Positions 1-64,000 of a stretch of DNA of 64,000 bases are shown here, piece by piece. How positions within the stretch are numbered: position 1 is the first letter of the stretch; the number at the start of each line of letters is the position of its first letter. Position numbers and translations under genes: made by a program. The notes below the pieces were generated by a model that was given only the letters and a program-made list of their open reading frames with translations, was not told where the DNA came from and searched no databases. The stretch is from Bdellovibrio sp. SKB1291214 (GTDB lineage: Bacteria > Bdellovibrionota > Bdellovibrionia > Bdellovibrionales > Bdellovibrionaceae), in contig NZ_CP106855.1 in NCBI RefSeq assembly GCF_002209355.2, positions 2,294,001 to 2,358,000 of the forward strand. The letters are read 5' to 3'.

Positions 1-526
1 AGGGTAATCCTTGAATGGCCGTAAAATCTTGGGATTCAATTTTGGAAAACAGCATGATTCCGTGTTTTTCGATCTTATAGCTTCCGGCGCAGTCCGTCGG
101 CATGTCGAGGTCAACATAGCGTTCGATCTGCTCGCGACTCATCGCTTTCATATGCATGCGCGTGATGTCGGTATAGGGGATGGCTTTTTCGCCGTCAAAA
201 ACGCAAATTGCTGTCACAAGCTCGTGGATTTTACCCTGCATGCTCATCAGTTGCTCAATCGCCTTGTCACGCGTATGCGCCTTGCCAATGATGCGGCCCT
301 CAAAAGAAACCAGCTGATCTCCACCGATAACGACTTTTCCTTCGCCCTTAAGGCTTTGAGCCTTAAGGAAGGCTAAGTGTTCAGCTAAAGCGCGGGGAGC
401 CAGTGTGGGATCTTTATGCTTATCCTCGTCGATAGCAGGCGGTTGAGCAGTAAAAGGCACAGCCAAACGAGAGAGAAGTTCTTGTCTGTATTTGGAGGTC
501 GAAGCCAGGATCAGTTGCTTTTTCAT
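1..526 (-). CDS. maf: Maf-family nucleotide pyrophosphatase, 3' end cut off
   Basis: Reading leftwards from an ATG at 526 gives about 175 residues that run off the window. The start MKKQLILASTSKYRQELLSR matches the conserved Maf N-terminus (LASxSxxRxxLL). Further in are IGGDQLVSFEG (the family's aspartate region), a GKAHTRDKAIEQL segment and a late DCAGSYKIE segment typical of Maf/YhdE/YceF proteins. Maf proteins hydrolyse non-canonical or modified nucleoside triphosphates and have been linked to septum arrest. About 15-25 C-terminal residues should lie outside the window. It diverges from folE2, whose start is 80 bases away. Identification is by family pattern; which Maf subtype it is cannot be told. 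Confidence 0.9.
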   Translation of the reverse strand, partial: MKKQLILASTSKYRQELLSRLAVPFTAQPPAIDEDKHKDPTLAPRALAEHLAFLKAQSLKGEGKVVIGGDQLVSFEGRIIGKAHTRDKAIEQLMSMQGKIHELVTAICVFDGEKAIPYTDITRMHMKAMSREQIERYVDLDMPTDCAGSYKIEKHGIMLFSKIESQDFTAIQGLP

Positions 527-607
527 GTTATCGGTTATATTTCAATTTCGCTGTAAAAACTATAAAAACAGAGTCTTTACAGGGAATCTGCGGTACAAGG
601 CAAAACC

Positions 608-1519
608 ATGACGAACAAACATCTTCCAGACGTCGCTAAAGAAACTCATACAGAAAAATTCGCTCCCATTGATTGGGTGGGTATGGGTTCCATCGAACTT
701 CCTATTTTATTAAAACAAGCTGATGGCGTGTATCGCATTCCTGCGCGCGCTGATGCGAAAGTCAGTCTTGATAAAAAACCTTCCCGTGGCATTCATATGT
801 CGCGCTTGTATTTGATCACTCAGGAAACACTTTCAAAAAACGAAATGACATTGGGTCTTTTGGGACAAGCAACAGACGAGTTTTTGAAAACTCACGAAGA
901 GCTTTCCACACAAGCTTTGATCCAAGTTCAATTCGAAGCGCCATTGGTACGTAAGGCTTTAAAGAGTGCGAACCAAGCATGGCGCTCTTATCCTGTCACG
1001 CTGTCAGCTTTCAATGAAAACGGTGTTAAGAAATACTATGTTGAAGCCGTGATTACTTATTCTTCAACATGTCCTGCCTCCGCGGCGCTGTCTCGCCAGT
1101 TGATTCAAGACAACTTCAAACAGCAATTTGGAGCGACATCGTTAGATTTTGATGTGGTTCACCAATGGTTGGGAACGACTCAAGGGATCGTGGCGACTCC
1201 GCATGCGCAACGCAGTTTTGCCCGTGTGAAAATTGAAGTCGGTCCAAATTATGACTACGCAAAAATCATCGATGTGATCGAAGATGCTTTGCAGACGGCA
1301 GTTCAAGGTGCGGTTAAACGTGAAGACGAGCAGGAGTTCGCTCTTCGAAATGGCCAAAACCTGATGTTCTGTGAAGACGCAGCTCGTCGCGGCAAAGAAG
1401 CATTGGATAAACAGAGCGATATTCTAGATTACGTCGTTGAGTTCAGCCACGTTGAGAGTTTGCATCCGCACAATGCGGTATCCCATATCTCTGCCGGGAA
1501 GAATTTACGCACTTTTTGA
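608..1519 (+). CDS. folE2: GTP cyclohydrolase FolE2 (type IB)
   Basis: The 303-residue protein has the length and layout of FolE2/COG1469: a conserved KFAPIDWVGMGSIELPI opening, an ISTxQ-like segment, and ITYSSTCPASAALSRQL around residue 155 that carries the metal-binding cysteine region. FolE2 makes 7,8-dihydroneopterin triphosphate from GTP, the first step of folate (and queuosine) synthesis, and does not need zinc as strictly as FolE. In other bacteria it is often a zinc-limitation gene. Here a Fur-family regulator follows 81 bases downstream, but I see no clear Zur-like operator upstream of folE2. The ATG at 608 is preceded by a weak ribosome site. Confidence in the family is high. Confidence 0.93.
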   Translation: MTNKHLPDVAKETHTEKFAPIDWVGMGSIELPILLKQADGVYRIPARADAKVSLDKKPSRGIHMSRLYLITQETLSKNEMTLGLLGQATDEFLKTHEELSTQALIQVQFEAPLVRKALKSANQAWRSYPVTLSAFNENGVKKYYVEAVITYSSTCPASAALSRQLIQDNFKQQFGATSLDFDVVHQWLGTTQGIVATPHAQRSFARVKIEVGPNYDYAKIIDVIEDALQTAVQGAVKREDEQEFALRNGQNLMFCEDAARRGKEALDKQSDILDYVVEFSHVESLHPHNAVSHISAGKNLRTF

Positions 1520-1527
1520 AATCTAAC

Positions 1528-1542
1528 TGATAATCATTGTCA
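1528..1542. promoter_or_regulatory. Fur-box-like palindrome upstream of the Fur-family gene
   Basis: TGATAATCATTGTCA matches the 7-1-7 Fur consensus (TGATAAT-N-ATTATCA) with one mismatch. It lies in the gap between folE2 and the regulator gene, about 60 bases before that gene's ATG, which is where an autoregulatory operator would sit. Confidence 0.6.
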
Positions 1543-1600
1543 GAACAGTGGACTTTGACCCCAGGGGCGTCCTATAAACTTGAGTTCGAGGAGCCTACGA

Positions 1601-2101
1601 ATGGGACGAGATTCAGTACCACTTTTACCAAGACAACATGATGAAGACATTGTGATCCATCACGATCCATTTGATGAGGCTGAACTCAAGAAGATCATCC
1701 GTGCGTTGAACTTGAAGGTGACTTCTCAACGAATGGCCATTCTTAAAACTCTTCACGAAGGACGTCGTCACGTCACAGCCCAAGAGCTTTACGAAAAATT
1801 GGCGAAGGACCATCCTGAAATCGGTTTCGCCACTGTTTACCGCTTCCTTCGTACTTTGACTGAAGGCGCTTTCGTTACGGAAGTGCGCATGGGTGGTTTG
1901 CCCGCTCGTTACGAGCTCACACCAAAGGGTCACCATGACCATTTGACGTGTGTGAAGTGCGGTAAGATCTGTGAATTCGAAAATCGCGCGATCGAGCAAC
2001 TACAAGAAAAAGTAGCGAACCAATTCGGTTTCGCACTGACTCACCATATCCTTGAGCTTTACGGCGTCTGCCCGGATTGCCAAGCTAAAGCCAACAAATA
2101 G
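1601..2101 (+). CDS. fur: Fur-family metal-dependent repressor
   Basis: The protein has about 166 residues from the ATG at 1601, chosen because a GAGGAG ribosome site lies just upstream; a TTG at 1580 is the alternative. It has the Fur winged-helix segment (LKVTSQRMAILKTL, then ELYEKLAKDHPEIGFATVYR), the metal-binding HHDHLTC segment around residue 110, and two CxxC pairs (CVKC and CPDC) for structural zinc. The HHDHLxCxxCGxxxEFE pattern fits Fur or a close relative better than a typical Zur. The Fur-box-like palindrome upstream suggests autoregulation. A strong terminator follows. Iron, zinc or peroxide sensing cannot be settled from the sequence. Confidence 0.88.
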   Translation: MGRDSVPLLPRQHDEDIVIHHDPFDEAELKKIIRALNLKVTSQRMAILKTLHEGRRHVTAQELYEKLAKDHPEIGFATVYRFLRTLTEGAFVTEVRMGGLPARYELTPKGHHDHLTCVKCGKICEFENRAIEQLQEKVANQFGFALTHHILELYGVCPDCQAKANK

Positions 2102-2107
2102 AAAATC

Positions 2108-2131
2108 AAGGGAGCCGCAAGCTCCCTTTTT
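2108..2131 (+). terminator. Intrinsic terminator after the Fur-family gene
   Basis: Eight-base stem AAGGGAGC / GCTCCCTT around a five-base loop, followed by a run of T. Confidence 0.85.
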
Positions 2132-2205
2132 CATTGGTGCCTCAGCCACAATGTCCGTGAGCCGATGCGGCGCGGTTTTATTATCTGTTGAGTTGAGATC
2201 GTCTT

Positions 2206-2910
2206 TTGCAGACACTGCATTCGTGGTTTGCAAAGGATCCCAGGTTGTCAGTTGAAAAGCTTTACGAACATTTTTTTAAACCCGAAGTGCGCAAGCAAGG
2301 TCGCGAAGATTTTGCGGCGGGTTTGGCTGTGCTTTCTGTGGCGGGTGACGCTCGCATTGAAGGTTACGTAAAGGCTTCGAAGCCAGTAAAGGTTTTGTTT
2401 GTTGCGGAAAGCATCGCCAGCACATCTTTCACAGTGGATTGCATGTGCAGCTCGGCGGCGAAGGGGACTTTCTGCAAACATATCTGGGCGATTCTTTTGC
2501 AGACCGAAAAAAAGCACCCTGATTTTTTAGATTCCAAAACAAATCTGGAAAAGGGCTCCTTGTGCGAAGTGGTGGAGTCGCCTTTCAAAGCAAAACAAGC
2601 CGAATTTAAAAAGCTCCAGTATCAAAAGCAAAAAGAGCGCGCTAAAGCTCAACGACAAGAAATCAAAAACAGGGCAAAAGGCATTTCTAGTAAAACGGCA
2701 AAGGGCACAACGTTTTCCCAAGACGTTAATGCGGCCTTCGAGTTTTTTTCTGTAAATGGTTTTCCGATGGAAAATGCGTTGGACGAGGAGTCGCTGAAGA
2801 ACGCTAAAAAAGTTTTATCGCGCGTTTTTCACCCAGATAAGGGCGGAACTCATGACGAGTCGGTTCTATTGAATCAGCACTACCAAATCCTGATGGATTA
2901 TCTGAATTAA
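2206..2910 (+). CDS. SWIM zinc-finger protein with a J-domain-like C-terminus
   Basis: The 234-residue protein starts at TTG 2206; no better start is visible. Residues about 75-95 hold the SWIM zinc-finger signature CxCx(n)CxH, seen as DCMCSSAAKGTFCKHIW. A highly charged, probably helical linker rich in K, Q and E follows (about 125-170). The C-terminus contains SRVFHPDKGG followed by a helix ending in YQILMDYLN, which matches the HPDK loop and last helix of a DnaJ domain. SWIM domains bind DNA or proteins; the J-like end suggests contact with Hsp70, or a domain repurposed for other binding. The exact function is unknown. It stands between two terminator-bounded genes and has no obvious partner. 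Confidence 0.75.
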   Translation: MQTLHSWFAKDPRLSVEKLYEHFFKPEVRKQGREDFAAGLAVLSVAGDARIEGYVKASKPVKVLFVAESIASTSFTVDCMCSSAAKGTFCKHIWAILLQTEKKHPDFLDSKTNLEKGSLCEVVESPFKAKQAEFKKLQYQKQKERAKAQRQEIKNRAKGISSKTAKGTTFSQDVNAAFEFFSVNGFPMENALDEESLKNAKKVLSRVFHPDKGGTHDESVLLNQHYQILMDYLN

Positions 2911-3042
2911 AGCAAAATTCGCCAAAAAGCATAGAGTTGAGTCCTTCCCTTAACAGGTAAAGCGCGCGGGCCGTTTGTGATGCGCCAAGGCGTTAGGCCA
3001 GAGGGTTGTGTGCGCTAGTCATCAGGCGTACACTGTCAGGCT

Positions 3043-5643
3043 ATGTCGCAAGCAGAAGATGGTATCGTAGTAAAAGGCGCCAAAGAACATAACCTTAAGA
3101 ATGTCAGCGTGACTATTCCAAGGAACAAGATCACCGTATTTACGGGGCTCAGCGGTTCTGGAAAATCGTCGCTTGCCTTTGATACGGTTTATGCTGAAGG
3201 CCAACGTCGTTACGTCGAAAGTTTGTCTGCTTATGCTCGTAATTTCTTAGAGCAATTAAAAAAACCAGATGTGGATGTGATCACGGGTTTGTCGCCTGCG
3301 ATTGCCATCGACCAAAAATCTGTCAGTACCAATCCGCGGTCCACTGTCGGAACGGTGACGGAAATCTACGATTATCTTCGTCTGCTGTATGCTAAAGTGG
3401 GCGTGCCTGAATGCCCAACGCACCATATACCAGTGAGCAGTCAAACTCCGCAGCAGATTATCGATGACGTCATCAAAAAAGGCCAAGGCGCTAAGTTTTA
3501 CGTTTTGGCTCCAATGGCATCTGGAAAAAAAGGGGAGTTCCTGGCCGAGTTCCAACGTTGGGCTAAGAAAGGTTTCGTTAAAGCCAAGGTCGATGGAAAA
3601 ATGATCGAACTTGATAAAGCTACTAAGCTTGCGAAAACTAAAACCCATGACATCGACCTGGTGGTCGATCAATTGATTATGAAAGACACGATGAAGATGC
3701 GCCTCAGCGAAAGCATCAACACCGCTCTTTCGATGGCAAATGGCCGCGTAATTATTGAAACATTGGACGGAGAAAGAACGAATTATTCCCTTCACTCCGC
3801 TTGTCCTATTTGCGGATACTCATTCCCTGAAATTGAACCTCGTATGTTTTCTTTCAATAATCCACGAGGCGCCTGCCAAACTTGCAATGGCTTGGGCACT
3901 TTGGATTTGGAAGAGGAAGAACAGTTCTCGGATGGTGAAGTCGGCGGTAAAAAGCTCGACAAGGTCGTTTATAAATACAAAGGCAAAAAAACTTCGGATG
4001 AGGACGATGAAGAGGGCGACGACATGGTTCTGCATGACTGTCCGGATTGTCATGGTTCACGTCTCAGACCTGAAGCCTTGAACATCAAAGTCGCAGAAAA
4101 AACAATTTCTGAGTTGGCGGTGATGAGTGCTGCGGATTTGCGGGAGTTTTTGGCAGGCATCAAATGGCGCAGCAAAGATCAATTGATTGCCGAAAAAATC
4201 ATTAAGCAGGCGACAGACCGTCTGGATTACATGATCCGTGTGGGTACAAGCTATTTATCGATGAATCGTTCTTCACGCACGCTTTCTGGCGGCGAAGCGC
4301 AACGTATTCGATTGGCAACGCAAGTGGGATCTTCATTGATTGGTGTCTTGTATGTGATGGATGAGCCAAGTATTGGTTTGCATCCGCGCGATCACCATCG
4401 TTTGCTGGATATCATTGGCGAGTTAAAAGATCGTGGTAATACCATTTTATTAGTAGAACATGACGAAGATACCATTCGATATGCTGATTTCGTTGTCGAC
4501 TTAGGACCTCGTGCGGGGCGCTTGGGTGGCGAAATGATGGCACAGGGAACTCCACAAGAGTTGGAGAACAATCCGAATTCTTTGACGGGCAAGTACTTGA
4601 AAGGCGAAGTGCGTATTCCTGTTCCTAAGCAGCGTCGTCCTGGCAATGGCCAGTTCATCGAACTAAAAGGTGCCACTGGCAACAATCTGCAAAATGTGGA
4701 TTTGAAAATTCCACTGGGAACTTTGACTGCCGTTACGGGAGTGTCGGGATCTGGTAAATCGACGTTGATCATCGATACGTTGTACAAAATTTTGGCGCAA
4801 AAATTTTATAAGGCTTTGGCGGAACCGTCTCCTTATAAAAAAATTGAAGGCTTGGATAAGCTTGATAAAGTCATCGATATCAATCAAAGACCTATCGGTC
4901 GTACACCTCGTTCAACGCCAGCGACATATGTTGGGTTGTTCCCTTTGATTCGCGACTTGTTTGCGAACTTGCCGGACTCAAAACTTCGCGGTTACGAGCC
5001 TGGTCGCTTTAGCTTTAACGTCAAGGGTGGTCGCTGTGAAACCTGCATGGGGCACGGTCAAATCCGCGTCGAGATGCACTTTCTAAGTGACGTCTTCGTG
5101 ACTTGTGACACGTGCTTGGGGCGTCGCTACAACCGTGAAACTTTGAATGTGAAGTATAAAGAAAAATCCATCGCTGATGTTTTAGATATGAGTGTGGGCG
5201 AGGCTTTGGAGTTCTTTAAAAATCACAGCCATATCTATCGCAAACTCGAAACACTCCACCGAGTGGGGTTGGATTACATGACCTTGGGTCAAAGTTCGAC
5301 GACCTTGTCGGGGGGAGAAGCGCAGCGTGTGAAGCTTTCTAAAGAGCTTTCAAAACGCGGTACGGGTAAGACACTGTATATTCTGGATGAACCTACCACG
5401 GGTTTGCATTTTGACGACGTCAGAAAACTGGTAGAGTTGCTTCAGGATCTGACCGATCAAGGCAACACCGTATTGGTTATCGAGCACGCTATGGAAGTGG
5501 TGAAGACTGCCGATCACGTTATTGATTTAGGTCCCGATGGCGGCAAGCACGGCGGTTTGATTGTTGCGACTGGTACACCAGAACAAGTAACAAAAGTTAA
5601 AGAAAGTGAAACAGGAAAGTTCTTGAAAAAGATCCTTAAATAG
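3043..5643 (+). CDS. uvrA: Excinuclease ABC subunit A, short variant
   Basis: The damage-recognition ATPase of nucleotide excision repair, acting with UvrB and UvrC. Two ABC modules are clear: Walker [10 protein letters not shown] (about residue 35) and GVSGSGKST (about 566), each with an LSGGEAQR signature (about 415 and 755) and its Walker B ([11 protein letters not shown] and [11 protein letters not shown]). Zinc-binding cysteine pairs are present near residue 255 (CPIC/CQTC) and 665-690 (CETC/CDTC). At 866 residues it is roughly 75 shorter than the usual 940. The loss lies between the first zinc module and the first signature, where an acidic lysine-rich stretch ([10 protein letters not shown]) replaces the usual sequence. 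All catalytic motifs are intact, so it is probably functional. Confidence 0.96.
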
Positions 5644-5657
5644 CATCAATTCAAGGG

Positions 5658-6692
5658 ATGCTTAAATACTTTACTGGTTCCATTGCTATTACAATTCTGG
5701 GTCTGATCGGCTCTTTCTTTGTCGGTCAATATTACGGCGGCACGACAGCGGCAGGGCTTGAGGCTTTGTTTATCGCGGCTGTCCTGGCAGTTCTTGAAAT
5801 CTCTTTGTCGTTTGATAATGCGATCGTTAACGCCACAATCCTTAAAGACATGACGCCCGTTTGGCGCCATCGCTTTTTGACGTGGGGGATGTTGATTGCT
5901 GTCTTCGGTATGCGTTTGGTCTTCCCACTCGGTATCGTCAGTGTCATGGCAAGCATCAACCCATGGGAAGCTTTGGTGATGGCAGCGACTCGTCCCGACG
6001 AATATGCGAAGCTTATGCTAGCAGCACATTTGGAAGTGGCAGCCTTCGGCGGAACTTTCTTGTTGATGGTGGCTTTACGTTTCTTCTTTGATGCAGAAAA
6101 AATCGAACACTGGTTGGCTCCTCTTGAAAAGCCTTTCGCGTTCTTGGGCCGCGTGGAGGCTATCGAAATTGGTTTGGCTTTGGTCATCTTGATCACGATT
6201 GCTCATTTCATGCCTCAACAGGAAGAATCCTATGCGTTCTTGAAATCGGGTCTGGCTGGTTTGATTGTCTTTGTTGCGGTTGATGGAATTGGTGCTTTCA
6301 TGGAAGCGTCCGAAGAAACAATGCACAACGTTCATAAGGCAAGTGCAGCAAGCTTCCTGTACCTGGAAGTACTAGATGCCTCATTCAGCTTTGACGGTGT
6401 GGTTGGAGCGTTCGCTATCACGCATAACTTGTTCATTATCATGATTGGTTTATCGATCGGCGCGTTCTTTGTACGTAGCTTGACGATCATGTTTGTGGAA
6501 AAAGAAGCTTTGGCGAAATTCGCCTATCTTGAGCATGGCGCTTTCTATGCGATCTGGGTTCTGGCATTGGTCATGCTGACGGCTCCGTTTGTTCATATCC
6601 CTGAATGGGTGACGGGTCTTTCCGGTGCAATTATTCTTGGGATTGCGTTCCTGTGGTCTTTGAAGAAGGGTCCCACAGAATCTGAAGGATAG
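5658..6692 (+). CDS. DUF475 / TerC-like integral membrane protein
   Basis: A 344-residue polytopic membrane protein with about nine hydrophobic segments. The segment LEISLSFDNAIVNATILKDM (about residues 45-65), and a later LDASFSFDGVVGAFAIT with a second acidic pair inside membrane helices, are typical of the DUF475/TerC superfamily, whose members are linked to metal ion or tellurite handling. It starts 14 bases after uvrA and may be co-transcribed with it. The ribosome site is odd: AAGGG abuts the ATG. Its 3' end overlaps the convergent EamA gene by 62 bases. The substrate is unknown. Confidence 0.85.
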   Translation: MLKYFTGSIAITILGLIGSFFVGQYYGGTTAAGLEALFIAAVLAVLEISLSFDNAIVNATILKDMTPVWRHRFLTWGMLIAVFGMRLVFPLGIVSVMASINPWEALVMAATRPDEYAKLMLAAHLEVAAFGGTFLLMVALRFFFDAEKIEHWLAPLEKPFAFLGRVEAIEIGLALVILITIAHFMPQQEESYAFLKSGLAGLIVFVAVDGIGAFMEASEETMHNVHKASAASFLYLEVLDASFSFDGVVGAFAITHNLFIIMIGLSIGAFFVRSLTIMFVEKEALAKFAYLEHGAFYAIWVLALVMLTAPFVHIPEWVTGLSGAIILGIAFLWSLKKGPTESEG

Positions 6693-7527
6693 AAGCTCCC
6701 ATAATGATCAGAGCGCCAACTCCTTGAAACCAGGACAGGCGCTCTGCTAAAAGCAAGAATCCAAACAGTGCTGCAAACGGCGATTCCAACAGGAAAATCA
6801 TACTGGCCGTTGAATCCGATAATGTCTTTTGTGCTCGGATTTGAATCGAAAACGCGATCACACTCGATCCCATTCCCAATATCACAACTCCCAACCATGA
6901 AATCCACGGTGCGATCAGTGTCAGACTGGGCTGAATGAATAAAAGCGGGGAGAGCAAAATCAACGTCCAAATGGATTGGAAATTGTTAAAGCGAAATGCA
7001 TTGTCCACTTTGTTAGATATTTTTCCGATGTAAATAATGTGACCTGCTGCCATCACGGCCGAAGCCAGGGTCCAAAGGTCTCCAACATTGATATCCGTGA
7101 TTTTAGCGTCCATCAAAAAGAACGTTCCCAGCAAAGCCAAAGCTGCCAAGCCGTAATTGATCCAGCTGCTGCGCGATCGGAAGAGCAAGGTATTAATCAG
7201 CGGAACTAAGATCACGTACAGGCTGGTGATAAAGCCACTCTTGGTGGCCGTCGTGTATTGCAAACCGATGGTCTGCAAAATCATCAAACCGCCTAAGAAA
7301 AATCCCGCAGGCAGTGCGCGTTTAAAGTCGGCTTTCATCGAAAGCAGCGATGGCTTGCGCATACAAATGTAAATGAGCTCCCCAAAAACAGAGGCTATCA
7401 AAAAACGATATACCAAAGTCTCAGCCGGGGTGAAAGCGCGAAGGGCAAATACTGTCGCAACAAAGCCGAAACCCCAGAGGGCTCCGGCTAATATCAATTC
7501 AAGAGCTGCACGATTTTTTGCGATCAC
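6631..7527 (-). CDS. EamA/DMT-family transporter
   Basis: A 298-residue protein with ten predicted transmembrane segments arranged as two EamA repeats, the classic drug/metabolite transporter layout. The first repeat opens with LELILAGALWGFGFVATVFALR-like sequence; the second contains LGMGSSVIAFSIQIRAQKTL and SMIFLLESPFAALFGFLLL, which is typical of RhaT/EamA proteins. The GTG start lies two bases after the stop of the flavin reductase upstream, so the two are translated from one message. The exported metabolite is unknown. The last 62 coding bases overlap the end of the DUF475 gene on the other strand. Confidence 0.88.
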   Translation of the reverse strand: MIAKNRAALELILAGALWGFGFVATVFALRAFTPAETLVYRFLIASVFGELIYICMRKPSLLSMKADFKRALPAGFFLGGLMILQTIGLQYTTATKSGFITSLYVILVPLINTLLFRSRSSWINYGLAALALLGTFFLMDAKITDINVGDLWTLASAVMAAGHIIYIGKISNKVDNAFRFNNFQSIWTLILLSPLLFIQPSLTLIAPWISWLGVVILGMGSSVIAFSIQIRAQKTLSDSTASMIFLLESPFAALFGFLLLAERLSWFQGVGALIIMGASILQILWDPSSKTTGTQSQE

Positions 7528-7529
7528 TC

Positions 7530-8255
7530 TTAGTCGAAAGCTTCGGACCAGATGCGGGATTTGTCGATGCCATCGACCTCGATCAACTGGTGTTTCACTT
7601 CTTTGATCATGCCACCGTTACCGCACATGTAAAATGTTGTCGGAATATTTTTATAATCAAATTCTGAAATAAAGTTTTGGATATAACCTTTTTTACCAGT
7701 CCAAGAATCCTGTGGGCGACTCAATACAAACTCCCATTTGAAATCCGGCAGTTCTTTGGCCAATGCTTCCAGTTCAGGTTGGTAGTACATGTCTTTTTCA
7801 GTGCGCACGCCGAATAGCAGGCGGTATTTCAAATTTGGATACTGCTCTTTCTTAGACAGAAGATAGCAAATGTGTTGCGAAAGACCTGTGCCTGTATTCA
7901 AGAATACGATTTGTTCTGTTGGTGGTTCCTGGAAGAACACTTTTCCGAACGGCCCTGTGAAATTCAGAGTTTCTCCACCCTTTAAGTTCCAAACAAAAGT
8001 CGAGGCAATGCCGTTATCAACGTATTTAAAAAGTAGTCTAAAACCGTTCTTAATTCTGTCATCAGATGCGATCGAGTAGGCGCGCAAAACAGGTTTTGCT
8101 TCACCTTGGGGAACATTCAACATTACAAACTGGCCAGCTTTGAACTGAAACTCTTCTGGATTGTCTGTTTTTATCACCAGCTCACGAACACTCGGCGTGT
8201 GATCGATGATCTGTTCGACTTTCATGTGATAAATCTTGCGCGCTGAAGACATCAT
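7530..8255 (-). CDS. Ferredoxin-NADP reductase-like flavoprotein
   Basis: The 241-residue protein has an FAD-binding barrel (RAYSIAS, the RxYSxxS flavin motif, about residue 65) and an NAD(P)-binding half (NTGTGLSQ about 120, the counterpart of GTGxxP; YMCGNGGMI about 215, the counterpart of the CGPxxM motif). This is the FNR/oxygenase-reductase fold, moving electrons between NAD(P)H and a ferredoxin or flavodoxin. The C-terminus ends in EAFD, close to that of bacterial FNRs. An ATG three residues in, or one at MKVEQII, could also be the start. It is followed directly by the EamA transporter gene. Confidence 0.85.
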   Translation of the reverse strand: MMSSARKIYHMKVEQIIDHTPSVRELVIKTDNPEEFQFKAGQFVMLNVPQGEAKPVLRAYSIASDDRIKNGFRLLFKYVDNGIASTFVWNLKGGETLNFTGPFGKVFFQEPPTEQIVFLNTGTGLSQHICYLLSKKEQYPNLKYRLLFGVRTEKDMYYQPELEALAKELPDFKWEFVLSRPQDSWTGKKGYIQNFISEFDYKNIPTTFYMCGNGGMIKEVKHQLIEVDGIDKSRIWSEAFD

Positions 8256-8366
8256 TTCTCCTTAGAATAAGGGCCATACATAATCCGAAATTCCCAGACA
8301 GTCCAACAATTTAGCTTGTTACATCAGTTCTCAATCAATAAACTTATCAACAGTGAGGTATCCATC

Positions 8367-10403
8367 GTGAATAGTGCACAGCATCTGATTTTATCTCTGT
8401 TGTTGGTCATGGGGTTTTCTGCCCATGCGCAAGATAATCAGGATGCGGCGGCCACGGAAGAAATTCCTGCTCCGCAGCAGTCTTTGATGAAATCCGCAGC
8501 AAACAAGGAATTTAACAAACCTTTGTTCTTTGACCAGATCGATAATGGCGTTTTAATGCCGCCGCTTGAGCTGGAGTACGATCTGACTCTTCAAAAAGGC
8601 AAAACTTTGAAAGTGGGCCCTGTCGTATTGAACGAACAGACATTCAATTTCAATTTGTTGCCACTCGGTAAAGCGCACCCACAGATCTCCCGAGTTTTGA
8701 CGCCGTCCCAACGCAATGACGACGCTTTGATTATGTCTTGGCCGATGGAGTTGATGGGCTCCGCTTCTTTAGAGATGATTTCCCGCACGGGAACAGTTTT
8801 GTGGCAACGTGATATCACGGAAGTTGAACAAAAAAATTGGGCAGCACAATTACAGAGCTGGCGTTCAGCCTTACTGGCTCAGAAAGTTCCTGCCAGTGAA
8901 TTGACGAACAGCGGTTTTTTTGCAAGCTCCTTTGCAATTCCAAGTTTTAATACCGCAGGGTCTCCATTCGCTCGAGTGGGGGAAATTTTTCGTTTCTGTT
9001 TAACCCAGCAAATGGGACGCGGTTACACTCGTCTTTGCTCGCAGTGGTACGGAAATCAAAAAGGGACAGACGGTAAAGCGCATCTAGCGAAAGCACGCGT
9101 AGATGCAACTACTCCGCGAGTTCTATTGAATAACGAAGAGACTTTGTTAAAGCAGTCGGCACCTACGGCTTCTGAAGGCCCGACATCGTTTTTTGCGGAA
9201 CTTGCCACAGGGGAGTCTTACGAATTCATGGTGGAGCCGAACAAGCTTCAACTGATGGATATCGCCGACACTTCTCGTCCGGGATTATTGCGCATCGTGG
9301 GTTTTGACACTCGTCCCTTAGGACGTTCTGTGATTTTAAATCCTGATCAGTATTTGAAAATTACGACGCTCATTGGGTTTGAATCGACCATTGGCGACGC
9401 ACGTAAATTTTGGGCAGCTCCTCTAAAAAAGGATGATCCAAAAATTTATCTACCGGGGCAAGGTGGCGGGATTTTTAAACAGCGTTTTGAGTTGTCGGTG
9501 ATCCCCCGTCGTCAAGCGCGTTTGTATTTAGACGAGCGCACACCCACGGGAACATACAGCGACAACATTCGCTTGTACGGTCGCAAGCTTAAAGAGGTGA
9601 CTGTGACGACGGATCAGAACTCGGTCCATGTCGACAGCAATGAGCCGAATGAATTTCTCTGGAGATTCAAAGCCACAGAACGCGGCGAAATCAACCGTTC
9701 GTATTTGAATTTGGATTATCAAGGTCAAAGATATCGTTCGTACTTTGAGATTTACAAAGGCTATCCGCGCGAGCTTTCTGCACGCGTGTCCGTTGCGAAA
9801 TCATCGTCTGATTTCGTATTCATGGGTGAGGTCGCTTACAATCAATGGTTCGAAGATCTTTTCACTTGGGCAAATTACTGGGTTTCCCGTCAACGTTGGG
9901 GGGTTAGTGCCAAGTACTTTAAGTCGTTCAATGAAATCAAGGTCAGTACTTCGGGACGAACGGCTCCACTGGATGTTTTGACTGTGGATTTGAAATATCG
10001 CTTTATCCCGGGTCTTTGGAATCGCGATGAAACGGTCGGGATGATGGCATCTTATCAAAACGTGAACTTTGGTGTTTTGACGGCGCCCATGATTGGTGGC
10101 GGTCTTTTCTGGGCACGCTCGATGCCGAAATTAATCGATGATGTTTTTAATATTTTGCCATTGTTCAGATATCCGAAATGGGTTGACGTGGAGTTTATTT
10201 ACTATGCGCAAAGCATGGATAAAAACATCACGCTGAATTCTTCGATGTCTTTAAACTTCCACGGTAAAGTTCTGTGGACGAATAATCTGTTTGGTGAGGC
10301 GGGGTTTGGTGTCAAACGTTATGCCTTCGTCGACAGCTCCTTGAATCAAAAAGCCGATCTAAATACCTTCTATGGGACGGTAGGAATGGGACTTAGCTTT
10401 TAA
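8367..10403 (+). CDS. Secreted surface protein with Ig-like repeats and a C-terminal barrel (paralogue of the gene at 33215)
   Basis: From the GTG at 8367 (GTGAGG ribosome site; an upstream ATG at 8316 is possible) the protein has about 678 residues with a clean signal peptide ending GFSAHA. The body is beta-rich with no familiar catalytic motif. The last 170 residues alternate hydrophobic and polar residues and end in a GMGLSF terminal strand, typical of an outer-membrane barrel. It shares architecture and local sequence with the protein at 33215-34975: an early LEYDL/FEYTL strand then LKVG, a mid FC-x(n)-LCS pair of cysteines, and the later WFEDLF/WFENFL motif. I do not recognise the family. 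A strong terminator follows. Confidence 0.7.
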   Translation: MNSAQHLILSLLLVMGFSAHAQDNQDAAATEEIPAPQQSLMKSAANKEFNKPLFFDQIDNGVLMPPLELEYDLTLQKGKTLKVGPVVLNEQTFNFNLLPLGKAHPQISRVLTPSQRNDDALIMSWPMELMGSASLEMISRTGTVLWQRDITEVEQKNWAAQLQSWRSALLAQKVPASELTNSGFFASSFAIPSFNTAGSPFARVGEIFRFCLTQQMGRGYTRLCSQWYGNQKGTDGKAHLAKARVDATTPRVLLNNEETLLKQSAPTASEGPTSFFAELATGESYEFMVEPNKLQLMDIADTSRPGLLRIVGFDTRPLGRSVILNPDQYLKITTLIGFESTIGDARKFWAAPLKKDDPKIYLPGQGGGIFKQRFELSVIPRRQARLYLDERTPTGTYSDNIRLYGRKLKEVTVTTDQNSVHVDSNEPNEFLWRFKATERGEINRSYLNLDYQGQRYRSYFEIYKGYPRELSARVSVAKSSSDFVFMGEVAYNQWFEDLFTWANYWVSRQRWGVSAKYFKSFNEIKVSTSGRTAPLDVLTVDLKYRFIPGLWNRDETVGMMASYQNVNFGVLTAPMIGGGLFWARSMPKLIDDVFNILPLFRYPKWVDVEFIYYAQSMDKNITLNSSMSLNFHGKVLWTNNLFGEAGFGVKRYAFVDSSLNQKADLNTFYGTVGMGLSF

Positions 10404-10415
10404 GTTCTAAAGTCA

Positions 10416-10442
10416 AAAAGGCCACCTTCGGGTGGCTTTTTT
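10416..10442 (+). terminator. Intrinsic terminator
   Basis: AAAAGGCCACC, a TTCG tetraloop, GGTGGCTTTTTT. A textbook GC stem with a stable loop and T-tract just after the surface protein gene. Confidence 0.92.
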
Positions 10443-10557
10443 AGTGCCTCAAAGCGCCCCCTGTTAAACTCTTAGACAGCGAAATCACCTGTATAACAAT
10501 TTGTTACGGTTCTTGATGGTCTTGGAATTGCTTTAATGGGACCAGATGGAGCACCCT

Positions 10558-11577
10558 ATGAAAAAGTGGATTCCCGTTGTCCTTTTAAGCATTTCCAGTT
10601 TTCAATCGGCTTTTGCCGCCTCAGATGCCAAAACAGTCACGGATTCCTTCGTCAAAAAGTTGTCGTGTCAGAATCTCTCCGTGGATTCGATTTATGAATC
10701 CCTTCAACCCACGGCTTATCACACGTATTATCATCTGCCGATCCAGAACTGGGGATTTAACTCTGCTGGTGCGGATTTGGGTGTTTGTTGGGGGCTTAGC
10801 AGTGCTCAACGAAGAATGTTTATGCTGGGGCGCTTCGAGGAAAAAGAAGAGCTCAGCCGCACCGAGATTCGCAATAAAACTCTCGATATTTTACGTGGTT
10901 TTGATTACTCACCTCTGCAAAGTTTTGATTACTCACCTCTGCAAACCAGTCGTGGCAGGGAAATGATGGTTGCCACTCCGATTCGTCGCTGGGACGTGGT
11001 TAAATTTTCAGACACATCGATGATAAGATCTTGGGCTCGAGAAGACATGGACCCAGAAGGAATTTATCCTTTGGTCAATCGAGGCTACGCCGAAACGGCT
11101 GCGGGCAAACCGGTATGGAAGACTTACAAGTTGGATGTCGAGCGTGGACAACAACAGCGTTTCTTTCGTGGTGGGAACCTTGCCATGGTGGTTGGTGATA
11201 CCTTGGCACGTGGGACCGTTGATAATCTGGTGACGATGACGACCCTTGCTAAAAACTTAGCAGGAAAACGTCTGACGCTTTTGAATCTGCGCTGGGGCAT
11301 GATGGATCAACACGTCGTTGTCGCTAAAAATATGATGGAGAACGAAAGATACTACATCATCTTCGTTTATGATTCGAATCGACCGTTAGCAGATGGGATG
11401 ATTTATTTTGATAAAAAGCAAAAAACATTTCATGCGCCTGGAATTCGTGCGCTTCTTCCTAAGCATGTGGCAGGGGATGAGAAAAAAGAAGCCGGTGTGT
11501 TCTTAGTTGACGAAGACGATCGTGCCCCATTAGAAGAAGCCATGCTTCGTCATTATCGCGCTGAATGTAATAAGTAA
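10558..11577 (+). CDS. Secreted protein, possible papain-like cysteine protease
   Basis: The start is taken as the ATG at 10558, which gives MKK and a typical signal peptide cut after QSAFA; an ATG four codons earlier is the alternative. I do not recognise the family by name. The layout resembles papain-like or C39-like peptidases: a cysteine opening a helix (GVCWGLSS, Cys77), a histidine starting a strand (DQHVVVAK, His252), then an aspartate/asparagine turn (YDSN, Asp272/Asn274). This is inferred from pattern only. An exact 24-base tandem duplication adds eight residues (FDYSPLQ twice) at about 115-130. A tiny hydrophobic ORF with a strong ribosome site follows at 11606. Confidence 0.6.
   Translation: MKKWIPVVLLSISSFQSAFAASDAKTVTDSFVKKLSCQNLSVDSIYESLQPTAYHTYYHLPIQNWGFNSAGADLGVCWGLSSAQRRMFMLGRFEEKEELSRTEIRNKTLDILRGFDYSPLQSFDYSPLQTSRGREMMVATPIRRWDVVKFSDTSMIRSWAREDMDPEGIYPLVNRGYAETAAGKPVWKTYKLDVERGQQQRFFRGGNLAMVVGDTLARGTVDNLVTMTTLAKNLAGKRLTLLNLRWGMMDQHVVVAKNMMENERYYIIFVYDSNRPLADGMIYFDKKQKTFHAPGIRALLPKHVAGDEKKEAGVFLVDEDDRAPLEEAMLRHYRAECNK
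10898..10945 (+). repeat. Exact 24-bp in-frame tandem duplication
   Basis: Two identical 24-base units (10898-10921 and 10922-10945) duplicate the codons for FDYSPLQ plus one residue inside the predicted secreted protease gene. Perfect identity points to a recent slip. Confidence 0.97.
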
Positions 11578-11605
11578 TTTTCGAAGAAGAAAGAAAGGAG
11601 AGAGC

Positions 11606-11671
11606 ATGTCGCTAAAAATAGTTTTTGCTTGTGCTCTCTTGCTGGTGGTGCTGGCTGTTGTCACTTCGTAA
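11606..11671 (+). CDS. Candidate 21-residue hydrophobic small protein
   Basis: An ATG at 11606 preceded by AAAGGAGAGAG at ideal spacing opens a 21-codon frame encoding MSLKIVFACALLLVVLAVVT plus S. This is one charged residue followed by a single membrane-spanning stretch. It lies 28 bases after the predicted secreted protease and ends exactly where the convergent gene's stop begins. The strong ribosome site argues that it is translated. It could be a small membrane protein or regulator. No homologue is recalled, so it is called on sequence features only. Confidence 0.45.
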   Translation: MSLKIVFACALLLVVLAVVTS

Positions 11672-12331
11672 TTAGAAGTAGGCGAAAATCCCTGCAGAAC
11701 CTGTGATACCTGTATCCGTGTAATAGCCGCCGCTGACAGTTTGACGCTCGTACTGATAGCCAAAATCGATACGGAAACATGCGGAACTTGACGTGGGAAA
11801 CCACTTAATAAAAAGACCACCGAACATATCCACTAAGTCCATTTTAGTCCCGTTCCCGCGATCTTCGTTTCCGAATGCCCCCCAGGCGGTAAGGCCATAG
11901 ACGAATGCTTCCCCCGTGATATTCGGTGACAGATTGTAATCACCAAATCCCCCAGCCTTCCACGTTGTGGCGGTGACATCATTGGCATGAGTCATCACCA
12001 TTTGTACCAAAGGTCCGAATTCAAACGTAGCCAAATTCCAACCGAAGCGCGCCATCAAGTTCATTGTGGTTTCATTGGTTGAGTTGGCAGCATCTGATTT
12101 AGTATTTCCAAAAACCAAATTCAAACCGACAAAGTGGTCGCGAGTTGCAGGGCCTGAGTCATCACCAAATTGATCTTGAGAAATCAGATCATAGACAGCG
12201 CCCGGTGCAAGGGGAGAGGTGCTTTCCACGATAGCTGTATTTCCCTTCACTTTGCGCACTTTGATCTTTTGTGCGAAGGCAGAGGAAGAACCCAGAATAA
12301 TCATTGTTAAGATTAGAACAAGTTGTCTCAT
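11672..12331 (-). CDS. Small outer-membrane beta-barrel protein
   Basis: The start is the ATG at 12331, which has an AGGA ribosome site, giving about 219 residues; the longer frame from 12388 adds an unlikely basic leader. The signal peptide ends SSSAFA. A short SH3-like stretch follows (KIKVRKVKGNTAIVES then APGAVYDL), then alternating amphipathic strands rich in glycine and aromatics. The terminal strand is GSAGIFAYF, ending in Phe like an outer-membrane beta signal. Probably an eight-stranded barrel; the function is unknown. It is convergent with the tiny ORF at 11606 and diverges from the HD-GYP gene. Confidence 0.72.
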   Translation of the reverse strand: MRQLVLILTMIILGSSSAFAQKIKVRKVKGNTAIVESTSPLAPGAVYDLISQDQFGDDSGPATRDHFVGLNLVFGNTKSDAANSTNETTMNLMARFGWNLATFEFGPLVQMVMTHANDVTATTWKAGGFGDYNLSPNITGEAFVYGLTAWGAFGNEDRGNGTKMDLVDMFGGLFIKWFPTSSSACFRIDFGYQYERQTVSGGYYTDTGITGSAGIFAYF

Positions 12332-12484
12332 GTTGGTCCTTTGTTTTTTCGCTCGATTTATTTTCGAAGTGATCACAAATCCTGTCAATGGGAACTTGTC
12401 TCAGTCTGAGAATGTCCCTTTATGTTGAGTAAAGTTTGTCCAGGCCTAGACCGAAAAGTTTTAAGGGGAATGAAGGGAGCATGC

Positions 12485-13132
12485 ATGTCTTCTAAATGGG
12501 GAAATATACCGTCGTGGGCTTACGACTCGGCCAAGGCACTCATGCAAACCTTAAAAGTTGTTGATCCCGAAACCTATGCACACTGCTGCCGCGTCGGCGA
12601 GATGTCGCGAAAGCTCGCACGCGATGCGGGACTCAATGAATACGAACAAAAACTAGCTGAGTTCGCGGGACTTTTCCATGACATTGGTAAAATGGGAGTC
12701 TCGCAGAGTATTATCGCAAAGCCCGGTAAGCTGGATGCGCAGGAACAAGCTATTATGCGCTCCCATCCTGTGATGAGTGAAGATATCGTTCAGCCTTTAG
12801 CAACTCACAAATTTTTTGACTCTATACTGCCAGCGATTCGTGGACACCATGAACGCGTGGACGGGACGGGGTACCCTGATAAAATTGCCGGAGACAAAAT
12901 CGATATTTTAGCTCGTGTGATTTTAGTGGTCGATACTTACGATGCGATGTCGCAGACTCGCGCTTACCGCAAGGGCCTTCCGGACGAAGTCGTTTACGAA
13001 GAGTTGGTCCGTTGCTCCGGAACTCAATTTGACTCTCAGCTGGTTAAAATCTTCTTGCAAGCTCATCCCCATTGGAACGGCCAAGAAAAAGACCAAGATA
13101 CAGAACATCTGATCATCAAAAAAATCGCCTAA
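12485..13132 (+). CDS. HD-GYP domain cyclic-di-GMP phosphodiesterase
   Basis: The start at 12485 is chosen for the AGGGAG ribosome site; upstream ATGs at 12422 and 12470 are less likely. The 215-residue protein is almost entirely one HD-GYP domain: an early histidine (YAHCCRVGEMS), the HD pair in FHDIGK with its lysine, a later HPVMS, GHHERVDGTGYPD carrying the HH and GYP motif, and DTYDAM. All metal ligands and the GYP triplet are present, so it should be catalytically active on c-di-GMP. It has no receiver or sensor domain, so regulation must come from a partner or from expression. A bidirectional terminator follows. Confidence 0.92.
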   Translation: MSSKWGNIPSWAYDSAKALMQTLKVVDPETYAHCCRVGEMSRKLARDAGLNEYEQKLAEFAGLFHDIGKMGVSQSIIAKPGKLDAQEQAIMRSHPVMSEDIVQPLATHKFFDSILPAIRGHHERVDGTGYPDKIAGDKIDILARVILVVDTYDAMSQTRAYRKGLPDEVVYEELVRCSGTQFDSQLVKIFLQAHPHWNGQEKDQDTEHLIIKKIA

Positions 13133-13177
13133 AAGTAAGCCCTTACCTTCAAAAGGTGCGTCCTTACCTGTGGAAAT

Positions 13178-13216
13178 AAAAAAAACCTCCGCATTTCTGC
13201 CGGAGGTTTTTTATTT
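13178..13216. terminator. Bidirectional intrinsic terminator
   Basis: Perfect eleven-base stem AAAAACCTCCG / CGGAGGTTTTT with a nine-base loop between the convergent HD-GYP and DUF1338 genes. A and T tracts on either side let it work on both strands. Confidence 0.9.
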
Positions 13217-13231
13217 TCAGCTATGATCAGC

Positions 13232-14032
13232 TTACTTTTGCTTATTCGTACTTTCAAAGATCTTATCAGCGGATTTCGCGACAAAACCTTGATAGAACTT
13301 GCCGTTGTCCATTTTATAACGTTTTGCAAATTCATAATAGCAACCTGGAAGGTTGTGGGTGCCGTCTGTGAATTTCACCGGGATCTCTGAAGCCATCGTG
13401 GAAGATTGTTCCAAGTAATCCGCAGGAGTCCCCTTTACCAAGCCACCAGATTTGTTCAATACGATGCCTTTGCTTTGCAAGAAGTCGTTTAGATGATTGA
13501 TGTCTTGGAATTTTTTAAGATTGTTGATGTTCACTGTGAAGTGATTTGGACGGAAGCCATAAGCCGCTACCCATGATGCGTATTCAGATTCTTTAGCAAG
13601 CTCAGAATACAAAGCATAAGACATATCCCAAGGACGACCGCACATAGAGAAGTCTTCGCTGTCGATCACACTTTGTGGAATGGAATCAGCAAGCTTCGTC
13701 AAAGTTTCGCGGATGAATGGGGAAACTTTCTCAAGCTCCAGTTCAGAAATAAAGATCTTAGGCATTTTTTCGTCAGGGTGTTCGTAGTGACGAGCGAACA
13801 ATTTCTTTTCAGTAAAGATATACGGTTCGCCTTTTTGCTCGTAACCGAATTTTTTTAATTGTTTTGCCAATGACTCGATTCCAAGACGTGGATGATTAAA
13901 GGTGCGAAGGGCAATGTGGTCATTCAGAACTGTTTCGCCTTCAGCAACGAACATGTCATGAATTTGTTTGGCTGCTGGATTCAGCTTGCAATAGTCTACC
14001 CACATTTTATCTAATAAAGTTTCAAGGGTCAT
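13232..14032 (-). CDS. DUF1338 protein, 2-oxoadipate dioxygenase/decarboxylase-like
   Basis: The start at ATG 14032 follows a GGGAG ribosome site and gives 266 residues. The protein matches the short DUF1338 type: an N-terminal NDHIALRTFN (metal-ligand His), a middle RPNHFTVN (second His) and a late CYYEFAKRY (Glu ligand). These match the iron-binding residues of the vicinal-oxygen-chelate fold. The characterised member HglS (YdcJ) converts 2-oxoadipate to D-2-hydroxyglutarate in lysine breakdown. That is a family inference; this protein is clearly shorter than HglS (over 400 residues), so its substrate may differ. It stands alone between a shared terminator and divergent genes. Confidence 0.82.
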   Translation of the reverse strand: MTLETLLDKMWVDYCKLNPAAKQIHDMFVAEGETVLNDHIALRTFNHPRLGIESLAKQLKKFGYEQKGEPYIFTEKKLFARHYEHPDEKMPKIFISELELEKVSPFIRETLTKLADSIPQSVIDSEDFSMCGRPWDMSYALYSELAKESEYASWVAAYGFRPNHFTVNINNLKKFQDINHLNDFLQSKGIVLNKSGGLVKGTPADYLEQSSTMASEIPVKFTDGTHNLPGCYYEFAKRYKMDNGKFYQGFVAKSADKIFESTNKQK

Positions 14033-14124
14033 GTTGTCTCCCATTTAGAAACCAAGGATACTTCAGATGGTACAACGGAGCAATGTTGGCGGTTAGCTTT
14101 AAGCGTTAATGGCGGAGCATGATA

Positions 14125-15144
14125 ATGAACACAATCCCTGAGATCCAACAGATTGAATCACGCATCGAAATAATGGGAAGCGCCATGCGTTCTGAAGTTC
14201 TGGATTACAGCCGGGATGGAGATTTGCAACTGCCGATTTATAAACTTTCCTTCGGCACAACCGCCCCTGAAGCTCCGGTTTTAGGCCTTATCGGCGGAGT
14301 GCATGGTCTTGAGCGCATTGGAGCGCAGGTCACTATCGCTTTGTTGAATTCATTTTCAGAACTGGTTCGTTGGGACCGCCAAACCCAAAGAACTCTGCAA
14401 GAGGTTCGTGTCTTTTTCATTCCTACGGTGAACCCCATCGGTATTCTTAAAAAAACTCGCAGCAATCCCCGTGGTGTGGATCTGATGAGAAACGCACCCG
14501 TCGAAGCGGATCGTCCCGCGCGTTGGTTGGGCGGACATCGTTACTCTGCGAAATTTCCCTGGTATCGTGGTAAAGAAAACGAACCCATGGAAATTGAATC
14601 CCAAGCGATGATCCGGGGTGTTCAGCAAGAAATCGCGAACAGTAAATTGGCTATCACCTTGGATTGTCATTCAGGCTTTGGATTGCAAGATCGACTGTGG
14701 TTTCCGTGGGCAAAAACGCAAAAGCCATTTCCAGAATTGGCGCTGGCCCATTCCTTTAAAACTCTTTTAGATGAAACCTATCCCCATCACTTTTATAAGG
14801 TGGAACCTCAAGCCGGAACTTACACGACACACGGGGACTTGTGGGATTATCTGTACATGAACCATCAAGGAGAGGCGCAAGGCAAACAGTACTTACCACT
14901 CTGCTTAGAGATGGGTTCATGGATGTGGGTCAAAAAGCATCCCTCTCAACTTTTCCGATCGGATGGTGCCTTCAATCCATTGATAGGCCATCGCCATCAG
15001 CGGACGCTACGCCGTCACAATACTTTGATGGAGCTGATGATTCGCGCGATTGCAAATCCTCAGGCGTGGGCTTGTGTTTCTAAACAACAGTTGGAAGAAC
15101 ATCGCATGAAAGCACAGGAACTTTGGTATGCAGAAAACAAATAA
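14125..15144 (+). CDS. M14-family zinc carboxypeptidase-like hydrolase
   Basis: About 339 residues from ATG 14125 (GGAG at good spacing; the ATG two codons earlier is too close). The zinc ligands are visible as GGVHGLERIG (HxxE, about residue 53) and LDCHSGFG (His, about 177). The substrate-binding NPRGVDLMRN (about 115) and the general-base glutamate in CLEMGS (about 266) are also present. This is the carboxypeptidase A/succinylglutamate desuccinylase fold. There is no signal peptide, so it acts in the cytoplasm, perhaps trimming peptides derived from prey or cell wall. The downstream hydrolase gene overlaps its end by 17 bases, so the two are coupled. Confidence 0.85.
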   Translation: MNTIPEIQQIESRIEIMGSAMRSEVLDYSRDGDLQLPIYKLSFGTTAPEAPVLGLIGGVHGLERIGAQVTIALLNSFSELVRWDRQTQRTLQEVRVFFIPTVNPIGILKKTRSNPRGVDLMRNAPVEADRPARWLGGHRYSAKFPWYRGKENEPMEIESQAMIRGVQQEIANSKLAITLDCHSGFGLQDRLWFPWAKTQKPFPELALAHSFKTLLDETYPHHFYKVEPQAGTYTTHGDLWDYLYMNHQGEAQGKQYLPLCLEMGSWMWVKKHPSQLFRSDGAFNPLIGHRHQRTLRRHNTLMELMIRAIANPQAWACVSKQQLEEHRMKAQELWYAENK

Positions 15145-15865
15145 ATGGATTTTATTGCGAGGCCTTGCTCGGGGAAAAGGTCACTGGGGATCGTTTCCCG
15201 AAGAGATGCAAAAGTTTTTTCCGGATGCGCAAATCGAAATGATTGATTTGCCAGGAAACGGAGAACGCAATTCTGAACAAAGTCCTTTGTCGGTACCCGA
15301 GTATGTTAAAGACATGCGCGCTCAATCGCAGTTCGTCAAAGAGGGGGAGCCTTATCAAATCCTGGCGGTTTCACTCGGAGCGATGATCGCTGTGCAGTGG
15401 ATGAAAGAACATCCTGCGGAAGTGATAAAGGCCCATTTGATTTGCACAAGCTCTGCCAGCACGTCGCCATTTTATCATCGTTATCAGTTGCCAAATTATC
15501 TGCCAACTCTGCGCATGTTTGCGCAACCCAACCCCGAAATTTATGAGCAAACGATTTTAAAAATGACCACGAATGATCTGAACCGTCGTGCGCTGGAGTA
15601 TCCTCGTTTGCTGAATTACTCAAAACGCTTTCCAGAAAAACGTGGCAACGTCTTGCGCCAGTTGATCGCGGCCTCGCGCTTTCAAATTCCCGAAAAGGCT
15701 CCTGGCGTGATAAATCTGATGGGCAGTTTTGGAGATCGGCTTGTTTCTCCGAGATGCACTTTGAGTCTGGGGAAGCGGTGGGGAATCGAGCCTCATATGC
15801 ATAACGCTGCGGGTCATGATGTGCCCATTGATGACCCCCGGTGGGTGCTGGAGCACTTACTCTAA
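15128..15865 (+). CDS. Alpha/beta-hydrolase fold protein
   Basis: The 245-residue cytoplasmic protein has the core alpha/beta-hydrolase elements. The nucleophile elbow reads AVSLGAM (Ser about residue 81; the first Gly of GxSxG is Ala). The acid is the Asp of GSFGDRLVSP and the base is the His of AGHDVPIDDP near the C-terminus. A GRGKGHW-like oxyanion loop near the start is also present. The substrate is unknown; MetX/BioH-type esterases look similar. The start overlaps the M14 peptidase gene by 17 bases, suggesting a shared pathway. Confidence 0.82.
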   Translation: MQKTNKWILLRGLARGKGHWGSFPEEMQKFFPDAQIEMIDLPGNGERNSEQSPLSVPEYVKDMRAQSQFVKEGEPYQILAVSLGAMIAVQWMKEHPAEVIKAHLICTSSASTSPFYHRYQLPNYLPTLRMFAQPNPEIYEQTILKMTTNDLNRRALEYPRLLNYSKRFPEKRGNVLRQLIAASRFQIPEKAPGVINLMGSFGDRLVSPRCTLSLGKRWGIEPHMHNAAGHDVPIDDPRWVLEHLL

Positions 15866-16011
15866 TTAAGGTTCCTAACTTCGCAGAAAGATTTTCAGCG
15901 GCTTCCTCAGATCCCGTATATTTGACTTGAAACATACGGGAAACACGGTGTCGTTGACTCCCTTACACGAATATTATCTTCTGTTGGCTGGACTTTGATC
16001 CAGAGGAGAAC

Positions 16012-17451
16012 GTGAGGGGAAAAACCTATTGGCTGGCGCTGGTTTTCAGTGTTCTAGCGACTCACACATCACATGCTGCTGACTCGAGCTTAAGACTACC
16101 CAAAGCTCAAGGGACAAGTACTATCAAGAATCTTGAGAAATCAGAGGATTCGGAGCCAGCACACGTCTACGGTCAGATCCGTTTGGAGGGAATGCAATAT
16201 CTCACTCCAGTTCCAGATGCTCCCAGACTCACTTACAGCCAGCTTCTGTCAGCACGTCTTTCGGTTTTAAAAGAGACCCGTTGGATTGATGCTGCGACCG
16301 ATGTGTCGGGTGGTACATTTTTCTCCCGTGGTCAGACGCATTTGATCGTTCATGAAACTTATCTAGCCTCCAAGGGGGAGAACTTTAAAGTTTTCGCCGG
16401 TCGCAAAAAGAAAGACTGGAGTGATATCGATCACCGCTGGAATCTTGGCTTGTGGCAACCCTTCTTAACAATCGATGCTCTTCGTCCCGAGGAAGAGGGT
16501 CTGACGGGGTTCTTCTTTGATTATAACAAGAAGGATTGGGAAGTTCTGTTTATGGCGACGCCGATGTTTATTCCCAGTATGGGCCCCGATGTTCGAGAAG
16601 AGGGTGGCGGCCTGGTCGCGGACAGTCGTTGGTACCGCGCTCCTTCGCGCAACTATGATTTCAACTCTCGTATCAATACTATTTCGTATAAGCTCGACAT
16701 CCCTGAGCAAGCTAAGCTTGTAAATAATGGGGGAGCATCCCTGATGACTCGACTGGGAGACAAATCCAAAGGGACTTGGGTCGTCGCCAGCGCAGGTTAT
16801 TTGCCGGTGAACGATTTAGTTTTAAAGCGCCAAGCTTTCAAACAAACTTCCGAAGACAAAGTGGACGTCACGGTTCAACCAGCAGTCACTTATCATCAAA
16901 TTCAATCCGTGGATGTGGGTTACACGTATAAGGCTGTAAAAACCACGATCTCCTATCTGCAGGATTCACCCGAGGCGCATCTGCCTGAAGAAGAGTGGGT
17001 TATCCAAAACTTAAAACCACTTCAGGCGTACTCTGCGGCTGTGGATTTCTCTCTAGCGGATGTTTTGACGAAGACGATTGCGGTTCAGATTGCCTATTTA
17101 AAAGTTGTCGGTGGAGGTATCGTTGACGTCACGTCAAATGGCACCCCGGATGATTTTACTCTTTATGATTCCAGATTAAAGTTCACCAACAGCTTGATGC
17201 TTCGCTTAGAAGGTCAACTTGCGACGTGGTTTAAGCGTCCGTTGGTGACACGTATTAAGTATCTTTACGATTACGACCAACGTGGCTCGTTACTGAATAC
17301 GGAATTCCAATATTATCCAACACAGAAATGGGCCGTGGTGATGGGTGGCGACGTTCTGGGGGTTCAGGATGAAAGCTATAAACCTTCAAGCTTCCTGAAT
17401 CAATTCCGCGCCAACGACCGTTTCTATGGAGGCATGACTTATGTTTTCTAA
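16012..17451 (+). CDS. Outer-membrane beta-barrel, first gene of lipoprotein module A
   Basis: A 479-residue protein from GTG 16012 (AGAGGAGA ribosome site). The signal peptide ends THTSHA and the mature part begins near residue 23. The rest is beta-rich with many aromatic-ended strands and closes with YGGMTYVF, a typical barrel-terminal signal. It is plainly homologous to the barrel at 50977-52338: both share a GRKK motif, RWxLGxWxPF/L, and a PxFIPSxGP-type segment at corresponding positions. The lipoprotein gene's ATG is embedded in the last codons (TAT GTT TTC TAA), an 11-base overlap. The barrel could be a pore, an anchor or an exporter for that lipoprotein. I do not recognise a named family. 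Confidence 0.75.
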   Translation: MRGKTYWLALVFSVLATHTSHAADSSLRLPKAQGTSTIKNLEKSEDSEPAHVYGQIRLEGMQYLTPVPDAPRLTYSQLLSARLSVLKETRWIDAATDVSGGTFFSRGQTHLIVHETYLASKGENFKVFAGRKKKDWSDIDHRWNLGLWQPFLTIDALRPEEEGLTGFFFDYNKKDWEVLFMATPMFIPSMGPDVREEGGGLVADSRWYRAPSRNYDFNSRINTISYKLDIPEQAKLVNNGGASLMTRLGDKSKGTWVVASAGYLPVNDLVLKRQAFKQTSEDKVDVTVQPAVTYHQIQSVDVGYTYKAVKTTISYLQDSPEAHLPEEEWVIQNLKPLQAYSAAVDFSLADVLTKTIAVQIAYLKVVGGGIVDVTSNGTPDDFTLYDSRLKFTNSLMLRLEGQLATWFKRPLVTRIKYLYDYDQRGSLLNTEFQYYPTQKWAVVMGGDVLGVQDESYKPSSFLNQFRANDRFYGGMTYVF

Positions 17452-20400
17452 AAACTCTGTTGTAGCTACTCTTATGGCAGCAGTAATGACATTTATTGCG
17501 GGCTGTGACTCTAAGATCGGGGAAGCCCCGCCGGAAGCTCAAGCCCACGAATACGCTGGAGCCTCTTGCCTATCGAACACGAGTTCCGTGATGCGTGAAT
17601 TTGTCGAGGGTCGCGCTAAAGAAGCCGACATTAATGCTCTGTGGGGCTGCTTAGGAGGTGCTGTTCAAAGCTTCCAACGTTATGTGCGGGGAAGTGATAA
17701 ATCTCGTTACACGTCTCAGGAGCTTGCAACTTTCATTGAAAAAAACTTTTTGGATCAAACCAAGGGAGCAAAAATCAGCCCTGAACTTCAGTTGGAGTTC
17801 ATGAAGCTAAAGCAGCTGTTCCTAGGTGGTAACGTTAACTACATCACCCAAAAAGAACTGACTGGTTTGCAAGACGTGTTTGCTTTACTTAAAGGAATCA
17901 CGGTTCGTCTAAATCCCTATATGAAGATCGTCGTTTTGAAGTGGTCCGTTTCTGATACGAACCAAGTTCAAAAAGACATGCAGTTCTTCGAAGACGCGAA
18001 TAAAGAACTGCAAAACTCTGCCAAACTTTTGGCAACCCATATCGAAAAAAATGGTCAGGCTTATAACCTGTCGGACGTCGTCACGTTCCTGCAAGAGCTT
18101 TCAAAGACCCTTGATGATAACTGGTCGGGTGTGGAATTGGTCCGCACATATATGCCCGTTGTGAAAAAAACCAAGAAAGCATTGGCAGGTGGAAATGAAA
18201 ACTCCATCGCTCCGAATGAATGGCGTCGTTTTAGTTTATTGGGTGCTCGCGGTTACGTGCAGTATCTGCGCTATTACTATTTCATTGAACAAGTCCCTGA
18301 AACCGATACAGGTTACCGTTTGACATACTTGGCGCGCACGATCGAAGACGTTTTATCAGTCTTTCAAGATCTCGTGGCTGAAAAACCCGAGGGCGTTGTA
18401 TCACGGGATGAGGTCAACGATCTTTTACTGACCTTCTCAAAGGTGTGGCCTGACTTTAAAATTTCTCCGAAAATGATTTTGGAAACGATGAAGGTTAAGC
18501 AACTGATCTTTGGCGGCAGTGTTGATTCCTTCACGACGAATGACTTTAAAACGGCTCGTATGAAGGTAAATCGCTTAAAAGCGATCGTTGAGCGTTTCTT
18601 GCCCTATTATCCCATTTACAGTCGTGATTGGGATCCGCAGATGTACTCTTACCAAGAATCGCAAAGACTTTTCCAAGATGCTCAAGCAGTTCTTGAACAG
18701 TCAGGTACAGAGCTGGGTGCCCTGGTCGAAGGCCCTTACGATCTCAAAGACGTCGTCGTCATTTTGCGCGAATACGAAAAGCTGTATCCTCGTAAAGATA
18801 AAGAGCGCAGTCAGTCTAAAGACGACAAGTACGTTCCAATCAGTGAGCAAATTGAAAAATTAATGCCGTTGATCGTGGATGCAAAAAACATGGTTTTTGG
18901 AGGCAACGATTCAACGTTGTCTAAAAAAATCTGGAGTCCATTATTAAGCCTGGGTTCTCGTGTCTATATGGGCGCTTTGTATCACCACTATTTCGTGGCG
19001 GATAAAGACAGGGAAAAGGCCGAGACGTTGTGGTCTTTGTCGACGTTCTCCAACCAAAGTTTAAATGTTCTTCGCGATATTTTGGTTAAAAAACCAGTTC
19101 ATCAAGTCAGTATGTCTGAGATCATGTTGATCATAAACCGTTTGAAAGAAGCGGATTATGTCGACGAGAAGGTGAATCTGGGATCGCTGAAAACCGTTTT
19201 GGGCCTTGTTGTGAACAATGTTTTGGTTGATCCGGAAGATCGCTTAGGCGGTTACGTCCCAAATGCCATCACCATGCACTCGGTGGAATTGTTGCGAGAA
19301 GAATTGCAAATCTGGCTTGATACGGAAATTTTCTTTTCTGGCCTGACTCGCAACTTTAATAAAAACCAAGGTCTGCGTCCTCGCGATTTTGCCGATGCTA
19401 TAGAAAAAGCCCGTACGAACGTGAATAGCTCAGCAGCTTTGCGCACGGGTCTGAAAGAGTTGGGGATGTCTGTGGCGACACCTGCTCCTTTGACCATCGA
19501 TCAGCAGGGGCGCTTGTTTATTTCTCGTGAGTTGCCACAAGTTTATGATCAAAGCTCAATGAGTCAGCTCAATTTGAACCGCATGGTGGCCCGTATCCTG
19601 ATGCGCTCTTTTGCTGGCAATTTAAGTCGTATCAAAGCCTATGCGGGAGTCACCGTCGAAGAGGTCAACAAGGTTTTCAATACAGTGAAGCCCTTCTTCG
19701 TGGATTTGCAAATGCTTGAGCCAGAAAACGAGACATTTGGTGATGCTCGTTTCCGTGATGCCAATATCTTTATGCCTCATTCTGACGGGAACAAGACCGC
19801 TTCATTCATTGAGCTGACGGACCTTGTGGGTATGCTGTGGTCCGGGGTGACGATCAATACGATGTTGACTGAATCCATGCCTAAGGATTGCCTGTTTGAG
19901 CAAGTGCTCAGAAATCCTAAAACGGGTGTTTCAAAACTTGAAAAAATGGTGAAAGTTGATTGTGCCGCCAACGCGTATCGTTCATTGCTGGAAGAAAAAA
20001 TGACGGCAACACCGGTCTTCCGCAGATACCTGCGCAGTATTGATCGCGATGAGACGTTGGAGTTTATTAACAACATCTTTAAGTCGTCTGGCTATGTTCC
20101 TAATAAATCTCGCACAACGAAATTGGCGGATTTAGGGCAAGTGCCCCATGCGATTCAGTATATTGAAATGATCTTCACTCGTTTTGATGAAAACAGTGAC
20201 GGGGTTTTGACCAAATACGAAGCCCTTAAAGCTTATGACTTGTTCGCAGGTTTGTTGGGTCAATATGCCGGGGACCAAGTGGCACCGAAAGATTTAGATT
20301 CTGTGTTTATGTTCCTGCTTCGTTACGGCAAAGCTCCAACGACGTTGAAAGAAAAAGCGACGTGGTTCCTGCGTTGGAAGGGCAAACCTGATAACTGGAA

Positions 20401-20515
20401 CGTGGCTGCGGATCGAAGCCAGTTGGCTCGGATTTTAGGATACATCGCGGATATGAGCAATCAAGCGACCGCTCAGCTTGTTCCTGAAATTCCTGAATCT
20501 GTTTTGAATCAATAG
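17441..20515 (+). CDS. Giant EF-hand lipoprotein of module A
   Basis: The 1024-residue lipoprotein has lipobox FIAGC with acylated Cys22. The body is mostly alpha-helical. A motif of the form KxLxxGG(N/S) recurs at about residues 125, 255, 365 and 490, in two alternating types, so the first half is an internal duplication with a period of about 230-240 residues. A canonical EF-hand calcium loop, DENSDGVLTKYE, lies at residues 916-927, with a degenerate one (SDGNKTASFIE) further upstream. Two cysteines near 820-845 have counterparts in the homologue at 52328. A GGAGG ribosome site lies inside the barrel gene. Probably cell-surface; the function is unknown. Confidence 0.72.
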   Translation: MFSKNSVVATLMAAVMTFIAGCDSKIGEAPPEAQAHEYAGASCLSNTSSVMREFVEGRAKEADINALWGCLGGAVQSFQRYVRGSDKSRYTSQELATFIEKNFLDQTKGAKISPELQLEFMKLKQLFLGGNVNYITQKELTGLQDVFALLKGITVRLNPYMKIVVLKWSVSDTNQVQKDMQFFEDANKELQNSAKLLATHIEKNGQAYNLSDVVTFLQELSKTLDDNWSGVELVRTYMPVVKKTKKALAGGNENSIAPNEWRRFSLLGARGYVQYLRYYYFIEQVPETDTGYRLTYLARTIEDVLSVFQDLVAEKPEGVVSRDEVNDLLLTFSKVWPDFKISPKMILETMKVKQLIFGGSVDSFTTNDFKTARMKVNRLKAIVERFLPYYPIYSRDWDPQMYSYQESQRLFQDAQAVLEQSGTELGALVEGPYDLKDVVVILREYEKLYPRKDKERSQSKDDKYVPISEQIEKLMPLIVDAKNMVFGGNDSTLSKKIWSPLLSLGSRVYMGALYHHYFVADKDREKAETLWSLSTFSNQSLNVLRDILVKKPVHQVSMSEIMLIINRLKEADYVDEKVNLGSLKTVLGLVVNNVLVDPEDRLGGYVPNAITMHSVELLREELQIWLDTEIFFSGLTRNFNKNQGLRPRDFADAIEKARTNVNSSAALRTGLKELGMSVATPAPLTIDQQGRLFISRELPQVYDQSSMSQLNLNRMVARILMRSFAGNLSRIKAYAGVTVEEVNKVFNTVKPFFVDLQMLEPENETFGDARFRDANIFMPHSDGNKTASFIELTDLVGMLWSGVTINTMLTESMPKDCLFEQVLRNPKTGVSKLEKMVKVDCAANAYRSLLEEKMTATPVFRRYLRSIDRDETLEFINNIFKSSGYVPNKSRTTKLADLGQVPHAIQYIEMIFTRFDENSDGVLTKYEALKAYDLFAGLLGQYAGDQVAPKDLDSVFMFLLRYGKAPTTLKEKATWFLRWKGKPDNWNVAADRSQLARILGYIADMSNQATAQLVPEIPESVLNQ

Positions 20516-20651
20516 AATTGTTAGTATGTTATTCCGTCAGTCAGCGCGACTGGCTTGAAGCAGTCCGCTGGCTTTTGCCAATTCGTCGAGAAGCGGTCCT
20601 TCGCTTGTCGTCGCTGGCTTTTGCGCGGTTCGCGCATTCTCTCTCCGAATC

Positions 20652-20709
20652 TGACGCACTCAGTAACCGCTCCGGTGGTGACGTATAAGTGGACGCATTC
20701 TGGAAGCTG
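20652..20709 (+). repeat. 58-bp direct repeat, copy 1
   Basis: Matches 20981-21038 at 50 of 58 positions; the first 31 bases (beginning TGACGCACTCAGTAACC) are identical. Confidence 0.95.
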
Positions 20710-20917
20710 TCGCTGGTTTTCAGCTGCTTCACTCTGCTCAATACAGTCACCGATGCGGAATTGAATTTTTGCTGCTTCCGCAGCGTTCAAAGTCCCACCT
20801 AAAAGTCCCACCAAATAAGCCTCCCGAGGGCTTGCGCGCGTACGCACCATACCTGTGGTCAATGATGTATCAGCCGTCTTCTTTTTCTATTTACGTTGAA
20901 TCGCATGCGATATTCGC

Positions 20918-20975
<58 letters not shown>

Positions 20976-20980
20976 TACGG

Positions 20981-21038
20981 TGACGCACTCAGTAACCGCT
21001 CCGGTGGTGACAGTTGGATGGACGCATTCCTGAAGCTG
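20981..21038 (+). repeat. 58-bp direct repeat, copy 2
   Basis: Second copy of the 20652-20709 repeat. It begins eight bases after the hexamer array. Confidence 0.95.
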
Positions 21039-21042
21039 GATC

Positions 21043-21708
21043 CTAATTTAGGATTTTTGGAGTGCCGACGGCGGCCCCGGTGACAGTGGCTTGATTCACG
21101 ATCACCCCTGTATAGACGCCCGCCGCTTGCTGGGTGCTTGGGTAGGAACCTGTTAAATCAGAGCTGCTGTTGGTGTCGATGTCAGCCGTCGTCGCTGAAT
21201 ACGGAGTGTATCTCCAGATCACGACACGGGTTTTATTGCTATTACCGGTGTTGTTATGAATATCGATGACAAAGTCTAACGCCAGCGGAGCATACATGTT
21301 TGTGATGGAACTGGCGACGGTGACCCAGTTTCCATTGACGCCAATCTGACAAGAAACGTTGATTCCACTTCGGATAAATTTAATTGCGATTCCTGAAGAC
21401 TCAGAAACGTTCAGATCGTTCGAGTTAAAAACGATCGTCGTTGTGGCGTTGATGCTGCCATCAAGGGCGGCTTTAAATACGAAAGAGTTGTTCGTCAGAA
21501 TCCCGGAAAGGGGAGTGACGAATCGAACTTTGCCGATCCCTGAGATCTCATCAGAATTAGCTGTTGTTAATGTGCCACCGATTTGAGTGTAGGCGTCGAT
21601 GCCAGTGGCATTGGTTGAAGAACCACCACAGGCATTCAGAGCGAAGAGGGCTCCGCTCAATAAAAGAAAAGTAATTTGACGAGGGAATCTTAGAAAGAAT
21701 TTTTCCAC
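21043..21708 (-). CDS. Lipoprotein of unknown function
   Basis: From GTG 21708, 221 residues with a lipoprotein signal (lipobox LNAC, followed by GGSS). The mature part is rich in beta strands, Asn, Ser and Thr, with a jelly-roll or lectin-like look (GIAIKFI, VNGNWVTVAS, LDFVIDIHNN). No catalytic motif is seen and I do not recognise the family. Its start lies inside the end of dcd (19-base overlap), so it is the last gene of rpmG-dcd-lipoprotein. The repeat-rich stretch begins directly after its stop. Confidence 0.68.
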   Translation of the reverse strand: MEKFFLRFPRQITFLLLSGALFALNACGGSSTNATGIDAYTQIGGTLTTANSDEISGIGKVRFVTPLSGILTNNSFVFKAALDGSINATTTIVFNSNDLNVSESSGIAIKFIRSGINVSCQIGVNGNWVTVASSITNMYAPLALDFVIDIHNNTGNSNKTRVVIWRYTPYSATTADIDTNSSSDLTGSYPSTQQAAGVYTGVIVNQATVTGAAVGTPKILN

Positions 21709-22226
21709 ATCATTGATTCCACTGGTAATGGAAGTTTGTCGTTGTACTTAGCAGAAGGCTTCACGTTGTAAGGCGTGATAATTTCACCTTTCACTTCAAA
21801 GTAAATCAACTGCCCAACGGGCATTCCAGTGTAAACTCTGACGGGTTGTTTTACGGAGATTTCCAGAGTCCAGAAGTTACAGAAACCCACGTCGCCTTTT
21901 CCGGCAGTTGCGTGGATGTCGATACCAAGACGACCAACACTGGATTTACCCTCGAGGAATGGAACGTGTTGAAGAGTCTCAGTGTATTCCTGAGTCACGC
22001 CCAAATACAAAGTGTCCGGCATGAGAACAAAGCCCTCATCCGGAATCTCGAAGGTACGAATCTTGTTATGCTTCTTAGCGTCCAGCACTTTATCTTCGTA
22101 CACTGCAAGAGTTTTACCCAAGTGAACATCGTATGAGTTCGTGCCTAGGCATTCTCTGCGGAAGGGCTCAACTTTAATTGTGCCAGCTTCCATGTGTTCG
22201 AGAATCTGCTGATCCGTAAGAATCAT
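21690..22226 (-). CDS. dcd: dCTP deaminase
   Basis: A 178-residue protein with the dUTPase-fold signature of dCTP deaminases: LGTNSYDVHLG near residue 28, the EGKSSVGRLGIDIHATAG motif around 92-109, and WTLEI with the catalytic glutamate. It deaminates dCTP to dUTP, feeding dTMP synthesis. It is slightly shorter than E. coli Dcd (193). Whether it also hydrolyses dUTP, as some archaeal and mycobacterial relatives do, cannot be told. Its ATG overlaps the stop of the L33 gene by one base (TAATG), so the two are translationally coupled. Confidence 0.92.
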   Translation of the reverse strand: MILTDQQILEHMEAGTIKVEPFRRECLGTNSYDVHLGKTLAVYEDKVLDAKKHNKIRTFEIPDEGFVLMPDTLYLGVTQEYTETLQHVPFLEGKSSVGRLGIDIHATAGKGDVGFCNFWTLEISVKQPVRVYTGMPVGQLIYFEVKGEIITPYNVKPSAKYNDKLPLPVESMMWKNSF

Positions 22227-22405
22227 TACTTAGTTTCTCTGTGAACCGTGTGTTTTTTCAAGTTTGGATTGTATTTCTTCTTTTCCAAACGACCTGGAGT
22301 CTTAGTTTTGTTCTTAGTCGTAGTGTAGCGAGAAACTGGTTTGCCTTCAGCGCGAGCTTCAGTGCACTCAAGAGTGATGATGATTCTTCCAGATTTTTTA
22401 GCCAT
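22226..22405 (-). CDS. rpmG: Ribosomal protein bL33, zinc-free type
   Basis: A 59-residue protein starting [14 protein letters not shown] and ending [10 protein letters not shown], matching bL33 throughout (the [17 protein letters not shown] part is diagnostic). Of the four cysteines of the zinc-binding form only one remains (LECTEA), and the YNPN position lacks its pair, so this is the C-minus, zinc-independent type. It is the first gene of the rpmG-dcd-lipoprotein run; its TAA shares a base with the dcd ATG. Confidence 0.95.
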
Positions 22406-22539
22406 TTTAGTACCTCTTAAACTTATATGTATTGCCTCGCGTGTTATGCGAAAAATGACAATACCTTTTCGAAGGGGCTCAAGGTATCAAAGGAAAATGG
22501 AAACTTCAACAGACAATTTCACGTCTTACGAGGGAAATC

Positions 22540-23430
22540 ATGAAGTCCTTAAACCTTTTTTTGGTGGCGGTTCTCGTTTCAGCCTGCGCTCACGCCCAAT
22601 CTAGTGGCATTTACAGAGGGAAAGACCTCCAGCCCCAGTCATTATCCGAGTCCCTTTCCAAAGTCACTCCAGGGTCGATTGTAGTGGTCGGAGAGAACCA
22701 TGGACTGTCAGAGCACCAGCGTCAACAAGTCGAAATCATGACCCAGCTGAGGTCCCAAGGGCACCGGGTTGCCGTTGGAATGGAATTTTTTACATATACT
22801 GATCAGGCTCATGTGGATGCCTATCGTTCCGGGGGCTTGCCAGAGGTCGACTTCCTGAAAACGATTGGTTGGAGCCAGCCCTCCTATGATTTCTATCGTG
22901 AGCAGGCGATTTTTCCGAATCTTTCGGAAGGTGCTAAGACAGTGGCTTTGAATGCTCCACGTACTTTAACTGGCAAAGTCGCAAAGCAAGGTCTTGGCGC
23001 TTTGACAGAGCAGGAAAAAGCATTGTTGCCGCCACAGTTTTCTTTGGGACGTGACTCTTATAAGAAGCGATTTCTGGAGATGATGCCTCATCTGCCAAAT
23101 CCAGCTGCGGGCGAGCGCTACTTTGCAGCGCAGTCTATTTGGGATGACACGATGGCCTGGCGAGCGACGGATTATATTCAGGCGCACCCGGATCAAGTCT
23201 TGGTGATTGTCGTGGGGGAGTTTCATGTTCGTTATGGTGGTGGACTTCCTGATCGCATTCATGTGCGTTCCCCGAACACTCCGGTTGTGACATTTGCGCA
23301 GGTGAACACGGCGGATCTAAGCGAGTCGGAAATCCAGGATGAGGTGAATCCTCATACAGAATATGGAGTCCGCGCCGATTATATATGGTTGGCACCCGCA
23401 CAAAGTCCAGGGGCCGCTCTTGTAAAATGA
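22540..23430 (+). CDS. ChaN-like haem-binding lipoprotein
   Basis: The 296-residue protein has signal peptide or lipobox VSAC at residue 16. It carries the ChaN/DUF399 signature set: VVVGENHGLSEHQ (about residue 50), GMEFFTYTDQ (about 80), the YDFYR region, and VVGEFHVRYGGGLPDRI (about 225), which holds the conserved histidine. ChaN of Campylobacter binds haem dimers, so a role in haem or iron uptake is likely but is a family inference. No Fur box is obvious upstream. GAGGG sits eight bases before the ATG. Confidence 0.85.
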   Translation: MKSLNLFLVAVLVSACAHAQSSGIYRGKDLQPQSLSESLSKVTPGSIVVVGENHGLSEHQRQQVEIMTQLRSQGHRVAVGMEFFTYTDQAHVDAYRSGGLPEVDFLKTIGWSQPSYDFYREQAIFPNLSEGAKTVALNAPRTLTGKVAKQGLGALTEQEKALLPPQFSLGRDSYKKRFLEMMPHLPNPAAGERYFAAQSIWDDTMAWRATDYIQAHPDQVLVIVVGEFHVRYGGGLPDRIHVRSPNTPVVTFAQVNTADLSESEIQDEVNPHTEYGVRADYIWLAPAQSPGAALVK

Positions 23431-23491
23431 AATCCGTTGTTAATTCCGTGAGGAGTTTTCTAAAATAAAGGGAACTGGTTTAAGGAGTCCT

Positions 23492-23899
23492 ATGTTCCCC
23501 CTCGAAACACGCATCCTTGTTATTGATGACATGCCCAGCATTAGAGACTTGGTGAAAAACACGCTGAAAGCGATGGGTTTCAAAAACATTCAAGAAGCGG
23601 GAGATGGAGAGGAAGGACTTAAAGTTCTGATGCAGGCAAATAATCCTGGCTCCAGTATTCAATTAGTCATTTCAGATTGGAACATGCCAAAAATGAAGGG
23701 TCTTGATTTGCTAAAGCACGTTCGTGCGACGGCAGAGTGGCAAAACCTTCCTTTTGTACTATTGACGTCAGAGTCAGAACGCGATCAGGTGACTGAAGCA
23801 GTTTTGGCTGGCGTATCTCAGTATATTGTGAAGCCTTTTTCTGCGAAAATTTTCGAAGACAAATTGAAAGCAGCTTGGACTAAACACAACCAAAAATAA
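23492..23899 (+). CDS. CheY-like single-domain response regulator
   Basis: A 135-residue receiver domain with every key residue: acidic pair VIDDMPS, phospho-acceptor Asp in VISDWNMPKMKG (about residue 62), Thr/Ser in LLTSESE, and KPFS lysine (about 117). There is no output domain, as in CheY. A strong AAGGAG site precedes the ATG. It is the first gene of the signalling cluster and is followed within 16 bases by a membrane protein. A likely phosphodonor is the HPt/ATPase kinase at 24816 on the opposite strand. Confidence 0.93.
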   Translation: MFPLETRILVIDDMPSIRDLVKNTLKAMGFKNIQEAGDGEEGLKVLMQANNPGSSIQLVISDWNMPKMKGLDLLKHVRATAEWQNLPFVLLTSESERDQVTEAVLAGVSQYIVKPFSAKIFEDKLKAAWTKHNQK

Positions 23900-23914
23900 A
23901 GTTAGGCGAGGGGA

Positions 23915-24805
23915 ATGGAACAAACCCAAACGTTTTCACCAAGAGTTGGCCTTAAAAGAACTCTTTCAGATCGCACGCTTTTAAAAGTTATTTATTACCT
24001 TCTTTTTCCTCTGTCGTTGGCGTTTTTGTTGCCGTTTGTGCCAATGATTATCATATCATTTGAAGAGGGCGCCCCCCTGTCGGCCTTAAGTTTCATCGCG
24101 TTGGCTTTACCGATGCCGGCGATCTTGATGTTTCAAGCGTTCTCTTTCTTTAAGCCGCTTTCTTTTACCCAAGTATCGATCTTTCCGGATCGCTTACAGA
24201 TGGTGGGGAAGGATAAAAAGCTTATCGAAGTTCCTTTTTCAGATATCAAGGAAGTAAAGCTTTCGCATTTACCTTATCAAGGTGGTTCTTTCACTTTGGT
24301 GATGAAAGACGGTCAAAGCTATAAGTTCACGGTGATTCTTGAACGTAGTGAATACGTATTGGAAGCAATATCTTCTTTCAATCCGGAATTGTTGCCTCCG
24401 CAATCTTTTGAATTGTATCGTCGTACGGCCATTTGCGCAGACCATAATTATACGCGCATCAATGACGCTCTTAAAAACTGGCGCATTTTGGTGGTGAAAT
24501 ATCTCTTGCTGCCTGTGATCGTTTCTGTGGCTGTGTTATTTCTGGCACCTTACGTGGGGCGACTGTCGGCAGCAGAGGATTGGGATAATGTTTTTCGTGC
24601 CATCACCATCGTGAATTTGGTTCTGGGAGTCGCTTGTTTCTTGATCGCGGCACTTTATATCACGGGCGTGACGAACAAAGCCCTTGTTGCGGAGCCAAAT
24701 AATGCCCGCCGTAATATGGTCATGGAAGGCAAAGTCTATCTGATTGCGAATCTCGTTCACTGGGTCGCGTTCGCAGCCTATGTCGTTTATTTTTTAATGA
24801 GTTAA
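23915..24805 (+). CDS. Membrane protein with a PH-like soluble segment
   Basis: A 296-residue protein with two membrane segments near the N-terminus (about 30-80) and three near the C-terminus (about 190-292). They flank a 100-residue soluble part (FPDRLQMVGKDKK, then VPFSDIKEVKL and SFTLVMKDGQSYKFTV), which looks like a bacterial PH-type barrel. I do not recognise the family. It follows the CheY-like gene by 15 bases and is convergent with the kinase gene, so it may be a membrane partner of the cluster. Confidence 0.75.
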   Translation: MEQTQTFSPRVGLKRTLSDRTLLKVIYYLLFPLSLAFLLPFVPMIIISFEEGAPLSALSFIALALPMPAILMFQAFSFFKPLSFTQVSIFPDRLQMVGKDKKLIEVPFSDIKEVKLSHLPYQGGSFTLVMKDGQSYKFTVILERSEYVLEAISSFNPELLPPQSFELYRRTAICADHNYTRINDALKNWRILVVKYLLLPVIVSVAVLFLAPYVGRLSAAEDWDNVFRAITIVNLVLGVACFLIAALYITGVTNKALVAEPNNARRNMVMEGKVYLIANLVHWVAFAAYVVYFLMS

Positions 24806-24815
24806 ATATTTTTGC

Positions 24816-26765
24816 TTATGCTGCTTGCAATTTTTTAGCAGGCACCAGATCTGTCATGTAAGGCACTTCCACTATCAGGGTTGTGCCTTTTCCATATTCA
24901 GAGCGCACGTGGACCGCGCCTCCTAGATGTTCTGCCGCATGTTTGATGGCATCCATACCCACTCCACGGCCCGAAGTTTCGGTGACTTGTTCGCGAGTGG
25001 AGAACTGACTGTCAAAGATGTGCTGGATAACTTCTTCATCGGATTGTTTAGAAACGTCAAAACCTTTTGAAGTTAATTTTTCTCGAATCACTTTGGCATT
25101 CACGCCCGCACCGTCGTCGTCGATGCGAATTTGCAACCAATCTATGGCATGCTTTCTTAAAAGATTAAATTGCACGATGATTGTACCAGCCGCGGGTTTT
25201 CCTTGCTCCTGACGGACAGTAGGGGCCTCGATGCCATGATCGACAGAGTTACGGAATGAGTGCACGAACGTGGCGAACAGAGTCGAATAAATCTCTGGCA
25301 AAACTTTTAGTTCGGCGTTTTTGAAAATAACGGGGTTTAGTTGCTTGTCTTGTTTCTCTGCCACTTTTTGAGCGACGTCGTTATAGGACTCAAAGAAAGA
25401 GCCTATGGACTCCATCATGAGGTCGTTTAAAAGCAATTGCGCTGCTGTATTTCCCTGCGGAAGTGACTGCAGTTTTTCCACCGTATTTTGCAATTTGCTA
25501 AGTGGAATTTCCAATTGACGCTCTTGAGACAGGGCTTTTTTGCCAAGAATGTCCTCTGATTTTATTAAAAACTTGTGGAAAGAAGACTCAATAAAAAGAG
25601 TTTCGTCTTGCAACTTTTTGTATTGTTCTGCATTTCTAGACTCTTTGAATTCAGAAAGCAGGGTTTCAGCTTTGTGACAGTATTCTGTCATGTCTTGAAT
25701 GGAAAATAGCGCCGCTCCACCTTTTAAGGTGTGCAGTTGGCGAAAAAGGGATTCATCGTCCGCGTTTTCCCAAGAGGCTTTAAGGCCCGATTTTAACTCC
25801 GACAAAAGAGATTCTGACTCACGAACAAAACGACCGATTTGGTTTTTGTTTTGAACCATATTGATGATCAAGTTTGCGTAAGAACGATCGCGCACCGCTT
25901 GTTCCTGAGCTTCAACCAATTTAGTGATATCAGAAGCAACCAGAACCACGCCATCCATTTTTCCTTCCGCATTTCGAAGCGGGAAGTACTCCAAAGATAT
26001 ACGATTGCCTTCAGAGTGTGGATAGGAAGCTGGTCCCAAGGGTGCTAAGTCTTCGAAGGGCAGCATTTCCATGAAAACAGTCTTCATCCACTTTTGGAAG
26101 CCATCCACTTTATTCGCTGGAAGTTTTAGCACATCCCAAATATTTTGACCCTGTGGACGACCTTCGATCGTGTGTTCGCAGGCTTTGGATGTGACTTCCA
26201 AAACTTTACCTTGCTCATTAAAGATTAAGAAGCCTTGGTTTAAACTGTCCAATAGAGCCGTCATCATCTGATTTAAACGTGACAACTCCGCAGTGCGGTC
26301 AGCGACCATTTTTTCCAAGTTTTTAGAATAGTTTTCTAACTGAACTTTAGCGTCTTCAAGATCTTTGATGACGTCTTCTTTTTGTTCAAGCTCGGCGCGA
26401 TATTTCTTTTGCAGGCGTTCTTCCAGAGTTACGTCCCGCACAAAAACGATCCAATTTTTATCACCCATGGAATCAAAGACGGGCTGCAAAGTGATTTGCA
26501 CCTTGCCTTCGCCGCCTTGAGGCGTTTGGAATGTCACTTCTTTATAAGGAGTGGGATCGCAGATATGAATGAGTTTGTCTAAACCTTCTATCGGCTCGCT
26601 GAAAGTAAATAGATCCAAGAACTTCATAGATCCACGAGTGATCTTTCTGACAGAAAGACCGCAAACAATAGCCGCTGTTTCGTTGCAATAGATCACCCTT
26701 TGTTCTGCGTTCAGAACAAAAACCGGTTCTAGCAAGGTGTCGAACAGCGAGTATTGTATTTTCAT
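24816..26765 (-). CDS. PAS/PAS/HPt/ATPase CheA-like histidine kinase
   Basis: A 649-residue cytoplasmic protein. In order: PAS domain (about 8-115), a coiled coil, a second PAS domain (about 165-285), an HPt helix bundle with phospho-histidine in LHTLKGGAALF (about 345), and a CheA-type ATPase with N box NSVDHGIEAP (about 505), G1 DDDGAGVNA and GRGVGMDA. There is no CheW-like P5 domain, so it is not a standard array CheA, and the HPt sits in the middle rather than at the start. It probably phosphorylates the nearby CheY-like or receiver-DUF4388 proteins. The next gene (FecR-like) is immediately upstream on the same strand, one base away. Confidence 0.88.
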   Translation of the reverse strand: MKIQYSLFDTLLEPVFVLNAEQRVIYCNETAAIVCGLSVRKITRGSMKFLDLFTFSEPIEGLDKLIHICDPTPYKEVTFQTPQGGEGKVQITLQPVFDSMGDKNWIVFVRDVTLEERLQKKYRAELEQKEDVIKDLEDAKVQLENYSKNLEKMVADRTAELSRLNQMMTALLDSLNQGFLIFNEQGKVLEVTSKACEHTIEGRPQGQNIWDVLKLPANKVDGFQKWMKTVFMEMLPFEDLAPLGPASYPHSEGNRISLEYFPLRNAEGKMDGVVLVASDITKLVEAQEQAVRDRSYANLIINMVQNKNQIGRFVRESESLLSELKSGLKASWENADDESLFRQLHTLKGGAALFSIQDMTEYCHKAETLLSEFKESRNAEQYKKLQDETLFIESSFHKFLIKSEDILGKKALSQERQLEIPLSKLQNTVEKLQSLPQGNTAAQLLLNDLMMESIGSFFESYNDVAQKVAEKQDKQLNPVIFKNAELKVLPEIYSTLFATFVHSFRNSVDHGIEAPTVRQEQGKPAAGTIIVQFNLLRKHAIDWLQIRIDDDGAGVNAKVIREKLTSKGFDVSKQSDEEVIQHIFDSQFSTREQVTETSGRGVGMDAIKHAAEHLGGAVHVRSEYGKGTTLIVEVPYMTDLVPAKKLQAA

Positions 26766-26766
26766 T

Positions 26767-28617
26767 TTACTTTACAAACGTTTCGTTTTTCTGATGATAG
26801 ACTGTGAACTCTCGTTTACTCGCCCAATCAGAAGGGATATCTCCCTTGGCTTCCGCACGGACGCGCCAATAGATTTTGCCCAGTGGAACTTTGCTCTTAA
26901 TCAAGTAACGATTGTTCGCCAAAGTTGAGGTGTAAAGAATATTCGAGAAGTCTTCTTTGTCAGAAACTTCCACTGTGTATCCTGTAGCACCGGCAACTTT
27001 TTTCCATTCAAGCCAGATGAACGGCTCTTGCTGAGTTTGCAAGAAGATCGACATGTTGTTAAATGGCTCCATCAAAGTAGGAGCGGTGATAGCTGGTCTC
27101 ATTTCTTCAACAAAGATGCTGCCCGTTTCACTTGGAGGACTTAGTTGACCCTTAGGGCTGATTGCATAAACGCGGTAATAACTTTGACCTTTATCCATTT
27201 GTGACCACAAAGTGGCGGTGTCCGACACGTCGAACTGTTGTGGATTTTGGAAATTCAAGTCCTTAGATACTTGCACACGATAGCCACGAGTTTTTGAAAC
27301 AGGTGTCCATTCCAATTTCGGAGCCATCTCGCTAGCGGGTCTGCGCTCTGTAGGGCGAGGGATGCGGAACTTGATATCCTTTGCAACCAATGTGGGACTT
27401 TCTGGAATTGGTTCTTTTTTTGCTGTGACTTGAATTTTAAATGGAACTGCTGCCGACCAAGAAGACACTTTTTTGTCTTGAGTCGTTCCATTGACGCGCA
27501 CCCAATATTCGCCGGACGGCAAGCGAGGGGTTAGGATGTTTTGCACGTAAGAGTTTCCTTCACGTAAAACTTTTTCGAACTTTTCGTCCTGAGAAATTTG
27601 CCAGCGATATGTTTTAAGTAAGGAGTCTGCCGACCAACGAACCTCAGTAGAGATCGCAAGTTGAGAAGGGTCGTCTACTTCAAGTTCCATCTGAAAATTA
27701 GCATTCTGATTAGGCGACGTGATCACTGGAACGTTCAAGTGCAAAAGAGTCACTTGACGAGTTTCAGAAGTTCCCACCTCACCATTGCGATCATAGGCTT
27801 TGACCCGCCAGAAATAGGGACCTGGCTCCAAGGGGTCTGCGATTTCAATTTTTCCGTCAGTGGTTGTTTTTACAACCGCGACGTTATTAAAGTCAGCAGT
27901 CGGCGAAACTTCCATTTCAAAGCGAGCGATGTTGCCGCGACCACGCCAGTTGAACGGCATTTTGTCGTCAGGATTTTCGCGAACATAGGTGGTGTTATTG
28001 GCAGTCAGCAACTCGACCGTGGGTTTCACAAGAGATTTTACACCTTGCGGGGAAACAGCAATGGGTTGCTCTTTATCCAATGACTTACGAACTTTTTTAT
28101 CTTGATAGTTTACCTTACCGGCTAACAGACGTAGGTCGACGTTGCCGGAGTGAGATTTTTTGAACTCGATTTTACCGCCACCATCCAGATTGAATTCTTC
28201 GGCGCCGGATTTGATTTTAATTTGTGAACCTTGAGTGATATCACCCACTAAATTACCGTAACGCAGGTCCAGGGACATCTGACCGTTCTTCATGTTAAGA
28301 GTGATCAGTGAGTTTGGAGCGATACGAATGACAGTGCCATCTTGCAGACGGATTTGCGCTTCAGAACGGTCGCCGGTGTAAATGGAATCATTATCAAAGA
28401 TTTTGTCTTCGCGGTTTGCGGGTAACCAACTGAATGTATCTAGGTTTTTTCTGCGGACGTCGTTTTGCGAAGTCGCTACGTTACCTATCAGTTCCATTTC
28501 ACTTTGATTGCCTTTAGGGAATAGAAGAGAGTCGTCGTACAAGAAGTACGAGAACAACAGCAGTACCAACACGGCCACGCCAAATATCGTTTTCTCTGTT
28601 TTACCTAAACGTTGCAT
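26767..28617 (-). CDS. FecR-domain membrane protein with Ig/FN3-like repeats
   Basis: A 616-residue protein with a single N-terminal membrane anchor (about 12-28), so it is mostly periplasmic. Residues about 75-175 form a FecR domain (DSIYTGDRSEAQIRLQDGTV, then NSLITL and a LRLLAGKV strand). At least three FN3/Ig-like units follow, each with the YxWRVxA/YxVxV strand pattern (GPYFWRVKAYD, SGEYWVRVNG, GKIYWRVRAEA). FecR proteins sense envelope signals; with the kinase directly downstream this may be the sensing partner. That is an inference from context. Confidence 0.8.
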   Translation of the reverse strand: MQRLGKTEKTIFGVAVLVLLLFSYFLYDDSLLFPKGNQSEMELIGNVATSQNDVRRKNLDTFSWLPANREDKIFDNDSIYTGDRSEAQIRLQDGTVIRIAPNSLITLNMKNGQMSLDLRYGNLVGDITQGSQIKIKSGAEEFNLDGGGKIEFKKSHSGNVDLRLLAGKVNYQDKKVRKSLDKEQPIAVSPQGVKSLVKPTVELLTANNTTYVRENPDDKMPFNWRGRGNIARFEMEVSPTADFNNVAVVKTTTDGKIEIADPLEPGPYFWRVKAYDRNGEVGTSETRQVTLLHLNVPVITSPNQNANFQMELEVDDPSQLAISTEVRWSADSLLKTYRWQISQDEKFEKVLREGNSYVQNILTPRLPSGEYWVRVNGTTQDKKVSSWSAAVPFKIQVTAKKEPIPESPTLVAKDIKFRIPRPTERRPASEMAPKLEWTPVSKTRGYRVQVSKDLNFQNPQQFDVSDTATLWSQMDKGQSYYRVYAISPKGQLSPPSETGSIFVEEMRPAITAPTLMEPFNNMSIFLQTQQEPFIWLEWKKVAGATGYTVEVSDKEDFSNILYTSTLANNRYLIKSKVPLGKIYWRVRAEAKGDIPSDWASKREFTVYHQKNETFVK

Positions 28618-28727
28618 AGTTCTCCCCGTAATCTCATCGGCGAAGCAACGATTTTAATTTATGGACCTAGGGCTAACTTATATGAGAATTTCTTTTCGGG
28701 ATTCTTGTTACGAGTCATACTAACTCT

Positions 28728-30560
28728 GTGAAAAAACGTGGCATATCAATTAGATATAAGGTTCTATTGCTTCTAACTTCGATCCCATTGATTACATTGA
28801 CGGCATATCTGGTGCTGGCGATGCGAATCTTTGAAGATGATAAGATTGCCTATGTCTTTGATTCTTCCAGCAGCATGTCGGGAACGATGGCGGCTCAAAT
28901 TAAGACACAGCTCAATGCGGTCCTGGGTACAGCAAAACCCATCTATCAAGATTATCTTTCGGTTTATAAATTCACTCCTGTCGCAAAATCTATTTTTGAT
29001 AATGAGTACAGTATCGAAGACGTGATCGTTTTCTCTCCCGGTGCGAACGGGCAATATCAAAAAGTGGCGGCCCTTGAAAAAGTTCCTGAAGGTGCGGACG
29101 GCCTTTTGAAATCGATCCAGTCCCACTTGCCCATGTATTTGGCAGAAGTTGAAGCCAATCAACGCGTCGTGAAAGTTCCGTTTAATGATGACCGGGTTTT
29201 GATCATGGATAAAGTGATGAACCAAGACAAAACCAAGGCGACCGTCTTTGCCATGCTGGTTCGTATGAGCGAAGCCTCTGAGATGTTCAATGCTGCGACT
29301 TCTCAAAAAATGTATCTGATAGCTAAAGATGGCACCGTGTTGTTCGGACCTGAGGGAATGGTTGGTCAAAAGTTGCAAACGGTGGTGACACCAAACTTCC
29401 TTGCAGACACGGGCAGCAAAGTTGCTCAAGGTGCTGAAACAGTTAAGGCCGGAAATGGCGTTGATTACTTGGTGTCATTTTCTAAGGCGGGATTTGGTGA
29501 TTTGACAGTTGTTACTACAATTGAAAAATCCAAAGCTTTAGGTGCCGTTCAAATTCTAATTAGAAAATCTTTGATCTTTTTCGGTATTTTGATTTCTTTG
29601 ACGGTGATTATCAGTTTGTTTGCTTCAACAGGTATCACACATGCTCTTACCCAATTGTTTACCGCAACTAAAAAAGTTTCAGAAGGTGATTTCAACGTAC
29701 GAGTGGATGTTTCCTCGAATGATGAAGTTGGAAGCTTGGCTGATAATTTCAATTTGATGGCGGCTGAGGTTTCTCGTTTGCTTGAACAAACTGCTGAAAA
29801 AGCACGTATGGAATCGGAGCTGCAAACAGCGAAAACGGTGCAGGAAACTCTGTTCCCAGATGCGCGCGCAAAAATCGGTCCTCTTTCAATTGCGGGTTTT
29901 TACGAACCGGCATCTGAGTGCGGTGGTGACTGGTGGCATTACTGTAAAGTGGGCGAGAAAATTTTCTTGTGGATCGGGGATGCAACAGGGCATGGAGCTC
30001 CCGCAGCATTAATTACTAGTGCTGCGAAATCAGCATCGACGATTATTGAGCGCTTGGATATTTCACCGGCAAAAGCGATGGAACTTTTAAATCGCTCTAT
30101 TTATGATGTTTCCAAAGGTCGCATCATGATGACATTTTTTCTTGCGAGCTTTGATTTGCAGACGGGTCGTTTCGTTTATTGTAATGCCTCTCACGAGGCT
30201 CCGTTTTTGATTAAAAAATCGGACGATCCTTTAAAGAAAAAAGACTTAGTGGCCCTGAACGAAGTGAATAATCCCAGATTGGGACAGGCCCGCGATTCTC
30301 TTTATGAGCAAACTAGCATTCAGGTATCCCCAGGTGATGCAGTTTTCTTTTATACTGATGGTATCCCTGACATCCAAGATCCAGGGAAGACCGCATGGGG
30401 AGAGCGGGAATTTATTAAAGCACTTATCGCTGCGAATAAGGACTTCCCAGCGGTCGGTGACTCGGTCGAGCGTTTCGCTAAGAGCTTTCAGGCGCACCGC
30501 CAAGGGGCCCCTTTAGTCGATGACGTGACCTTTTTTGTAGTGAAAAACGACGGCGTTTAG
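28728..30560 (+). CDS. Membrane-bound HAMP-SpoIIE (PP2C-like) phosphatase
   Basis: The 610-residue protein starts at GTG 28728. A membrane segment (about 13-33), an extracytoplasmic sensing region (about 35-275), a second membrane segment (about 278-300), a HAMP domain (about 300-352), a helical linker, then a SpoIIE/RsbU phosphatase domain (about 375-605) with the metal aspartates in CGGDWW and WIGDATGHG and a later TDGIPD. Such enzymes dephosphorylate STAS anti-anti-sigma factors in partner switching. The STAS-like gene follows 37 bases downstream. It diverges from the FecR gene. Confidence 0.9.
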   Translation: MKKRGISIRYKVLLLLTSIPLITLTAYLVLAMRIFEDDKIAYVFDSSSSMSGTMAAQIKTQLNAVLGTAKPIYQDYLSVYKFTPVAKSIFDNEYSIEDVIVFSPGANGQYQKVAALEKVPEGADGLLKSIQSHLPMYLAEVEANQRVVKVPFNDDRVLIMDKVMNQDKTKATVFAMLVRMSEASEMFNAATSQKMYLIAKDGTVLFGPEGMVGQKLQTVVTPNFLADTGSKVAQGAETVKAGNGVDYLVSFSKAGFGDLTVVTTIEKSKALGAVQILIRKSLIFFGILISLTVIISLFASTGITHALTQLFTATKKVSEGDFNVRVDVSSNDEVGSLADNFNLMAAEVSRLLEQTAEKARMESELQTAKTVQETLFPDARAKIGPLSIAGFYEPASECGGDWWHYCKVGEKIFLWIGDATGHGAPAALITSAAKSASTIIERLDISPAKAMELLNRSIYDVSKGRIMMTFFLASFDLQTGRFVYCNASHEAPFLIKKSDDPLKKKDLVALNEVNNPRLGQARDSLYEQTSIQVSPGDAVFFYTDGIPDIQDPGKTAWGEREFIKALIAANKDFPAVGDSVERFAKSFQAHRQGAPLVDDVTFFVVKNDGV

Positions 30561-30597
30561 TAATATAGGAATGTTCTTGTAACGGGAGATTTTAAGG

Positions 30598-31068
30598 ATG
30601 AGTAAACTCGACGTAAAAATGGACAAAGCAGCTAGTAAGTTGTCTGTTCAGATGAATGGAACAATCGATGAAGATGTCGATTTTTCGCAATTCGACTTGT
30701 CTGGTAACCAGGCAATTGAAATGGAACTTGGCGGCGTTAAGAGTATCAATTCCTGTGGTATCCGTGAGTGGATCAAATGGATGGGAACTGCGGGATCAGC
30801 TAACATCACATTCGCAAATTGCCCGAAAGTGATCGTAGATCAAATTAACATGGTAGACGGGTTCTTGCCGGGCTCTGCTAAAGTAAGTTCTTTCTTTGTG
30901 CCTTACTATAATGACGATTCGGGCGCAGAGAAAAACGTTCTATTCCGATACGGTACCGAATTCAAAGAGGGGTCTGTGACGCCTCCCGAAAGTGTAAAAG
31001 ATGAAGATGGTAACGAAATGGAAATGGACGTCATCGAGTCCAAATACTTCAAGTTCATTAAGAAGTAA
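30598..31068 (+). CDS. STAS-like anti-anti-sigma-type protein
   Basis: The 156-residue protein has an N-terminal STAS-like fold (about 1-105). The segment SINSCGIREWIKW corresponds to the (D/N)SxG phosphorylatable loop, followed by ITFANCPKVIVDQINMV. In relatives I know from other deltaproteobacteria-type genomes the part after VPYY carries a CxxC; here it is NDDSGAEKN, so that metal site appears lost. The C-terminus is acidic. It lies directly after the SpoIIE phosphatase and is the natural substrate candidate. No anti-sigma kinase of the RsbW type is seen in the window. Confidence 0.78.
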   Translation: MSKLDVKMDKAASKLSVQMNGTIDEDVDFSQFDLSGNQAIEMELGGVKSINSCGIREWIKWMGTAGSANITFANCPKVIVDQINMVDGFLPGSAKVSSFFVPYYNDDSGAEKNVLFRYGTEFKEGSVTPPESVKDEDGNEMEMDVIESKYFKFIKK

Positions 31069-31107
31069 AATTCCTCAACCATAGTCTAGGTTGATGGTCT
31101 AGAAAGT

Positions 31108-31143
31108 GAAGCGAGCCCTGGTTCCCAGGCTCGCTTTCTTCAT
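31108..31143 (+). terminator. Intrinsic terminator after the STAS-like gene
   Basis: GCGAGCC / GGCTCGC stem extended by TGG/CCA with one bulged base, followed by a pyrimidine-rich tract. Confidence 0.75.
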
Positions 31144-31185
31144 TTTAACCTTCATTTACGAGCATTTATTTCCGACAAGAGATTC

Positions 31186-33126
31186 GTGAGCGATGCAAAA
31201 AGTAAAATCCTTATTTTGGAAGATGACGAATCCGTCTCTACGGCACTGAAGGAAATTCTGAGTCGTGCGGGGCATTCTGTCCTTGTTGCAAGCCGTCCTG
31301 ATGAGGCGACGGGAATGCTGACATCTAATAATATCGAATTCCTTTTCTGTGACTGTATGTTGCCGCAAATGACGGGGATGGATTTTATCGAACGCATTCG
31401 TTCGGAGCATCCAAACTTGCGTTTTAAAGTTGTTTTGATGAGCGGTATCTTTACAGATAAGTCTTTCATTCAAGAAGCAACACAGAAAACTCAGGCTTTG
31501 GCATTCTTGCGTAAGCCATTTGAAATGGATCAAGTATTGAAACTGGTGAAGAAGGAAGCTTCTTCACGTGAAGAAACTACGAGTGCTCGTAAGCTTCTTT
31601 ACCAAATGTTCTCCAATCCTAAAGTGACTAACCGCCAAAAGCGTAAAGTTATTGAGTCGATTGAAGAGGTCAGCGGTTTTGACTTGCCGTTCTTGTATTC
31701 ACTGTTAGTGGAAACAAAGAGCAGTGGTTATTTAAATATTTATAATTCTGATGGATCTGTCTCTGGTATTTCGTTCTGTAACGGTAACATCGTAGGTGTT
31801 GACGTTGACGATAAAACGACATTCTTGGGGGAGATGTTGATCCAATCAGGCTATGCCACTCCGACGGACGTGCAAACCGCTTTGCGCGATAAAAACAACC
31901 GTCGTATTGGTAATTATCTCATCCAAAACAATCAACTAAGTCCGCATGCCTTCGATTTGATCTTGATGGAGCAAATGAATATCCGTCTGGTGAAAACGAT
32001 CGTGGATGAAAAGATCCGCGTGAATTTTGCGGCTGCCGAAGTTGAAATGTCCAATCCGTCGATTGATGCTGACGCCTTGTCATTGTACCTGCACGACTGG
32101 ATTGCTTCGAAATTGTCTTTGAAATGGTTGAAGTCTTTCTACATGATTTGGACGGGCAACGTGATTGCGAAAAGTCCAACATTCGTCGAGGATCATCCGG
32201 CATTAAGCGTGTCGATGATTAAATCTTTGGATGGCTTCATGGCTAAGATTGACGGGGAAACAACGATCAATAAGCTTTTGGATGTCAAAGGCTATACAGA
32301 GATCGGTGTTTACAAAGCGGTCCGCTTCCTATTGACCAAGGGTTTGATTGTGTTCGCTCAAAGAGCGGCCTTTGAAAGTCCTGAGGTTCAATTGAAATCC
32401 TTGCAGAAAGTGTGGGCCAACCTTGAAGGTAAAAACGGTTTTGAAATCGTTTCCTACATGGAAAGCGGTACGATGGGATCTTCTTTGGAGAGTGTCCTTG
32501 AGGATTTCGTAACTGCATTGGGACCTGAGCCTGCTGATCCAAAATCAGAGGTGGGTATTTTGTGGACGCGTATCAAGAAAGAAGCAGAAGATGCAGTTCT
32601 GGTTGCGCAGGACTCGAATAAAGCGACTCAATTCCGTCAGGAAGCAAAACGCTCTGAAGCGGAAAACAAACTTAAAGCCAACAGCATGTTGGAAGATGTA
32701 AAAAAAGCATTGCAGTACACGCAATACGCAAAAGCTATGACGATGGTGGCAGAGATTGCAAAATTGAACCCACAACAAGCACAGCTTTTCCTTTATAGCT
32801 CATGGGCTAAATTGGGTGTGGCGCAAACTTCAGACGGCGTTCGCCGTGCAGCTTTAAGTAAAGAAGTAGAAATGGAGATGATGCAAGTCCCTCCAGATGA
32901 GCGCTATGATGCTTTGTATCCGTTTGTTATGGGGCTTTTCCAAAAAGTCCGTGGTGATGCGGCGGGCGCTCGTAAACAGCTTGAAAAAGCCATTGCAATG
33001 GATGCTTCTTTCATGTCGGCCCGTCGGGAACTATCGACATTGAGTGCGGCAGCGAAAAATCAAAAGCAAGACGTCTTCAATATGGACTTGAAACAAATGG
33101 TTTCAGGTTTCTTCAAAAAGAAATAG
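31186..33126 (+). CDS. Receiver-DUF4388-TPR signalling protein
   Basis: A 646-residue protein from GTG 31186. Residues about 5-125 are a receiver (LEDDESV, phospho-Asp in FCDCMLPQ, LMSG, RKPFE). A DUF4388/PATAN-like module follows (about 160-290: KSSGYLNIYNSDG, then FCNGNIVGVDVDD and GEMLIQSGY), then a helical region and TPR-like helices at about 500-625 (ALQYTQYAKAMTMVAEI, ARKQLEKAIAMD). Such proteins link phosphorelays to motility or surface behaviour in other bacteria. The gene ends at a giant hairpin shared with the convergent gene. Confidence 0.82.
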   Translation: MSDAKSKILILEDDESVSTALKEILSRAGHSVLVASRPDEATGMLTSNNIEFLFCDCMLPQMTGMDFIERIRSEHPNLRFKVVLMSGIFTDKSFIQEATQKTQALAFLRKPFEMDQVLKLVKKEASSREETTSARKLLYQMFSNPKVTNRQKRKVIESIEEVSGFDLPFLYSLLVETKSSGYLNIYNSDGSVSGISFCNGNIVGVDVDDKTTFLGEMLIQSGYATPTDVQTALRDKNNRRIGNYLIQNNQLSPHAFDLILMEQMNIRLVKTIVDEKIRVNFAAAEVEMSNPSIDADALSLYLHDWIASKLSLKWLKSFYMIWTGNVIAKSPTFVEDHPALSVSMIKSLDGFMAKIDGETTINKLLDVKGYTEIGVYKAVRFLLTKGLIVFAQRAAFESPEVQLKSLQKVWANLEGKNGFEIVSYMESGTMGSSLESVLEDFVTALGPEPADPKSEVGILWTRIKKEAEDAVLVAQDSNKATQFRQEAKRSEAENKLKANSMLEDVKKALQYTQYAKAMTMVAEIAKLNPQQAQLFLYSSWAKLGVAQTSDGVRRAALSKEVEMEMMQVPPDERYDALYPFVMGLFQKVRGDAAGARKQLEKAIAMDASFMSARRELSTLSAAAKNQKQDVFNMDLKQMVSGFFKKK

Positions 33127-33135
33127 CGGCAAAAG

Positions 33136-33213
33136 GTACGGACACACTTAGTCCAAATAAAAAAGGCTGGAATTAATCCCAGCCTTTTTTATTTGGACAA
33201 AGTGTGTCCGTAC
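33136..33213. terminator. Long inverted repeat acting as a bidirectional terminator
   Basis: Two 35-base arms (33136-33170 and 33179-33213) pair with one mismatch around an eight-base loop. The inner part (AAAAAAGGCTGG / CCAGCCTTTTTT) is a classic bidirectional terminator. The outer part (GTACGGACACACTT, then GTCCAAAT) is far longer than termination needs and fills almost the whole gap between two convergent genes. A near copy of one arm lies inside the methyltransferase gene at 56781. Confidence 0.9.
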
Positions 33214-33214
33214 T

Positions 33215-34975
33215 TTAGAATTTCCAGTAAGCCATTCCATTTAGTTCCATTTGCATGTCTTCTTTGACTCCGGCAGGTTCGTACTTGTAACCCGTCAGAC
33301 CCAGGCCGTATTTCAGGTAGAAATCTTTTTTCATTGGAAGATAAGCATTTCCTTCCAGGCGATAGGCACTGTTGACTTTGAAATAGCTGCCAGAGCCACT
33401 TGGGAAGTATTGAAGTTTAAGCTCGGTCCACTCGGCCATTCTTTTGAACCAACGAACCGTCGGCTTGTTTTGAACGAAAGCACCCAAGCCGAAAGTCATT
33501 GAGCTCGCGTCCTTGCCTTGGACCATTTGCACAGGAAGACTGACGCCCCAAGTTTCATCAATCAAATGAAAACCCGGAGTCGCGCGAAGGCTCAGTTCTG
33601 CCGTCGTCAGGTCGACTTCAGGATAGCTGGAATTTGTTGTCAAATGCTGATCGCGGCTGACAGTCAAACCCCAATGCATGTGGGAGATGTCTGAGTTCAC
33701 TCCCAAAAAGTTTTCAAACCACCATTCAAAACCAAATGTGCCAAATGCGATTCCTGATGGCGTTTGATAACGTGCACCCAACCAAGCAGAAAAAGGATTT
33801 CCACGTTCAATGTCATAGCCGGCTACAAACTTATCAGAGCCACTTTGAACTTGCACATAGTGACGAGTGCTTTTGCCAGCAGGAAGGTTGCTGATCGTCC
33901 ACGTGAAGTGACTGCCTTGGCTTTGAAAATTTGCATCTTTGTCAGAGCCGTCGCCGCTGACAGTGACATCATTGGGAGCATTACCTTCCAATTGAACTTT
34001 CGAGGAGTAAGTTTTCGTAACTGAGTCAGGTAACAGAGTGGGGCGAATCTTAGCAGGGGGAACATTGCCCTTGACGTAAAATTCTTGGCGCATTGGAATG
34101 TCGCCATCGCCTTTGAGATAGAGCAAAGGGCGCTCTTTAGAAAGAGCCACTTGCCAACTGCCATCAGAGAGTCTGCGGACCTTACTGCCATCAGCAGGAT
34201 CAGCTCCCGAAGCTGTCATAATGATTCTTTGGCCGTTGTCACTTTGTACAGCGTCTTTGAAATCCACATCATTCATGCGCGTGTCGATTTCAAGGAAGGC
34301 ACCGGTTTGAGTCAGGGCTTTGAATGCCACACTTTCGGAACGATCGTTTAAGTAGATGATTCCTTGGTTGCCGACAACTTTCCCATTGATTTCAACTTGG
34401 GCCACTTTTTTAGAAGAGGAGCGGGGGCGCACGGCCAGCTGTCCTTGTTGTGTTGAAAGATAAAGTTCCTTCGAGCACAAGTAAGTTTGCGTTTCCTCGC
34501 TTTGACGATAGATACAGAAAGTCATAAAAGGCAGATATTTCATGTCTTCAACGATTTTTGCATCTTTCAGTTCAACTGTGAGGCTTGCTAAATCTGAGCG
34601 CAGGTTTTCTTGATCGCGTTCGTTTTTAGAGATCTTAACATTTTCTTGATCCAAACGCGTGGTGAAGATGGCTTTACCTGCATTGTTTTTAATGGCCAGT
34701 TCTCCATCTTTCAACAGATCGGCAGGCCAGGTGAAGCGAACCTTATAGGGAGCATCGTTTTTTGTCGGAGCTTGCAAATCAAAGGTTACTTTCGTTGAGT
34801 CGATCAGAATGTCGCCGACTTTTAAGCGATCTTCGTCCATCAACGTGTATTCAAATCTTTGGGGCAAAACCTGGATGTTGTTTCGGCTGGCTTGAAACAG
34901 CATGGGTTTACGAGACTCAGCTTGGGCAATAGAACTTGCTACAAGAGCTAAAAACAGAATGCTCCAGTTTTTCAT
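33215..34975 (-). CDS. Secreted surface protein with Ig-like repeats and a C-terminal barrel (paralogue of 8367)
   Basis: A 586-residue protein with a signal peptide ending SIAQA. It resembles the 8367-10403 protein in order and local sequence: FEYTL with LKVG near the start, a cysteine pair in TFC-x(n)-LCS (about 160-175), Ig-like beta units, a WFENFLG motif (about 420), then a barrel-like region ending in GMAYWKF. No named family is recognised. The upstream ATPase gene overlaps its start by four bases (ATGA), so the two are co-translated. The gene ends at the giant hairpin. Confidence 0.7.
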   Translation of the reverse strand: MKNWSILFLALVASSIAQAESRKPMLFQASRNNIQVLPQRFEYTLMDEDRLKVGDILIDSTKVTFDLQAPTKNDAPYKVRFTWPADLLKDGELAIKNNAGKAIFTTRLDQENVKISKNERDQENLRSDLASLTVELKDAKIVEDMKYLPFMTFCIYRQSEETQTYLCSKELYLSTQQGQLAVRPRSSSKKVAQVEINGKVVGNQGIIYLNDRSESVAFKALTQTGAFLEIDTRMNDVDFKDAVQSDNGQRIIMTASGADPADGSKVRRLSDGSWQVALSKERPLLYLKGDGDIPMRQEFYVKGNVPPAKIRPTLLPDSVTKTYSSKVQLEGNAPNDVTVSGDGSDKDANFQSQGSHFTWTISNLPAGKSTRHYVQVQSGSDKFVAGYDIERGNPFSAWLGARYQTPSGIAFGTFGFEWWFENFLGVNSDISHMHWGLTVSRDQHLTTNSSYPEVDLTTAELSLRATPGFHLIDETWGVSLPVQMVQGKDASSMTFGLGAFVQNKPTVRWFKRMAEWTELKLQYFPSGSGSYFKVNSAYRLEGNAYLPMKKDFYLKYGLGLTGYKYEPAGVKEDMQMELNGMAYWKF

Positions 34976-35574
34976 GTCAAAAGCTCCTTGTTGATATCGT
35001 CAGCACTTTTATGGGCCATAATGGCGTTGATTACTGAAAGTGCCGTCGTCATTTTAGAAAGAAAATCTTTGTTGTGACCGATCACGATGCGACGGGGATG
35101 ACCCTCCCAGGCTTGCATGATTTTTGAGTTCAATGTGGAAGCTTCATCGAAAGTTTCCGTTCGAATGGCATTGGTCGTGTCGTAATGATCCGCATCTGCG
35201 GTATCCAAATGCAAAACCCAATCGTAGCGGGAAAACTCTGTCTTTTTATCAGAGCCGATATTATCAAAAAAATGTTCCGGTGAAGCGGGCCAGTAAGCCA
35301 AAGCATCAATCGATCCTCGATCGCAGACGATCAAGGACTTACCACTGGTTTTGCAAACCATGTCTTCAAGTTCTTTTTGCGTGAAGTAAATCGCCCGTTG
35401 AGTGTTGATCGCGCCTTGGGATTCTTTTGAACGAGGGAAGCCCCCGCGATAAAGAATGCTGGCAGCCTCGGGAACCACTGCACACTTTTGTCCGAGCTCT
35501 TTTTTCAAAGCTTCGATCAGAGTTGTTTTGCCACCAGAGGGGCCGCCTGTAATTACGATTTTTACCTGTTTCAT
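34972..35574 (-). CDS. P-loop ATPase, AAA_28/NadR-like kinase fold
   Basis: A 200-residue cytoplasmic protein with Walker A GGPSGGKTT (about residue 9), CDRGS (about 90, the Walker B/DxxG-like site), an R-rich helix and the HLD strand after YDWVL. The pattern matches the AAA_28 family of small nucleoside-kinase-like ATPases. Its substrate is unknown. It overlaps the start of the surface protein gene by four bases, an unusual pairing of a cytosolic ATPase with an outer-membrane protein. Confidence 0.8.
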   Translation of the reverse strand: MKQVKIVITGGPSGGKTTLIEALKKELGQKCAVVPEAASILYRGGFPRSKESQGAINTQRAIYFTQKELEDMVCKTSGKSLIVCDRGSIDALAYWPASPEHFFDNIGSDKKTEFSRYDWVLHLDTADADHYDTTNAIRTETFDEASTLNSKIMQAWEGHPRRIVIGHNKDFLSKMTTALSVINAIMAHKSADDINKELLT

Positions 35575-35619
35575 AACTCCTAGGATCGGCCAGAACCAAG
35601 GCTGAGGTCAAAGCAAAAT

Positions 35620-36771
35620 TTAGAGCATGTAACGCAGGCGGAATGCGATTTTTGAGAGTGTGCGAAACAACCAGGACGTTGTTGCAAAAGAGTTTTCGCC
35701 GATATTCAGTGAAGTGGAAATGTCCTCATTCCACTGTGTCAGCATATCTTCCCGTGTTTTTTCGTCCTTGAAGTGTGCAATCACCTCCAGATCATGAAAA
35801 AGACTGCGGTAATTTAAATTGAATGATCCCACAAAGACATCATCATCAATCACCATGGTTTTCGCATGTAAAATCGATTTCTGATATTCGTAAACAGGAA
35901 TCCCTTTTTGAATCAAGAAACGCACTAGGAAAAACGAAGCCCATTTAGAAAAGGGAACATCGGATTTACCAGGAATCAAAAGTTTGACATCCACTCCACG
36001 CTCTTTGGCATGTATCAAGACGCGTAATAGGGAACGTTTCGGCAAAAAATAGGCCGTCGTAATGTAAAGACGCTTTTGTGAGTGGGAAATTTTGCGAAGC
36101 ATGTCGCGATAAAGATGTTTACGCATCTTTTGCGTCGTATTGAGTTGAACGGCAGAGCTTAATGGAGCCGACGGTTCCCGCCAGCGACTGATCCAAGATA
36201 AAAAGCCCTTATATATAGTGCGCAGATAAGTGATCTGTGTCGCGATCACCAGCTGACGAACGGCGGGACCCTCAACTCGGGCGCCGGTGTCTCTCCATGC
36301 TTTCTCTCCCATATATTTCGCGCAGTGAACCTGAGTGAAGTTGAGACTTCCCACATAAGCGATTTTTTCGTCGAAAATAGAAACCTTGCGATGGTTGCGC
36401 CGATTCATACGGCGCCACCAACTGGCTTTGCGGATCAATTCAAAAGCGGGGACTCGACGAAGCCAGGAAGATGGGTAAGGCATAATGTGAAATACGCGAA
36501 GTTCGATGCCATTTTGTTGGCAGAATTTTAAAACTTGCGGGATGCTATAATAAGCACCGAAGCCATCAAGGATCAACTTTACGGAAACACCTCGTTTCGC
36601 CGCAGCTGCAAGTTCATGAAGAATGTTTTCTGTCAGCTTGTCGATATCGAAAATATAGCTTTCAATAGTGATGCTATCTTGAGCATTTTGAATGTCCTTT
36701 AAGAGACTTTCAAAATAAGTATCACCTGTATGAAATAGCTGTACGGCACTCCATGAATCCATATGCTGCAT
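35620..36771 (-). CDS. Phospholipase D-family protein, cardiolipin synthase-like
   Basis: A 383-residue protein with two HKD (HxKxxxxD) motifs: NHRKVSIFD with YVGSLN (about 135) and HAKTMVIDDD with VGSFN (about 300). Two HKD sites per chain are typical of ClsB-type cardiolipin synthases, which join phosphatidyl groups. The RxxNHRK basic cluster before the first motif fits a membrane-surface enzyme. There is no clear transmembrane segment. PLD-type nucleases also use this fold, so lipid synthesis is the likelier but not certain role. An ATG three codons downstream is an alternative start. Confidence 0.85.
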   Translation of the reverse strand: MQHMDSWSAVQLFHTGDTYFESLLKDIQNAQDSITIESYIFDIDKLTENILHELAAAAKRGVSVKLILDGFGAYYSIPQVLKFCQQNGIELRVFHIMPYPSSWLRRVPAFELIRKASWWRRMNRRNHRKVSIFDEKIAYVGSLNFTQVHCAKYMGEKAWRDTGARVEGPAVRQLVIATQITYLRTIYKGFLSWISRWREPSAPLSSAVQLNTTQKMRKHLYRDMLRKISHSQKRLYITTAYFLPKRSLLRVLIHAKERGVDVKLLIPGKSDVPFSKWASFFLVRFLIQKGIPVYEYQKSILHAKTMVIDDDVFVGSFNLNYRSLFHDLEVIAHFKDEKTREDMLTQWNEDISTSLNIGENSFATTSWLFRTLSKIAFRLRYML

Positions 36772-36823
36772 TGTTCAATAAATAATTAAAAAAGTCGACA
36801 GCAAAGCAAGGGGGAGGGCAAAC

Positions 36824-37543
36824 TTGAACTCTATGGCATCAAGCAAAATAAGAACTATTAAAAAAATTGTGACAGTAAGTCTTCTAGGTGCAATGTGTTG
36901 GGGCAGTGCTTTGGCGCAAGCTTCAGTTCCTGCAAGTAAAACGCGTGTGGTTTATTTCGGATTGCAAAATCAGGCTGATTTTGAATTGAAAGTGAAGCCT
37001 GTCTTTGACAGCACGGCTAGTTGTAAAAACTGCGAAATCATCAATTATACTCCTTACACAGCCGATGGTGCTGTGGATGAGGCGGCCATGGAAGAGCGCA
37101 TTGGCTCTTTGCCGGCGGATACAAGTTTCGTATTCTTTGATTTCAACTTGAAATCAAACGATCAAAACAAGGCCCTTTTAGAAGCTTTGAACAAAAGAGC
37201 CGACAGCGGAATGATCTTTGTTGGATCTGCAGGGGTTCCTAAATCAAACGAAGCGTCTGGACCGTTGACTCGCACGATCTTGGGGCAAGTGCACAATGCT
37301 GTGATCATTGGAGAGTTGGGAGATCGTGATCGCCTAGTTCCATCTGCATTCTATGGCCCTGAAATGCTCACAGCGATTCGCCCACCGAAAGACAAAATTG
37401 GTCAGGGTTATTCTCCACTGATATTTGCTGCCAACTTGGCTGAAAAATGGAATAAGCGCAGCCCCCAAGAGTGGACTGATTATTTTAAAAGCAAGAAGCA
37501 AAAAAATCGTAAAATCTGGATGGATCTAAACGATCTGTTCTGA
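36824..37543 (+). CDS. Secreted protein resembling the C-terminal half of a subtilisin fold
   Basis: From TTG 36824 (GGAGGG five bases upstream; ATG at 36833 is spaced too far) there are 239 residues with a signal peptide ending SALAQA. The second half has a subtilase-like order: SGMIFVGSAG (cf. the GVxxVxAAGN strand), a VIIGELGDRDRLVPSAFYGP segment (cf. ItVGA...SnyG) and GQGYSPLIFAANLA (cf. GTSMAAPxVA). The N-terminal half carrying the catalytic Asp and His is absent, so it is probably not an active protease. This is a pattern inference. A terminator follows. Confidence 0.6.
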   Translation: MNSMASSKIRTIKKIVTVSLLGAMCWGSALAQASVPASKTRVVYFGLQNQADFELKVKPVFDSTASCKNCEIINYTPYTADGAVDEAAMEERIGSLPADTSFVFFDFNLKSNDQNKALLEALNKRADSGMIFVGSAGVPKSNEASGPLTRTILGQVHNAVIIGELGDRDRLVPSAFYGPEMLTAIRPPKDKIGQGYSPLIFAANLAEKWNKRSPQEWTDYFKSKKQKNRKIWMDLNDLF

Positions 37544-37570
37544 TGAACTAAGTGCAAATTTAGATTCTTA

Positions 37571-37599
37571 CGAAGGCTCCCAAAAGGGGCCTTTTTTAT
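37571..37599 (+). terminator. Intrinsic terminator
   Basis: AAGGC(T)CCC, an AAAA loop, GGGGCCTTTTTT; one bulged T in the stem. Ends the 36824 gene. Confidence 0.8.
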
Positions 37600-37638
37600 T
37601 GCAGAAAATGATGCACTCAGTAGCCGGAGCGGGTGTGG

Positions 37639-37990
37639 CTAATATCCGGCCGTGGAAATAAAGTCCTTAATGGCTTCGATAAATATCTTGTGATCTTTTT
37701 TCTCTGGCAAATGCCCGGAATGTTTTTGCCGAATCAGCTGAACGTTCTTATGTGATTCAAGTTTCTTGGCCTGGTCATCTAAAAGCAAATGTCCTTTGAT
37801 TGTACCCTTAAAAACCAAAACGGGGATTTTGATTGAATCAAAAAATTCACGAACGTCGATCATGATTGATCCCAAGACTCGACCTGGGCGCTTTTTAGGG
37901 AGATGATGGTGATTCCGCCCGGAGGAAGACTGTCGATCACCGCGACCACATCACTGACACGGTCTTCGAAAGTGAATTTTTCAAAGTTCT
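37639..37990 (-). pseudogene. Remnant of an alpha/beta-hydrolase gene
   Basis: Reading leftwards, 37990-37870 encodes ENFEKFTFEDRVSDVVAVID then SLPPGGITIISL, typical of the strand and helix just before a hydrolase nucleophile elbow. It then runs into a TGA. In another frame, 37875-37639 encodes a C-terminal hydrolase half with IPVLVFKGTIKG, a KKLESHKNVQL stretch and the catalytic-His turn KHSGHLPE. The first strands and the GxSxG elbow are missing, so a deletion plus frameshift destroyed the gene. It lies immediately downstream of the RNase Z-like gene on the same strand. Confidence 0.72.
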
Positions 37991-37995
37991 CCCAC

Positions 37996-38838
37996 CTATC
38001 GTCCTGGATAAATAACAACTCGAGAGCGATGTTTTTCAGGAATACGGTGATTCAAAATTTTCAAGGCTTCGTGATCAGGATAGCGGCTGGAAATATGAAT
38101 CAGGACAATTTGTTCTGATTCGATTTCGTCTAGGCGCGGAATGATCTCATCAATGTGGGTGTGGCCCCATTCGCGAGCGTTGGCGATGGTGCGCTTGTTG
38201 TCCAGATATGTCGATTCCATCATAAGGATTTTGGATTTTTTAATCCAAGGACGTGAATCCAAGAATTCAATCTGCGTGTCACCTGTAAAAGTCACCATCG
38301 GGTGGTGATGGACTTCGTTCACCTCTTCACCTTTACGGCGAAGACTTACGATCTCTTCCTGGCTAAGCCCCGCCAGATCTGCGCGCAATTTTTTGGACGT
38401 TTCAAACAGGGTATAACCGAAAGATTCAATTCGGTGGGTAGTTGGAAACACCTTAACATAATTATTCTGGTTGATCTCGATTTCGTCGTCAGCTTTCACG
38501 GGGATGAAATCAAATTTGTACTGATGTTGCTCAATTTTTTCCCATTCCCGCATGATATTGGTCATCGGTGCCACCAACGACGTCGGCATATAAAACTGCG
38601 CGGCGTTTTGCGACGTCATGGCTTTTTGGGAAATGATATAGGGGATTCCAGCGGCATGGTCTAAGTGACCGTGGCTGATAAAAAACTTTTTAAGGGTCAA
38701 CAGGTAAGGGTAGCCCTGAGCCACGTCGAAACTTAAAGAAAGGTCCGGCATGGCAATGGCTGTGCGAATCCCCGAAAGCGATAAGCCGTGGAATTTATAT
38801 TTTTGATAACTCCAATCGGCCCCCGCAACAACAGACAT
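37996..38838 (-). CDS. Metallo-beta-lactamase fold hydrolase, RNase Z-like
   Basis: A 280-residue cytoplasmic protein with the metal motif SHGHLDHAAG (about residue 55), TTHRIESFGY (about 135), FTGDTQ aspartate (about 185) and a late HISSRYP histidine. This order matches the RNase Z/arylsulfatase branch of the superfamily. It may process tRNA 3' ends or hydrolyse another ester; the long exosite arm of true RNase Z is not obvious. The ATG start is clear. The decayed hydrolase lies right downstream. Confidence 0.85.
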   Translation of the reverse strand: MSVVAGADWSYQKYKFHGLSLSGIRTAIAMPDLSLSFDVAQGYPYLLTLKKFFISHGHLDHAAGIPYIISQKAMTSQNAAQFYMPTSLVAPMTNIMREWEKIEQHQYKFDFIPVKADDEIEINQNNYVKVFPTTHRIESFGYTLFETSKKLRADLAGLSQEEIVSLRRKGEEVNEVHHHPMVTFTGDTQIEFLDSRPWIKKSKILMMESTYLDNKRTIANAREWGHTHIDEIIPRLDEIESEQIVLIHISSRYPDHEALKILNHRIPEKHRSRVVIYPGR

Positions 38839-38889
38839 TTTTTTTACCCCTTTATGACGTCCTCTACTCCAGTGGAGCCGGAGTGTAGA

Positions 38890-40182
38890 TTACATGCAGC
38901 GAGCTACGATATCGTGGCCCAACCAAGCAACCGGTGACTTTGGAGCCCATGAATCATGAAGCATCACATAGCCACAAGATTTAAAGACCACTTCAGATAA
39001 AACTGCGGTGATCAAATTCTTCTGATCTTTATGTAAATCAAATAGATAGTCGGAAGACTTCAACATGTACTCCATCTGATCCTGACGAGTATGTTGCGGC
39101 CATTTGTCGTACTTTGTAAACTCCAAAGTCAGTGGGTTTGTCAGATATTCGTCGGTGAATTGCTTGATGTGTTCAAATGTCACGCCGTCTTTTAAAAGCT
39201 CTTGGCATTGTTTTAAAACCTGTCTGCCGTGTTCTTTATCTCCAGCGTCTTTATGGATAGCTGCAACCAAAGGATAAAGTGATACTTCAACACCTTGAAA
39301 CACAGAAGACGAGTTTGTAAGGATCTCTGGGCAGTTGTAAACACAGCAACTCGTGCCTTGTTTTGAAAAGGCAATAGCATAGTCTTCAAGAGCCATCTTC
39401 GCCCAACCTTGGAAGTAACAAGTGTAAGTCTGCCATTTGTAATCGTTTTTGATCAAAACTTCTGTGCCATGGTAACCGTACGCTGTGTAAGAAACGTGGC
39501 TGCCCGAAGCTTCCAACTTTTTGCGGAGTGGGGCAGAGATCTCAACCAAGTGTTTGAAAGTTTCAGCGGTGACTTCTTTAAAATTACGTAAACAGAACTG
39601 ACCAATTTCAGAATCCATCAAAGTTTGAGAGCCCACGTGGCGATCGCCCGTGCCCTTACAAACGCGATTTAGAATCGGCATAATGATTTTAGTGCGGGGA
39701 ACACCACCGGCCATCAAGTGAGCGAACACAACATTCGCACCTGCCGGGATGTGCTTTTCAAGTTCTTTAACGAAAAGTTCCGTGTTCTTTTTAAAGCGTT
39801 CAGAACCTGCTTTTTGTGATTCATCAATCGCTTTCCAATCAAGCTTGGCATTTTCCCACTCGCCCAATTTGATGCCTGCCAATTGATCACATGGAGTGAC
39901 GCCATTAGAGGCGGGCTCCATATCAAACCCAGCTTCCAAGGGAACATTAATAAATGGTTGAGGGATGTTTGCTGTTTCCTCAGCATTCAATGCGCGCAAA
40001 GAACCGTCTTTTTCACGACGACCCACAGTTGCACGAACAATCGTCATGCCACGACGTTCAGCTTCTTCAACAAGTCCGTTCGCATATCCGCGAGAGAAAA
40101 GTTCTCCGAATAGAACAAGGACATCGCCTTTTTTGTACGGGCTCAGAGCTGGTTTTTCCTGAATTGGGAATAGTTGCGTCAT
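38890..40182 (-). CDS. 430-residue cytoplasmic protein, possibly a FabMG-type enoyl reductase
   Basis: The start at ATG 40182 has a GAGG site six bases upstream; an ATG four codons earlier is less likely. The N-terminus has a Rossmann-like opening (GDVLVLFGELFSRGYANGL, then VEEAERRGMTIVRATVGRRE), with NVVFAHLMAGGVPRTK further on and a YGYHGTEVLI segment that could hold a Tyr/Lys active site. Several conserved-looking cysteines are present. I tentatively associate it with the FabMG enoyl-ACP reductase family, from memory only; it could equally be an uncharacterised dehydrogenase-like family. There are no membrane segments or signal peptide. It is transcribed alone. Confidence 0.6.
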   Translation of the reverse strand: MTQLFPIQEKPALSPYKKGDVLVLFGELFSRGYANGLVEEAERRGMTIVRATVGRREKDGSLRALNAEETANIPQPFINVPLEAGFDMEPASNGVTPCDQLAGIKLGEWENAKLDWKAIDESQKAGSERFKKNTELFVKELEKHIPAGANVVFAHLMAGGVPRTKIIMPILNRVCKGTGDRHVGSQTLMDSEIGQFCLRNFKEVTAETFKHLVEISAPLRKKLEASGSHVSYTAYGYHGTEVLIKNDYKWQTYTCYFQGWAKMALEDYAIAFSKQGTSCCVYNCPEILTNSSSVFQGVEVSLYPLVAAIHKDAGDKEHGRQVLKQCQELLKDGVTFEHIKQFTDEYLTNPLTLEFTKYDKWPQHTRQDQMEYMLKSSDYLFDLHKDQKNLITAVLSEVVFKSCGYVMLHDSWAPKSPVAWLGHDIVARCM

Positions 40183-40354
40183 TTTATACCTCACATTTGC
40201 AAAGGCGATATAGTGTTCTGCCTCCTGACAGGAATCAAGTTTTCATTCTATTTTCGCTCTGCGGGGTTAACAAAACTCTGACAATGAAGCGGCACATCTT
40301 ACTAGTATTGACCGCAAAAGTGTTGGACGATTTTGAAATGCAAAGGAGTGCATT

Positions 40355-40906
40355 ATGAAACGGATTTTAGCGTCAGTTTTGGGTCTGATTTTATCGGGAT
40401 CCATCGCATTCGCAACAGAGGCAGCGCCGGATTGCATCGCAAATGGGCAAGTTCTTCCAGTCAATAATGAGCAAGTTCTGCTTTGGAAGAAACAAACTAA
40501 GAATCAGTATAAAAATCGGGGCCATATCTATGGAGTGGTAACGAATATTTATGCGGGTAAGGCGAGCCATCAGCACTTTCAGGTGAAAATTGGGGAAGGA
40601 CCTCGTGATACAATCGAGGTCGTCTATAATACAAGCTTCCGCGAAATCGATAATCTTCGCGTGGGCGCAACGGTTGAGTCATGTGGTGATTACATCACCT
40701 CTAACGCCAAAGCAGGTCACTACAAACCATCCCCAGATGGTGCAATCCTGCATTGGGTGCATGAATCAACGAACAATCGCCATGACTCTGGTTATGTGAT
40801 GGTTGATGGCGTTTTGCATGGAATGCCTCATGGTCGTCAGTTCTATGACTTTGACTATGATTATGACGGGGAAGCAGATTTTGACTCTCTAGCACCTGCC
40901 ATGTAG
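40355..40906 (+). CDS. DUF3465-type secreted protein
   Basis: A 183-residue protein with a signal peptide ending SIAFA. The mature part matches the DUF3465 pattern: HIYGVVTNIY, SHQHFQVKIGEG, the VGATVESCGDY strand, GAILHWVHEST then RHDSGYVMVDG. This is an OB-like secreted domain of unknown function. An acidic tail (FDYDYDGEADFD) may bind cations. An AAAGGAG ribosome site precedes the ATG. The final 20 bases of the gene are the start of the 92-bp tandem duplication. Confidence 0.82.
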   Translation: MKRILASVLGLILSGSIAFATEAAPDCIANGQVLPVNNEQVLLWKKQTKNQYKNRGHIYGVVTNIYAGKASHQHFQVKIGEGPRDTIEVVYNTSFREIDNLRVGATVESCGDYITSNAKAGHYKPSPDGAILHWVHESTNNRHDSGYVMVDGVLHGMPHGRQFYDFDYDYDGEADFDSLAPAM

Positions 40907-41072
40907 TCTTCTTTTAAGGAGACATAAAAATGCGTGTGGTTAGTATGGTCCCATCGTGGACTGAGACATTGCTAAGAGCTCTAGCACCTGCCATGTAGTC
41001 TTCTTTTAAGGAGACATAAAAATGCGTGTGGTTAGTATGGTCCCATCGTGGACTGAGACATTGCTAAGAGCT
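40887..41072 (+). repeat. Exact tandem duplication with 92-bp period
   Basis: The 94-base segment 40887-40980 is repeated perfectly at 40979-41072. It covers the last codons of the DUF3465 gene, the AAGGAG ribosome site, and the ATG plus first 17 codons of the next gene. The extra copy yields a mini-ORF at 40930-40998 reading the first 17 residues of the next protein, then LAPAM and a stop. Confidence 0.98.
40930..40998 (+). other. Duplicated 22-codon mini-ORF upstream of the TroA-like gene
   Basis: Created by the tandem duplication: an ATG with a strong AAGGAG site reads MRVVSMVPSWTETLLRA fused to LAPAM and a TAG, 23 bases before the real gene's ATG at 41022. It may be translated as a short peptide, but has probably arisen by accident. 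Confidence 0.6.
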
Positions 41073-41756
41073 GGAATCAATGTTGTCGGCCGCACGCGTT
41101 TTTGTATCCATCCCGCGAACAGAGTATCTAATATTGCGATTGTCGGCGGAACCAAAGAGGTTTCCTGGGATCTTGTTATGGATCTGAAGCCCGATATCGT
41201 TCTGCTGGATCAGGAAGAAAATCCTTACGAAATGGCGGAGGAGTGTCCCGTCAAGTATGTGGCCACGCACGTTCATTCTATTGAAACTTTGCAAAAAGAA
41301 CTGGTGCGCTTGGGCGAATTTTTTGAAAACGCGGCCCTCATGGAGCTGGCTGTTGATGCATTGGATGTCTTAGAAAAGCCGACGCCGAAATTTGATCCAA
41401 AGAAAATTCCAGGATTTATGGAGTGGGTAAAGATCCCTTCGCAAAACTACGAAGAGGTTTTGTATCTTATCTGGAAAAAACCTTGGATGGCAGTCAGCAA
41501 AGAAACCTATATCGGATCTGTTTTAAATAAATTAGGCATGAAAGTTGTCGAGTTTCCTGAGGGTGAAAAGTATCCTGTGATTGAACTTGAAGATCACCCG
41601 AACGCTTTGTGTTTGTTTTCCTCAGAGCCTTTCCCATTCGCCAAAAAAATCTCCGACCTTAAGGGACTGGGCGTGGAAGGAGCCATTGTGAACGGGGAGT
41701 CGTTCTCGTGGTTCGGCCACCGCTCCATTCAGTTTCTTAAGGAGACTTTGAAATAA
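41022..41756 (+). CDS. Cytoplasmic TroA/BtuF-like helical-backbone binding protein
   Basis: A 244-residue protein that opens with MRVVSMVPSWTETLLRAGI, the strand-loop start of cobalamin/metal periplasmic-binding (BtuF-like) proteins. VVGRTRFCIHP, then KPDIVLLDQEENP and YIGSVLNKLGMKVVEFP follow in the expected two-lobe order. It has no signal peptide, so unlike BtuF it works in the cytoplasm. Its ligand is unknown. The stop overlaps the ATG of the Nudix gene (TAATG). The real start lies in the second copy of the tandem duplication. Confidence 0.8.
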   Translation: MRVVSMVPSWTETLLRAGINVVGRTRFCIHPANRVSNIAIVGGTKEVSWDLVMDLKPDIVLLDQEENPYEMAEECPVKYVATHVHSIETLQKELVRLGEFFENAALMELAVDALDVLEKPTPKFDPKKIPGFMEWVKIPSQNYEEVLYLIWKKPWMAVSKETYIGSVLNKLGMKVVEFPEGEKYPVIELEDHPNALCLFSSEPFPFAKKISDLKGLGVEGAIVNGESFSWFGHRSIQFLKETLK

Positions 41757-42181
41757 TGCAGACAAGAAATACATTTTCAGCCGGAGTTGTTCCTTTCACG
41801 AAAACAAAGGACGGCCACCTACGCTTTTTAATCTTGAGATGCTTTAATTACTGGGATTTTCCTAAGGGCGAAGTTGAATTTAAAGAAGACCCGTTTAAGG
41901 CAGCCCTTCGCGAGATGAAAGAGGAAACCGGATTGATCAATGCGGATTTTCCCTTTGGTCATGATTACTATGAAACAGAACGCTATGCTCAAGGCAAAGT
42001 TGCAAGGTATTATCTTGGAAAGATCGAAGGCCAACCGGAAATCGAACTTGGCGTCAGTGAGGTGTTGGGGCAACCCGAACATCAGGAATATCGTTGGGCC
42101 ACGCCGGATGAGTGTAAGTATTTATTCGGCCCAAGACTCAACCGAGTTTTAACTTGGGCCTTAGAAAAAATCGGAAACTAG
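41756..42181 (+). CDS. Nudix hydrolase, Ap4A-hydrolase-like
   Basis: A 141-residue protein with a perfect Nudix box, GX5EX7REUXEEXGU, beginning at the Gly of WDFPKGEV (about residues 38-62). The preceding SAGVVPF strand and WDFPKG are typical of diadenosine polyphosphate hydrolases (MutT/Ap4A type). It likely cleans nucleoside diphosphate-linked compounds. It is translationally coupled to the TroA-like gene by a one-base stop/start overlap and is convergent with the next gene without any gap. Confidence 0.9.
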   Translation: MQTRNTFSAGVVPFTKTKDGHLRFLILRCFNYWDFPKGEVEFKEDPFKAALREMKEETGLINADFPFGHDYYETERYAQGKVARYYLGKIEGQPEIELGVSEVLGQPEHQEYRWATPDECKYLFGPRLNRVLTWALEKIGN

Positions 42182-42739
42182 TTACTTCAAACGCTTATCA
42201 AGCATGTTCAATGTTTTCGCCATCAACTCAATGCGGTCTTGAACTTGTGCCGCTTCGCTCGGAGTAAGCCAGATCATCATTTGGCCAGAGACCACCGCCG
42301 CGATAGAAGCCGCACTCATCGTTCCACCCATGAGCAGGCCAACAACCAGGCCGCCGCCGCCTCCCGCTGTCAGTGAAAGTTTTCTGGATGAAGACACCTC
42401 ATCGCCCAATACACCAGCAACCAAAACCATACCGCCCACGCCGATTCCAACTAAACCGGTCTTGCGCAATGTGTATCCAAAGCGTTCACCGTCACGGGTC
42501 TCGGCAACGTCAAAGTCTGCTTTCAAAGCGATGATGATCTGGCGAAGATCTTCTTTAGCTTGCAGAAGTTCTTCATCGCTCATTTGCGCCAAAGTTTTTT
42601 TGGCGCCTTTTTCCTCCAGCATTTGCATCAATTGTTGTTGGCGCTCTGACATCCCCGAGGAAGCCGCCGTGGCCATGTGAGGTGTCAGGGCATTGAAAGC
42701 CAATACCATTGTTGCGATCATAACCGTCTTCTTTTTCAT
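42182..42739 (-). CDS. Secreted membrane protein with glycine-rich hydrophobic helices
   Basis: A 185-residue protein with a signal peptide ending HMATA. Residues about 28-85 are charged and helical. Two glycine-rich membrane-like stretches follow (VGIGVGGMVLVAGVLG, then LTAGGGGGLVVGLLMGG), and a C-terminal helix. The closely spaced glycines resemble a glycine-zipper membrane protein. The family is unknown. It is 30 bases from the next gene upstream and probably shares its transcript. Confidence 0.65.
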   Translation of the reverse strand: MKKKTVMIATMVLAFNALTPHMATAASSGMSERQQQLMQMLEEKGAKKTLAQMSDEELLQAKEDLRQIIIALKADFDVAETRDGERFGYTLRKTGLVGIGVGGMVLVAGVLGDEVSSSRKLSLTAGGGGGLVVGLLMGGTMSAASIAAVVSGQMMIWLTPSEAAQVQDRIELMAKTLNMLDKRLK

Positions 42740-42768
42740 AAATCTCTCCCTTAATCAGTTTTTAAAAT

Positions 42769-43560
42769 CTATTTTTTATAAAGCCCGCGTTTTTCAAATT
42801 CTTGATCTAGTTCATTCAGAAAGCCGTCCATATTATCCAAGGACTGTTTAAGTTGACCTTTCTTTTTCTCATTGATGTTTGCCATCGTGTCTTCATAGCT
42901 CTGCCATGAGAGAACAGCGAATAAAGTCAGTGCTACCACTTTATAGGCCTTTGCAAAGTGACGATAACCATCGACATAATTTTGATTTTGGGAGCGATAG
43001 TGAGCATTGATTTCCGCGCGCGCAGATTCCGGCCCCTCACGAAGAATTCGTTCTATAATTGGAGCGGGGAGAGTTCGATCTGCAACAAAAGGAAGATCTG
43101 CAGGGTTTAATAAAAATTGGACGGCACGATGAGAAAAAATCTTACGAAGAATTCCCCGGGTGCGAGCTTGATCATAACCATGATCTTTCATCAATCCTTC
43201 AAGCCCACGTGATAAAACCTCACGCTCTACCCAGCGAGATGGCGCCGAAGATGAAATCGAGGAATCTCGACTCAAGCGGGCCGTCAATTGAATCAATCGA
43301 TCAATACGAACTACGCGCTCGCGAAGCTCCACCGAAGTAGGCTCTTTATGAAGTGCCAGCTGCCGAGCACTGAAACGCAAAACCATCGTCTGAAGCAACG
43401 AAGCCCCATCCAAGTCATAGTGCTCAGAAAGCACCTCGCGCGCAGCCAGCCGTACCTGAGAATCAGCCTCAAATACACCCTCGCAACGGGGAGCCCGAGC
43501 CAACGCCGATTGAGAAATAAAAATAAAGCCCAAGAAAAGGCGAGCAAACTTTAAAGTCAC
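42769..43560 (-). CDS. Secreted helical protein of unknown function
   Basis: A GTG at 43560 gives VTLKFARLFLGFIFISQSAL, a plausible signal peptide ending ALA before RAPRCEG. The longer frame from 43641 adds an unlikely leader. The mature protein (about 240 residues) is mostly helical and charged, with one membrane-like segment near the end (KVVALTLFAVLSW, about residue 220) and a coiled C-terminal tail. No family is recognised and the ribosome site is weak, so the start is uncertain. Confidence 0.55.
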   Translation of the reverse strand: MTLKFARLFLGFIFISQSALARAPRCEGVFEADSQVRLAAREVLSEHYDLDGASLLQTMVLRFSARQLALHKEPTSVELRERVVRIDRLIQLTARLSRDSSISSSAPSRWVEREVLSRGLEGLMKDHGYDQARTRGILRKIFSHRAVQFLLNPADLPFVADRTLPAPIIERILREGPESARAEINAHYRSQNQNYVDGYRHFAKAYKVVALTLFAVLSWQSYEDTMANINEKKKGQLKQSLDNMDGFLNELDQEFEKRGLYKK

Positions 43561-43966
43561 AGCAACAATAGAAATAGCAATCCAAGTGCCGTGTCCCAAA
43601 ATGAGACAAACAATCTCAATACGTCGCCGCCACCAATACAACAGCTATGAAACAAAAATTTGAATAATAAAATCCCGACAGCCACAAAAATCTCCAATCC
43701 CAAAACCTAAACGATCTTATCGAAGAAGAGACTGTCGAACTCCTACCTCAAGAGTGACAAAAACAAGTAAGAAAATAAGTCAGCGGTCGAATAAGTCCCG
43801 GCGGACTTGGGTGGTGGTAACGCAGCGACCTCCGTGGGCGCCACGACGGCGCGCACTCGCCGAAGGCGAGCCACGGCTGAGCCTGGATGGCGGGTCGCGG
43901 AGATACCACCACCCAAGGGCGACGGGATTTATTCGGTCCCGTCTCGACGTAATTTACGAAAAGAGT
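43561..43966. other. 406-bp intergenic stretch holding a structured palindromic element
   Basis: No convincing gene. The right half carries the GC-rich palindromic element at 43788-43935; the left half (43561-43780) is AT-rich and probably holds the promoter of the leftward gene at 43560. Short frames here are driven by the palindrome. Confidence 0.6.
43788..43935. repeat. 148-bp GC-rich palindromic element
   Basis: Outer arms 43788-43819 and 43904-43935 are inverted repeats matching at 28 of 32 positions (CGAATAA, TCCCG, CTTGGGTGGTGGTA). Inside are further stems: CTCGCC-GAA-GGCGAG, and CCGTGG paired with CCACGG. The whole can fold into a branched hairpin. It could be a small mobile palindrome, a structured RNA or a transcription barrier. 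Confidence 0.8.
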
Positions 43967-46900
43967 TTAGTTACGGAACATGCCAGGCGAAGCAGGCATC
44001 CCGAAGCCAAAGATCTGAGAAATCATACTGGTTGCGTCGTTCTGAATTTGCTCAGAAGTTTGCGTCGAGTGAGGCATGATTGAATTGCCTTTGATCGCAG
44101 TCACAAACTTGTTGAAGTCATTCGTCGAGCGCAAAGCCAGGAAGAAGTTACGATTGCGATCGTCACCATTGTCTTGCATTTGTGTGCTCGAAGTCTCTTG
44201 AGCGATCATATAGTAGTTTTCAGTCACGTCGACAGGCAATGTTCTGTCAGTGCCTTCACACAGCATCAGACCACGAGTCACCGCAGCCGCTACTTCGTTT
44301 TCGCTCAAACGTGGGTTCAAAGTGTTCAAGTAATCGGAGCGACGGAAGTCGTACCATGATTTTTGACCTTTGATGAACAACGATGGATTCAATTTCACGA
44401 TCGCACATTGTTCGTATTTCGCCACGCGCACTTTGATTTTGCTTTGTTGAACGGTCATGGTTGTCGACGTATTTACGCTGACCCCATTGCTTGTGCCGTG
44501 GGAGTTTGACCACGATAAGTTCATACCCACATCAGCACCTACAGAGAAGAACTCTAGGAACTTAAAGTTCAAACCACCTTTAGCGCCAACACTGCGAGAG
44601 AACGTCTCTGACTTAGAGCGGCTCATCGCAAAGCTCGTACCCACGCTTAAACCTTGGTTGAAACCTTGTAGGTAACGGCTGCCAATAACCTGTTTAGCAA
44701 CCAAGCGGCGTTCAGTTTGGAAAAACGCTTCAGGATTTTTCTTAACAGCACTGTAGCAATCCGAAGCCAAAGTCATGACAGCATCATTTTGCAGAGTGCC
44801 GCCTTTGTTTTTATTCATGCGCGGCAAATAGTCCTGAGCCCAAAAGACACAAAGTTTTTGCGCGATGTCCGCTGTCAGTTTACCTGTTGCGATCACGTTC
44901 ATAAGATCTTTTTTAGTTGTCAGCAAGCGGCGGTCGCGGTTGGCAAGGGCAGGAACCAGGCCACCCAGAGTGTTGTTTTCTGCAGCAGTGTTCAACGTTA
45001 TCAAATCCAAATTGTTTTGCATCGCAAACGCCACTGGTTTTGACATCGCATCCAAGTTTTTCAAACGTTCACGTTGTTCAAGTTGACCTTGAGCCATGAT
45101 TTTGCTGATGATGCTTGTTTGCACATTCGCGCCTTGACCATTGATCAAGAACTGATTCACAGCTGCAGGGTCGGCGATACGAACGTTACGTCCTGCTTCA
45201 TCGACGTTCAAAGTGAAAGGACCCATGAATGTCGGCGTTTCAAGTCCTGTTGATTTATCAATCGCTGAATCCAAAGAGGCTTTAGCATCTTTCAATGCAA
45301 TTTGGGAGTCTTTGCCGACTTGGATTTTAGTCTCATCCACAGGATAGATCTCAATCAACATTGTGTTACGGCTGCCCAAGGCCTTAAGGTCTTGAGTTTG
45401 GAATTGGATCTCCGTATTAATTTGACCTGACAGAACAGTCACAAGCTTTTGTGCTGAAGTTACATAAGTTCTGTTTGAGTCGTAATCCGCATTTTTAACA
45501 ACAGCCATTTTTAACAAGTAAGTACCGTCACGAAGTTTTTGAACTTCAGAACGACCATTCGACAAGCTTGAGTACACAAGCAAGTGTGGATCCATACGAA
45601 CTTGGATTTTCTTAGTCACAGTCAGGTTGAACATCGTGTCTACAGAGTAGTTGTAAGACACTGTGTTGTAGCTGTAAGCGTCCAACATCAATTGCGTGCG
45701 TGGACGGTTTTCTTGCTTACAGTCCAAAACCAGTTTTTCTGTTGGATCTACGTAACGAAGGTCACGAGCTGTGGGACCCCAAGTTTCCCAAGGATTTACC
45801 AACATCGGAAGTGTTTCGTTCATGCCAAGTTCTTTATTAGAGATCATCACGGAACCCTTGATGAAACGTTGGCAGTCAAAGTATTTAAATTTGATGCTTT
45901 CATCCCAAGTGATGCAAGAGTTGTTATCTGTTTTGATATTCACCTTTTGTGCAGTCTCGGCCTCTGTTTGACGGAACTTAGTCACCGTGAACGTGTGGGC
46001 ACGAGTCGACTTTTGATCCAAACCGTTTTTAACGCAAGCTTTTACAGAGTAAATCACTTCACGCATAGAAGTAGTCTCTTCACCCACGCGGATGAATTTA
46101 AACTCTAGTTGTGAAACTTCGATTTTAGGTTTCTGGTAAGTTTCATCGTCAACCGCGTTCGCGTTTGTTTTAGAAACTTGAACCATGTTGGCATTGATGT
46201 ATTCAGCCAATTTAAAATCTTTAGATTGTGCGACTTGAGAGCTGATTTTCAAAAAGTTCGAACCTTTGATTTGGTCGTACTCATTCAGCATGTAAAAGCC
46301 TTGAAAAGGCATCAAGCCTTCTGGGCCATTGACAGCCGTCAACTCAAGACCGAATGCCACTTGTCCACGAGTTGGGATGGCACTCAAAGAAAGTACGGAT
46401 TTCAGACCTAAAGAGCCGTTTTCCATTGTGCTTGTCATTTCGGATGTCTGTGCAAGCAAGCGGTGAACTTCTTTGTTATTCTCAGTATAAATATGGATCA
46501 AGCTCATGCGGGCTTTGAAGGTACCTGCAGCCAGGGACTTCAAAACGAATTCGCCATTCATTTTCGTCAATTGAATGGCAGGAGCCGGATTTCCACGGAA
46601 CTCAAGTTCCAGATTTACACCCTCTGTTGTCATCTTTTTCTCAGTAACGAACAAACGACCGTCTTCAACCCACAACTTGCGCGTGCGAACTTGATCGTCA
46701 GCAGAGAAGCCCTTCAATGCTTGTTGAACTGCTTTTTTATCAGAGACCAATTTATCAACTTGCTCTTTACGCAGATCGACAACTGCTGGCAAAGATTCCC
46801 CATGAGACCAAGGGTTGATCGCAAGGTCGATTTCGCGTGTGCCTTTTTGCAAGCCCAGGCCTTGGATGTGACGTTTGATCTCAATATATTGAGAGTCAGC

Positions 46901-47245
46901 CAGGTAGTTGTATTTGATTTTTTCAGACCAGTTAATGCAACCAGCAGCATCAGAAGTAATGTTTTGCTGAGTTTCTTGGATCATGAACTTGTGACCCGCG
47001 ATTGTCTTATTATAAGCAACATCTTTCACGCAAACAGAGAAGTTAAATACTTTAGAGTCAGGCAATGCGAATGCGCCCGCAGTTTGTTCTGTGGAAGCAG
47101 TTCCTTTGATGCTGTCGATATTAAAGGTCGCAGCCTGTGAGCCTGATTCGTTTTTATCTTTAGGCGAAGGCAAATTACAAGCTGCCAACGTCAAAAGGTT
47201 CAACCCTAAAATGAATTTTACGAAATACATTTTAGATGTTTGCAT
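43967..47245 (-). CDS. Giant surface lipoprotein of module C
   Basis: A 1092-residue protein with lipobox LAAC (Cys23). The N-terminal half has two copies of one domain (about 65-155 and 395-505), each with a cysteine-containing SVxxCVK strand, H-x-F, C(I)xW-x-E-x-IK(Y/F)xY and a closing NPW. The second half is helical then glycine/serine-rich, with a DYL-rich C-terminus. The family is unknown. Its ATG lies inside the last codons of the upstream barrel gene (14-base overlap), with GGAG seven bases before it. An ATG at 47230 is the alternative start. It has the same design as modules A and B but a different sequence. Confidence 0.7.
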   Translation of the reverse strand: MQTSKMYFVKFILGLNLLTLAACNLPSPKDKNESGSQAATFNIDSIKGTASTEQTAGAFALPDSKVFNFSVCVKDVAYNKTIAGHKFMIQETQQNITSDAAGCINWSEKIKYNYLADSQYIEIKRHIQGLGLQKGTREIDLAINPWSHGESLPAVVDLRKEQVDKLVSDKKAVQQALKGFSADDQVRTRKLWVEDGRLFVTEKKMTTEGVNLELEFRGNPAPAIQLTKMNGEFVLKSLAAGTFKARMSLIHIYTENNKEVHRLLAQTSEMTSTMENGSLGLKSVLSLSAIPTRGQVAFGLELTAVNGPEGLMPFQGFYMLNEYDQIKGSNFLKISSQVAQSKDFKLAEYINANMVQVSKTNANAVDDETYQKPKIEVSQLEFKFIRVGEETTSMREVIYSVKACVKNGLDQKSTRAHTFTVTKFRQTEAETAQKVNIKTDNNSCITWDESIKFKYFDCQRFIKGSVMISNKELGMNETLPMLVNPWETWGPTARDLRYVDPTEKLVLDCKQENRPRTQLMLDAYSYNTVSYNYSVDTMFNLTVTKKIQVRMDPHLLVYSSLSNGRSEVQKLRDGTYLLKMAVVKNADYDSNRTYVTSAQKLVTVLSGQINTEIQFQTQDLKALGSRNTMLIEIYPVDETKIQVGKDSQIALKDAKASLDSAIDKSTGLETPTFMGPFTLNVDEAGRNVRIADPAAVNQFLINGQGANVQTSIISKIMAQGQLEQRERLKNLDAMSKPVAFAMQNNLDLITLNTAAENNTLGGLVPALANRDRRLLTTKKDLMNVIATGKLTADIAQKLCVFWAQDYLPRMNKNKGGTLQNDAVMTLASDCYSAVKKNPEAFFQTERRLVAKQVIGSRYLQGFNQGLSVGTSFAMSRSKSETFSRSVGAKGGLNFKFLEFFSVGADVGMNLSWSNSHGTSNGVSVNTSTTMTVQQSKIKVRVAKYEQCAIVKLNPSLFIKGQKSWYDFRRSDYLNTLNPRLSENEVAAAVTRGLMLCEGTDRTLPVDVTENYYMIAQETSSTQMQDNGDDRNRNFFLALRSTNDFNKFVTAIKGNSIMPHSTQTSEQIQNDATSMISQIFGFGMPASPGMFRN

Positions 47246-48365
47246 AGAAAGTCTCCAGCTTGATCATAATAAACTTCTCGCGTGATTGAACGGTGTTCGA
47301 AAACATAACTTCAGATTCTTTGTATGAAGCCCCAAGGTCGAAACCTTGCTTCAAGAATGAGAAAAAGCTGCCAACTTCATAGCCGATACGGTTTGTTTCG
47401 TAACCGCGAGCATTGAAGTAAGCAACCGCTGCTTCTGGAGCAACTGAGAAGTATTTTGCCATAACGCTGAAATCAAGAGCGGAGGATACGTGAATTCTAG
47501 TGCCACCTTTAACTGAGTACGCTGTATTTACATTGTCCGCAGCTTGAGTGTTTTTTACGTATTCAGCTTCCAATGTTAAATCCAGCAACGTGCTGACCGG
47601 AACAGAAATCTCGGTTCCAGCTTCAACACCCGCATATTTGTTAACAAATTCATAGTGAGCATCTGAAATCGTATTCACTTCATTACCCAAAAGCATAGAT
47701 TGTTGAGCCACTGCAGAAGGTAGGTTGCTGTAAGCAAAATAACCGATTTTGTTTTTCCAAAAGCCATTTTTAGAAGGGATAAAGTTCATTCGAACAGACG
47801 CGGAATTCAAAGATGGAGTGGGCTCTTTTTCTTGCGTGTTTGTGCTTAAAGAAGTCGAAGTTGGAATCGCAGATTCAACCACGAAACCTGATACCATTGA
47901 ACCCATTCTGAAAAGGCTTTGCATGCGCGCAGACGGGAAAGCCATTGAATCAATTAACAATGAAGTATGGTTATAACGTTGGTCCAAAGCTCCCGCTGCC
48001 AACTGAAAGAAATTCGCAGGTTTATACATCAAACCGGCTTGATTCAATAGAATCGCGTTTTTCATGCTGTCGGCGCCATCGATTGTCTGAGATTGGCCAG
48101 AAACAACACGGAATCCAGGTTGGAAATCAATATAAAGGGAATTCGTTAAGACATATTTGGATTTAAGCTCCAAGCGCAGGTCTACATATTTAGCTTGGGT
48201 TTGCTCGTCCTCTTGGCTTTGGCCTTTCATAGACATACGCCATTCCGCCGAGAACTTCTTAGTCTCAGAGTCATTAGATACTGTTGTCACAGACGTACCT
48301 TGAGCCCAAGCTTGGCCTACCAGTATCAAAGTGAGACAAAGTGCTGTCATAGCGGACGTTTTCAT
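47232..48365 (-). CDS. Outer-membrane beta-barrel of module C
   Basis: A 377-residue protein with signal peptide GQAWAQ. The rest is alternating strands with many Tyr/Phe and ends in KLETFYANI. It looks like a porin-type or transport barrel of perhaps 14-16 strands. No close match to the module A/B barrels is visible. The lipoprotein gene starts within its final codons, so the pair is translationally coupled. A CCCCTGTTACGGGG hairpin lies just upstream of the ATG. Confidence 0.72.
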   Translation of the reverse strand: MKTSAMTALCLTLILVGQAWAQGTSVTTVSNDSETKKFSAEWRMSMKGQSQEDEQTQAKYVDLRLELKSKYVLTNSLYIDFQPGFRVVSGQSQTIDGADSMKNAILLNQAGLMYKPANFFQLAAGALDQRYNHTSLLIDSMAFPSARMQSLFRMGSMVSGFVVESAIPTSTSLSTNTQEKEPTPSLNSASVRMNFIPSKNGFWKNKIGYFAYSNLPSAVAQQSMLLGNEVNTISDAHYEFVNKYAGVEAGTEISVPVSTLLDLTLEAEYVKNTQAADNVNTAYSVKGGTRIHVSSALDFSVMAKYFSVAPEAAVAYFNARGYETNRIGYEVGSFFSFLKQGFDLGASYKESEVMFSNTVQSREKFIMIKLETFYANI

Positions 48366-48529
48366 AAAACCCCTGTTACGGGGGATTACTTCAAGTTCCG
48401 TGCACGCTTTGTAATACTTAAAACAAATACAATAGACTTAAAAACGTGAGGCCGCCCCCGGTGCCAAAATTTGCTTAACAGGGGCTAGGAATGGCTCAGG
48501 TTCTTTGGGGAAATAAGCGATCCATTAAA

Positions 48530-49810
48530 CTAAAAGAAACTGCTTAGGACTCTTTGGGTGGAATTCTTATTTTTACCAATCTCTGATCGAATTTCCTCTT
48601 TGATGTGAGGGAATGCAAAAGACTTCTTACGCATACGATCGATCAATACCATGATATCTTCCGAGGAGTGCACCACTTGCACGATCATGCCGGAGGAGAA
48701 ATTCTTTTTCTGATAGAACAACGCTTCGCGGTTGTTCTGATGGTGAGGACCTACTAAAACGGGCAATCCCGCAGCCAATGCTTCCATGACAGAGTGAACT
48801 TGCTTCTTAAAGCTGCCACCAATGAAGGCGACATCAGACCACGTGTAAAGCTCTGCCAAAATTCCGACTTTATCCACTAGCAAAATACTGCCCACGGGCC
48901 ATTGTGTGGATTTCGAGTAAAGTACATAAGGGAGGCCCGCATCGCTGAATTGTTTTTCCAGTTTTTCCAAATGCTCAGGTGTGGTTTCGTGAGGTGCGAT
49001 AATGATTTTCAAATTGTCGCGCTTAAGTTTCGCCAAGGCTGGAACTAAAACAGCTTCATCCTCTGGCCATGTGGAACCTGCGATAAAAACGAATTCGTCT
49101 GTCGAGGGCATCAATTCGTTTTTCAACTCTTTGGGGTTTTCCAGACGGTGAAAGACTTGATCAAAGCGGGTGTCGCCACTGACTTCGATACGAGTTTTAA
49201 TACCTAGCAAATACAAATTGCGGCGGTCTTCCTCTGAAACACAGTGGATTTCATCCAACTGGTTCATTGCATACTTCGTCAGGAATTTTGATAAGCCTTT
49301 AAGACGTGAAGAATTGTCGGCAAACGTGGCAGAGAAAAGTCCTGCGGTTAAGCGTTTCTTTTTCGCAGTACGAGCCAGTACCGGCCATACATCGGTGCGC
49401 GAAAAAAGCAAAGCGCGGGGATTCCATTTAGCAATGAAGGCAGTGATTAGGAAATCGAAATCCCAGGGCAATGCTGCCCACATGTCGATATCGTGCATGC
49501 TTTCTAAAATCTTTTTCGCAGAAGGAGACGAATAGGTCACGATGACGGGAATCTCTGGATTTTTCTTTTTAAACTCACGGATCACGGGCCGGGCATATTC
49601 GATTTCGCCGCTGGCGGCATGAATCCACAAAGGGCGGTGCAAAGTGATTAACTTTTCAGTTCCTGGATGAACCATTTTATAAAAGCTGTGATTTTTGTCT
49701 TCGATCATTTCACGAAGTTTTCCACCGATGAAAGGGCGCAGGATCTGCAAGACCATCCAGGCTAGGGGAACAATGACAAACTTATAAAGCCAGAAAACCA
49801 ACACGCTCAT
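48530..49810 (-). CDS. waaA: 3-deoxy-D-manno-octulosonic acid (Kdo) transferase
   Basis: A 426-residue protein with an N-terminal membrane anchor (about 5-25). The GT30 pattern is clear: WIHAASGEIEYARPVI (catalytic Glu; usual form HAASVGE), VSGDTRFDQV, IAGSTWPEDE and SVMEALAAGLPVLVGPHHQN. WaaA attaches Kdo to lipid A at the inner membrane. It overlaps the heptosyltransferase gene by four bases (ATGA), forming an LPS core operon. Confidence 0.93.
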   Translation of the reverse strand: MSVLVFWLYKFVIVPLAWMVLQILRPFIGGKLREMIEDKNHSFYKMVHPGTEKLITLHRPLWIHAASGEIEYARPVIREFKKKNPEIPVIVTYSSPSAKKILESMHDIDMWAALPWDFDFLITAFIAKWNPRALLFSRTDVWPVLARTAKKKRLTAGLFSATFADNSSRLKGLSKFLTKYAMNQLDEIHCVSEEDRRNLYLLGIKTRIEVSGDTRFDQVFHRLENPKELKNELMPSTDEFVFIAGSTWPEDEAVLVPALAKLKRDNLKIIIAPHETTPEHLEKLEKQFSDAGLPYVLYSKSTQWPVGSILLVDKVGILAELYTWSDVAFIGGSFKKQVHSVMEALAAGLPVLVGPHHQNNREALFYQKKNFSSGMIVQVVHSSEDIMVLIDRMRKKSFAFPHIKEEIRSEIGKNKNSTQRVLSSFF

Positions 49811-50853
49811 TTTGTTTCCTCAAGGATGCTGCGAAGTTGTTCAGCGACTTGTGCCGGCGTAATATCTACCAAGCACTTGTGAAATTTTTCTTTATTCACG
49901 CAAGGACCCTGACCATGTTTGCTGCAAGGGCGGCAATACAAATCAAGCTCCATGATTTTAGTTGTCGGACGAGACGGAAAGCCAAAGGGAGCTGGGCCCA
50001 TCAAAGCAATTGTGCGTTTCCCAAGCTGTTCTGCCACGTGCAAAAGACCTGTATCGTTACTAATTACGGCGCGGGAGTGACCCACAACTGCGGAACTCAC
50101 TTGCAAAGATGTTTTGCCAGCCAAATTCATCACGCGATCAGGAGCTACAGCATGGATGTCTTCGATGAAAGAATCTTCTGGTCCGCCCAAAAGGACAAAC
50201 TTTTGAGTGGGCATCAGTTGGATCAACTCTTTCCAATAGTCCTTAGGCCAACGTTTTAAGAAATAAGCAGCGGAAGGCGCTAAAGCAACTGCATTCATAT
50301 ACTCGCCCAAAATATCCCGAGCTTTTTCCATCACGTCTTGGCTGGGGAAAATTTGCGGAGCAGGGGGTGCTAGTTTAGAAACACCCCATGGTTGCAAGGG
50401 TTCCAACAAGTCACGTTGCCCATTAAAGGGCTGTTCGAACTTATTGATGCGGAACTTGAAAAGCAAAAGTCTTTTCCATCGACGGATGGATCTGCGAATA
50501 AAGTAGGGACCAATTCCAATAAAACCGAAAGGTCGCAAGATCATGGAAATGATGCGCGAACGAGAGTTGTTGTGGGCATCGTAAATATGCGTGAAGTTTT
50601 CTTGGCGCATAGACCACACAAGTTTTGCTAATCCCAAAGCTCCCGCCTTGCGATCAAACTCCCACACCTTGTGAATGTGCGGATGGTTTTTTAATAAAGG
50701 TGCCATGTCTTTGCGTGTGATCCAATGGATCTGCGCTTCAGGAAATGCTTTCGCAATTGCTGAAGGAACGCTTAATGTCTGCACGACATCGCCAAACGCT
50801 GAGAAGCGAATGATTAAAAATTTAGCACCCTTGCGGGTCTCAGTTTGAGACAT
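49807..50853 (-). CDS. Glycosyltransferase family 9 heptosyltransferase
   Basis: A 348-residue cytoplasmic GT9 protein. It shows RFSAFGDVVQTLSV near the start (the family's I.R...GD...S.P pattern), VALAPSAAYFLKRWP, FVLLGGPEDS, and ISNDTGLLHVAEQLGKRTIALMGP, all typical of WaaC/WaaF/WaaQ enzymes adding heptose to LPS core. A late cysteine cluster (YCRPCSKHGQGPC) is also common in this family. Which heptose it adds is unclear. It is the first gene of the pair with waaA. Confidence 0.92.
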   Translation of the reverse strand: MSQTETRKGAKFLIIRFSAFGDVVQTLSVPSAIAKAFPEAQIHWITRKDMAPLLKNHPHIHKVWEFDRKAGALGLAKLVWSMRQENFTHIYDAHNNSRSRIISMILRPFGFIGIGPYFIRRSIRRWKRLLLFKFRINKFEQPFNGQRDLLEPLQPWGVSKLAPPAPQIFPSQDVMEKARDILGEYMNAVALAPSAAYFLKRWPKDYWKELIQLMPTQKFVLLGGPEDSFIEDIHAVAPDRVMNLAGKTSLQVSSAVVGHSRAVISNDTGLLHVAEQLGKRTIALMGPAPFGFPSRPTTKIMELDLYCRPCSKHGQGPCVNKEKFHKCLVDITPAQVAEQLRSILEETK

Positions 50854-50976
50854 GCCTGAATCCTAGCAAGGGCGCCCAAAAAGGTCACTTGTTTAAAACG
50901 TTCCATGGCTCTGCCCCTTAAAATCCGCCTCACCAGGGCACGGCCTGTGAAGTATAAGCGGTGGATAGGGAGAACT

Positions 50977-52338
50977 ATGTTATTTAGACGACCCCCCAAA
51001 GGGGCTTCTATATTTCATTTGATTGTTTTTTGGGCAGTGCTAGCTGTCCCAGGTTTCGCTGTGGCCCAAGTGCGCACGGAAATGAAGCTATTCTCCGACT
51101 CCTTTATCAGCCCAGAATTTGAAGCTACGCAGAAAAATAACTACCAGTTTGTGGGTGCCGGCATTAAGACCGAGCCCTTTTCAGACGCAGCACTTCGTAT
51201 GGATATTTCCGGCGGTGTGGCGGTGGGTTCGCCTCTTTTGAATTATCTAAATATCGCTGAATTTTATGTGCAAACCAAACAAAGTGACACAGAGACGTTC
51301 TTTATAGGACGTAAAAAAATGCTGTGGAGTGAGCTCGACGCGCGTTGGGAATTGGGCGTGTGGGAGCCTCTTTTTAAATGGAACCCACTGGCTCCAGAAC
51401 GCCAAGGTCTGTCGGGTATTTTCTGGCAAACAGAAGGCAAACAATACTCATTCACTTTGTTTGCTTCGCCTATTTATATTCCAAGCCAAGGCCCGAGCTT
51501 TGAAATCGAAGACGGGGACTTTGTAAAAGGAAATCCGTGGTTTCACCAACCGCCACAAAGTGTGCGCATCTGGGATGAAGCCACTCAAATGCAGTACAAC
51601 ATGAATCAACCAAACACGACCGAAATTGTCGTGCAAAACTCCTATGGTGCAAAGATAGCCGTCGGGGACCCGAATGGCTTAAAGGCACAGTTAAGCTATA
51701 TTTATAAACCCGATAATACGTTGGCGATTGGTTATCAAGGCAGTCTTGATCTGAGCACTTTAAAAGGGAACGTCGAATTGCGTCCCCAAGTTTTCTATCA
51801 CTCGCTCACTGGCGGGGATTTAACTTATAAAACCGGCCGTTTGCGTATGGGGATTAGCACGATTTTGGATCGCCCCACAAAAGAAAATGTTTTTAATGAT
51901 CCAGATTGGACTCAACCTGTTTTCGAAGATGCTTTGCTAGTAAGTCCCTTTGTCGAGTGGGACAATGGAAACTGGGCCCTCAATATCATGCGCTTGGATA
52001 TCTATGGCGGTAAAGTGACAGAGACAGGGGCGGACTTGGCCAATGAGCCATTGACGAATCTGTATCCATTCTATGAAGCCAACCAGATTTCGGTATTGAA
52101 CAACTTGAGCTTAGGCAAAGCCCGCCGCTTGCTTTCCAAAGTAAGCTACATGATGTCTGATAAAAATGATTTTCAACTATTCCGAGTCCATACTCGTCTG
52201 CGCTTGTCAGGCTTGTGGTCCTTCTTTGGCGAGATGCAAATGCTCAAAGCCGGTCCCACTTCAAAAGAAAATCAAAATGAACTGGCGCAGTTTGCAAACA
52301 ACGACCGTTTGATGTTAGGAGCAGCTTATGTCTTTTAA
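50977..52338 (+). CDS. Outer-membrane beta-barrel, first gene of lipoprotein module B
   Basis: The start at ATG 50977 has an AGGGAG ribosome site; the longer frame from 50905 is unlikely. About 453 residues with a signal peptide ending FAVAQ, then beta-rich with the same marks as the 16012 barrel (GRKK, RWELGVWEPL, PIYIPSQGP) and a closing GAAYVF. The lipoprotein ATG is embedded in the final TAT GTC TTT TAA codons, exactly as in module A (11-base overlap). It diverges from the LPS operon. The function is unknown. Confidence 0.75.
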   Translation: MLFRRPPKGASIFHLIVFWAVLAVPGFAVAQVRTEMKLFSDSFISPEFEATQKNNYQFVGAGIKTEPFSDAALRMDISGGVAVGSPLLNYLNIAEFYVQTKQSDTETFFIGRKKMLWSELDARWELGVWEPLFKWNPLAPERQGLSGIFWQTEGKQYSFTLFASPIYIPSQGPSFEIEDGDFVKGNPWFHQPPQSVRIWDEATQMQYNMNQPNTTEIVVQNSYGAKIAVGDPNGLKAQLSYIYKPDNTLAIGYQGSLDLSTLKGNVELRPQVFYHSLTGGDLTYKTGRLRMGISTILDRPTKENVFNDPDWTQPVFEDALLVSPFVEWDNGNWALNIMRLDIYGGKVTETGADLANEPLTNLYPFYEANQISVLNNLSLGKARRLLSKVSYMMSDKNDFQLFRVHTRLRLSGLWSFFGEMQMLKAGPTSKENQNELAQFANNDRLMLGAAYVF

Positions 52339-54721
52339 GAATAAGCTCTCTTTATTAATGGCCTCGTTGATCATGACGACATCCGTGGTGGGTTGCAGCG
52401 ATTTTATCAATGGCCGTGAGACCAAAGAAGAAGAACTGCATTTCGCTAATGATAAGCTGGTCTGTTTAAGAGATGTGCCTGCTTCTTTGAAACGCTTAAC
52501 AACAGGCGATGCGGAATCTAAAGAAATCATTATCTCGGTGGATTGTCTGCGCGAAGCCCTGGTGTACTTCCAAAAGAAAACTTACGGGGCGCAAAGCAAT
52601 GCCTACACAGTGGAAGAAATGCGTCGTTTCTTCAGTAAGTATTTTTTAAAAGAAAACGTTGTGACTCCGGAGTTCGCTCTGGAATTGATGAAAATTAAAA
52701 AGGCCCTTCTGGGTGGTTCGAATAATAATCTGACTAAGGATGAAATCACTCGTTTGGTCGAAGTGCTGGCGATTTTACGTGATGAGGCGGTGGATTTAGC
52801 GCCGCATATCAAGCTATTGCTTTTAAAAACGGAAGTGGACGAGGCGAACTGGCAGCAGGTTTCGGCAGCGACAGAGCAACTGCGCATCGGTGCTCAACGT
52901 TTACTGGAAAAAACCGAGCTCAGCCGTTCTGATTATTCCTTTGAAGACGGCAAACGTGCGATCAAAGGTTTCAAAGAATTCGTGAAAGAAAAAGACACAG
53001 AGGCCCGTGTATCGCAGTGGCTGCCTGTGGTGGAAGTGGTTAAGAATGTGCTGATGGGCCGGGAAGCTCAGCTTGCAACCTTCAGTCAGTGGAAGGGCAG
53101 TCTGAACAGCTTGGTGGATTTATACGGCTTATTCCTAAAGTACCACTACGTGATTCATAATTTCGATACCAGCAATCAAACCAAAGTGCGCGAAGTCAGT
53201 CAGTTTATTGGTCAAGCGATTGACTTGATCGAAGGATGTCCTCAAATCACCACCCGTGGCATGATTCCATTGGAAGATATTGATAATTTAATTGAGACGA
53301 TTTTGAATCTGCCCCAGGTAAAAAAAGTTGTTCAGATTCGCCCTGTTTCCGTCGAGACTTTGTATCGCGCTGCCATTTTGAGATTGTTAGAACCGGGTCG
53401 TAACGGAGATTCTCGAGGTATATTAGGGCTTGAGAAAAAGCACATCGTCGCTTTACGTCGTGAATACAATGTTTGGAGATTAGTCCAAAGCTTTGCGGAT
53501 TCTCAGTTGCAAGGCCAACGTTCCGTGGATGCTCCCATCCCTAGAAACGAACTCCTGTTGAACTATAAACAGTTCGATAACGGCTCGGTGATTAATAATG
53601 GTTTGTCATCAGATCCCTACGAACAAACGGCTTTGTTGAATGCTTGGAATGACTTTGGAGATTTACTAAAATCCAATGTTTTGATCGTTTATAATAAAAA
53701 CGGGCGTATTGAAGAATACAATAATAATGATACTCTTTCGACCACGTGGACCGGTCTTACAAAATCAAATTTGATGCGTGCAATGTCCCGTGCCCTGATG
53801 TTGGCCTATGGTAAAGAGACCAGTGGTGAACTTAAAAAAGCGACGATCCAACCCGAGGGCCTATACACTTGGTACGAGGATTTTAAAGAGCTGATGTTTG
53901 ACCTTAAAGCGTTTGATCGACGTACGGGCAATACGGCTTCGCGTTCGTTCCAAGAGGCGAATTTCTTTACGTTCAGTGGTAATGGCGATGATTACATGAA
54001 TCAAAGGGAGACCTATGAGTTCGTGAGCTTGCTGTTCAGTGCAGGCTTGTCGTCTTCGGCATCGATTTATAATGACATGTTGGTCGAAGGCTGTGGTAAA
54101 GCGAATGGTTTGTCGCTGCGTGAAGATACAGATCCACTGGGCTTTTATTATTTGAATGATAAGTGCTTTGAAAGTCAGTTCCGTTTGCAGTTCAACAAGC
54201 ATTTTGACAACTTGCCTGAGATGTCCAAATGGGTTGCGCGCATGACTCCGGCGGAATGGACTGAGTTCTATTCAACATTGCGATTCCTGTCTCGCGTTTC
54301 TGATAAAGAAGACGAAGGCTTGGTTGAGGTTGCCAACATCAGAACAATGGTGACAATCATCCATTACATCGAGTCGATCATGGTGAGCTATGATAAAGAT
54401 CGTAATCAGACTTTGTCGCTGGATGAGGTCTATGCCGCATCTCCACGCTTTATGCCGTTTATTAAGAAAAGCACCACTGTGACGATGGAAACCCTGTTGA
54501 ACCAAGGTTTTGCTTACCTCGTATTCTATGGCAAAGAGGGCAATGGGGCTCAATTAGCATGGTTCCAAGCACAGAAGATCTGGATGAATGAAGCAACGCG
54601 AATGAACCTTCTTCGCGTGATTAAAGTTATCAAGCAGAAAGATATGGATAAGGCCGCGCAGCAACAGAGATCGGCTCAAGGCTATTCAGCGCAAAATAAA
54701 GCAAAAATCCTCGTAAAATAG
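52328..54721 (+). CDS. EF-hand lipoprotein of module B
   Basis: A 797-residue lipoprotein with lipobox SVVGC (Cys23). It is mostly helical and homologous to the module A lipoprotein, with one clear copy of the GG motif (MKIKKALLGGSNNNLTKDE), a second degenerate one (VKNVLMGREAQ), and a canonical EF-hand loop DKDRNQTLSLDE at residues 689-700. Cysteines near 590-620 correspond to those in module A. It is shorter than module A because it has one, not two, of the repeated blocks. The AGGAG ribosome site lies within the barrel gene. Probably surface-located; the function is unknown. Confidence 0.73.
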   Translation: MSFKNKLSLLMASLIMTTSVVGCSDFINGRETKEEELHFANDKLVCLRDVPASLKRLTTGDAESKEIIISVDCLREALVYFQKKTYGAQSNAYTVEEMRRFFSKYFLKENVVTPEFALELMKIKKALLGGSNNNLTKDEITRLVEVLAILRDEAVDLAPHIKLLLLKTEVDEANWQQVSAATEQLRIGAQRLLEKTELSRSDYSFEDGKRAIKGFKEFVKEKDTEARVSQWLPVVEVVKNVLMGREAQLATFSQWKGSLNSLVDLYGLFLKYHYVIHNFDTSNQTKVREVSQFIGQAIDLIEGCPQITTRGMIPLEDIDNLIETILNLPQVKKVVQIRPVSVETLYRAAILRLLEPGRNGDSRGILGLEKKHIVALRREYNVWRLVQSFADSQLQGQRSVDAPIPRNELLLNYKQFDNGSVINNGLSSDPYEQTALLNAWNDFGDLLKSNVLIVYNKNGRIEEYNNNDTLSTTWTGLTKSNLMRAMSRALMLAYGKETSGELKKATIQPEGLYTWYEDFKELMFDLKAFDRRTGNTASRSFQEANFFTFSGNGDDYMNQRETYEFVSLLFSAGLSSSASIYNDMLVEGCGKANGLSLREDTDPLGFYYLNDKCFESQFRLQFNKHFDNLPEMSKWVARMTPAEWTEFYSTLRFLSRVSDKEDEGLVEVANIRTMVTIIHYIESIMVSYDKDRNQTLSLDEVYAASPRFMPFIKKSTTVTMETLLNQGFAYLVFYGKEGNGAQLAWFQAQKIWMNEATRMNLLRVIKVIKQKDMDKAAQQQRSAQGYSAQNKAKILVK

Positions 54722-54731
54722 TCTTCCGAAA

Positions 54732-55847
54732 TTGAACAGCTTCCCAAAGTACGTTAAGGTCTTTGGAATGTTGGGGTTTAGTTTTTGGGGAGCAGTTTTT
54801 GGGTTGTGTTTGGTGTCGCCAGTGGCGATGGCAAATGCCCATGCAATGGATGAAGAAGTCCCCATCGTTGTTCGTGAACCTGCTTCTGAGCCTGCCTATT
54901 ATGCCAATAAAGATGCCACAGCTCGCATCGATACCTTTCTTGATAACAAGACCCTCAAAGCCAACACGCACTTTAACGACTGGCGTGTGGGCGAGACAGT
55001 CTCTGTTGAATCACAAAAAAGTGGGGTAGGGGTTATCGGGTTTTTGGAAATTCTAGGAGTTTCCAATAATGAAGATGGGACTTATCAAATCACGGCGGAA
55101 CTCTTGCGCCAATCTCGCCTGCATTTCATTCAGATTGGCGATCAAATCAGTCACATCAATCTGTCGTCAGAAAATGACAAGTACAAGGGCACCACGGATT
55201 TATTGATCAAACGCCGTGGAAAAAATATTTCCGCTAAATACAAACCTCTGTTCACTCAAGGTGTGTCCGTGGGTGAAACGGCCGAGACATTGTGGCAGAA
55301 CGAATATCTTTTAGCTTGGTACGGTCAGGCCAATTTCGGTGTGACGGATAAACTGTCAGTGGGAACAGTTTTAACGGGGGATATCGCAGGAGCTTACAAT
55401 GCCTCTGCGAAATACCGCGTCTTTCAGTCCGATTCCAATACATTTTCTGTGGGCGCGAATACGGCCCATGTTCCCAGTGACAGTTCTAACACTCTGAACT
55501 TTACGGTGTACTGGGATTCTATTTCTTCGGAAAGCGTGATTTCTCACACCATGTTCACGGTGGCGGCAATGTCTTTTGCTAACGCCTCTGACATCACGGC
55601 AGTAAAGTCCCTGGGGACGACGTCCTTCCAAACGGGGTACGAGTTTATCAGCGACAACTGGGATCGTGTTTTACTGGGTCCTTCGTATAACTTTGAAACC
55701 AAAGCACTGGGTGGTTATTTAACCTATGTGAAAATTTGGGATCGTTTTCATTTCAGCTTATCACTTAATGCCACGGATGTTTCTTCATTCAAGCTTTCCG
55801 CGACGGATGGTTATTACGTTCTGTTTGATGCTTACTGGAGATTCTAA
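54732..55847 (+). CDS. Secreted outer-membrane protein, third gene of module B
   Basis: A 371-residue protein from TTG 54732; this keeps a charged signal-peptide start, while ATG 54768 with an AAGG site is the alternative. The signal peptide ends NAHA. The first half holds small beta domains and a helical insertion; the last 180 residues are barrel-like and end in LFDAYWRF. It begins ten bases after the module B lipoprotein stop, so it is in the same operon. No counterpart is seen next to modules A or C. The family is unknown. Confidence 0.68.
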   Translation: MNSFPKYVKVFGMLGFSFWGAVFGLCLVSPVAMANAHAMDEEVPIVVREPASEPAYYANKDATARIDTFLDNKTLKANTHFNDWRVGETVSVESQKSGVGVIGFLEILGVSNNEDGTYQITAELLRQSRLHFIQIGDQISHINLSSENDKYKGTTDLLIKRRGKNISAKYKPLFTQGVSVGETAETLWQNEYLLAWYGQANFGVTDKLSVGTVLTGDIAGAYNASAKYRVFQSDSNTFSVGANTAHVPSDSSNTLNFTVYWDSISSESVISHTMFTVAAMSFANASDITAVKSLGTTSFQTGYEFISDNWDRVLLGPSYNFETKALGGYLTYVKIWDRFHFSLSLNATDVSSFKLSATDGYYVLFDAYWRF

Positions 55848-55849
55848 TC

Positions 55850-57058
55850 GTGAAATTCTTTATTTCGACGCCCCTTGGGTTTGAAAACACTGCTCTTTTG
55901 GAGATGAAAGAGGTCTGGCCTTATTTGTTAGGTAAAGATGCCAAGACGCACGCGTTGTCATTCCCCGAAGTGGAAGTGATGATGGGAGGTTTGGAATTTG
56001 AGACGGAGCTGTTTCAAGCCTTGCAACTAAATTTCTTTTTGAAAACTGCCAATCGTCTTTTGCTTCGTATGACGTCTTTCAAAACGAAAGATCTGCCAAA
56101 ATTTTATCAAAAATTTAAATCCCTTCCTTGGAAAGAGTATCTTCAGCACGGCAACGTCGAGTGGGAAGTGGCTGCGCAAAAAAGCCGCTTGAACAACGAA
56201 AAGCGTCTGCAAGAAAGCGCTGAAAAAGCTTTGTCTGAAATTTTCGCAGGTCAAACAGGTGAAACACCTTGTGCTTCGATTTATATCCGTATGGATGATG
56301 ATCTTTGCACGATCAGTCTCGATGCCACAGGCGAGCATTTGCACAAGCGTGGATGGTCGATACTTAAAGGTGAAGCCCCAATGCGTGAAACGATCGCTGC
56401 TGAACTTCTGCGTGAAATGATCGGCGAAGCAACTCCAGGTGAAGTAGCTGGGGCTACTTTATGTGACCCGATGATGGGATCAGGAACTTTCCTGACAGAG
56501 GCGCGCGCCTTGTGGTCCGGTCAGTTCCAAAGGGATTTCGCCTTCAAACAATGGAAGAAATGCCCAAAGCTTTTCTTGTCTCCAAGCTTTGCTTTTAACT
56601 ATGAAATTCCAGCTCGTGCTCCGTTTAAGGCTTTGTTGGGCATGGATATCAATCCCGAGATGCCTAACATCACCGAAAAAAACTTCGCCGAAGTTGAGTC
56701 TCAGCTAAAGGCCTATCAAAGGGATCAATTTAAACCCCAGGACCACAAATTCTGGGCCCAAAACTCCCTGGAAGCCCCTCAAGGTACGGACACACTTTCT
56801 CCGATCGGTAAGGCCCCTCAGGCTTTGTGGATGGTGGTCAATCCCCCTTATGGGGAGCGTTTGCCGGTGGCTGGGAAGGGTGGGCTTAAAGCTCTGGCGG
56901 CGGAGCTGTGTCGTCTTTACAAGCCCCAGAAGCTGGGGATCCTATATCCGGAAAAGGATAAGGTCGATCCGGCCCCTAACGGCTATAAAATCGAAAAGGA
57001 GATCAAAATTAACAATGGCGGCATCCGCTGTCTGTTCACAATTTTGACACCCCTGTAA
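55850..57058 (+). CDS. THUMP-type RNA methyltransferase (RlmK/L-like)
   Basis: The 402-residue protein starts at GTG 55850. It has an N-terminal THUMP-like RNA-binding region (about 1-160) and a Rossmann methyltransferase part with GEAPMRETIAAELL, DPMMGSGTFLTEA (SAM binding, about 205) and NPPYGER (catalytic, about 330). It probably methylates 23S rRNA guanosine N2. Oddly, just before NPPY a 13-codon segment flanked by direct repeats (GCCCCTCA) matches the giant hairpin at 33136. The catalytic motifs are intact. Confidence 0.87.
   Translation: MKFFISTPLGFENTALLEMKEVWPYLLGKDAKTHALSFPEVEVMMGGLEFETELFQALQLNFFLKTANRLLLRMTSFKTKDLPKFYQKFKSLPWKEYLQHGNVEWEVAAQKSRLNNEKRLQESAEKALSEIFAGQTGETPCASIYIRMDDDLCTISLDATGEHLHKRGWSILKGEAPMRETIAAELLREMIGEATPGEVAGATLCDPMMGSGTFLTEARALWSGQFQRDFAFKQWKKCPKLFLSPSFAFNYEIPARAPFKALLGMDINPEMPNITEKNFAEVESQLKAYQRDQFKPQDHKFWAQNSLEAPQGTDTLSPIGKAPQALWMVVNPPYGERLPVAGKGGLKALAAELCRLYKPQKLGILYPEKDKVDPAPNGYKIEKEIKINNGGIRCLFTILTPL
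56774..56820 (+). repeat. Possible palindrome-derived insertion inside the methyltransferase gene
   Basis: GCCCCTCA occurs at 56774-56781 and again at 56813-56820. Between them, starting at 56781, AAGGTACGGACACACTT matches the arm of the hairpin at 33133 over 17 bases, 20 of 22 when extended. The period is 39 bases, so the reading frame is kept. Confidence 0.7.
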
Positions 57059-57110
57059 AAGAGGATTTGTCTCTGGCGGAATCTTCCTGATCGGGTTAGA
57101 TTCTGCCCCT

Positions 57111-58052
57111 ATGAAAAGCCTAAAAGTATTTTCCGCTCTATTTTTGTCCTCTGCACTTTTAACGACTGCTTGCACTCCGCAAGATAAGCAGATCGGCACG
57201 CCTGACGTTATGGCGAAAATCAAATATCCAAAAGGGACAAAAGGAAAAACAGGCGGCGGTGCTTATGAAAAAGGCGCTTTCAAAATAGGTGCCTACGCGA
57301 CATCGTCAGTGATCATGGAAAAACAAATCGAGGCGTTGGAGTTGGTACAATTGGCGTTGGGCCACGCAGACGCGACAAAGTCTTTGTACACATTGAGCGA
57401 GAAAGTGACTGACAGTGAAAAGTCACTAACGACTTTCAAGATTTCTTCGACACAAGAAGAAGTAAACTACGATAATAAATTGGGCTCGTTCAAAGGCAAA
57501 ATGTCTAAGGGCTTCGATGTGGTTATCAATGGTGCTACTTCTGCCGTTTCCATTTCTGCAACAAAAATCAAAACAACTGCAGATGCAGTTAATTTGAAAA
57601 AGACATTCGTGAATGTTTTTGAAAATTCATATGCTGCGAACCTGACAGTGGATGCTCAAGATGCATCCAAGTTGAACTTGGTTGTCGAAGCATCAGGTAA
57701 CTTCAATGCGGGTAGCGATAAGGGCTTTAAAAAAGACGACTATTCATTGAAAATGTTGATCGTGGTGGATGCAGCGAGCTTGAATGAGCCCACTGTAAAA
57801 GTCCTTTCTTCGACAGCTGTGATGGAACTGGGTAGCGATAAAGTTGAAGTGTCATCTGCTGGTTACAGCTTAAAAGTTGAAGGTCGCTGCAACGAACTTA
57901 TCGGTTCCGGCAAAATTGAGTCCGACAAATATAAAAATCCAATCGCCTTCGATGCATCAACTATTACAGTTGGTGGTAACAGATGGAAACAAGACCTTGC
58001 ACAATGTGGTCACCGTCCAACGGTTGATATCGGTCGCTTGTTAGTTTACTAA
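57111..58052 (+). CDS. Lipoprotein of unknown function
   Basis: A 313-residue protein with lipobox LTTAC (Cys21). The mature part is Thr/Ser/Lys-rich with alternating strand and loop pattern, resembling a beta-sandwich (KISSTQEEVNYDNKLG, SAGYSLKVEG). One cysteine pair (CNELIGS and AQCGHR) could form a disulfide. No known family. The gene is flanked by a bidirectional terminator downstream. Confidence 0.68.
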   Translation: MKSLKVFSALFLSSALLTTACTPQDKQIGTPDVMAKIKYPKGTKGKTGGGAYEKGAFKIGAYATSSVIMEKQIEALELVQLALGHADATKSLYTLSEKVTDSEKSLTTFKISSTQEEVNYDNKLGSFKGKMSKGFDVVINGATSAVSISATKIKTTADAVNLKKTFVNVFENSYAANLTVDAQDASKLNLVVEASGNFNAGSDKGFKKDDYSLKMLIVVDAASLNEPTVKVLSSTAVMELGSDKVEVSSAGYSLKVEGRCNELIGSGKIESDKYKNPIAFDASTITVGGNRWKQDLAQCGHRPTVDIGRLLVY

Positions 58053-58100
58053 GATTTTTTGTAAAGCAAAAGCAAGGGCGGTCAGGCAACTGACCAGGGT

Positions 58101-58138
58101 AATAAAAAAGCCGTGGTTTAAAACGCGGCTTTTTTATT
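58101..58138. terminator. Bidirectional intrinsic terminator
   Basis: Fifteen-base stem AATAAAAAAGCCGTG / CGCGGCTTTTTTATT with one mismatch, between the convergent lipoprotein and nuclease-like genes. Confidence 0.88.
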
Positions 58139-58164
58139 TGTACGCTCGATGATTTTAAGAGCGA

Positions 58165-59352
58165 CTATTTCTTTTTAGACTTCGCAGGGACTTTCTTCGT
58201 AGTTTTTTTAGCCGTCGCCGGAGCTTCATCTTTCACCGGAGTCTTAGCTTCGCTTCTTTGTTTCAAACGCACATAGAGCGGGAAGTGATCCGCCACGCCA
58301 TCCTGCGCATCGTAATCCCAGCGTTTTGGATACTTACCTTTTTTAAGGTGAACCGGATTGTAGCGAATCACATCGATTGTCTGCGGAAGCATTTGATAGC
58401 TGCCAGCTCCATCGGCTTGAAGTGCTGGGCTGTAAACTTGGGCATCAAGGAAGGACCAAGAACCACGATAGTTGTGAGTCCCAGGACAGTCTTTGCAACC
58501 TACAAAATGAGAAACAGCGCCACCTTTAGATAGGATGTCACGGAAGATATGAGCCTTCTCCTCCTCTTCAGCCGAGATATTCAAGTCTCCACCGAAAACC
58601 ACCATCGCATTGGGACCTTTTGCTTTGATCAAGTCCACAGCAAATTGTGCGATTTGTTGACGCCAGTAAGTTGGGTTTGCTTGAGAAGGGAAGTGGCCCA
58701 CCAGGAAGGTAATAGGATCGCCATTAGGTGCCTTTACAGTCACTTCAAGGATACGGCGCGAGCGCTCCATCCATTCACGGTCTTTTTCATTTTCTGGTTT
58801 CCAAGGGATTGGATGTAACACGGGTTTACCCACCAATGGAAAGCGCGATAAGAATGCCACGTTGATACCGCGTTTGTCAGGTCCATCGATAATCACTTGA
58901 GTTGTGTATTTTGCAGGGGCCAAGTGGTCGTTCAATTGTTTAAGAACCACGTCACTTTCGATTTCCATGATCATCAAGTTGTCAGGACCGTTGTTATCAA
59001 CTCCCAAGATGACCTTAGAAAGATTCGTTAGCTTTTTCTCCAACGCCTCTGGAGACCAGTCCGTGGAAAGACACTCGTTTTGGCGGTAAGAACCTTCGTT
59101 ATTTTTGACACATGCAGTGCGCAGGGATGCATCGCTTTTCTTCATATAAAGCGGCATGTATGTTTCGTCGTTGTGCCCTGGAGTCTTTACAGTGTCGAAC
59201 AAGTTTTCGACGTTGAAGGACATCACGCTGATTTCGTTGTCTGCCTTGGGCGGAAGGTCCCATTGTTTTTTCGAGAAGGAAACAGCACAGCCCGTAAGGG
59301 AGGCCAATACCAGAGGCAAAATCAGGTTCTTTAAGAAGGAATGCTTTTTCAT
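58165..59352 (-). CDS. Endonuclease/exonuclease/phosphatase-fold lipoprotein
   Basis: About 395 residues with lipobox LTGC; the start is ATG 59352 (ATG 59358 is also possible). The EEP signature is complete: MSFNVENLF (Asn/Glu), MEIESD, GHFPSQANP (catalytic His), GGDLN and DHFPLY near the end. This fold contains exonuclease III-like nucleases, sphingomyelinases and phosphatases, so the substrate is uncertain; an exported nuclease or phosphodiesterase is plausible. A Lys/Pro/Ala tail (TKKVPAKSKKK) at the C-terminus might bind nucleic acid or lipids. Confidence 0.83.
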   Translation of the reverse strand: MKKHSFLKNLILPLVLASLTGCAVSFSKKQWDLPPKADNEISVMSFNVENLFDTVKTPGHNDETYMPLYMKKSDASLRTACVKNNEGSYRQNECLSTDWSPEALEKKLTNLSKVILGVDNNGPDNLMIMEIESDVVLKQLNDHLAPAKYTTQVIIDGPDKRGINVAFLSRFPLVGKPVLHPIPWKPENEKDREWMERSRRILEVTVKAPNGDPITFLVGHFPSQANPTYWRQQIAQFAVDLIKAKGPNAMVVFGGDLNISAEEEEKAHIFRDILSKGGAVSHFVGCKDCPGTHNYRGSWSFLDAQVYSPALQADGAGSYQMLPQTIDVIRYNPVHLKKGKYPKRWDYDAQDGVADHFPLYVRLKQRSEAKTPVKDEAPATAKKTTKKVPAKSKKK

Positions 59353-59487
59353 AGGCATTCACAGTAGAGGTTCTTGCGCGTCTGCTCAAGTCAAAAGACT
59401 GTCTAATTTTTGACTATTGTTTAATGCAAGGCGCTATGGCATAACTTCCAGGACTTTGTCGTAAGCATCCGTAATTAGGAGTGAAAA

Positions 59488-60411
59488 ATGTTAAGAAAAG
59501 CGACCGGTTTTTTGATCGCAAGTTTGTTCGTTTCTTCTGCTTTTGCAGCGGTACTCGACGGTGACGACTTTGTTTCCGCAACTTCAGTGGGTGGTCGCGC
59601 TAACGACTGGTCTTTGACTTTCTTCTCCATCGCTTCCCAAGCGAATATGAAACCAGGCAAAACAGAAACAAGCACACGCTCTTTAGATACTTACGACTAT
59701 TTCTCTTTAAATTATAAAGTAAGCGGCGAGGAAAGAGCTTCTTTGCGTTTGCCATTCTTGTACAACACTGCAGGACAAGACGAATACGGCGAACAACAAA
59801 CTTCTAACTTTGCCATGCAAGACATCCACTTCGTGTATCAAAACTACGACTTGGGTTATTTTGGCGATATCGATCTTTCAGGTAAAGTGAAAGTGTACCT
59901 TCCATCCAGCAAAGTCTCTCAAGAACAAGGTTTGATCACAAAGATTCGTCTTGAAGGTTACGCGGACTATAGACTCTCTCGTCGTTGGTCTTTGGCGTAC
60001 GTTGCGAAACCAGATATTTACTGGCAAAGCCAAACGGCAAGTTTGAATTCATCGATCCCAACTTTCGATGACGGGATGTATGTGACAGACCCACGTCAAA
60101 CGAATAAGCAATTCGGTCTAGAGCACTACTTGCAAGTTCAGTGGGAAATTAATCAGATGTTCGCGTTTTCCACGAAAACGGGATTCGTTGAAAATTGGTA
60201 CCACTCTTCTGCAACGGAAGGTTTAGAAGGGGATCACACGACTGCTCTTCGCTTGGGCTTAAACATGTGGATTAAACCCGTTCGTGGATTGTCATTCTCT
60301 TTAGGTATCGGCAACGATTCGATGCTGGGCTCTTATAAAGGTGAAGATACAAAAATCTGGCAACCATTCAATACGCAGTATTCTTTGATGACGAACATCT
60401 ATGTCTTGTAG
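59488..60411 (+). CDS. Secreted outer-membrane barrel protein
   Basis: A 307-residue protein with a signal peptide ending SSAFA. Many alternating strands with aromatic ends follow (YDYFSLNYKVSG, DIHFVYQNYDLG, RWSLAYVAKPDIY, LMTNIYVL), consistent with a porin-like barrel of about 12 strands. The family is unknown. It is bounded by a strong terminator and is transcribed away from the nuclease-like gene. Confidence 0.75.
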   Translation: MLRKATGFLIASLFVSSAFAAVLDGDDFVSATSVGGRANDWSLTFFSIASQANMKPGKTETSTRSLDTYDYFSLNYKVSGEERASLRLPFLYNTAGQDEYGEQQTSNFAMQDIHFVYQNYDLGYFGDIDLSGKVKVYLPSSKVSQEQGLITKIRLEGYADYRLSRRWSLAYVAKPDIYWQSQTASLNSSIPTFDDGMYVTDPRQTNKQFGLEHYLQVQWEINQMFAFSTKTGFVENWYHSSATEGLEGDHTTALRLGLNMWIKPVRGLSFSLGIGNDSMLGSYKGEDTKIWQPFNTQYSLMTNIYVL

Positions 60412-60448
60412 TCGCGACTAGCGATCTACCGTTACAGCAGTTTTTTGC

Positions 60449-60482
60449 AAAAAGGCCCCTCCGAAAGAGTGGCCTTTTTTTA
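60449..60482 (+). terminator. Intrinsic terminator
   Basis: AAAAAGGCC stem paired with GGCCTTTTTTT around a CCTCCGAAAGAGT loop with extra pairing, just after the barrel gene. Confidence 0.88.
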
Positions 60483-60622
60483 TTCGCTTTGCGAGACCAT
60501 GGGAGGTTGTTTCTAGCAAAGCTGGTTGGAATACCTTGAGAATCCATTTGATATTGTCCGAAGATCCCTCTTAACTTAAGTTCTGAATTCCGCCACCCGA
60601 AACGTGTCCGTCAGGAGCGTGT

Positions 60623-62053
60623 ATGGGTAAATTAAGTCTAAGTCAAAAGATGACAGCTATTTTCGTTCTGCTAAGCGCAGGTATTCTAGCAGTTTCAGTC
60701 ATCGGTCTGGTGAACATCAAAGAAATTGGCAAGGTGGTCACCTTAATCACCGATGTGCAATTTAAGAACGTGGTTGAGACGATGAACTTGAAGGACTCTT
60801 TTCATAGCCAGATGATCTATGAAAGAAATTACGTCCTTTTCTATTTTAATCCTGAGAAGCGGGCCAACAACGCGGCTCAAATCGCAAAGCTTGATGAAAG
60901 TATTCAGGCATTAATTAAACACCACATGAATATTATGGATCCCCGTGAGCGTAAAAGCCTCGACGAGTTTTCCAAAGCGTACAACCTTTGGCTAGAGAAC
61001 GATAAGAAAGTTCAAGCTGTGATGGCAACGGAAAAAGGGACTGAGGAAGCTCTTCGGTTGATTTCTACAGTGGGGCGTGATTCACGACTTGCCGGTGATA
61101 AAGCTTTGGATGAGATCGTTTCATTCAATCACGAACAGCTTGAGTTCGAGAAAAAATCGACAATACAGGCTATTCAATCTGCCCTGGAAATTATGGTCAC
61201 AACAAGCTTGATTGTGATTTTCTTGGGCGGAGTCCTGGCGTTTACGACGTTGCGCAATCTTTCGAAAGCTATCAATAATATTTTATCGCTTCTAAGCAAT
61301 AACGCCGCCAAGGTTCAAGATACAGCTTCGCAAATAGCAAGCTCATCGGACAGTCTTTCCCAAAGCTCCACGGAACAAGCCTCCTCCCTCGAAGAAACAG
61401 TAGCAACTATCGAGGAGCTGACGGCGATGGTGAAAGTAAATGCCGATAACGCGACTCAAGCGACTTTGTTGTCGGAAAATACTTTACGAAGCGCGCAGCA
61501 GGGCGAAAACAAAATCCAGGCCTTGCTAGAAACAATGAAAGTCATTGACCTGGATTCTAAAAAAATCCAAGAAATCACGAAAGTCGTCGATGATATCGCC
61601 TTTCAAACGAACCTTTTGGCCCTTAATGCGGCTGTCGAAGCAGCACGAGCCGGAGAGCAAGGCAAGGGCTTTGCCGTTGTTGCAGAGGCGGTTCGTACCT
61701 TGGCTGCTCGAAGCAGTGAGGCCGCCAAAGATATCAATTCATTAATCAGTTCCAGCGTTCAAAGAATTCAGTCCGGATATTCTGAAGCGGGCCAAAGTGT
61801 GGCTTCGTTGTCTGAAATAGTGGGCTCTGTTAAGAAAGTTGCAGACTTAAATTCTGAAATCTCAACAGCAACAACAGAACAGTCCAATGGCATCATCCAG
61901 ATTGGCAAAGCGATGAATCAGTTAGACGCCGTCACTCAAGGAAATGCAGCAGCCTCTGAGCAAGCCGCGGCATCGTCGCAGGAACTGGCAGGTGAGGCTA
62001 TACATTTAAATGGAGTGGTCGAAAATCTTCGTGTGGTGATTAAAGGAGCCTAA
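60623..62053 (+). CDS. Methyl-accepting chemotaxis protein
   Basis: A 476-residue receptor. N-terminal membrane segment (about 10-30), a four-helix-bundle sensor region (about 35-180), second membrane segment (about 190-210), then a long methyl-accepting/coiled-coil domain. The hairpin tip [20 protein letters not shown] (about 325-345) and the repeated A/E/Q coil are unmistakable. No obvious HAMP motif is seen after the second membrane helix. It ends in VIKGA without a CheR-binding pentapeptide. It overlaps the convergent pseudouridine synthase gene by four bases. Confidence 0.95.
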
Positions 62054-62898
62054 ATTTTGAAATGATGATGATCGCCGGTGAGGGGATTTAAGAACTCTAA
62101 TTCGCAGGCGGTCAGTTCAATTCGCTCGTCATCCCATCTTTTTTTTGCACCATAGGTATGATCGCCGATGATCGGGGATTTTTCGAACCCAAGTTGAGCG
62201 CGAATTTGATGCGTTCTGCCTGTGTGCAAATGAATCTTTAATTCCATATGTTCTTGATGGGGAATCACTTCCAAAATCTCAAGCACGCATTCTTGCCATT
62301 TGTCCCGGGGTTCGTGACTGACGACTTTCGGCGCACGTGGGGAGGGCTCCATATAATGTTTCAGAGTTTTCGCCGTGGGCGCGGGGCCTTCAATCAAGGC
62401 GCGATAGATTTTTTTGATCTCCCGAGCGATCAGTAATTTATTGAACGCTGTTTGGAAGTCCACCGTTTTTGCATAAATAATTAAACCATTCGTCGGAACA
62501 TCCAGACGATGAGTGACATACAATTTTTCTTGAAGAGCTTCTTCCATGTAAGATTGCAAATTTTCGCGGATGTTATCAACACTTCCATGAACGGGCATTC
62601 CAGAGACTTTGTTCACGACCACGAAGTGCTCATTCTGAAAAATAATACGCTTTGTGAAGTCGACATTACCTTTTGGGAATCTGCGGGGTTTTGTATGGAC
62701 TCGTAAATAGTCTCCAGATGAAACCAAAACGTTTTCGAGAATGCGACTATGGTTTAGATAGATGGCACCCAGGTGTAACAAATAGTCCACTTCTTCCGAA
62801 GAGACTTGTAGAATGCTTAATAAAACATCACGCACCGACCCGGATATCGGGCTGATGATGTGTTTTACTCCGTATTCAAATCCTCTTTCGCTCTGCAT
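62050..62898 (-). CDS. RluA-family RNA pseudouridine synthase
   Basis: The start at ATG 62898 has AAGGA five bases upstream; the ATG at 62970 is unlikely. About 282 residues. An N-terminal S4 domain ([19 protein letters not shown]), then the catalytic [12 protein letters not shown] with the essential Asp, FNKLL, the [15 protein letters not shown] motif and a DHTYG ending, all as in RluA/RluC/RluD enzymes. It isomerises uridine in rRNA or tRNA; the target site is unknown. Confidence 0.92.
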
Positions 62899-62995
62899 AC
62901 TATTCCTTATGACGGAAAGTGACCATAGCACAGCGTGACGTGGGTGTTCAAGTGCGGGAGATAACTGCATAGTAGGTTACCTAGGAGAATTGCTT

Positions 62996-63670
62996 TTGGA
63001 ATTTGCTAACGAGCCGATATTTCAGTGGATGTCGCAGTTTGCTTACCAGCCATACACGGTTTACTTCGCGTTGATCGGTATGATGTTGTTGTCAGCAGTT
63101 GGCTTGCCGTTGCCGGAAGAAGTGACTCTTATTAGCGTTGGGATTCTGGCGTTCATGGGTGCTCACCCAGATCATTTTCCTCCGCCGTATCCGGGTGCTC
63201 CCGTGGTCAACGTTCATACCGCTGCCATTATTGCATTCTTTGCCGTCTTCTTAAGTGATTTCCTCATTTATGGTGTGGGCAGGGTGTTTGGTCGGAAGCT
63301 TTTGTATCACCCTCGCGTTCATAAGATGTTCCCGCCGCACTTGATGAAGCGTGTGGAAGAGTGGACTCATAAATACGGTGCCTATGCATGCGGTATCTTC
63401 CGTTTCACTCCAGGTATTCGTTTCCCAGGCCACTTGGCGTGCGGGATGCTGCACTTCCCAGTTTGGAAATTCTTGCTGATCGACGGTTTAGCGGCAGCGA
63501 TCAGCGTTCCGACCCAGATTTACCTTTTGGCTCATTACGGGGAGCCGATCCTGATGAAGCTTCGCCAGTTTAAACTGGTGGTTTTCGGAGTGATTGGGTT
63601 GTTGTTAATTTACTTCCTCTTCAAAAAGATCCGCGAAAAAATGCTGCAAAAGAAAAACGCAGCTACATAA
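62996..63670 (+). CDS. DedA-family membrane protein
   Basis: The start is TTG 62996, where AGGAGA has proper spacing; a TTG at 62990 is too close. About 224 residues with five to six membrane segments. The DedA pattern is clear: GLPLPEEVTLISVG early, an acidic DFLIYGVGR (about 88), KYGAYACGIFRFTPGIRFPGHLACGM (about 125-150). DedA proteins are thought to flip phospholipids and undecaprenyl phosphate. The Lys-rich C-terminus is cytoplasmic. A terminator follows. Confidence 0.92.
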   Translation: MEFANEPIFQWMSQFAYQPYTVYFALIGMMLLSAVGLPLPEEVTLISVGILAFMGAHPDHFPPPYPGAPVVNVHTAAIIAFFAVFLSDFLIYGVGRVFGRKLLYHPRVHKMFPPHLMKRVEEWTHKYGAYACGIFRFTPGIRFPGHLACGMLHFPVWKFLLIDGLAAAISVPTQIYLLAHYGEPILMKLRQFKLVVFGVIGLLLIYFLFKKIREKMLQKKNAAT

Positions 63671-63675
63671 AAAGC

Positions 63676-63707
63676 AAAAAGCCTGGCTCATCACCAGGCT
63701 TTTTTTA
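63676..63707. terminator. Intrinsic terminator after the DedA gene
   Basis: AAAAAGCCTGG / CCAGGCTTTTT stem with a seven-base loop; A and T tracts on both sides. Confidence 0.92.
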
Positions 63708-63739
63708 TTGGATCTTTTTTAGCGATTTTCGCAAGCGGC

Positions 63740-64000
63740 CTATGCCGCTTTTACCCCGTGAACCAACTCTTCAGAAACTTCGCACGACAAGTGCAAAGCG
63801 ACTGGTTTGTTGTGGCTCTTAGGCTCGATGTCTTTCCAAAAGATTTTTTCATAACCGTTTTGAAGGGCGAAAATTTCTTCGCGGATTTTAAATAACAAAC
63901 CAGCAGGGGACCCTAACAACCAATCGATTTGAACCAAATAGAAAGCTTCTTCAAGCTCCACCGGATTTAAACTTGTGATGAACGATTTCGGCAAGTTATG
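63740..64000 (-). CDS. 3' end of a gene continuing past the window
   Basis: The open frame runs from the window edge to a TAA at 63740, encoding at least 86 residues including LNPVELEEAFYLVQIDWLLG and FALQNGYEKIFWKD. A TTG at 63994 could be a start, but nothing forces it. No family is recognised. It is convergent with dedA, with the terminator at 63676 between them. Confidence 0.5.
   Translation of the reverse strand, partial: HNLPKSFITSLNPVELEEAFYLVQIDWLLGSPAGLLFKIREEIFALQNGYEKIFWKDIEPKSHNKPVALHLSCEVSEELVHGVKAA

Follow-up and report, generated by a model that had tools for sequence, protein, structure and literature searches.

A predicted beta-barrel and a large lipoprotein encoded by overlapping genes: a candidate two-part envelope system of Bdellovibrionota

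RESULTS

Two overlapping barrel–lipoprotein gene pairs

The window (64,000 nt of Bdellovibrio sp. SKB1291214, contig NZ_CP106855.1, positions 2,294,001 to 2,358,000; coordinates below refer to this whole stretch, and genes lie on its (+) strand unless stated otherwise) carries two similarly arranged gene pairs, modules A and B. In module A, a barrel gene of 479 aa (16012–17451; GTG start with AGGAGA upstream), whose product is a predicted porin-like beta-barrel with the C-terminus YVF, is followed by a lipoprotein gene of 1024 aa (17441–20515), an open reading frame (ORF) with a lipobox ending at Cys22. The two genes share 11 bases, ATGTTTTCTAA (17441–17451), such that the lipoprotein start falls within the barrel's terminal codons Y-V-F-stop, and the ribosome-binding site (RBS) of the lipoprotein, GGAGG (17428–17432), lies within the barrel frame in Gly-Gly codons. 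Module B has the same layout, with a barrel gene (50977–52338), a lipoprotein gene of 797 aa (52328–54721), an 11-base overlap, ATGTCTTTTAA (52328–52338), and an RBS, AGGAG (52317–52321), within the barrel frame. The longest ORF of barrel B opens at 50905, but 50977 appears to be the better start, being an ATG with GGAGAACT just 5′ and a signal peptide immediately 3′. Both overlaps have the form TATG-TNT-TYT-AA, i.e., the barrel codons Y-V-F-stop. An initial annotation, made from the letters of this DNA, had described the layout of module A and a second module at 50977–54721 with an overlap of equal length, and the ORFs and RBSs located here bear out both descriptions.

The two modules had also been taken to be homologous, and sequence alignment agreed: the barrels are 25% identical over 437 aa (E = 1e-35) and the lipoproteins 26% identical over their first 334 aa (E = 1e-24), with a weaker match farther along, while the GRKK and RWxLGxWxP motifs listed in the annotation were found in both barrels. 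Only these two copies, A and B, are present in the 3.68-Mb genome; they are spaced 35 kb apart, compared with about 10 kb in g17 genomes.

Further elements were observed around the modules. A perfect hexanucleotide repeat, TGCTCG (9.7 copies; 20918–20975), lies just 3′ of lipoprotein A and, as an exact tandem repeat, could vary in length between strains. Starting 10 bp 3′ of lipoprotein B is a gene for a 371-aa predicted outer-membrane protein (54732–55847), which is retained in this position in several relatives and is followed by an RNA methyltransferase-like gene. On the (−) strand, a third pair with a similar arrangement (43967–48365) comprises a 377-aa predicted outer-membrane protein (47232–48365) overlapping a 1092-aa beta-rich lipoprotein (43967–47245) by 14 bases; neither protein matched Pfam or NCBIfam, and neither resembles those of modules A and B.

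The barrel is predicted to be porin-like

Searches of Pfam, NCBIfam and PDB sequences with the window barrels (and, in Pfam, with 30 diverse homologues) returned no family match; thus, the profile search proposed in the initial annotation assigned the barrel to no porin family. A structure model based on 21 sequences (pLDDT 79, pTM 0.78) showed a single barrel from residue 51, where the strands begin, to the end, with residues 15–50 disordered and, according to DSSP, up to 20 membrane-crossing strands; we describe the predicted fold as a porin-like barrel of about 18–20 strands. Its best fold matches, which are 18-stranded, were tied: OccAB1 (Z 22.1), the OprD family (Z 21–22, with the best OprD/Occ match at about 22 over 319 residues), AlgE (Z 20.8 over 323 residues, rmsd 4.3) and Wzi (Z 20.3). 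These tied matches fit the general 18-strand shape and indicate no function or substrate. Conservation peaked in two long loops, L3 and L4 (residues 133–163, WS..D..W.LG.WQP, and 184–219, P.FIP.MGP...SRW), and was lower in the periplasmic turns. By topology, read from the secondary structure of the model and not from coordinates, these conserved loops would be on the external side, from which, like porin loops, they may reach into the pore; in that position they would fit a surface partner or a pore constriction equally.

The lipoprotein is predicted to be an EF-hand-like repeat array

Both modules show a clear signal peptide and lipobox Cys, as do most of the distinct N-termini (n = 98), although the automatic choice was wrong for a few of them. 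In nearly all homologues the lipobox is followed by a short linker ahead of the first conserved Cys, often CxxKxGExPP in type A. In the genus Bdellovibrio, type A lipoproteins carry Asp after the lipidated Cys (17504–17509 in the window), the other members nearly always Gly, Ser, Ala or Thr, usually Gly or Ser. In E. coli, Asp at this position signals retention in the inner membrane, and it counts against outer-membrane sorting of the type A lipoproteins of the window genus. The cysteine pairs reported in the initial annotation are strongly conserved among 79 homologues (C43 and C70, 100%; C817, 97%; C841, 95%).

The lipoprotein model (17 sequences; pLDDT 82, pTM 0.71) is all helical, with strands of two or three residues leading into many of the helices, a feature also of EF-hand pairs, and predicts an array of helical EF-hand-like repeats. 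Residues 40–290 and 291–525 (17558–19015) form an internal duplication (HHalign probability 99.9%), each copy consisting of two helix-loop-helix pair repeats of ~75–80 aa, and are followed by a fifth related unit (HHalign probability 80% and 66% against earlier units). The second copy is missing from the module B lipoprotein, and this accounts for most of the difference in length. Fold matches were led by EF-hand proteins and were weak (sorcin at residues 804–1017, Z 7.9 over 150 residues at 3.9 Å; CDPK1, Z 7.9; NCS-1 at residues 533–801, Z 5.8); for helical models, matches with Z below 8 are not proof of the fold, and Foldseek found no significant match for the whole lipoprotein. PDB profile matches were likewise EF-hand proteins (best E = 0.002), and the Pfam EF-hand score reached 14.6 of 30 bits in the window lipoproteins, below the curated cut-off, with other members attaining E = 7e-5.

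As for the EF-hand loops claimed in the initial annotation, one is canonical, namely DENSDGVLTKYE (residues 916–927; 20186–20221), which has D1 in 96%, D/N3 in 88% and E12 in 97% of 79 homologues, and a second, HSDGNKTASFIE (residues 780–791; 19778–19813), retains Glu at position 12 (97% conserved) with an atypical first ligand; the rest of the claim reduces to an EF-hand-like predicted fold devoid of ligands. Lipoprotein B carries an EF-hand loop, DKDRNQTLSLDE, at residues 689–700 (54392–54427). Judging from these residues, calcium binding at the canonical loop is plausible, and the protein probably has one calcium site, at 916–927, in an otherwise degenerate array, perhaps with another at 780–791.

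Barrel and lipoprotein are present and absent together

Profile counts cover Bdellovibrionota genomes alone (369 in the phylum and 141 in the order). Within the order, the barrel profile matched 126/141 genomes and the lipoprotein profile 127/141; across the phylum, they matched 294/369 and 295/369, respectively. Compared genome by genome across the phylum, both families were present in 291/369 genomes, neither in 71/369 and one alone in 7/369. These seven, three with only the barrel (G247, G276 and G342) and four with only the lipoprotein (G043, G195, G211 and G358), are all <90% complete or >5% contaminated, and none passes the quality filter; among good-quality genomes, each family scored 193/235. 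Both genes are missing together in families f2, f4, f6, f8, f10 and f11 and in part of f5, and with several families devoid of both, presence and absence go together. A search of plasmids for the pair gave no match. A single-sequence barrel scan of genome contigs likewise gave no match, and a six-sequence alignment used instead yielded 19 loci; an alignment of 30 barrel sequences offered no stretch of sufficient conservation. So far, the pair has been seen only in Bdellovibrionota, the phylum covered by the profile searches, and its spread over ~80% of the sampled phylum, across many families, suggests a core envelope function.

Gene order, neighbors and paralogs

In a first set of barrels, 76 had downstream DNA and a recognizable adjacent partner, and in all 76 the lipoprotein gene lies directly 3′ of the barrel on the same strand; its start at −11 is ATG in 73 and TTG in 2. 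An equal overlap also occurs well outside the order, in families f16, f20 and f22–f27 and in some members of f12. The module idea of the initial annotation, which had been staked on the barrel not being an ordinary porin and on pairs co-located elsewhere, came through on both counts and is strongly supported.

The layout has exceptions. Three barrels without an adjacent lipoprotein all belong to family f7, in which barrel and lipoprotein occupy separate loci; loss of the lipoprotein in f7 was considered and rejected, its gene having been located at another locus. Family f3 has the genes in reverse order, separated by 2 bases, while in f12 the genes are divergent and 112–159 bases apart in three genomes and in tandem without overlap in two. 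Both genes are kept wherever the order is reversed, divergent or split. As the f7 genes are unlinked, coupling is not indispensable.

Genes for an M14 carboxypeptidase and an alpha/beta hydrolase lie 5′ of module A (14119–15865) and also 5′ of the barrel in f7 and f9; these surroundings of the barrel are an old neighborhood. KDO and heptosyl transferase genes adjoin module B, not module A, and no polysaccharide synthesis or export genes were conserved beside the pair in the neighborhoods compared. In genome G004, which we take to be B. bacteriovorus HD100, a gliding-type cluster (L097:8063-18695), encoding TPR, GltC-like, MIDAS-adhesin-like (a weak match) and OmpA-like barrel proteins, is located some 3 kb away from module B. 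From gene order, we estimate the HD100 locus numbers of the pair as about Bd2364/Bd2365 and Bd2413-Bd2417. The cluster appears in the literature as Bd2368-Bd2377 (PMC12546842, PMC2797640). Membership of the pair in this cluster was rejected because the neighborhood is not common to the window genome, where the cluster is not beside module B.

Among carriers, the system usually occurs in two ancient versions, and some f9 genomes hold barrel–lipoprotein–barrel–lipoprotein tandems (L053, L058, L059 and L060). Trees of the barrel and the lipoprotein (66 pairs) contain largely equal groups, and their distances correlate with r = 0.88. When partners were swapped within the 13 two-module genomes, the mean r was 0.65 and 1 of 2000 swaps attained 0.88, that one being the unswapped case itself, although such non-swapping is likewise expected from physical linkage alone.

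The embedded start and RBS exceed expectation

Taken by itself, the overlap is weak evidence, because a barrel ending in Y-V-F yields the ATG free when its Tyr is TAT. Synonymous codons were, however, resampled over the terminal 12 codons in 91 distinct linked barrels, with codon usage taken from the gene concerned: the −11 ATG was present in 88/91 (53 expected), an SD-like four-letter site in 85/91 (44 expected) and a site from a stricter five-letter SD list in 72/91 (29 expected), where the rows are related by descent and the excess, therefore, carries no P value for independent events. Found in 88/91 linked barrel genes from many families, the overlap exceeds chance. In contrast, of nine barrels in other layouts (f7, split; f3, reversed; f12, divergent or gapped), none has the −11 ATG and eight have no SD, with a weak SD in the ninth; their C-termini are YLF, FIF or YRF in place of YVF. 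The difference between barrels inside and outside the overlapping layout runs as selected translational coupling predicts, and we hold with high confidence that the coupling through overlap and RBS is under selection.

DISCUSSION

A cognate outer-membrane pair as the preferred reading

We favor, with a probability of roughly 60%, the reading that the two products of each module, made by coupled translation, form a cognate two-component outer-membrane complex in which a channel has the lipoprotein as its lid, plug or adaptor. Translation would begin with the porin-like barrel of about 18–20 strands, and a ribosome finishing it would meet the SD and ATG in the barrel's last strand and re-initiate on the lipoprotein, such that the two proteins would be made jointly and in a fixed ratio. 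After lipidation of its N-terminal Cys, the lipoprotein would be sorted to the outer membrane and would fold into a long, disulfide-pinned EF-hand-like helical array, in which at least one loop probably holds Ca2+; as a lid, plug or adaptor bound to its own barrel, it would produce a selective or gated channel. What can be read off the sequences for this purpose is the phylum-wide co-occurrence, adjacency, overlap with RBS, non-swapping paralogous pairs, lipobox, and conservation of the disulfide-type cysteines and the calcium loop, joined by a barrel fold and a repeat fold that are predicted from models. Co-occurrence and coupling argue for joint function and not for contact; the functional partnership is highly probable, and a physical complex is likely. 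A role specifically as lid or adaptor of the channel is a tentative proposal, and we infer both the coupled mechanism and the side of the membrane on which the lipoprotein resides. A more elaborate version, in which a calcium-responsive two-part gate shared by nearly all Bdellovibrionota consists of a barrel opened and closed by its giant EF-hand-repeat lipoprotein, with equal numbers ensured by the start and RBS in the barrel's last strand, is rather improbable.

Other arrangements could produce parts of this pattern. A shared ancient operon with translational overlap, whose products serve the same process and never touch, draws on how common gene overlaps are in bacterial genomes and on the free overlap that the Y-V-F end (TAT GTN TTY TAR) provides, but the genes stay together through reversal, divergence and splitting and are jointly missing from several families, and both the synonymous codons and the RBS are biased far above expectation, which makes this account unlikely. 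A unit for prey contact or gliding adhesion that serves predation specifically is the least likely of the readings: module B lies near the GltC/TPR genes and weak MIDAS adhesin match of the gliding-type cluster in G004, but not in the window genome, and the occurrence of the pair in about 80% of the sampled phylum, in many families, disfavors a role in predation only.

Two further alternatives come from known export machines, and we consider both quite unlikely. If the barrel were a Slam-like translocator dedicated to its own lipoprotein, flipping or exporting it to the surface, the overlap would supply one exporter per cargo, and the cognate gene pair, strict co-occurrence, pair identity and long conserved barrel loops would all be accommodated, as would a barrel adjoining a lipoprotein that is possibly surface-exposed; the failure of PF04575 to match in 20 relatives is compatible with it too, the control of that search having given no match either. 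Slam-type barrels have 14 strands, however, compared with about 18–20 here, and equal stoichiometry is unexpected of an exporter. The barrel also has no T11SS domain (DUF560/PF04575 was not found in the window barrels and 30 diverse homologues), the model shows no N-terminal TPR domain, and the putative cargo is helical, unlike the beta-barrel-like cargo of T11SS (PMC12282271). The initial annotation proposed that the barrel may export, anchor or gate its lipoprotein; the present results would suit export and plain partnership alike. An AlgE/AlgK-like polymer exporter, with the helical-repeat lipoprotein as periplasmic scaffold of a trans-envelope secretion line, would account for the pairing of a barrel with such a lipoprotein and for AlgE and Wzi being among the top fold matches (Z 20–21), but OprD-type porins fit equally well, the Pfam family Alginate_exp is unmatched, the repeats are of another type, no conserved polysaccharide synthesis or export genes adjoin the pair, and the KDO/heptosyl transferase genes adjoin module B and not A.

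Comparison with known systems

The pair would work in the manner of SusCD or AlgE/AlgK while being a member of neither. A cognate outer-membrane pair recalls SusC/SusD of Bacteroidota, in which a barrel gene is followed by its own helical lipoprotein gene, several paralogous pairs occur per genome and pairing is strict. The pair described here differs in having no TonB plug or TonB-dependent-receptor Pfam match, in its far smaller 479-aa barrel with no plug in the model, and in a lipoprotein without SusD-family sequence or fold that has EF-hand-like repeats and weak Pfam EF-hand matches only. The 18-stranded OprD/Occ porins provide the best fold match and share the conserved long loop L3, but the barrel has no match to the OprD sequence family and, to our knowledge, ordinary Occ porins have no cognate lipoprotein. 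Another Bdellovibrio barrel family that went undescribed until recently is PopA, a pentameric outer-membrane protein that has 16 strands and a helical plug domain of its own and for which no lipoprotein partner was reported (PMC12228718); its strand number and plug domain, as described, set it apart from the barrels reported here.

No paper among those searched, whether by topic or through the estimated HD100 locus numbers, describes the pair, in keeping with the statement in the initial annotation that no such system had been described; that statement goes too far in one respect, as a barrel with a cognate lipoprotein is a known arrangement (SusCD, AlgE/AlgK, LptDE, and Slam and its cargo). 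The novelty lies in the two families, the architecture of the repeats and the sharing of bases between C-terminal signal and start codon. Two families with no Pfam or NCBIfam assignment are thereby identified as partners in an envelope system of ~80% of a sampled predatory phylum. The Y-V-F membrane-insertion signal at the barrel C-terminus provides a clean case of such a signal sharing bases with the start and RBS of another gene, with natural controls in which the shared letters are gone where the genes leave the overlapping layout. An undescribed barrel and a very large, probably calcium-binding lipoprotein would, on these sequences, point to a previously unrecognized two-part envelope machine.

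Follow-up and report, generated by a model that had tools for sequence, protein, structure and literature searches.

A Bdellovibrio locus that probably couples serine partner switching to a histidine phosphorelay upstream of a c-di-GMP-binding protein

The locus lies in a window of 64,000 nucleotides from Bdellovibrio sp. SKB1291214 (contig NZ_CP106855.1, positions 2,294,001 to 2,358,000), whose genome is a single contig of 3.68 Mb. Seven open reading frames were found at positions 23492-33126 of the window, with the same ends as in the first-pass annotation, which had described seven genes in 9.6 kb. The strand layout corresponds to three transcription units, CheY-PH (+), FecR-kinase (-) and SpoIIE-STAS-REC/DUF4388 (+). 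The individual features are as follows:

23492..23899, + strand: single-domain CheY-like receiver (Response_reg, Pfam)
23915..24805, + strand: membrane protein labelled PH-like, by its distribution a late insertion outside the core set
24816..26765, - strand: PAS-PAS-HPt-HATPase kinase with a CheA-like ATPase and without CheW, Bd2406 orthologue (Pfam, CheA equivalogs)
26767..28617, - strand: FecR/Ig-like envelope protein, divergent from the SpoIIE gene (Pfam, neighbourhoods)
28728..30560, + strand: HAMP-SpoIIE (PP2C) sensor phosphatase (Pfam)
30598..31068, + strand: STAS-fold protein, Bd2403 orthologue, presumed phosphosite Ser52 (predicted fold, conservation)
31186..33126, + strand: REC-DUF4388(PATAN)-MshEN-like protein with a TPR-like end, putative Bd2402 orthologue (Pfam, motif, gene order)

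The domain content of the proteins was examined using Pfam and NCBIfam. Three of the earlier descriptions were recovered directly: the CheY-like receiver (Response_reg, E 6.5e-24), the HAMP-SpoIIE phosphatase (HAMP 2.6e-10, SpoIIE 3e-33) and the PAS/PAS/HPt/ATPase kinase without CheW, which gave PAS_4 in two stretches, Hpt at 5.8e-12 and HATPase_c at 4.4e-15. Two further descriptions held in part, with FecR at 1e-7 accompanied only by sub-threshold Ig-like matches in the envelope protein, and REC (2.8e-18) with DUF4388 (25.5 bits, barely above the cut-off of 25) in the window copy of the last protein, where no TPR was matched by Pfam. The PH-like label of the membrane protein was not backed by any database match. 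The phosphatase also gave a sub-threshold dCache_1 match and had SiaA as its best NCBIfam match (E 3.9e-17, below the cut-off); no REC domain was found by Pfam in the window copy.

The ATPase part of the kinase was matched by the CheA equivalogs of NCBIfam, and the HPt residue His345 was present in 64/64 aligned orthologues, a 65th being gapped at the site. An HPt phospho-histidine and a CheA-like ATPase are therefore common to this protein and the chemotaxis kinase CheA, but the CheW (P5) coupling domain is missing: none was detected at E-values up to 1, and the protein stops right after the ATPase. The CheA-dimerisation domain likewise gave no Pfam match. Both receivers of the locus retain their phospho-residues, and that of the CheY-like protein, Asp62, was conserved in 31/31 orthologues scoring above 200 bits.

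The STAS protein contains 156 residues and gave no match in Pfam or NCBIfam. A profile search of the PDB was led by four STAS-type entries with weak E-values of 0.02 to 0.3. The predicted model, with a mean pLDDT of 94, matched SpoIIAA, TM1442, RsbV and other STAS structures at a probability of 1.00, so that the STAS-like assignment made from the sequence was upheld by fold. Residues Asn51-Ser52 were invariant in 97/97 proteins and the metal-binding aspartates of SpoIIE were kept in 82/82, in each case including loci that lack the gene X described below. Ser52 occupies what we take to be the site equivalent to Ser58 of SpoIIAA. A paralogue of the STAS gene lies elsewhere in the genome, with an ECF sigma gene at a distance of about 1 kb.

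Receptors of the MshEN type bind c-di-GMP through a pair of RLGxx..LxxxLxxQ motifs spaced by about 29 residues. The REC-DUF4388 protein contains a stretch that matches this pattern imperfectly, at 13/22 key positions of motifs at 213 and 240. The stretch gave no Pfam match; the score was attained by 0.05% of 2000 shuffles, and the stretch is near-identical in the copy of B. bacteriovorus HD100. The gene adjoining STAS fits Bd2402 because of its gene order, its domains and the bd2400 primer site found about 2.6 kb further on. Bd2402 has been reported as an MshEN-containing response regulator with tight c-di-GMP binding (PMC5013675).

The kinase and the STAS gene could be matched to HD100 genes by single codons. 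Codon 306 of the HD100 kinase gene is AAA, in agreement with PMC6428892, and on this basis the window kinase is the orthologue of Bd2406, described there as a PAS/HPT/HATPase protein. According to the same report, codon 306 of bd2406 in laboratory HD100 is a stop that lies immediately ahead of the HPt, and strains 109J and Tiberius have full-length copies. This suggests that the reference strain HD100 runs a cut version of the circuit proposed here. HD100 positions 2,309,751 and 2,309,974 map to STAS codons 138 (GGG) and 64 (ACG), and because these match two changes listed for one host-independent isolate (PMC3013116), Gly to Glu at 2,309,751 in Bd2403 and Thr to Pro at 2,309,974 with an empty locus cell, the STAS protein is identified, by this codon match, as Bd2403. 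In a simulation with assumed gene lengths, 18 random changes hit some gene twice in about 5% of cases, and a gene this short in 0.1%. A causal role of the STAS changes was rejected, since the authors credited the host-independent phenotype to the hit locus and found that none of the other 18 changes recurred in one further isolate (PMC3013116). The two missense changes are suggestive only.

The distribution of the genes was determined across 118 related genomes, of which 88 gave matches to STAS, 107 to the kinase, 110 to SpoIIE, 24 to the PH-like protein, 118 each to the CheY-like and REC-DUF4388 proteins and 88 to X; these counts include paralogues, and orthology was decided by position. Neighbourhoods were fetched for most of the 88 STAS-bearing relatives (80 loci, plus a further batch), and 20 loci outside the order, 12 of them forming the f12 set, were picked by hand from a list of 243 genomes. 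Loci within the genus consist, in this order, of CheY, (PH-like), the kinase and FecR on the opposite strand, SpoIIE, STAS and REC-DUF4388. The PH-like gene was found at this position in only 4/24 genus genomes, which form one clade. This distribution rules it out as a core member and marks it as a recent insertion among six old partners.

In distant relatives the grouping takes the form of a single compact operon. In f4, a distant family within the same order, the STAS, kinase, CheY and REC-DUF4388 genes share one strand, with SpoIIE and X ahead of them where SpoIIE is present. The f4 set comprises all 14 family genomes with STAS, its loci having been picked for holding that gene; the kinase was found at 14 of these loci, CheY at 13, REC-DUF4388 at 12, SpoIIE at 5 and FecR at 2, leaving SpoIIE remote from STAS at 9/14 and FecR at 12/14. 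None of the other 46 genes of the window was found at any of the 14 loci, and for this reason the conserved linkage, which lies well above the local control, is not leftover synteny. The neighbouring ChaN-like, OMB-like and AAA_28 genes were rejected as members, occurring at 10/15, 10/15 and 7/15 loci in the other genera of the family of Bdellovibrio and at 0/14 in f4. In 15 same-strand loci the STAS and kinase genes overlap or are at most 16 bp apart, and CheY adjoins the kinase gene at most loci. The FecR gene adjoins SpoIIE as far as other families of the phylum. At 12/12 hand-picked f12 loci a kinase-profile match and a receiver, fused or separate, adjoin STAS; four of these kinases were tested by Pfam and all were HisKA-type, three with a fused receiver. 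In three other relatives a profile match placed a GGDEF protein in the kinase slot, two of these being confirmed by Pfam.

One genus, g3, has lost the kinase, with only weak matches to an orthologue in its genomes. The REC domain is also missing from the DUF4388 protein at 6/6 g3 loci, and is present on 58/58 intact homologues from kinase-bearing genomes, a count that excludes the split gene of G036. Because REC loss accompanies kinase loss, this pattern suggests that the REC of the DUF4388 protein is a target of the kinase; the losses are confined to one genus and therefore probably represent one event. The same genus retains FecR, SpoIIE and STAS, with X at 4/6 loci, and so the switch can run without the kinase, which counts against a single module.

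In many outgroups SpoIIE and STAS are separated by a further gene, X, which is about 275 codons long. Its family is almost invisible to Pfam, and no HATPase_c_2 match was obtained in 10 copies scanned. Alignment gave a profile, from which the L098 row was left out as being in the wrong frame, in which E, N, D and G residues are invariant and follow one another as in the boxes of GHKL proteins; they presumably represent the N, G1 and G2 boxes. A search of the PDB with the sequence gave no relevant match. The predicted model (pLDDT 92) had SiaB, SpoIIAB and RsbW among its best fold matches, with SiaB as the top PDB match, and X is on this model a putative GHKL serine kinase of the ancestral set. 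Fusions of X also occur, with STAS in three genomes and with SpoIIE in several further ones. On the SpoIIE tree the absence of X forms one 36-row clade containing the whole genus, together with a few scattered cases, giving six changes; in L236 and L237 the scores fell below threshold and X was counted as absent, although these may be diverged copies. From the tree, X appears to have gone from the locus before Bdellovibrio arose. The set of seven genes in the first-pass annotation therefore differs from the ancestral one twice, through the late insertion of the PH-like gene and the departure of X.

Because Ser52 and the SpoIIE metal ligands are invariant, we infer that a kinase acting on STAS in trans is to be expected in Bdellovibrio. 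The only X-family gene in the window genome encodes a protein of 476 residues that combines a cNMP-binding domain with a weakly REC-like stretch, and by our own count an X-family protein remains in 36/37 genomes of the clade with X-less loci. This protein may be the kinase and is the best candidate; an RsbR/S/T-like cluster with serine-kinase-like ATPases, found elsewhere in the genome, may be a second source.

Taken together, the locus is best explained as the version found in Bdellovibrio of an ancient Bdellovibrionota module that couples partner switching on serine to a phosphorelay on histidine, a reading that we consider moderately well supported. The kinase, the two receivers and the phosphatase/STAS switch probably constitute one signalling module feeding a c-di-GMP-binding protein. 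In such a module the HAMP-SpoIIE phosphatase, which faces the envelope and may be tuned by the divergently encoded FecR/Ig protein, would dephosphorylate STAS at Ser52, and X would rephosphorylate it; X would have lain between SpoIIE and STAS in the ancestor and been replaced in the Bdellovibrio lineage, in trans, by the cNMP-binding/REC-like/X protein. The cytosolic PAS-HPt-ATPase kinase would phosphorylate CheY and the REC of Bd2402, which also binds c-di-GMP according to PMC5013675. STAS in one phospho-state would bind Bd2402 or its partners, and Bd2402 would sum three inputs and relay them through DUF4388/TPR contacts. The joint pathway of kinase and switch proposed by the first-pass annotation gains from the f4 operon structure, the fusions and the shared loss of kinase and REC, and loses its seven-gene membership. 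The conserved module encodes neither a known sigma factor nor a known direct STAS target, and a sigma-factor output was rejected because the module lacks a sigma gene.

The same genes could instead form two independent pathways, a phosphorelay of kinase, CheY and REC-DUF4388 on the one hand and a SpoIIE/STAS switch on the other, each with its own output and with only the timing of expression in common. The kinase-free switch of g3, the remoteness of SpoIIE at most f4 loci and the three transcription units of the window fit such an arrangement. It is made somewhat unlikely by the overlap of the STAS and kinase genes throughout f4, by the other kinase type filling the same slot in f12 and by the loss of a receiver along with the kinase. 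Absence of X from the locus across the 36-row clade also raises the question of whether the switch is a relic in the Bdellovibrio lineage, with STAS unphosphorylated and acting as a fixed scaffold. The invariance of Ser52 and of the SpoIIE ligands at X-less loci, the X-family protein still held by the clade and the separate RsbR/S/T-like cluster make this rather improbable.

The phosphorelay could also operate upstream of the switch, with phospho-CheY controlling the phosphatase, X or STAS, as in HptB acting on HsbR, and REC-DUF4388 being one of several outputs. The single-domain CheY gene beside the kinase and the X paralogue with its weak REC-like region would suit this order, and in Pseudomonas the balance between the phosphatase and kinase activities of HsbR depends on a histidine phosphotransfer protein (PMC6482189). 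It is nevertheless unlikely, as SpoIIE has no REC domain and the REC lost alongside the kinase is that of the DUF4388 protein. The published proposal for Bd2406 is that it is a RomR kinase (PMC6428892), and this could be its ancestral role, with the partner-switch neighbours incidental. Residues 1-305 of Bd2406 contact RomR in a two-hybrid assay, and the RomR receiver has specificity residues like those of Rhodobacter CheY1; however, the RomR receiver lacks key residues, and RomR localisation and predation were normal in HD100 after deletion of bd2406 (all PMC6428892). The receivers of the locus itself retain their phospho-residues, and we regard a RomR kinase with incidental neighbours as very improbable. 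The HD100 strain used for the deletion already encoded a truncated kinase (PMC6428892).

That the coupled module acts on motility or prey contact is a guess. Published hints of such a link are the c-di-GMP binding of Bd2402 (PMC5013675) and the contact of the Bd2406 N-terminus with RomR (PMC6428892), and against it stands the absence of a predation defect in the bd2406 deletion (PMC6428892). A broader picture is possible but tentative: a phylum-wide module in which, within one operon, a serine-phosphorylation switch based on the GHKL family of X, a CheA-like His-Asp relay without chemoreceptors and c-di-GMP converge on REC-DUF4388-MshEN to steer the pole of the predator, so that Bd2402, Bd2403 and Bd2406 form one circuit gating predatory against axenic life. 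The coupled module would bring together, in one testable pathway, an orphan c-di-GMP-binding regulator, a kinase truncated in HD100 and a still unnamed STAS protein that bears the two missense changes of a host-independent isolate. In the available parts of the reports on Bd2402 and Bd2406, which are the same genes as those of the window, the two are treated separately, with no mention of Bd2403-Bd2405 or of a module (PMC5013675, PMC6428892). Searches of the open-licence literature on the Bd2400-Bd2411 genes, on DUF4388/MshEN and on Bdellovibrio together with Sia or a partner switch listed no publication recognised as joining these genes, and, for Bd2402-Bd2406, no expression data were encountered except RT-PCR of bd2406 (PMC6428892).

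When the module was compared with known systems, the traits of an Rsb- or Sia-type switch were present in the STAS fold with its invariant serine and in the intact PP2C metal ligands, but the cognate GHKL kinase, X in the outgroups, is absent from the Bdellovibrio locus. The folds of STAS and X match the SpoIIAA/SpoIIAB and RsbV/RsbW structures of RsbU-RsbW-RsbV and SpoIIE-SpoIIAB-SpoIIAA; unlike these systems the module has no sigma factor, and X, at about 275 residues, has an extra N-terminal part. SiaABC(D) of Pseudomonas aeruginosa likewise combines a sensor PP2C phosphatase, a GHKL-type kinase and a STAS-like phosphoprotein with a tie to c-di-GMP, with Thr68 as the phosphosite of SiaC compared to the presumed Ser52 (PMC7647112). 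As described in that report, Sia contains neither a CheA-type kinase nor receivers, both of which the Bdellovibrio locus has, and its output is a diguanylate cyclase rather than a c-di-GMP-binding REC protein; some relatives of Bdellovibrio carry GGDEF in the kinase slot. HptB-HsbR-HsbA(-HsbD) of P. aeruginosa also joins a histidine phosphorelay, a PP2C/STAS switch and c-di-GMP, but the REC, PP2C and kinase domains lie in the one protein HsbR (PMC6482189), whereas the Bdellovibrio module has separate genes and an envelope-facing phosphatase. By analogy, the closest description of the locus would be a SiaABC/Rsb-like switch and a CheA-like phosphorelay converging on Bd2402, in an arrangement unlike that of SiaABC or HptB-HsbR-HsbA.

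The CheY gene of the module is preceded by a ChaN-like gene, an order kept on one strand across much of the family (10 of the 15 other-genus loci).

22540-23430, same strand as CheY: ChaN-like gene

A Bdellovibrionaceae-like contig carrying the module (L145, CALQIT020000074.1) lies in a record titled Streptomyces griseus, which is probably a mislabelled bin, and in locus L069 of the relative G036 the REC-DUF4388 gene is in pieces with an internal TAG, reflecting either mutation or assembly error.

Elsewhere in the genome that the window comes from, another HAMP-SpoIIE gene and the FecR-like gene that diverges from it (L205:3162-5718) recall the FecR-SpoIIE pair of the window. A STAS paralogue is found downstream of an ECF sigma factor gene, at a distance of about 1 kb (L204:3226-5348; C1, about 81-83 kb), and genes for a kinase-phosphatase fusion and for hybrid histidine kinases come after an RsbR/RsbS/RsbT-like cluster (L206:5539-11654; C1, about 2.056-2.062 Mb).

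In relatives, a PAS-GGDEF gene adjoins SpoIIE, STAS and FecR genes and X, a putative GHKL serine kinase gene, at L192:10001-15995, L193/L231 and L220:2287-7597. In L192 and L220, Pfam confirmed the GGDEF domain. These sets resemble SiaABCD of Pseudomonas aeruginosa.
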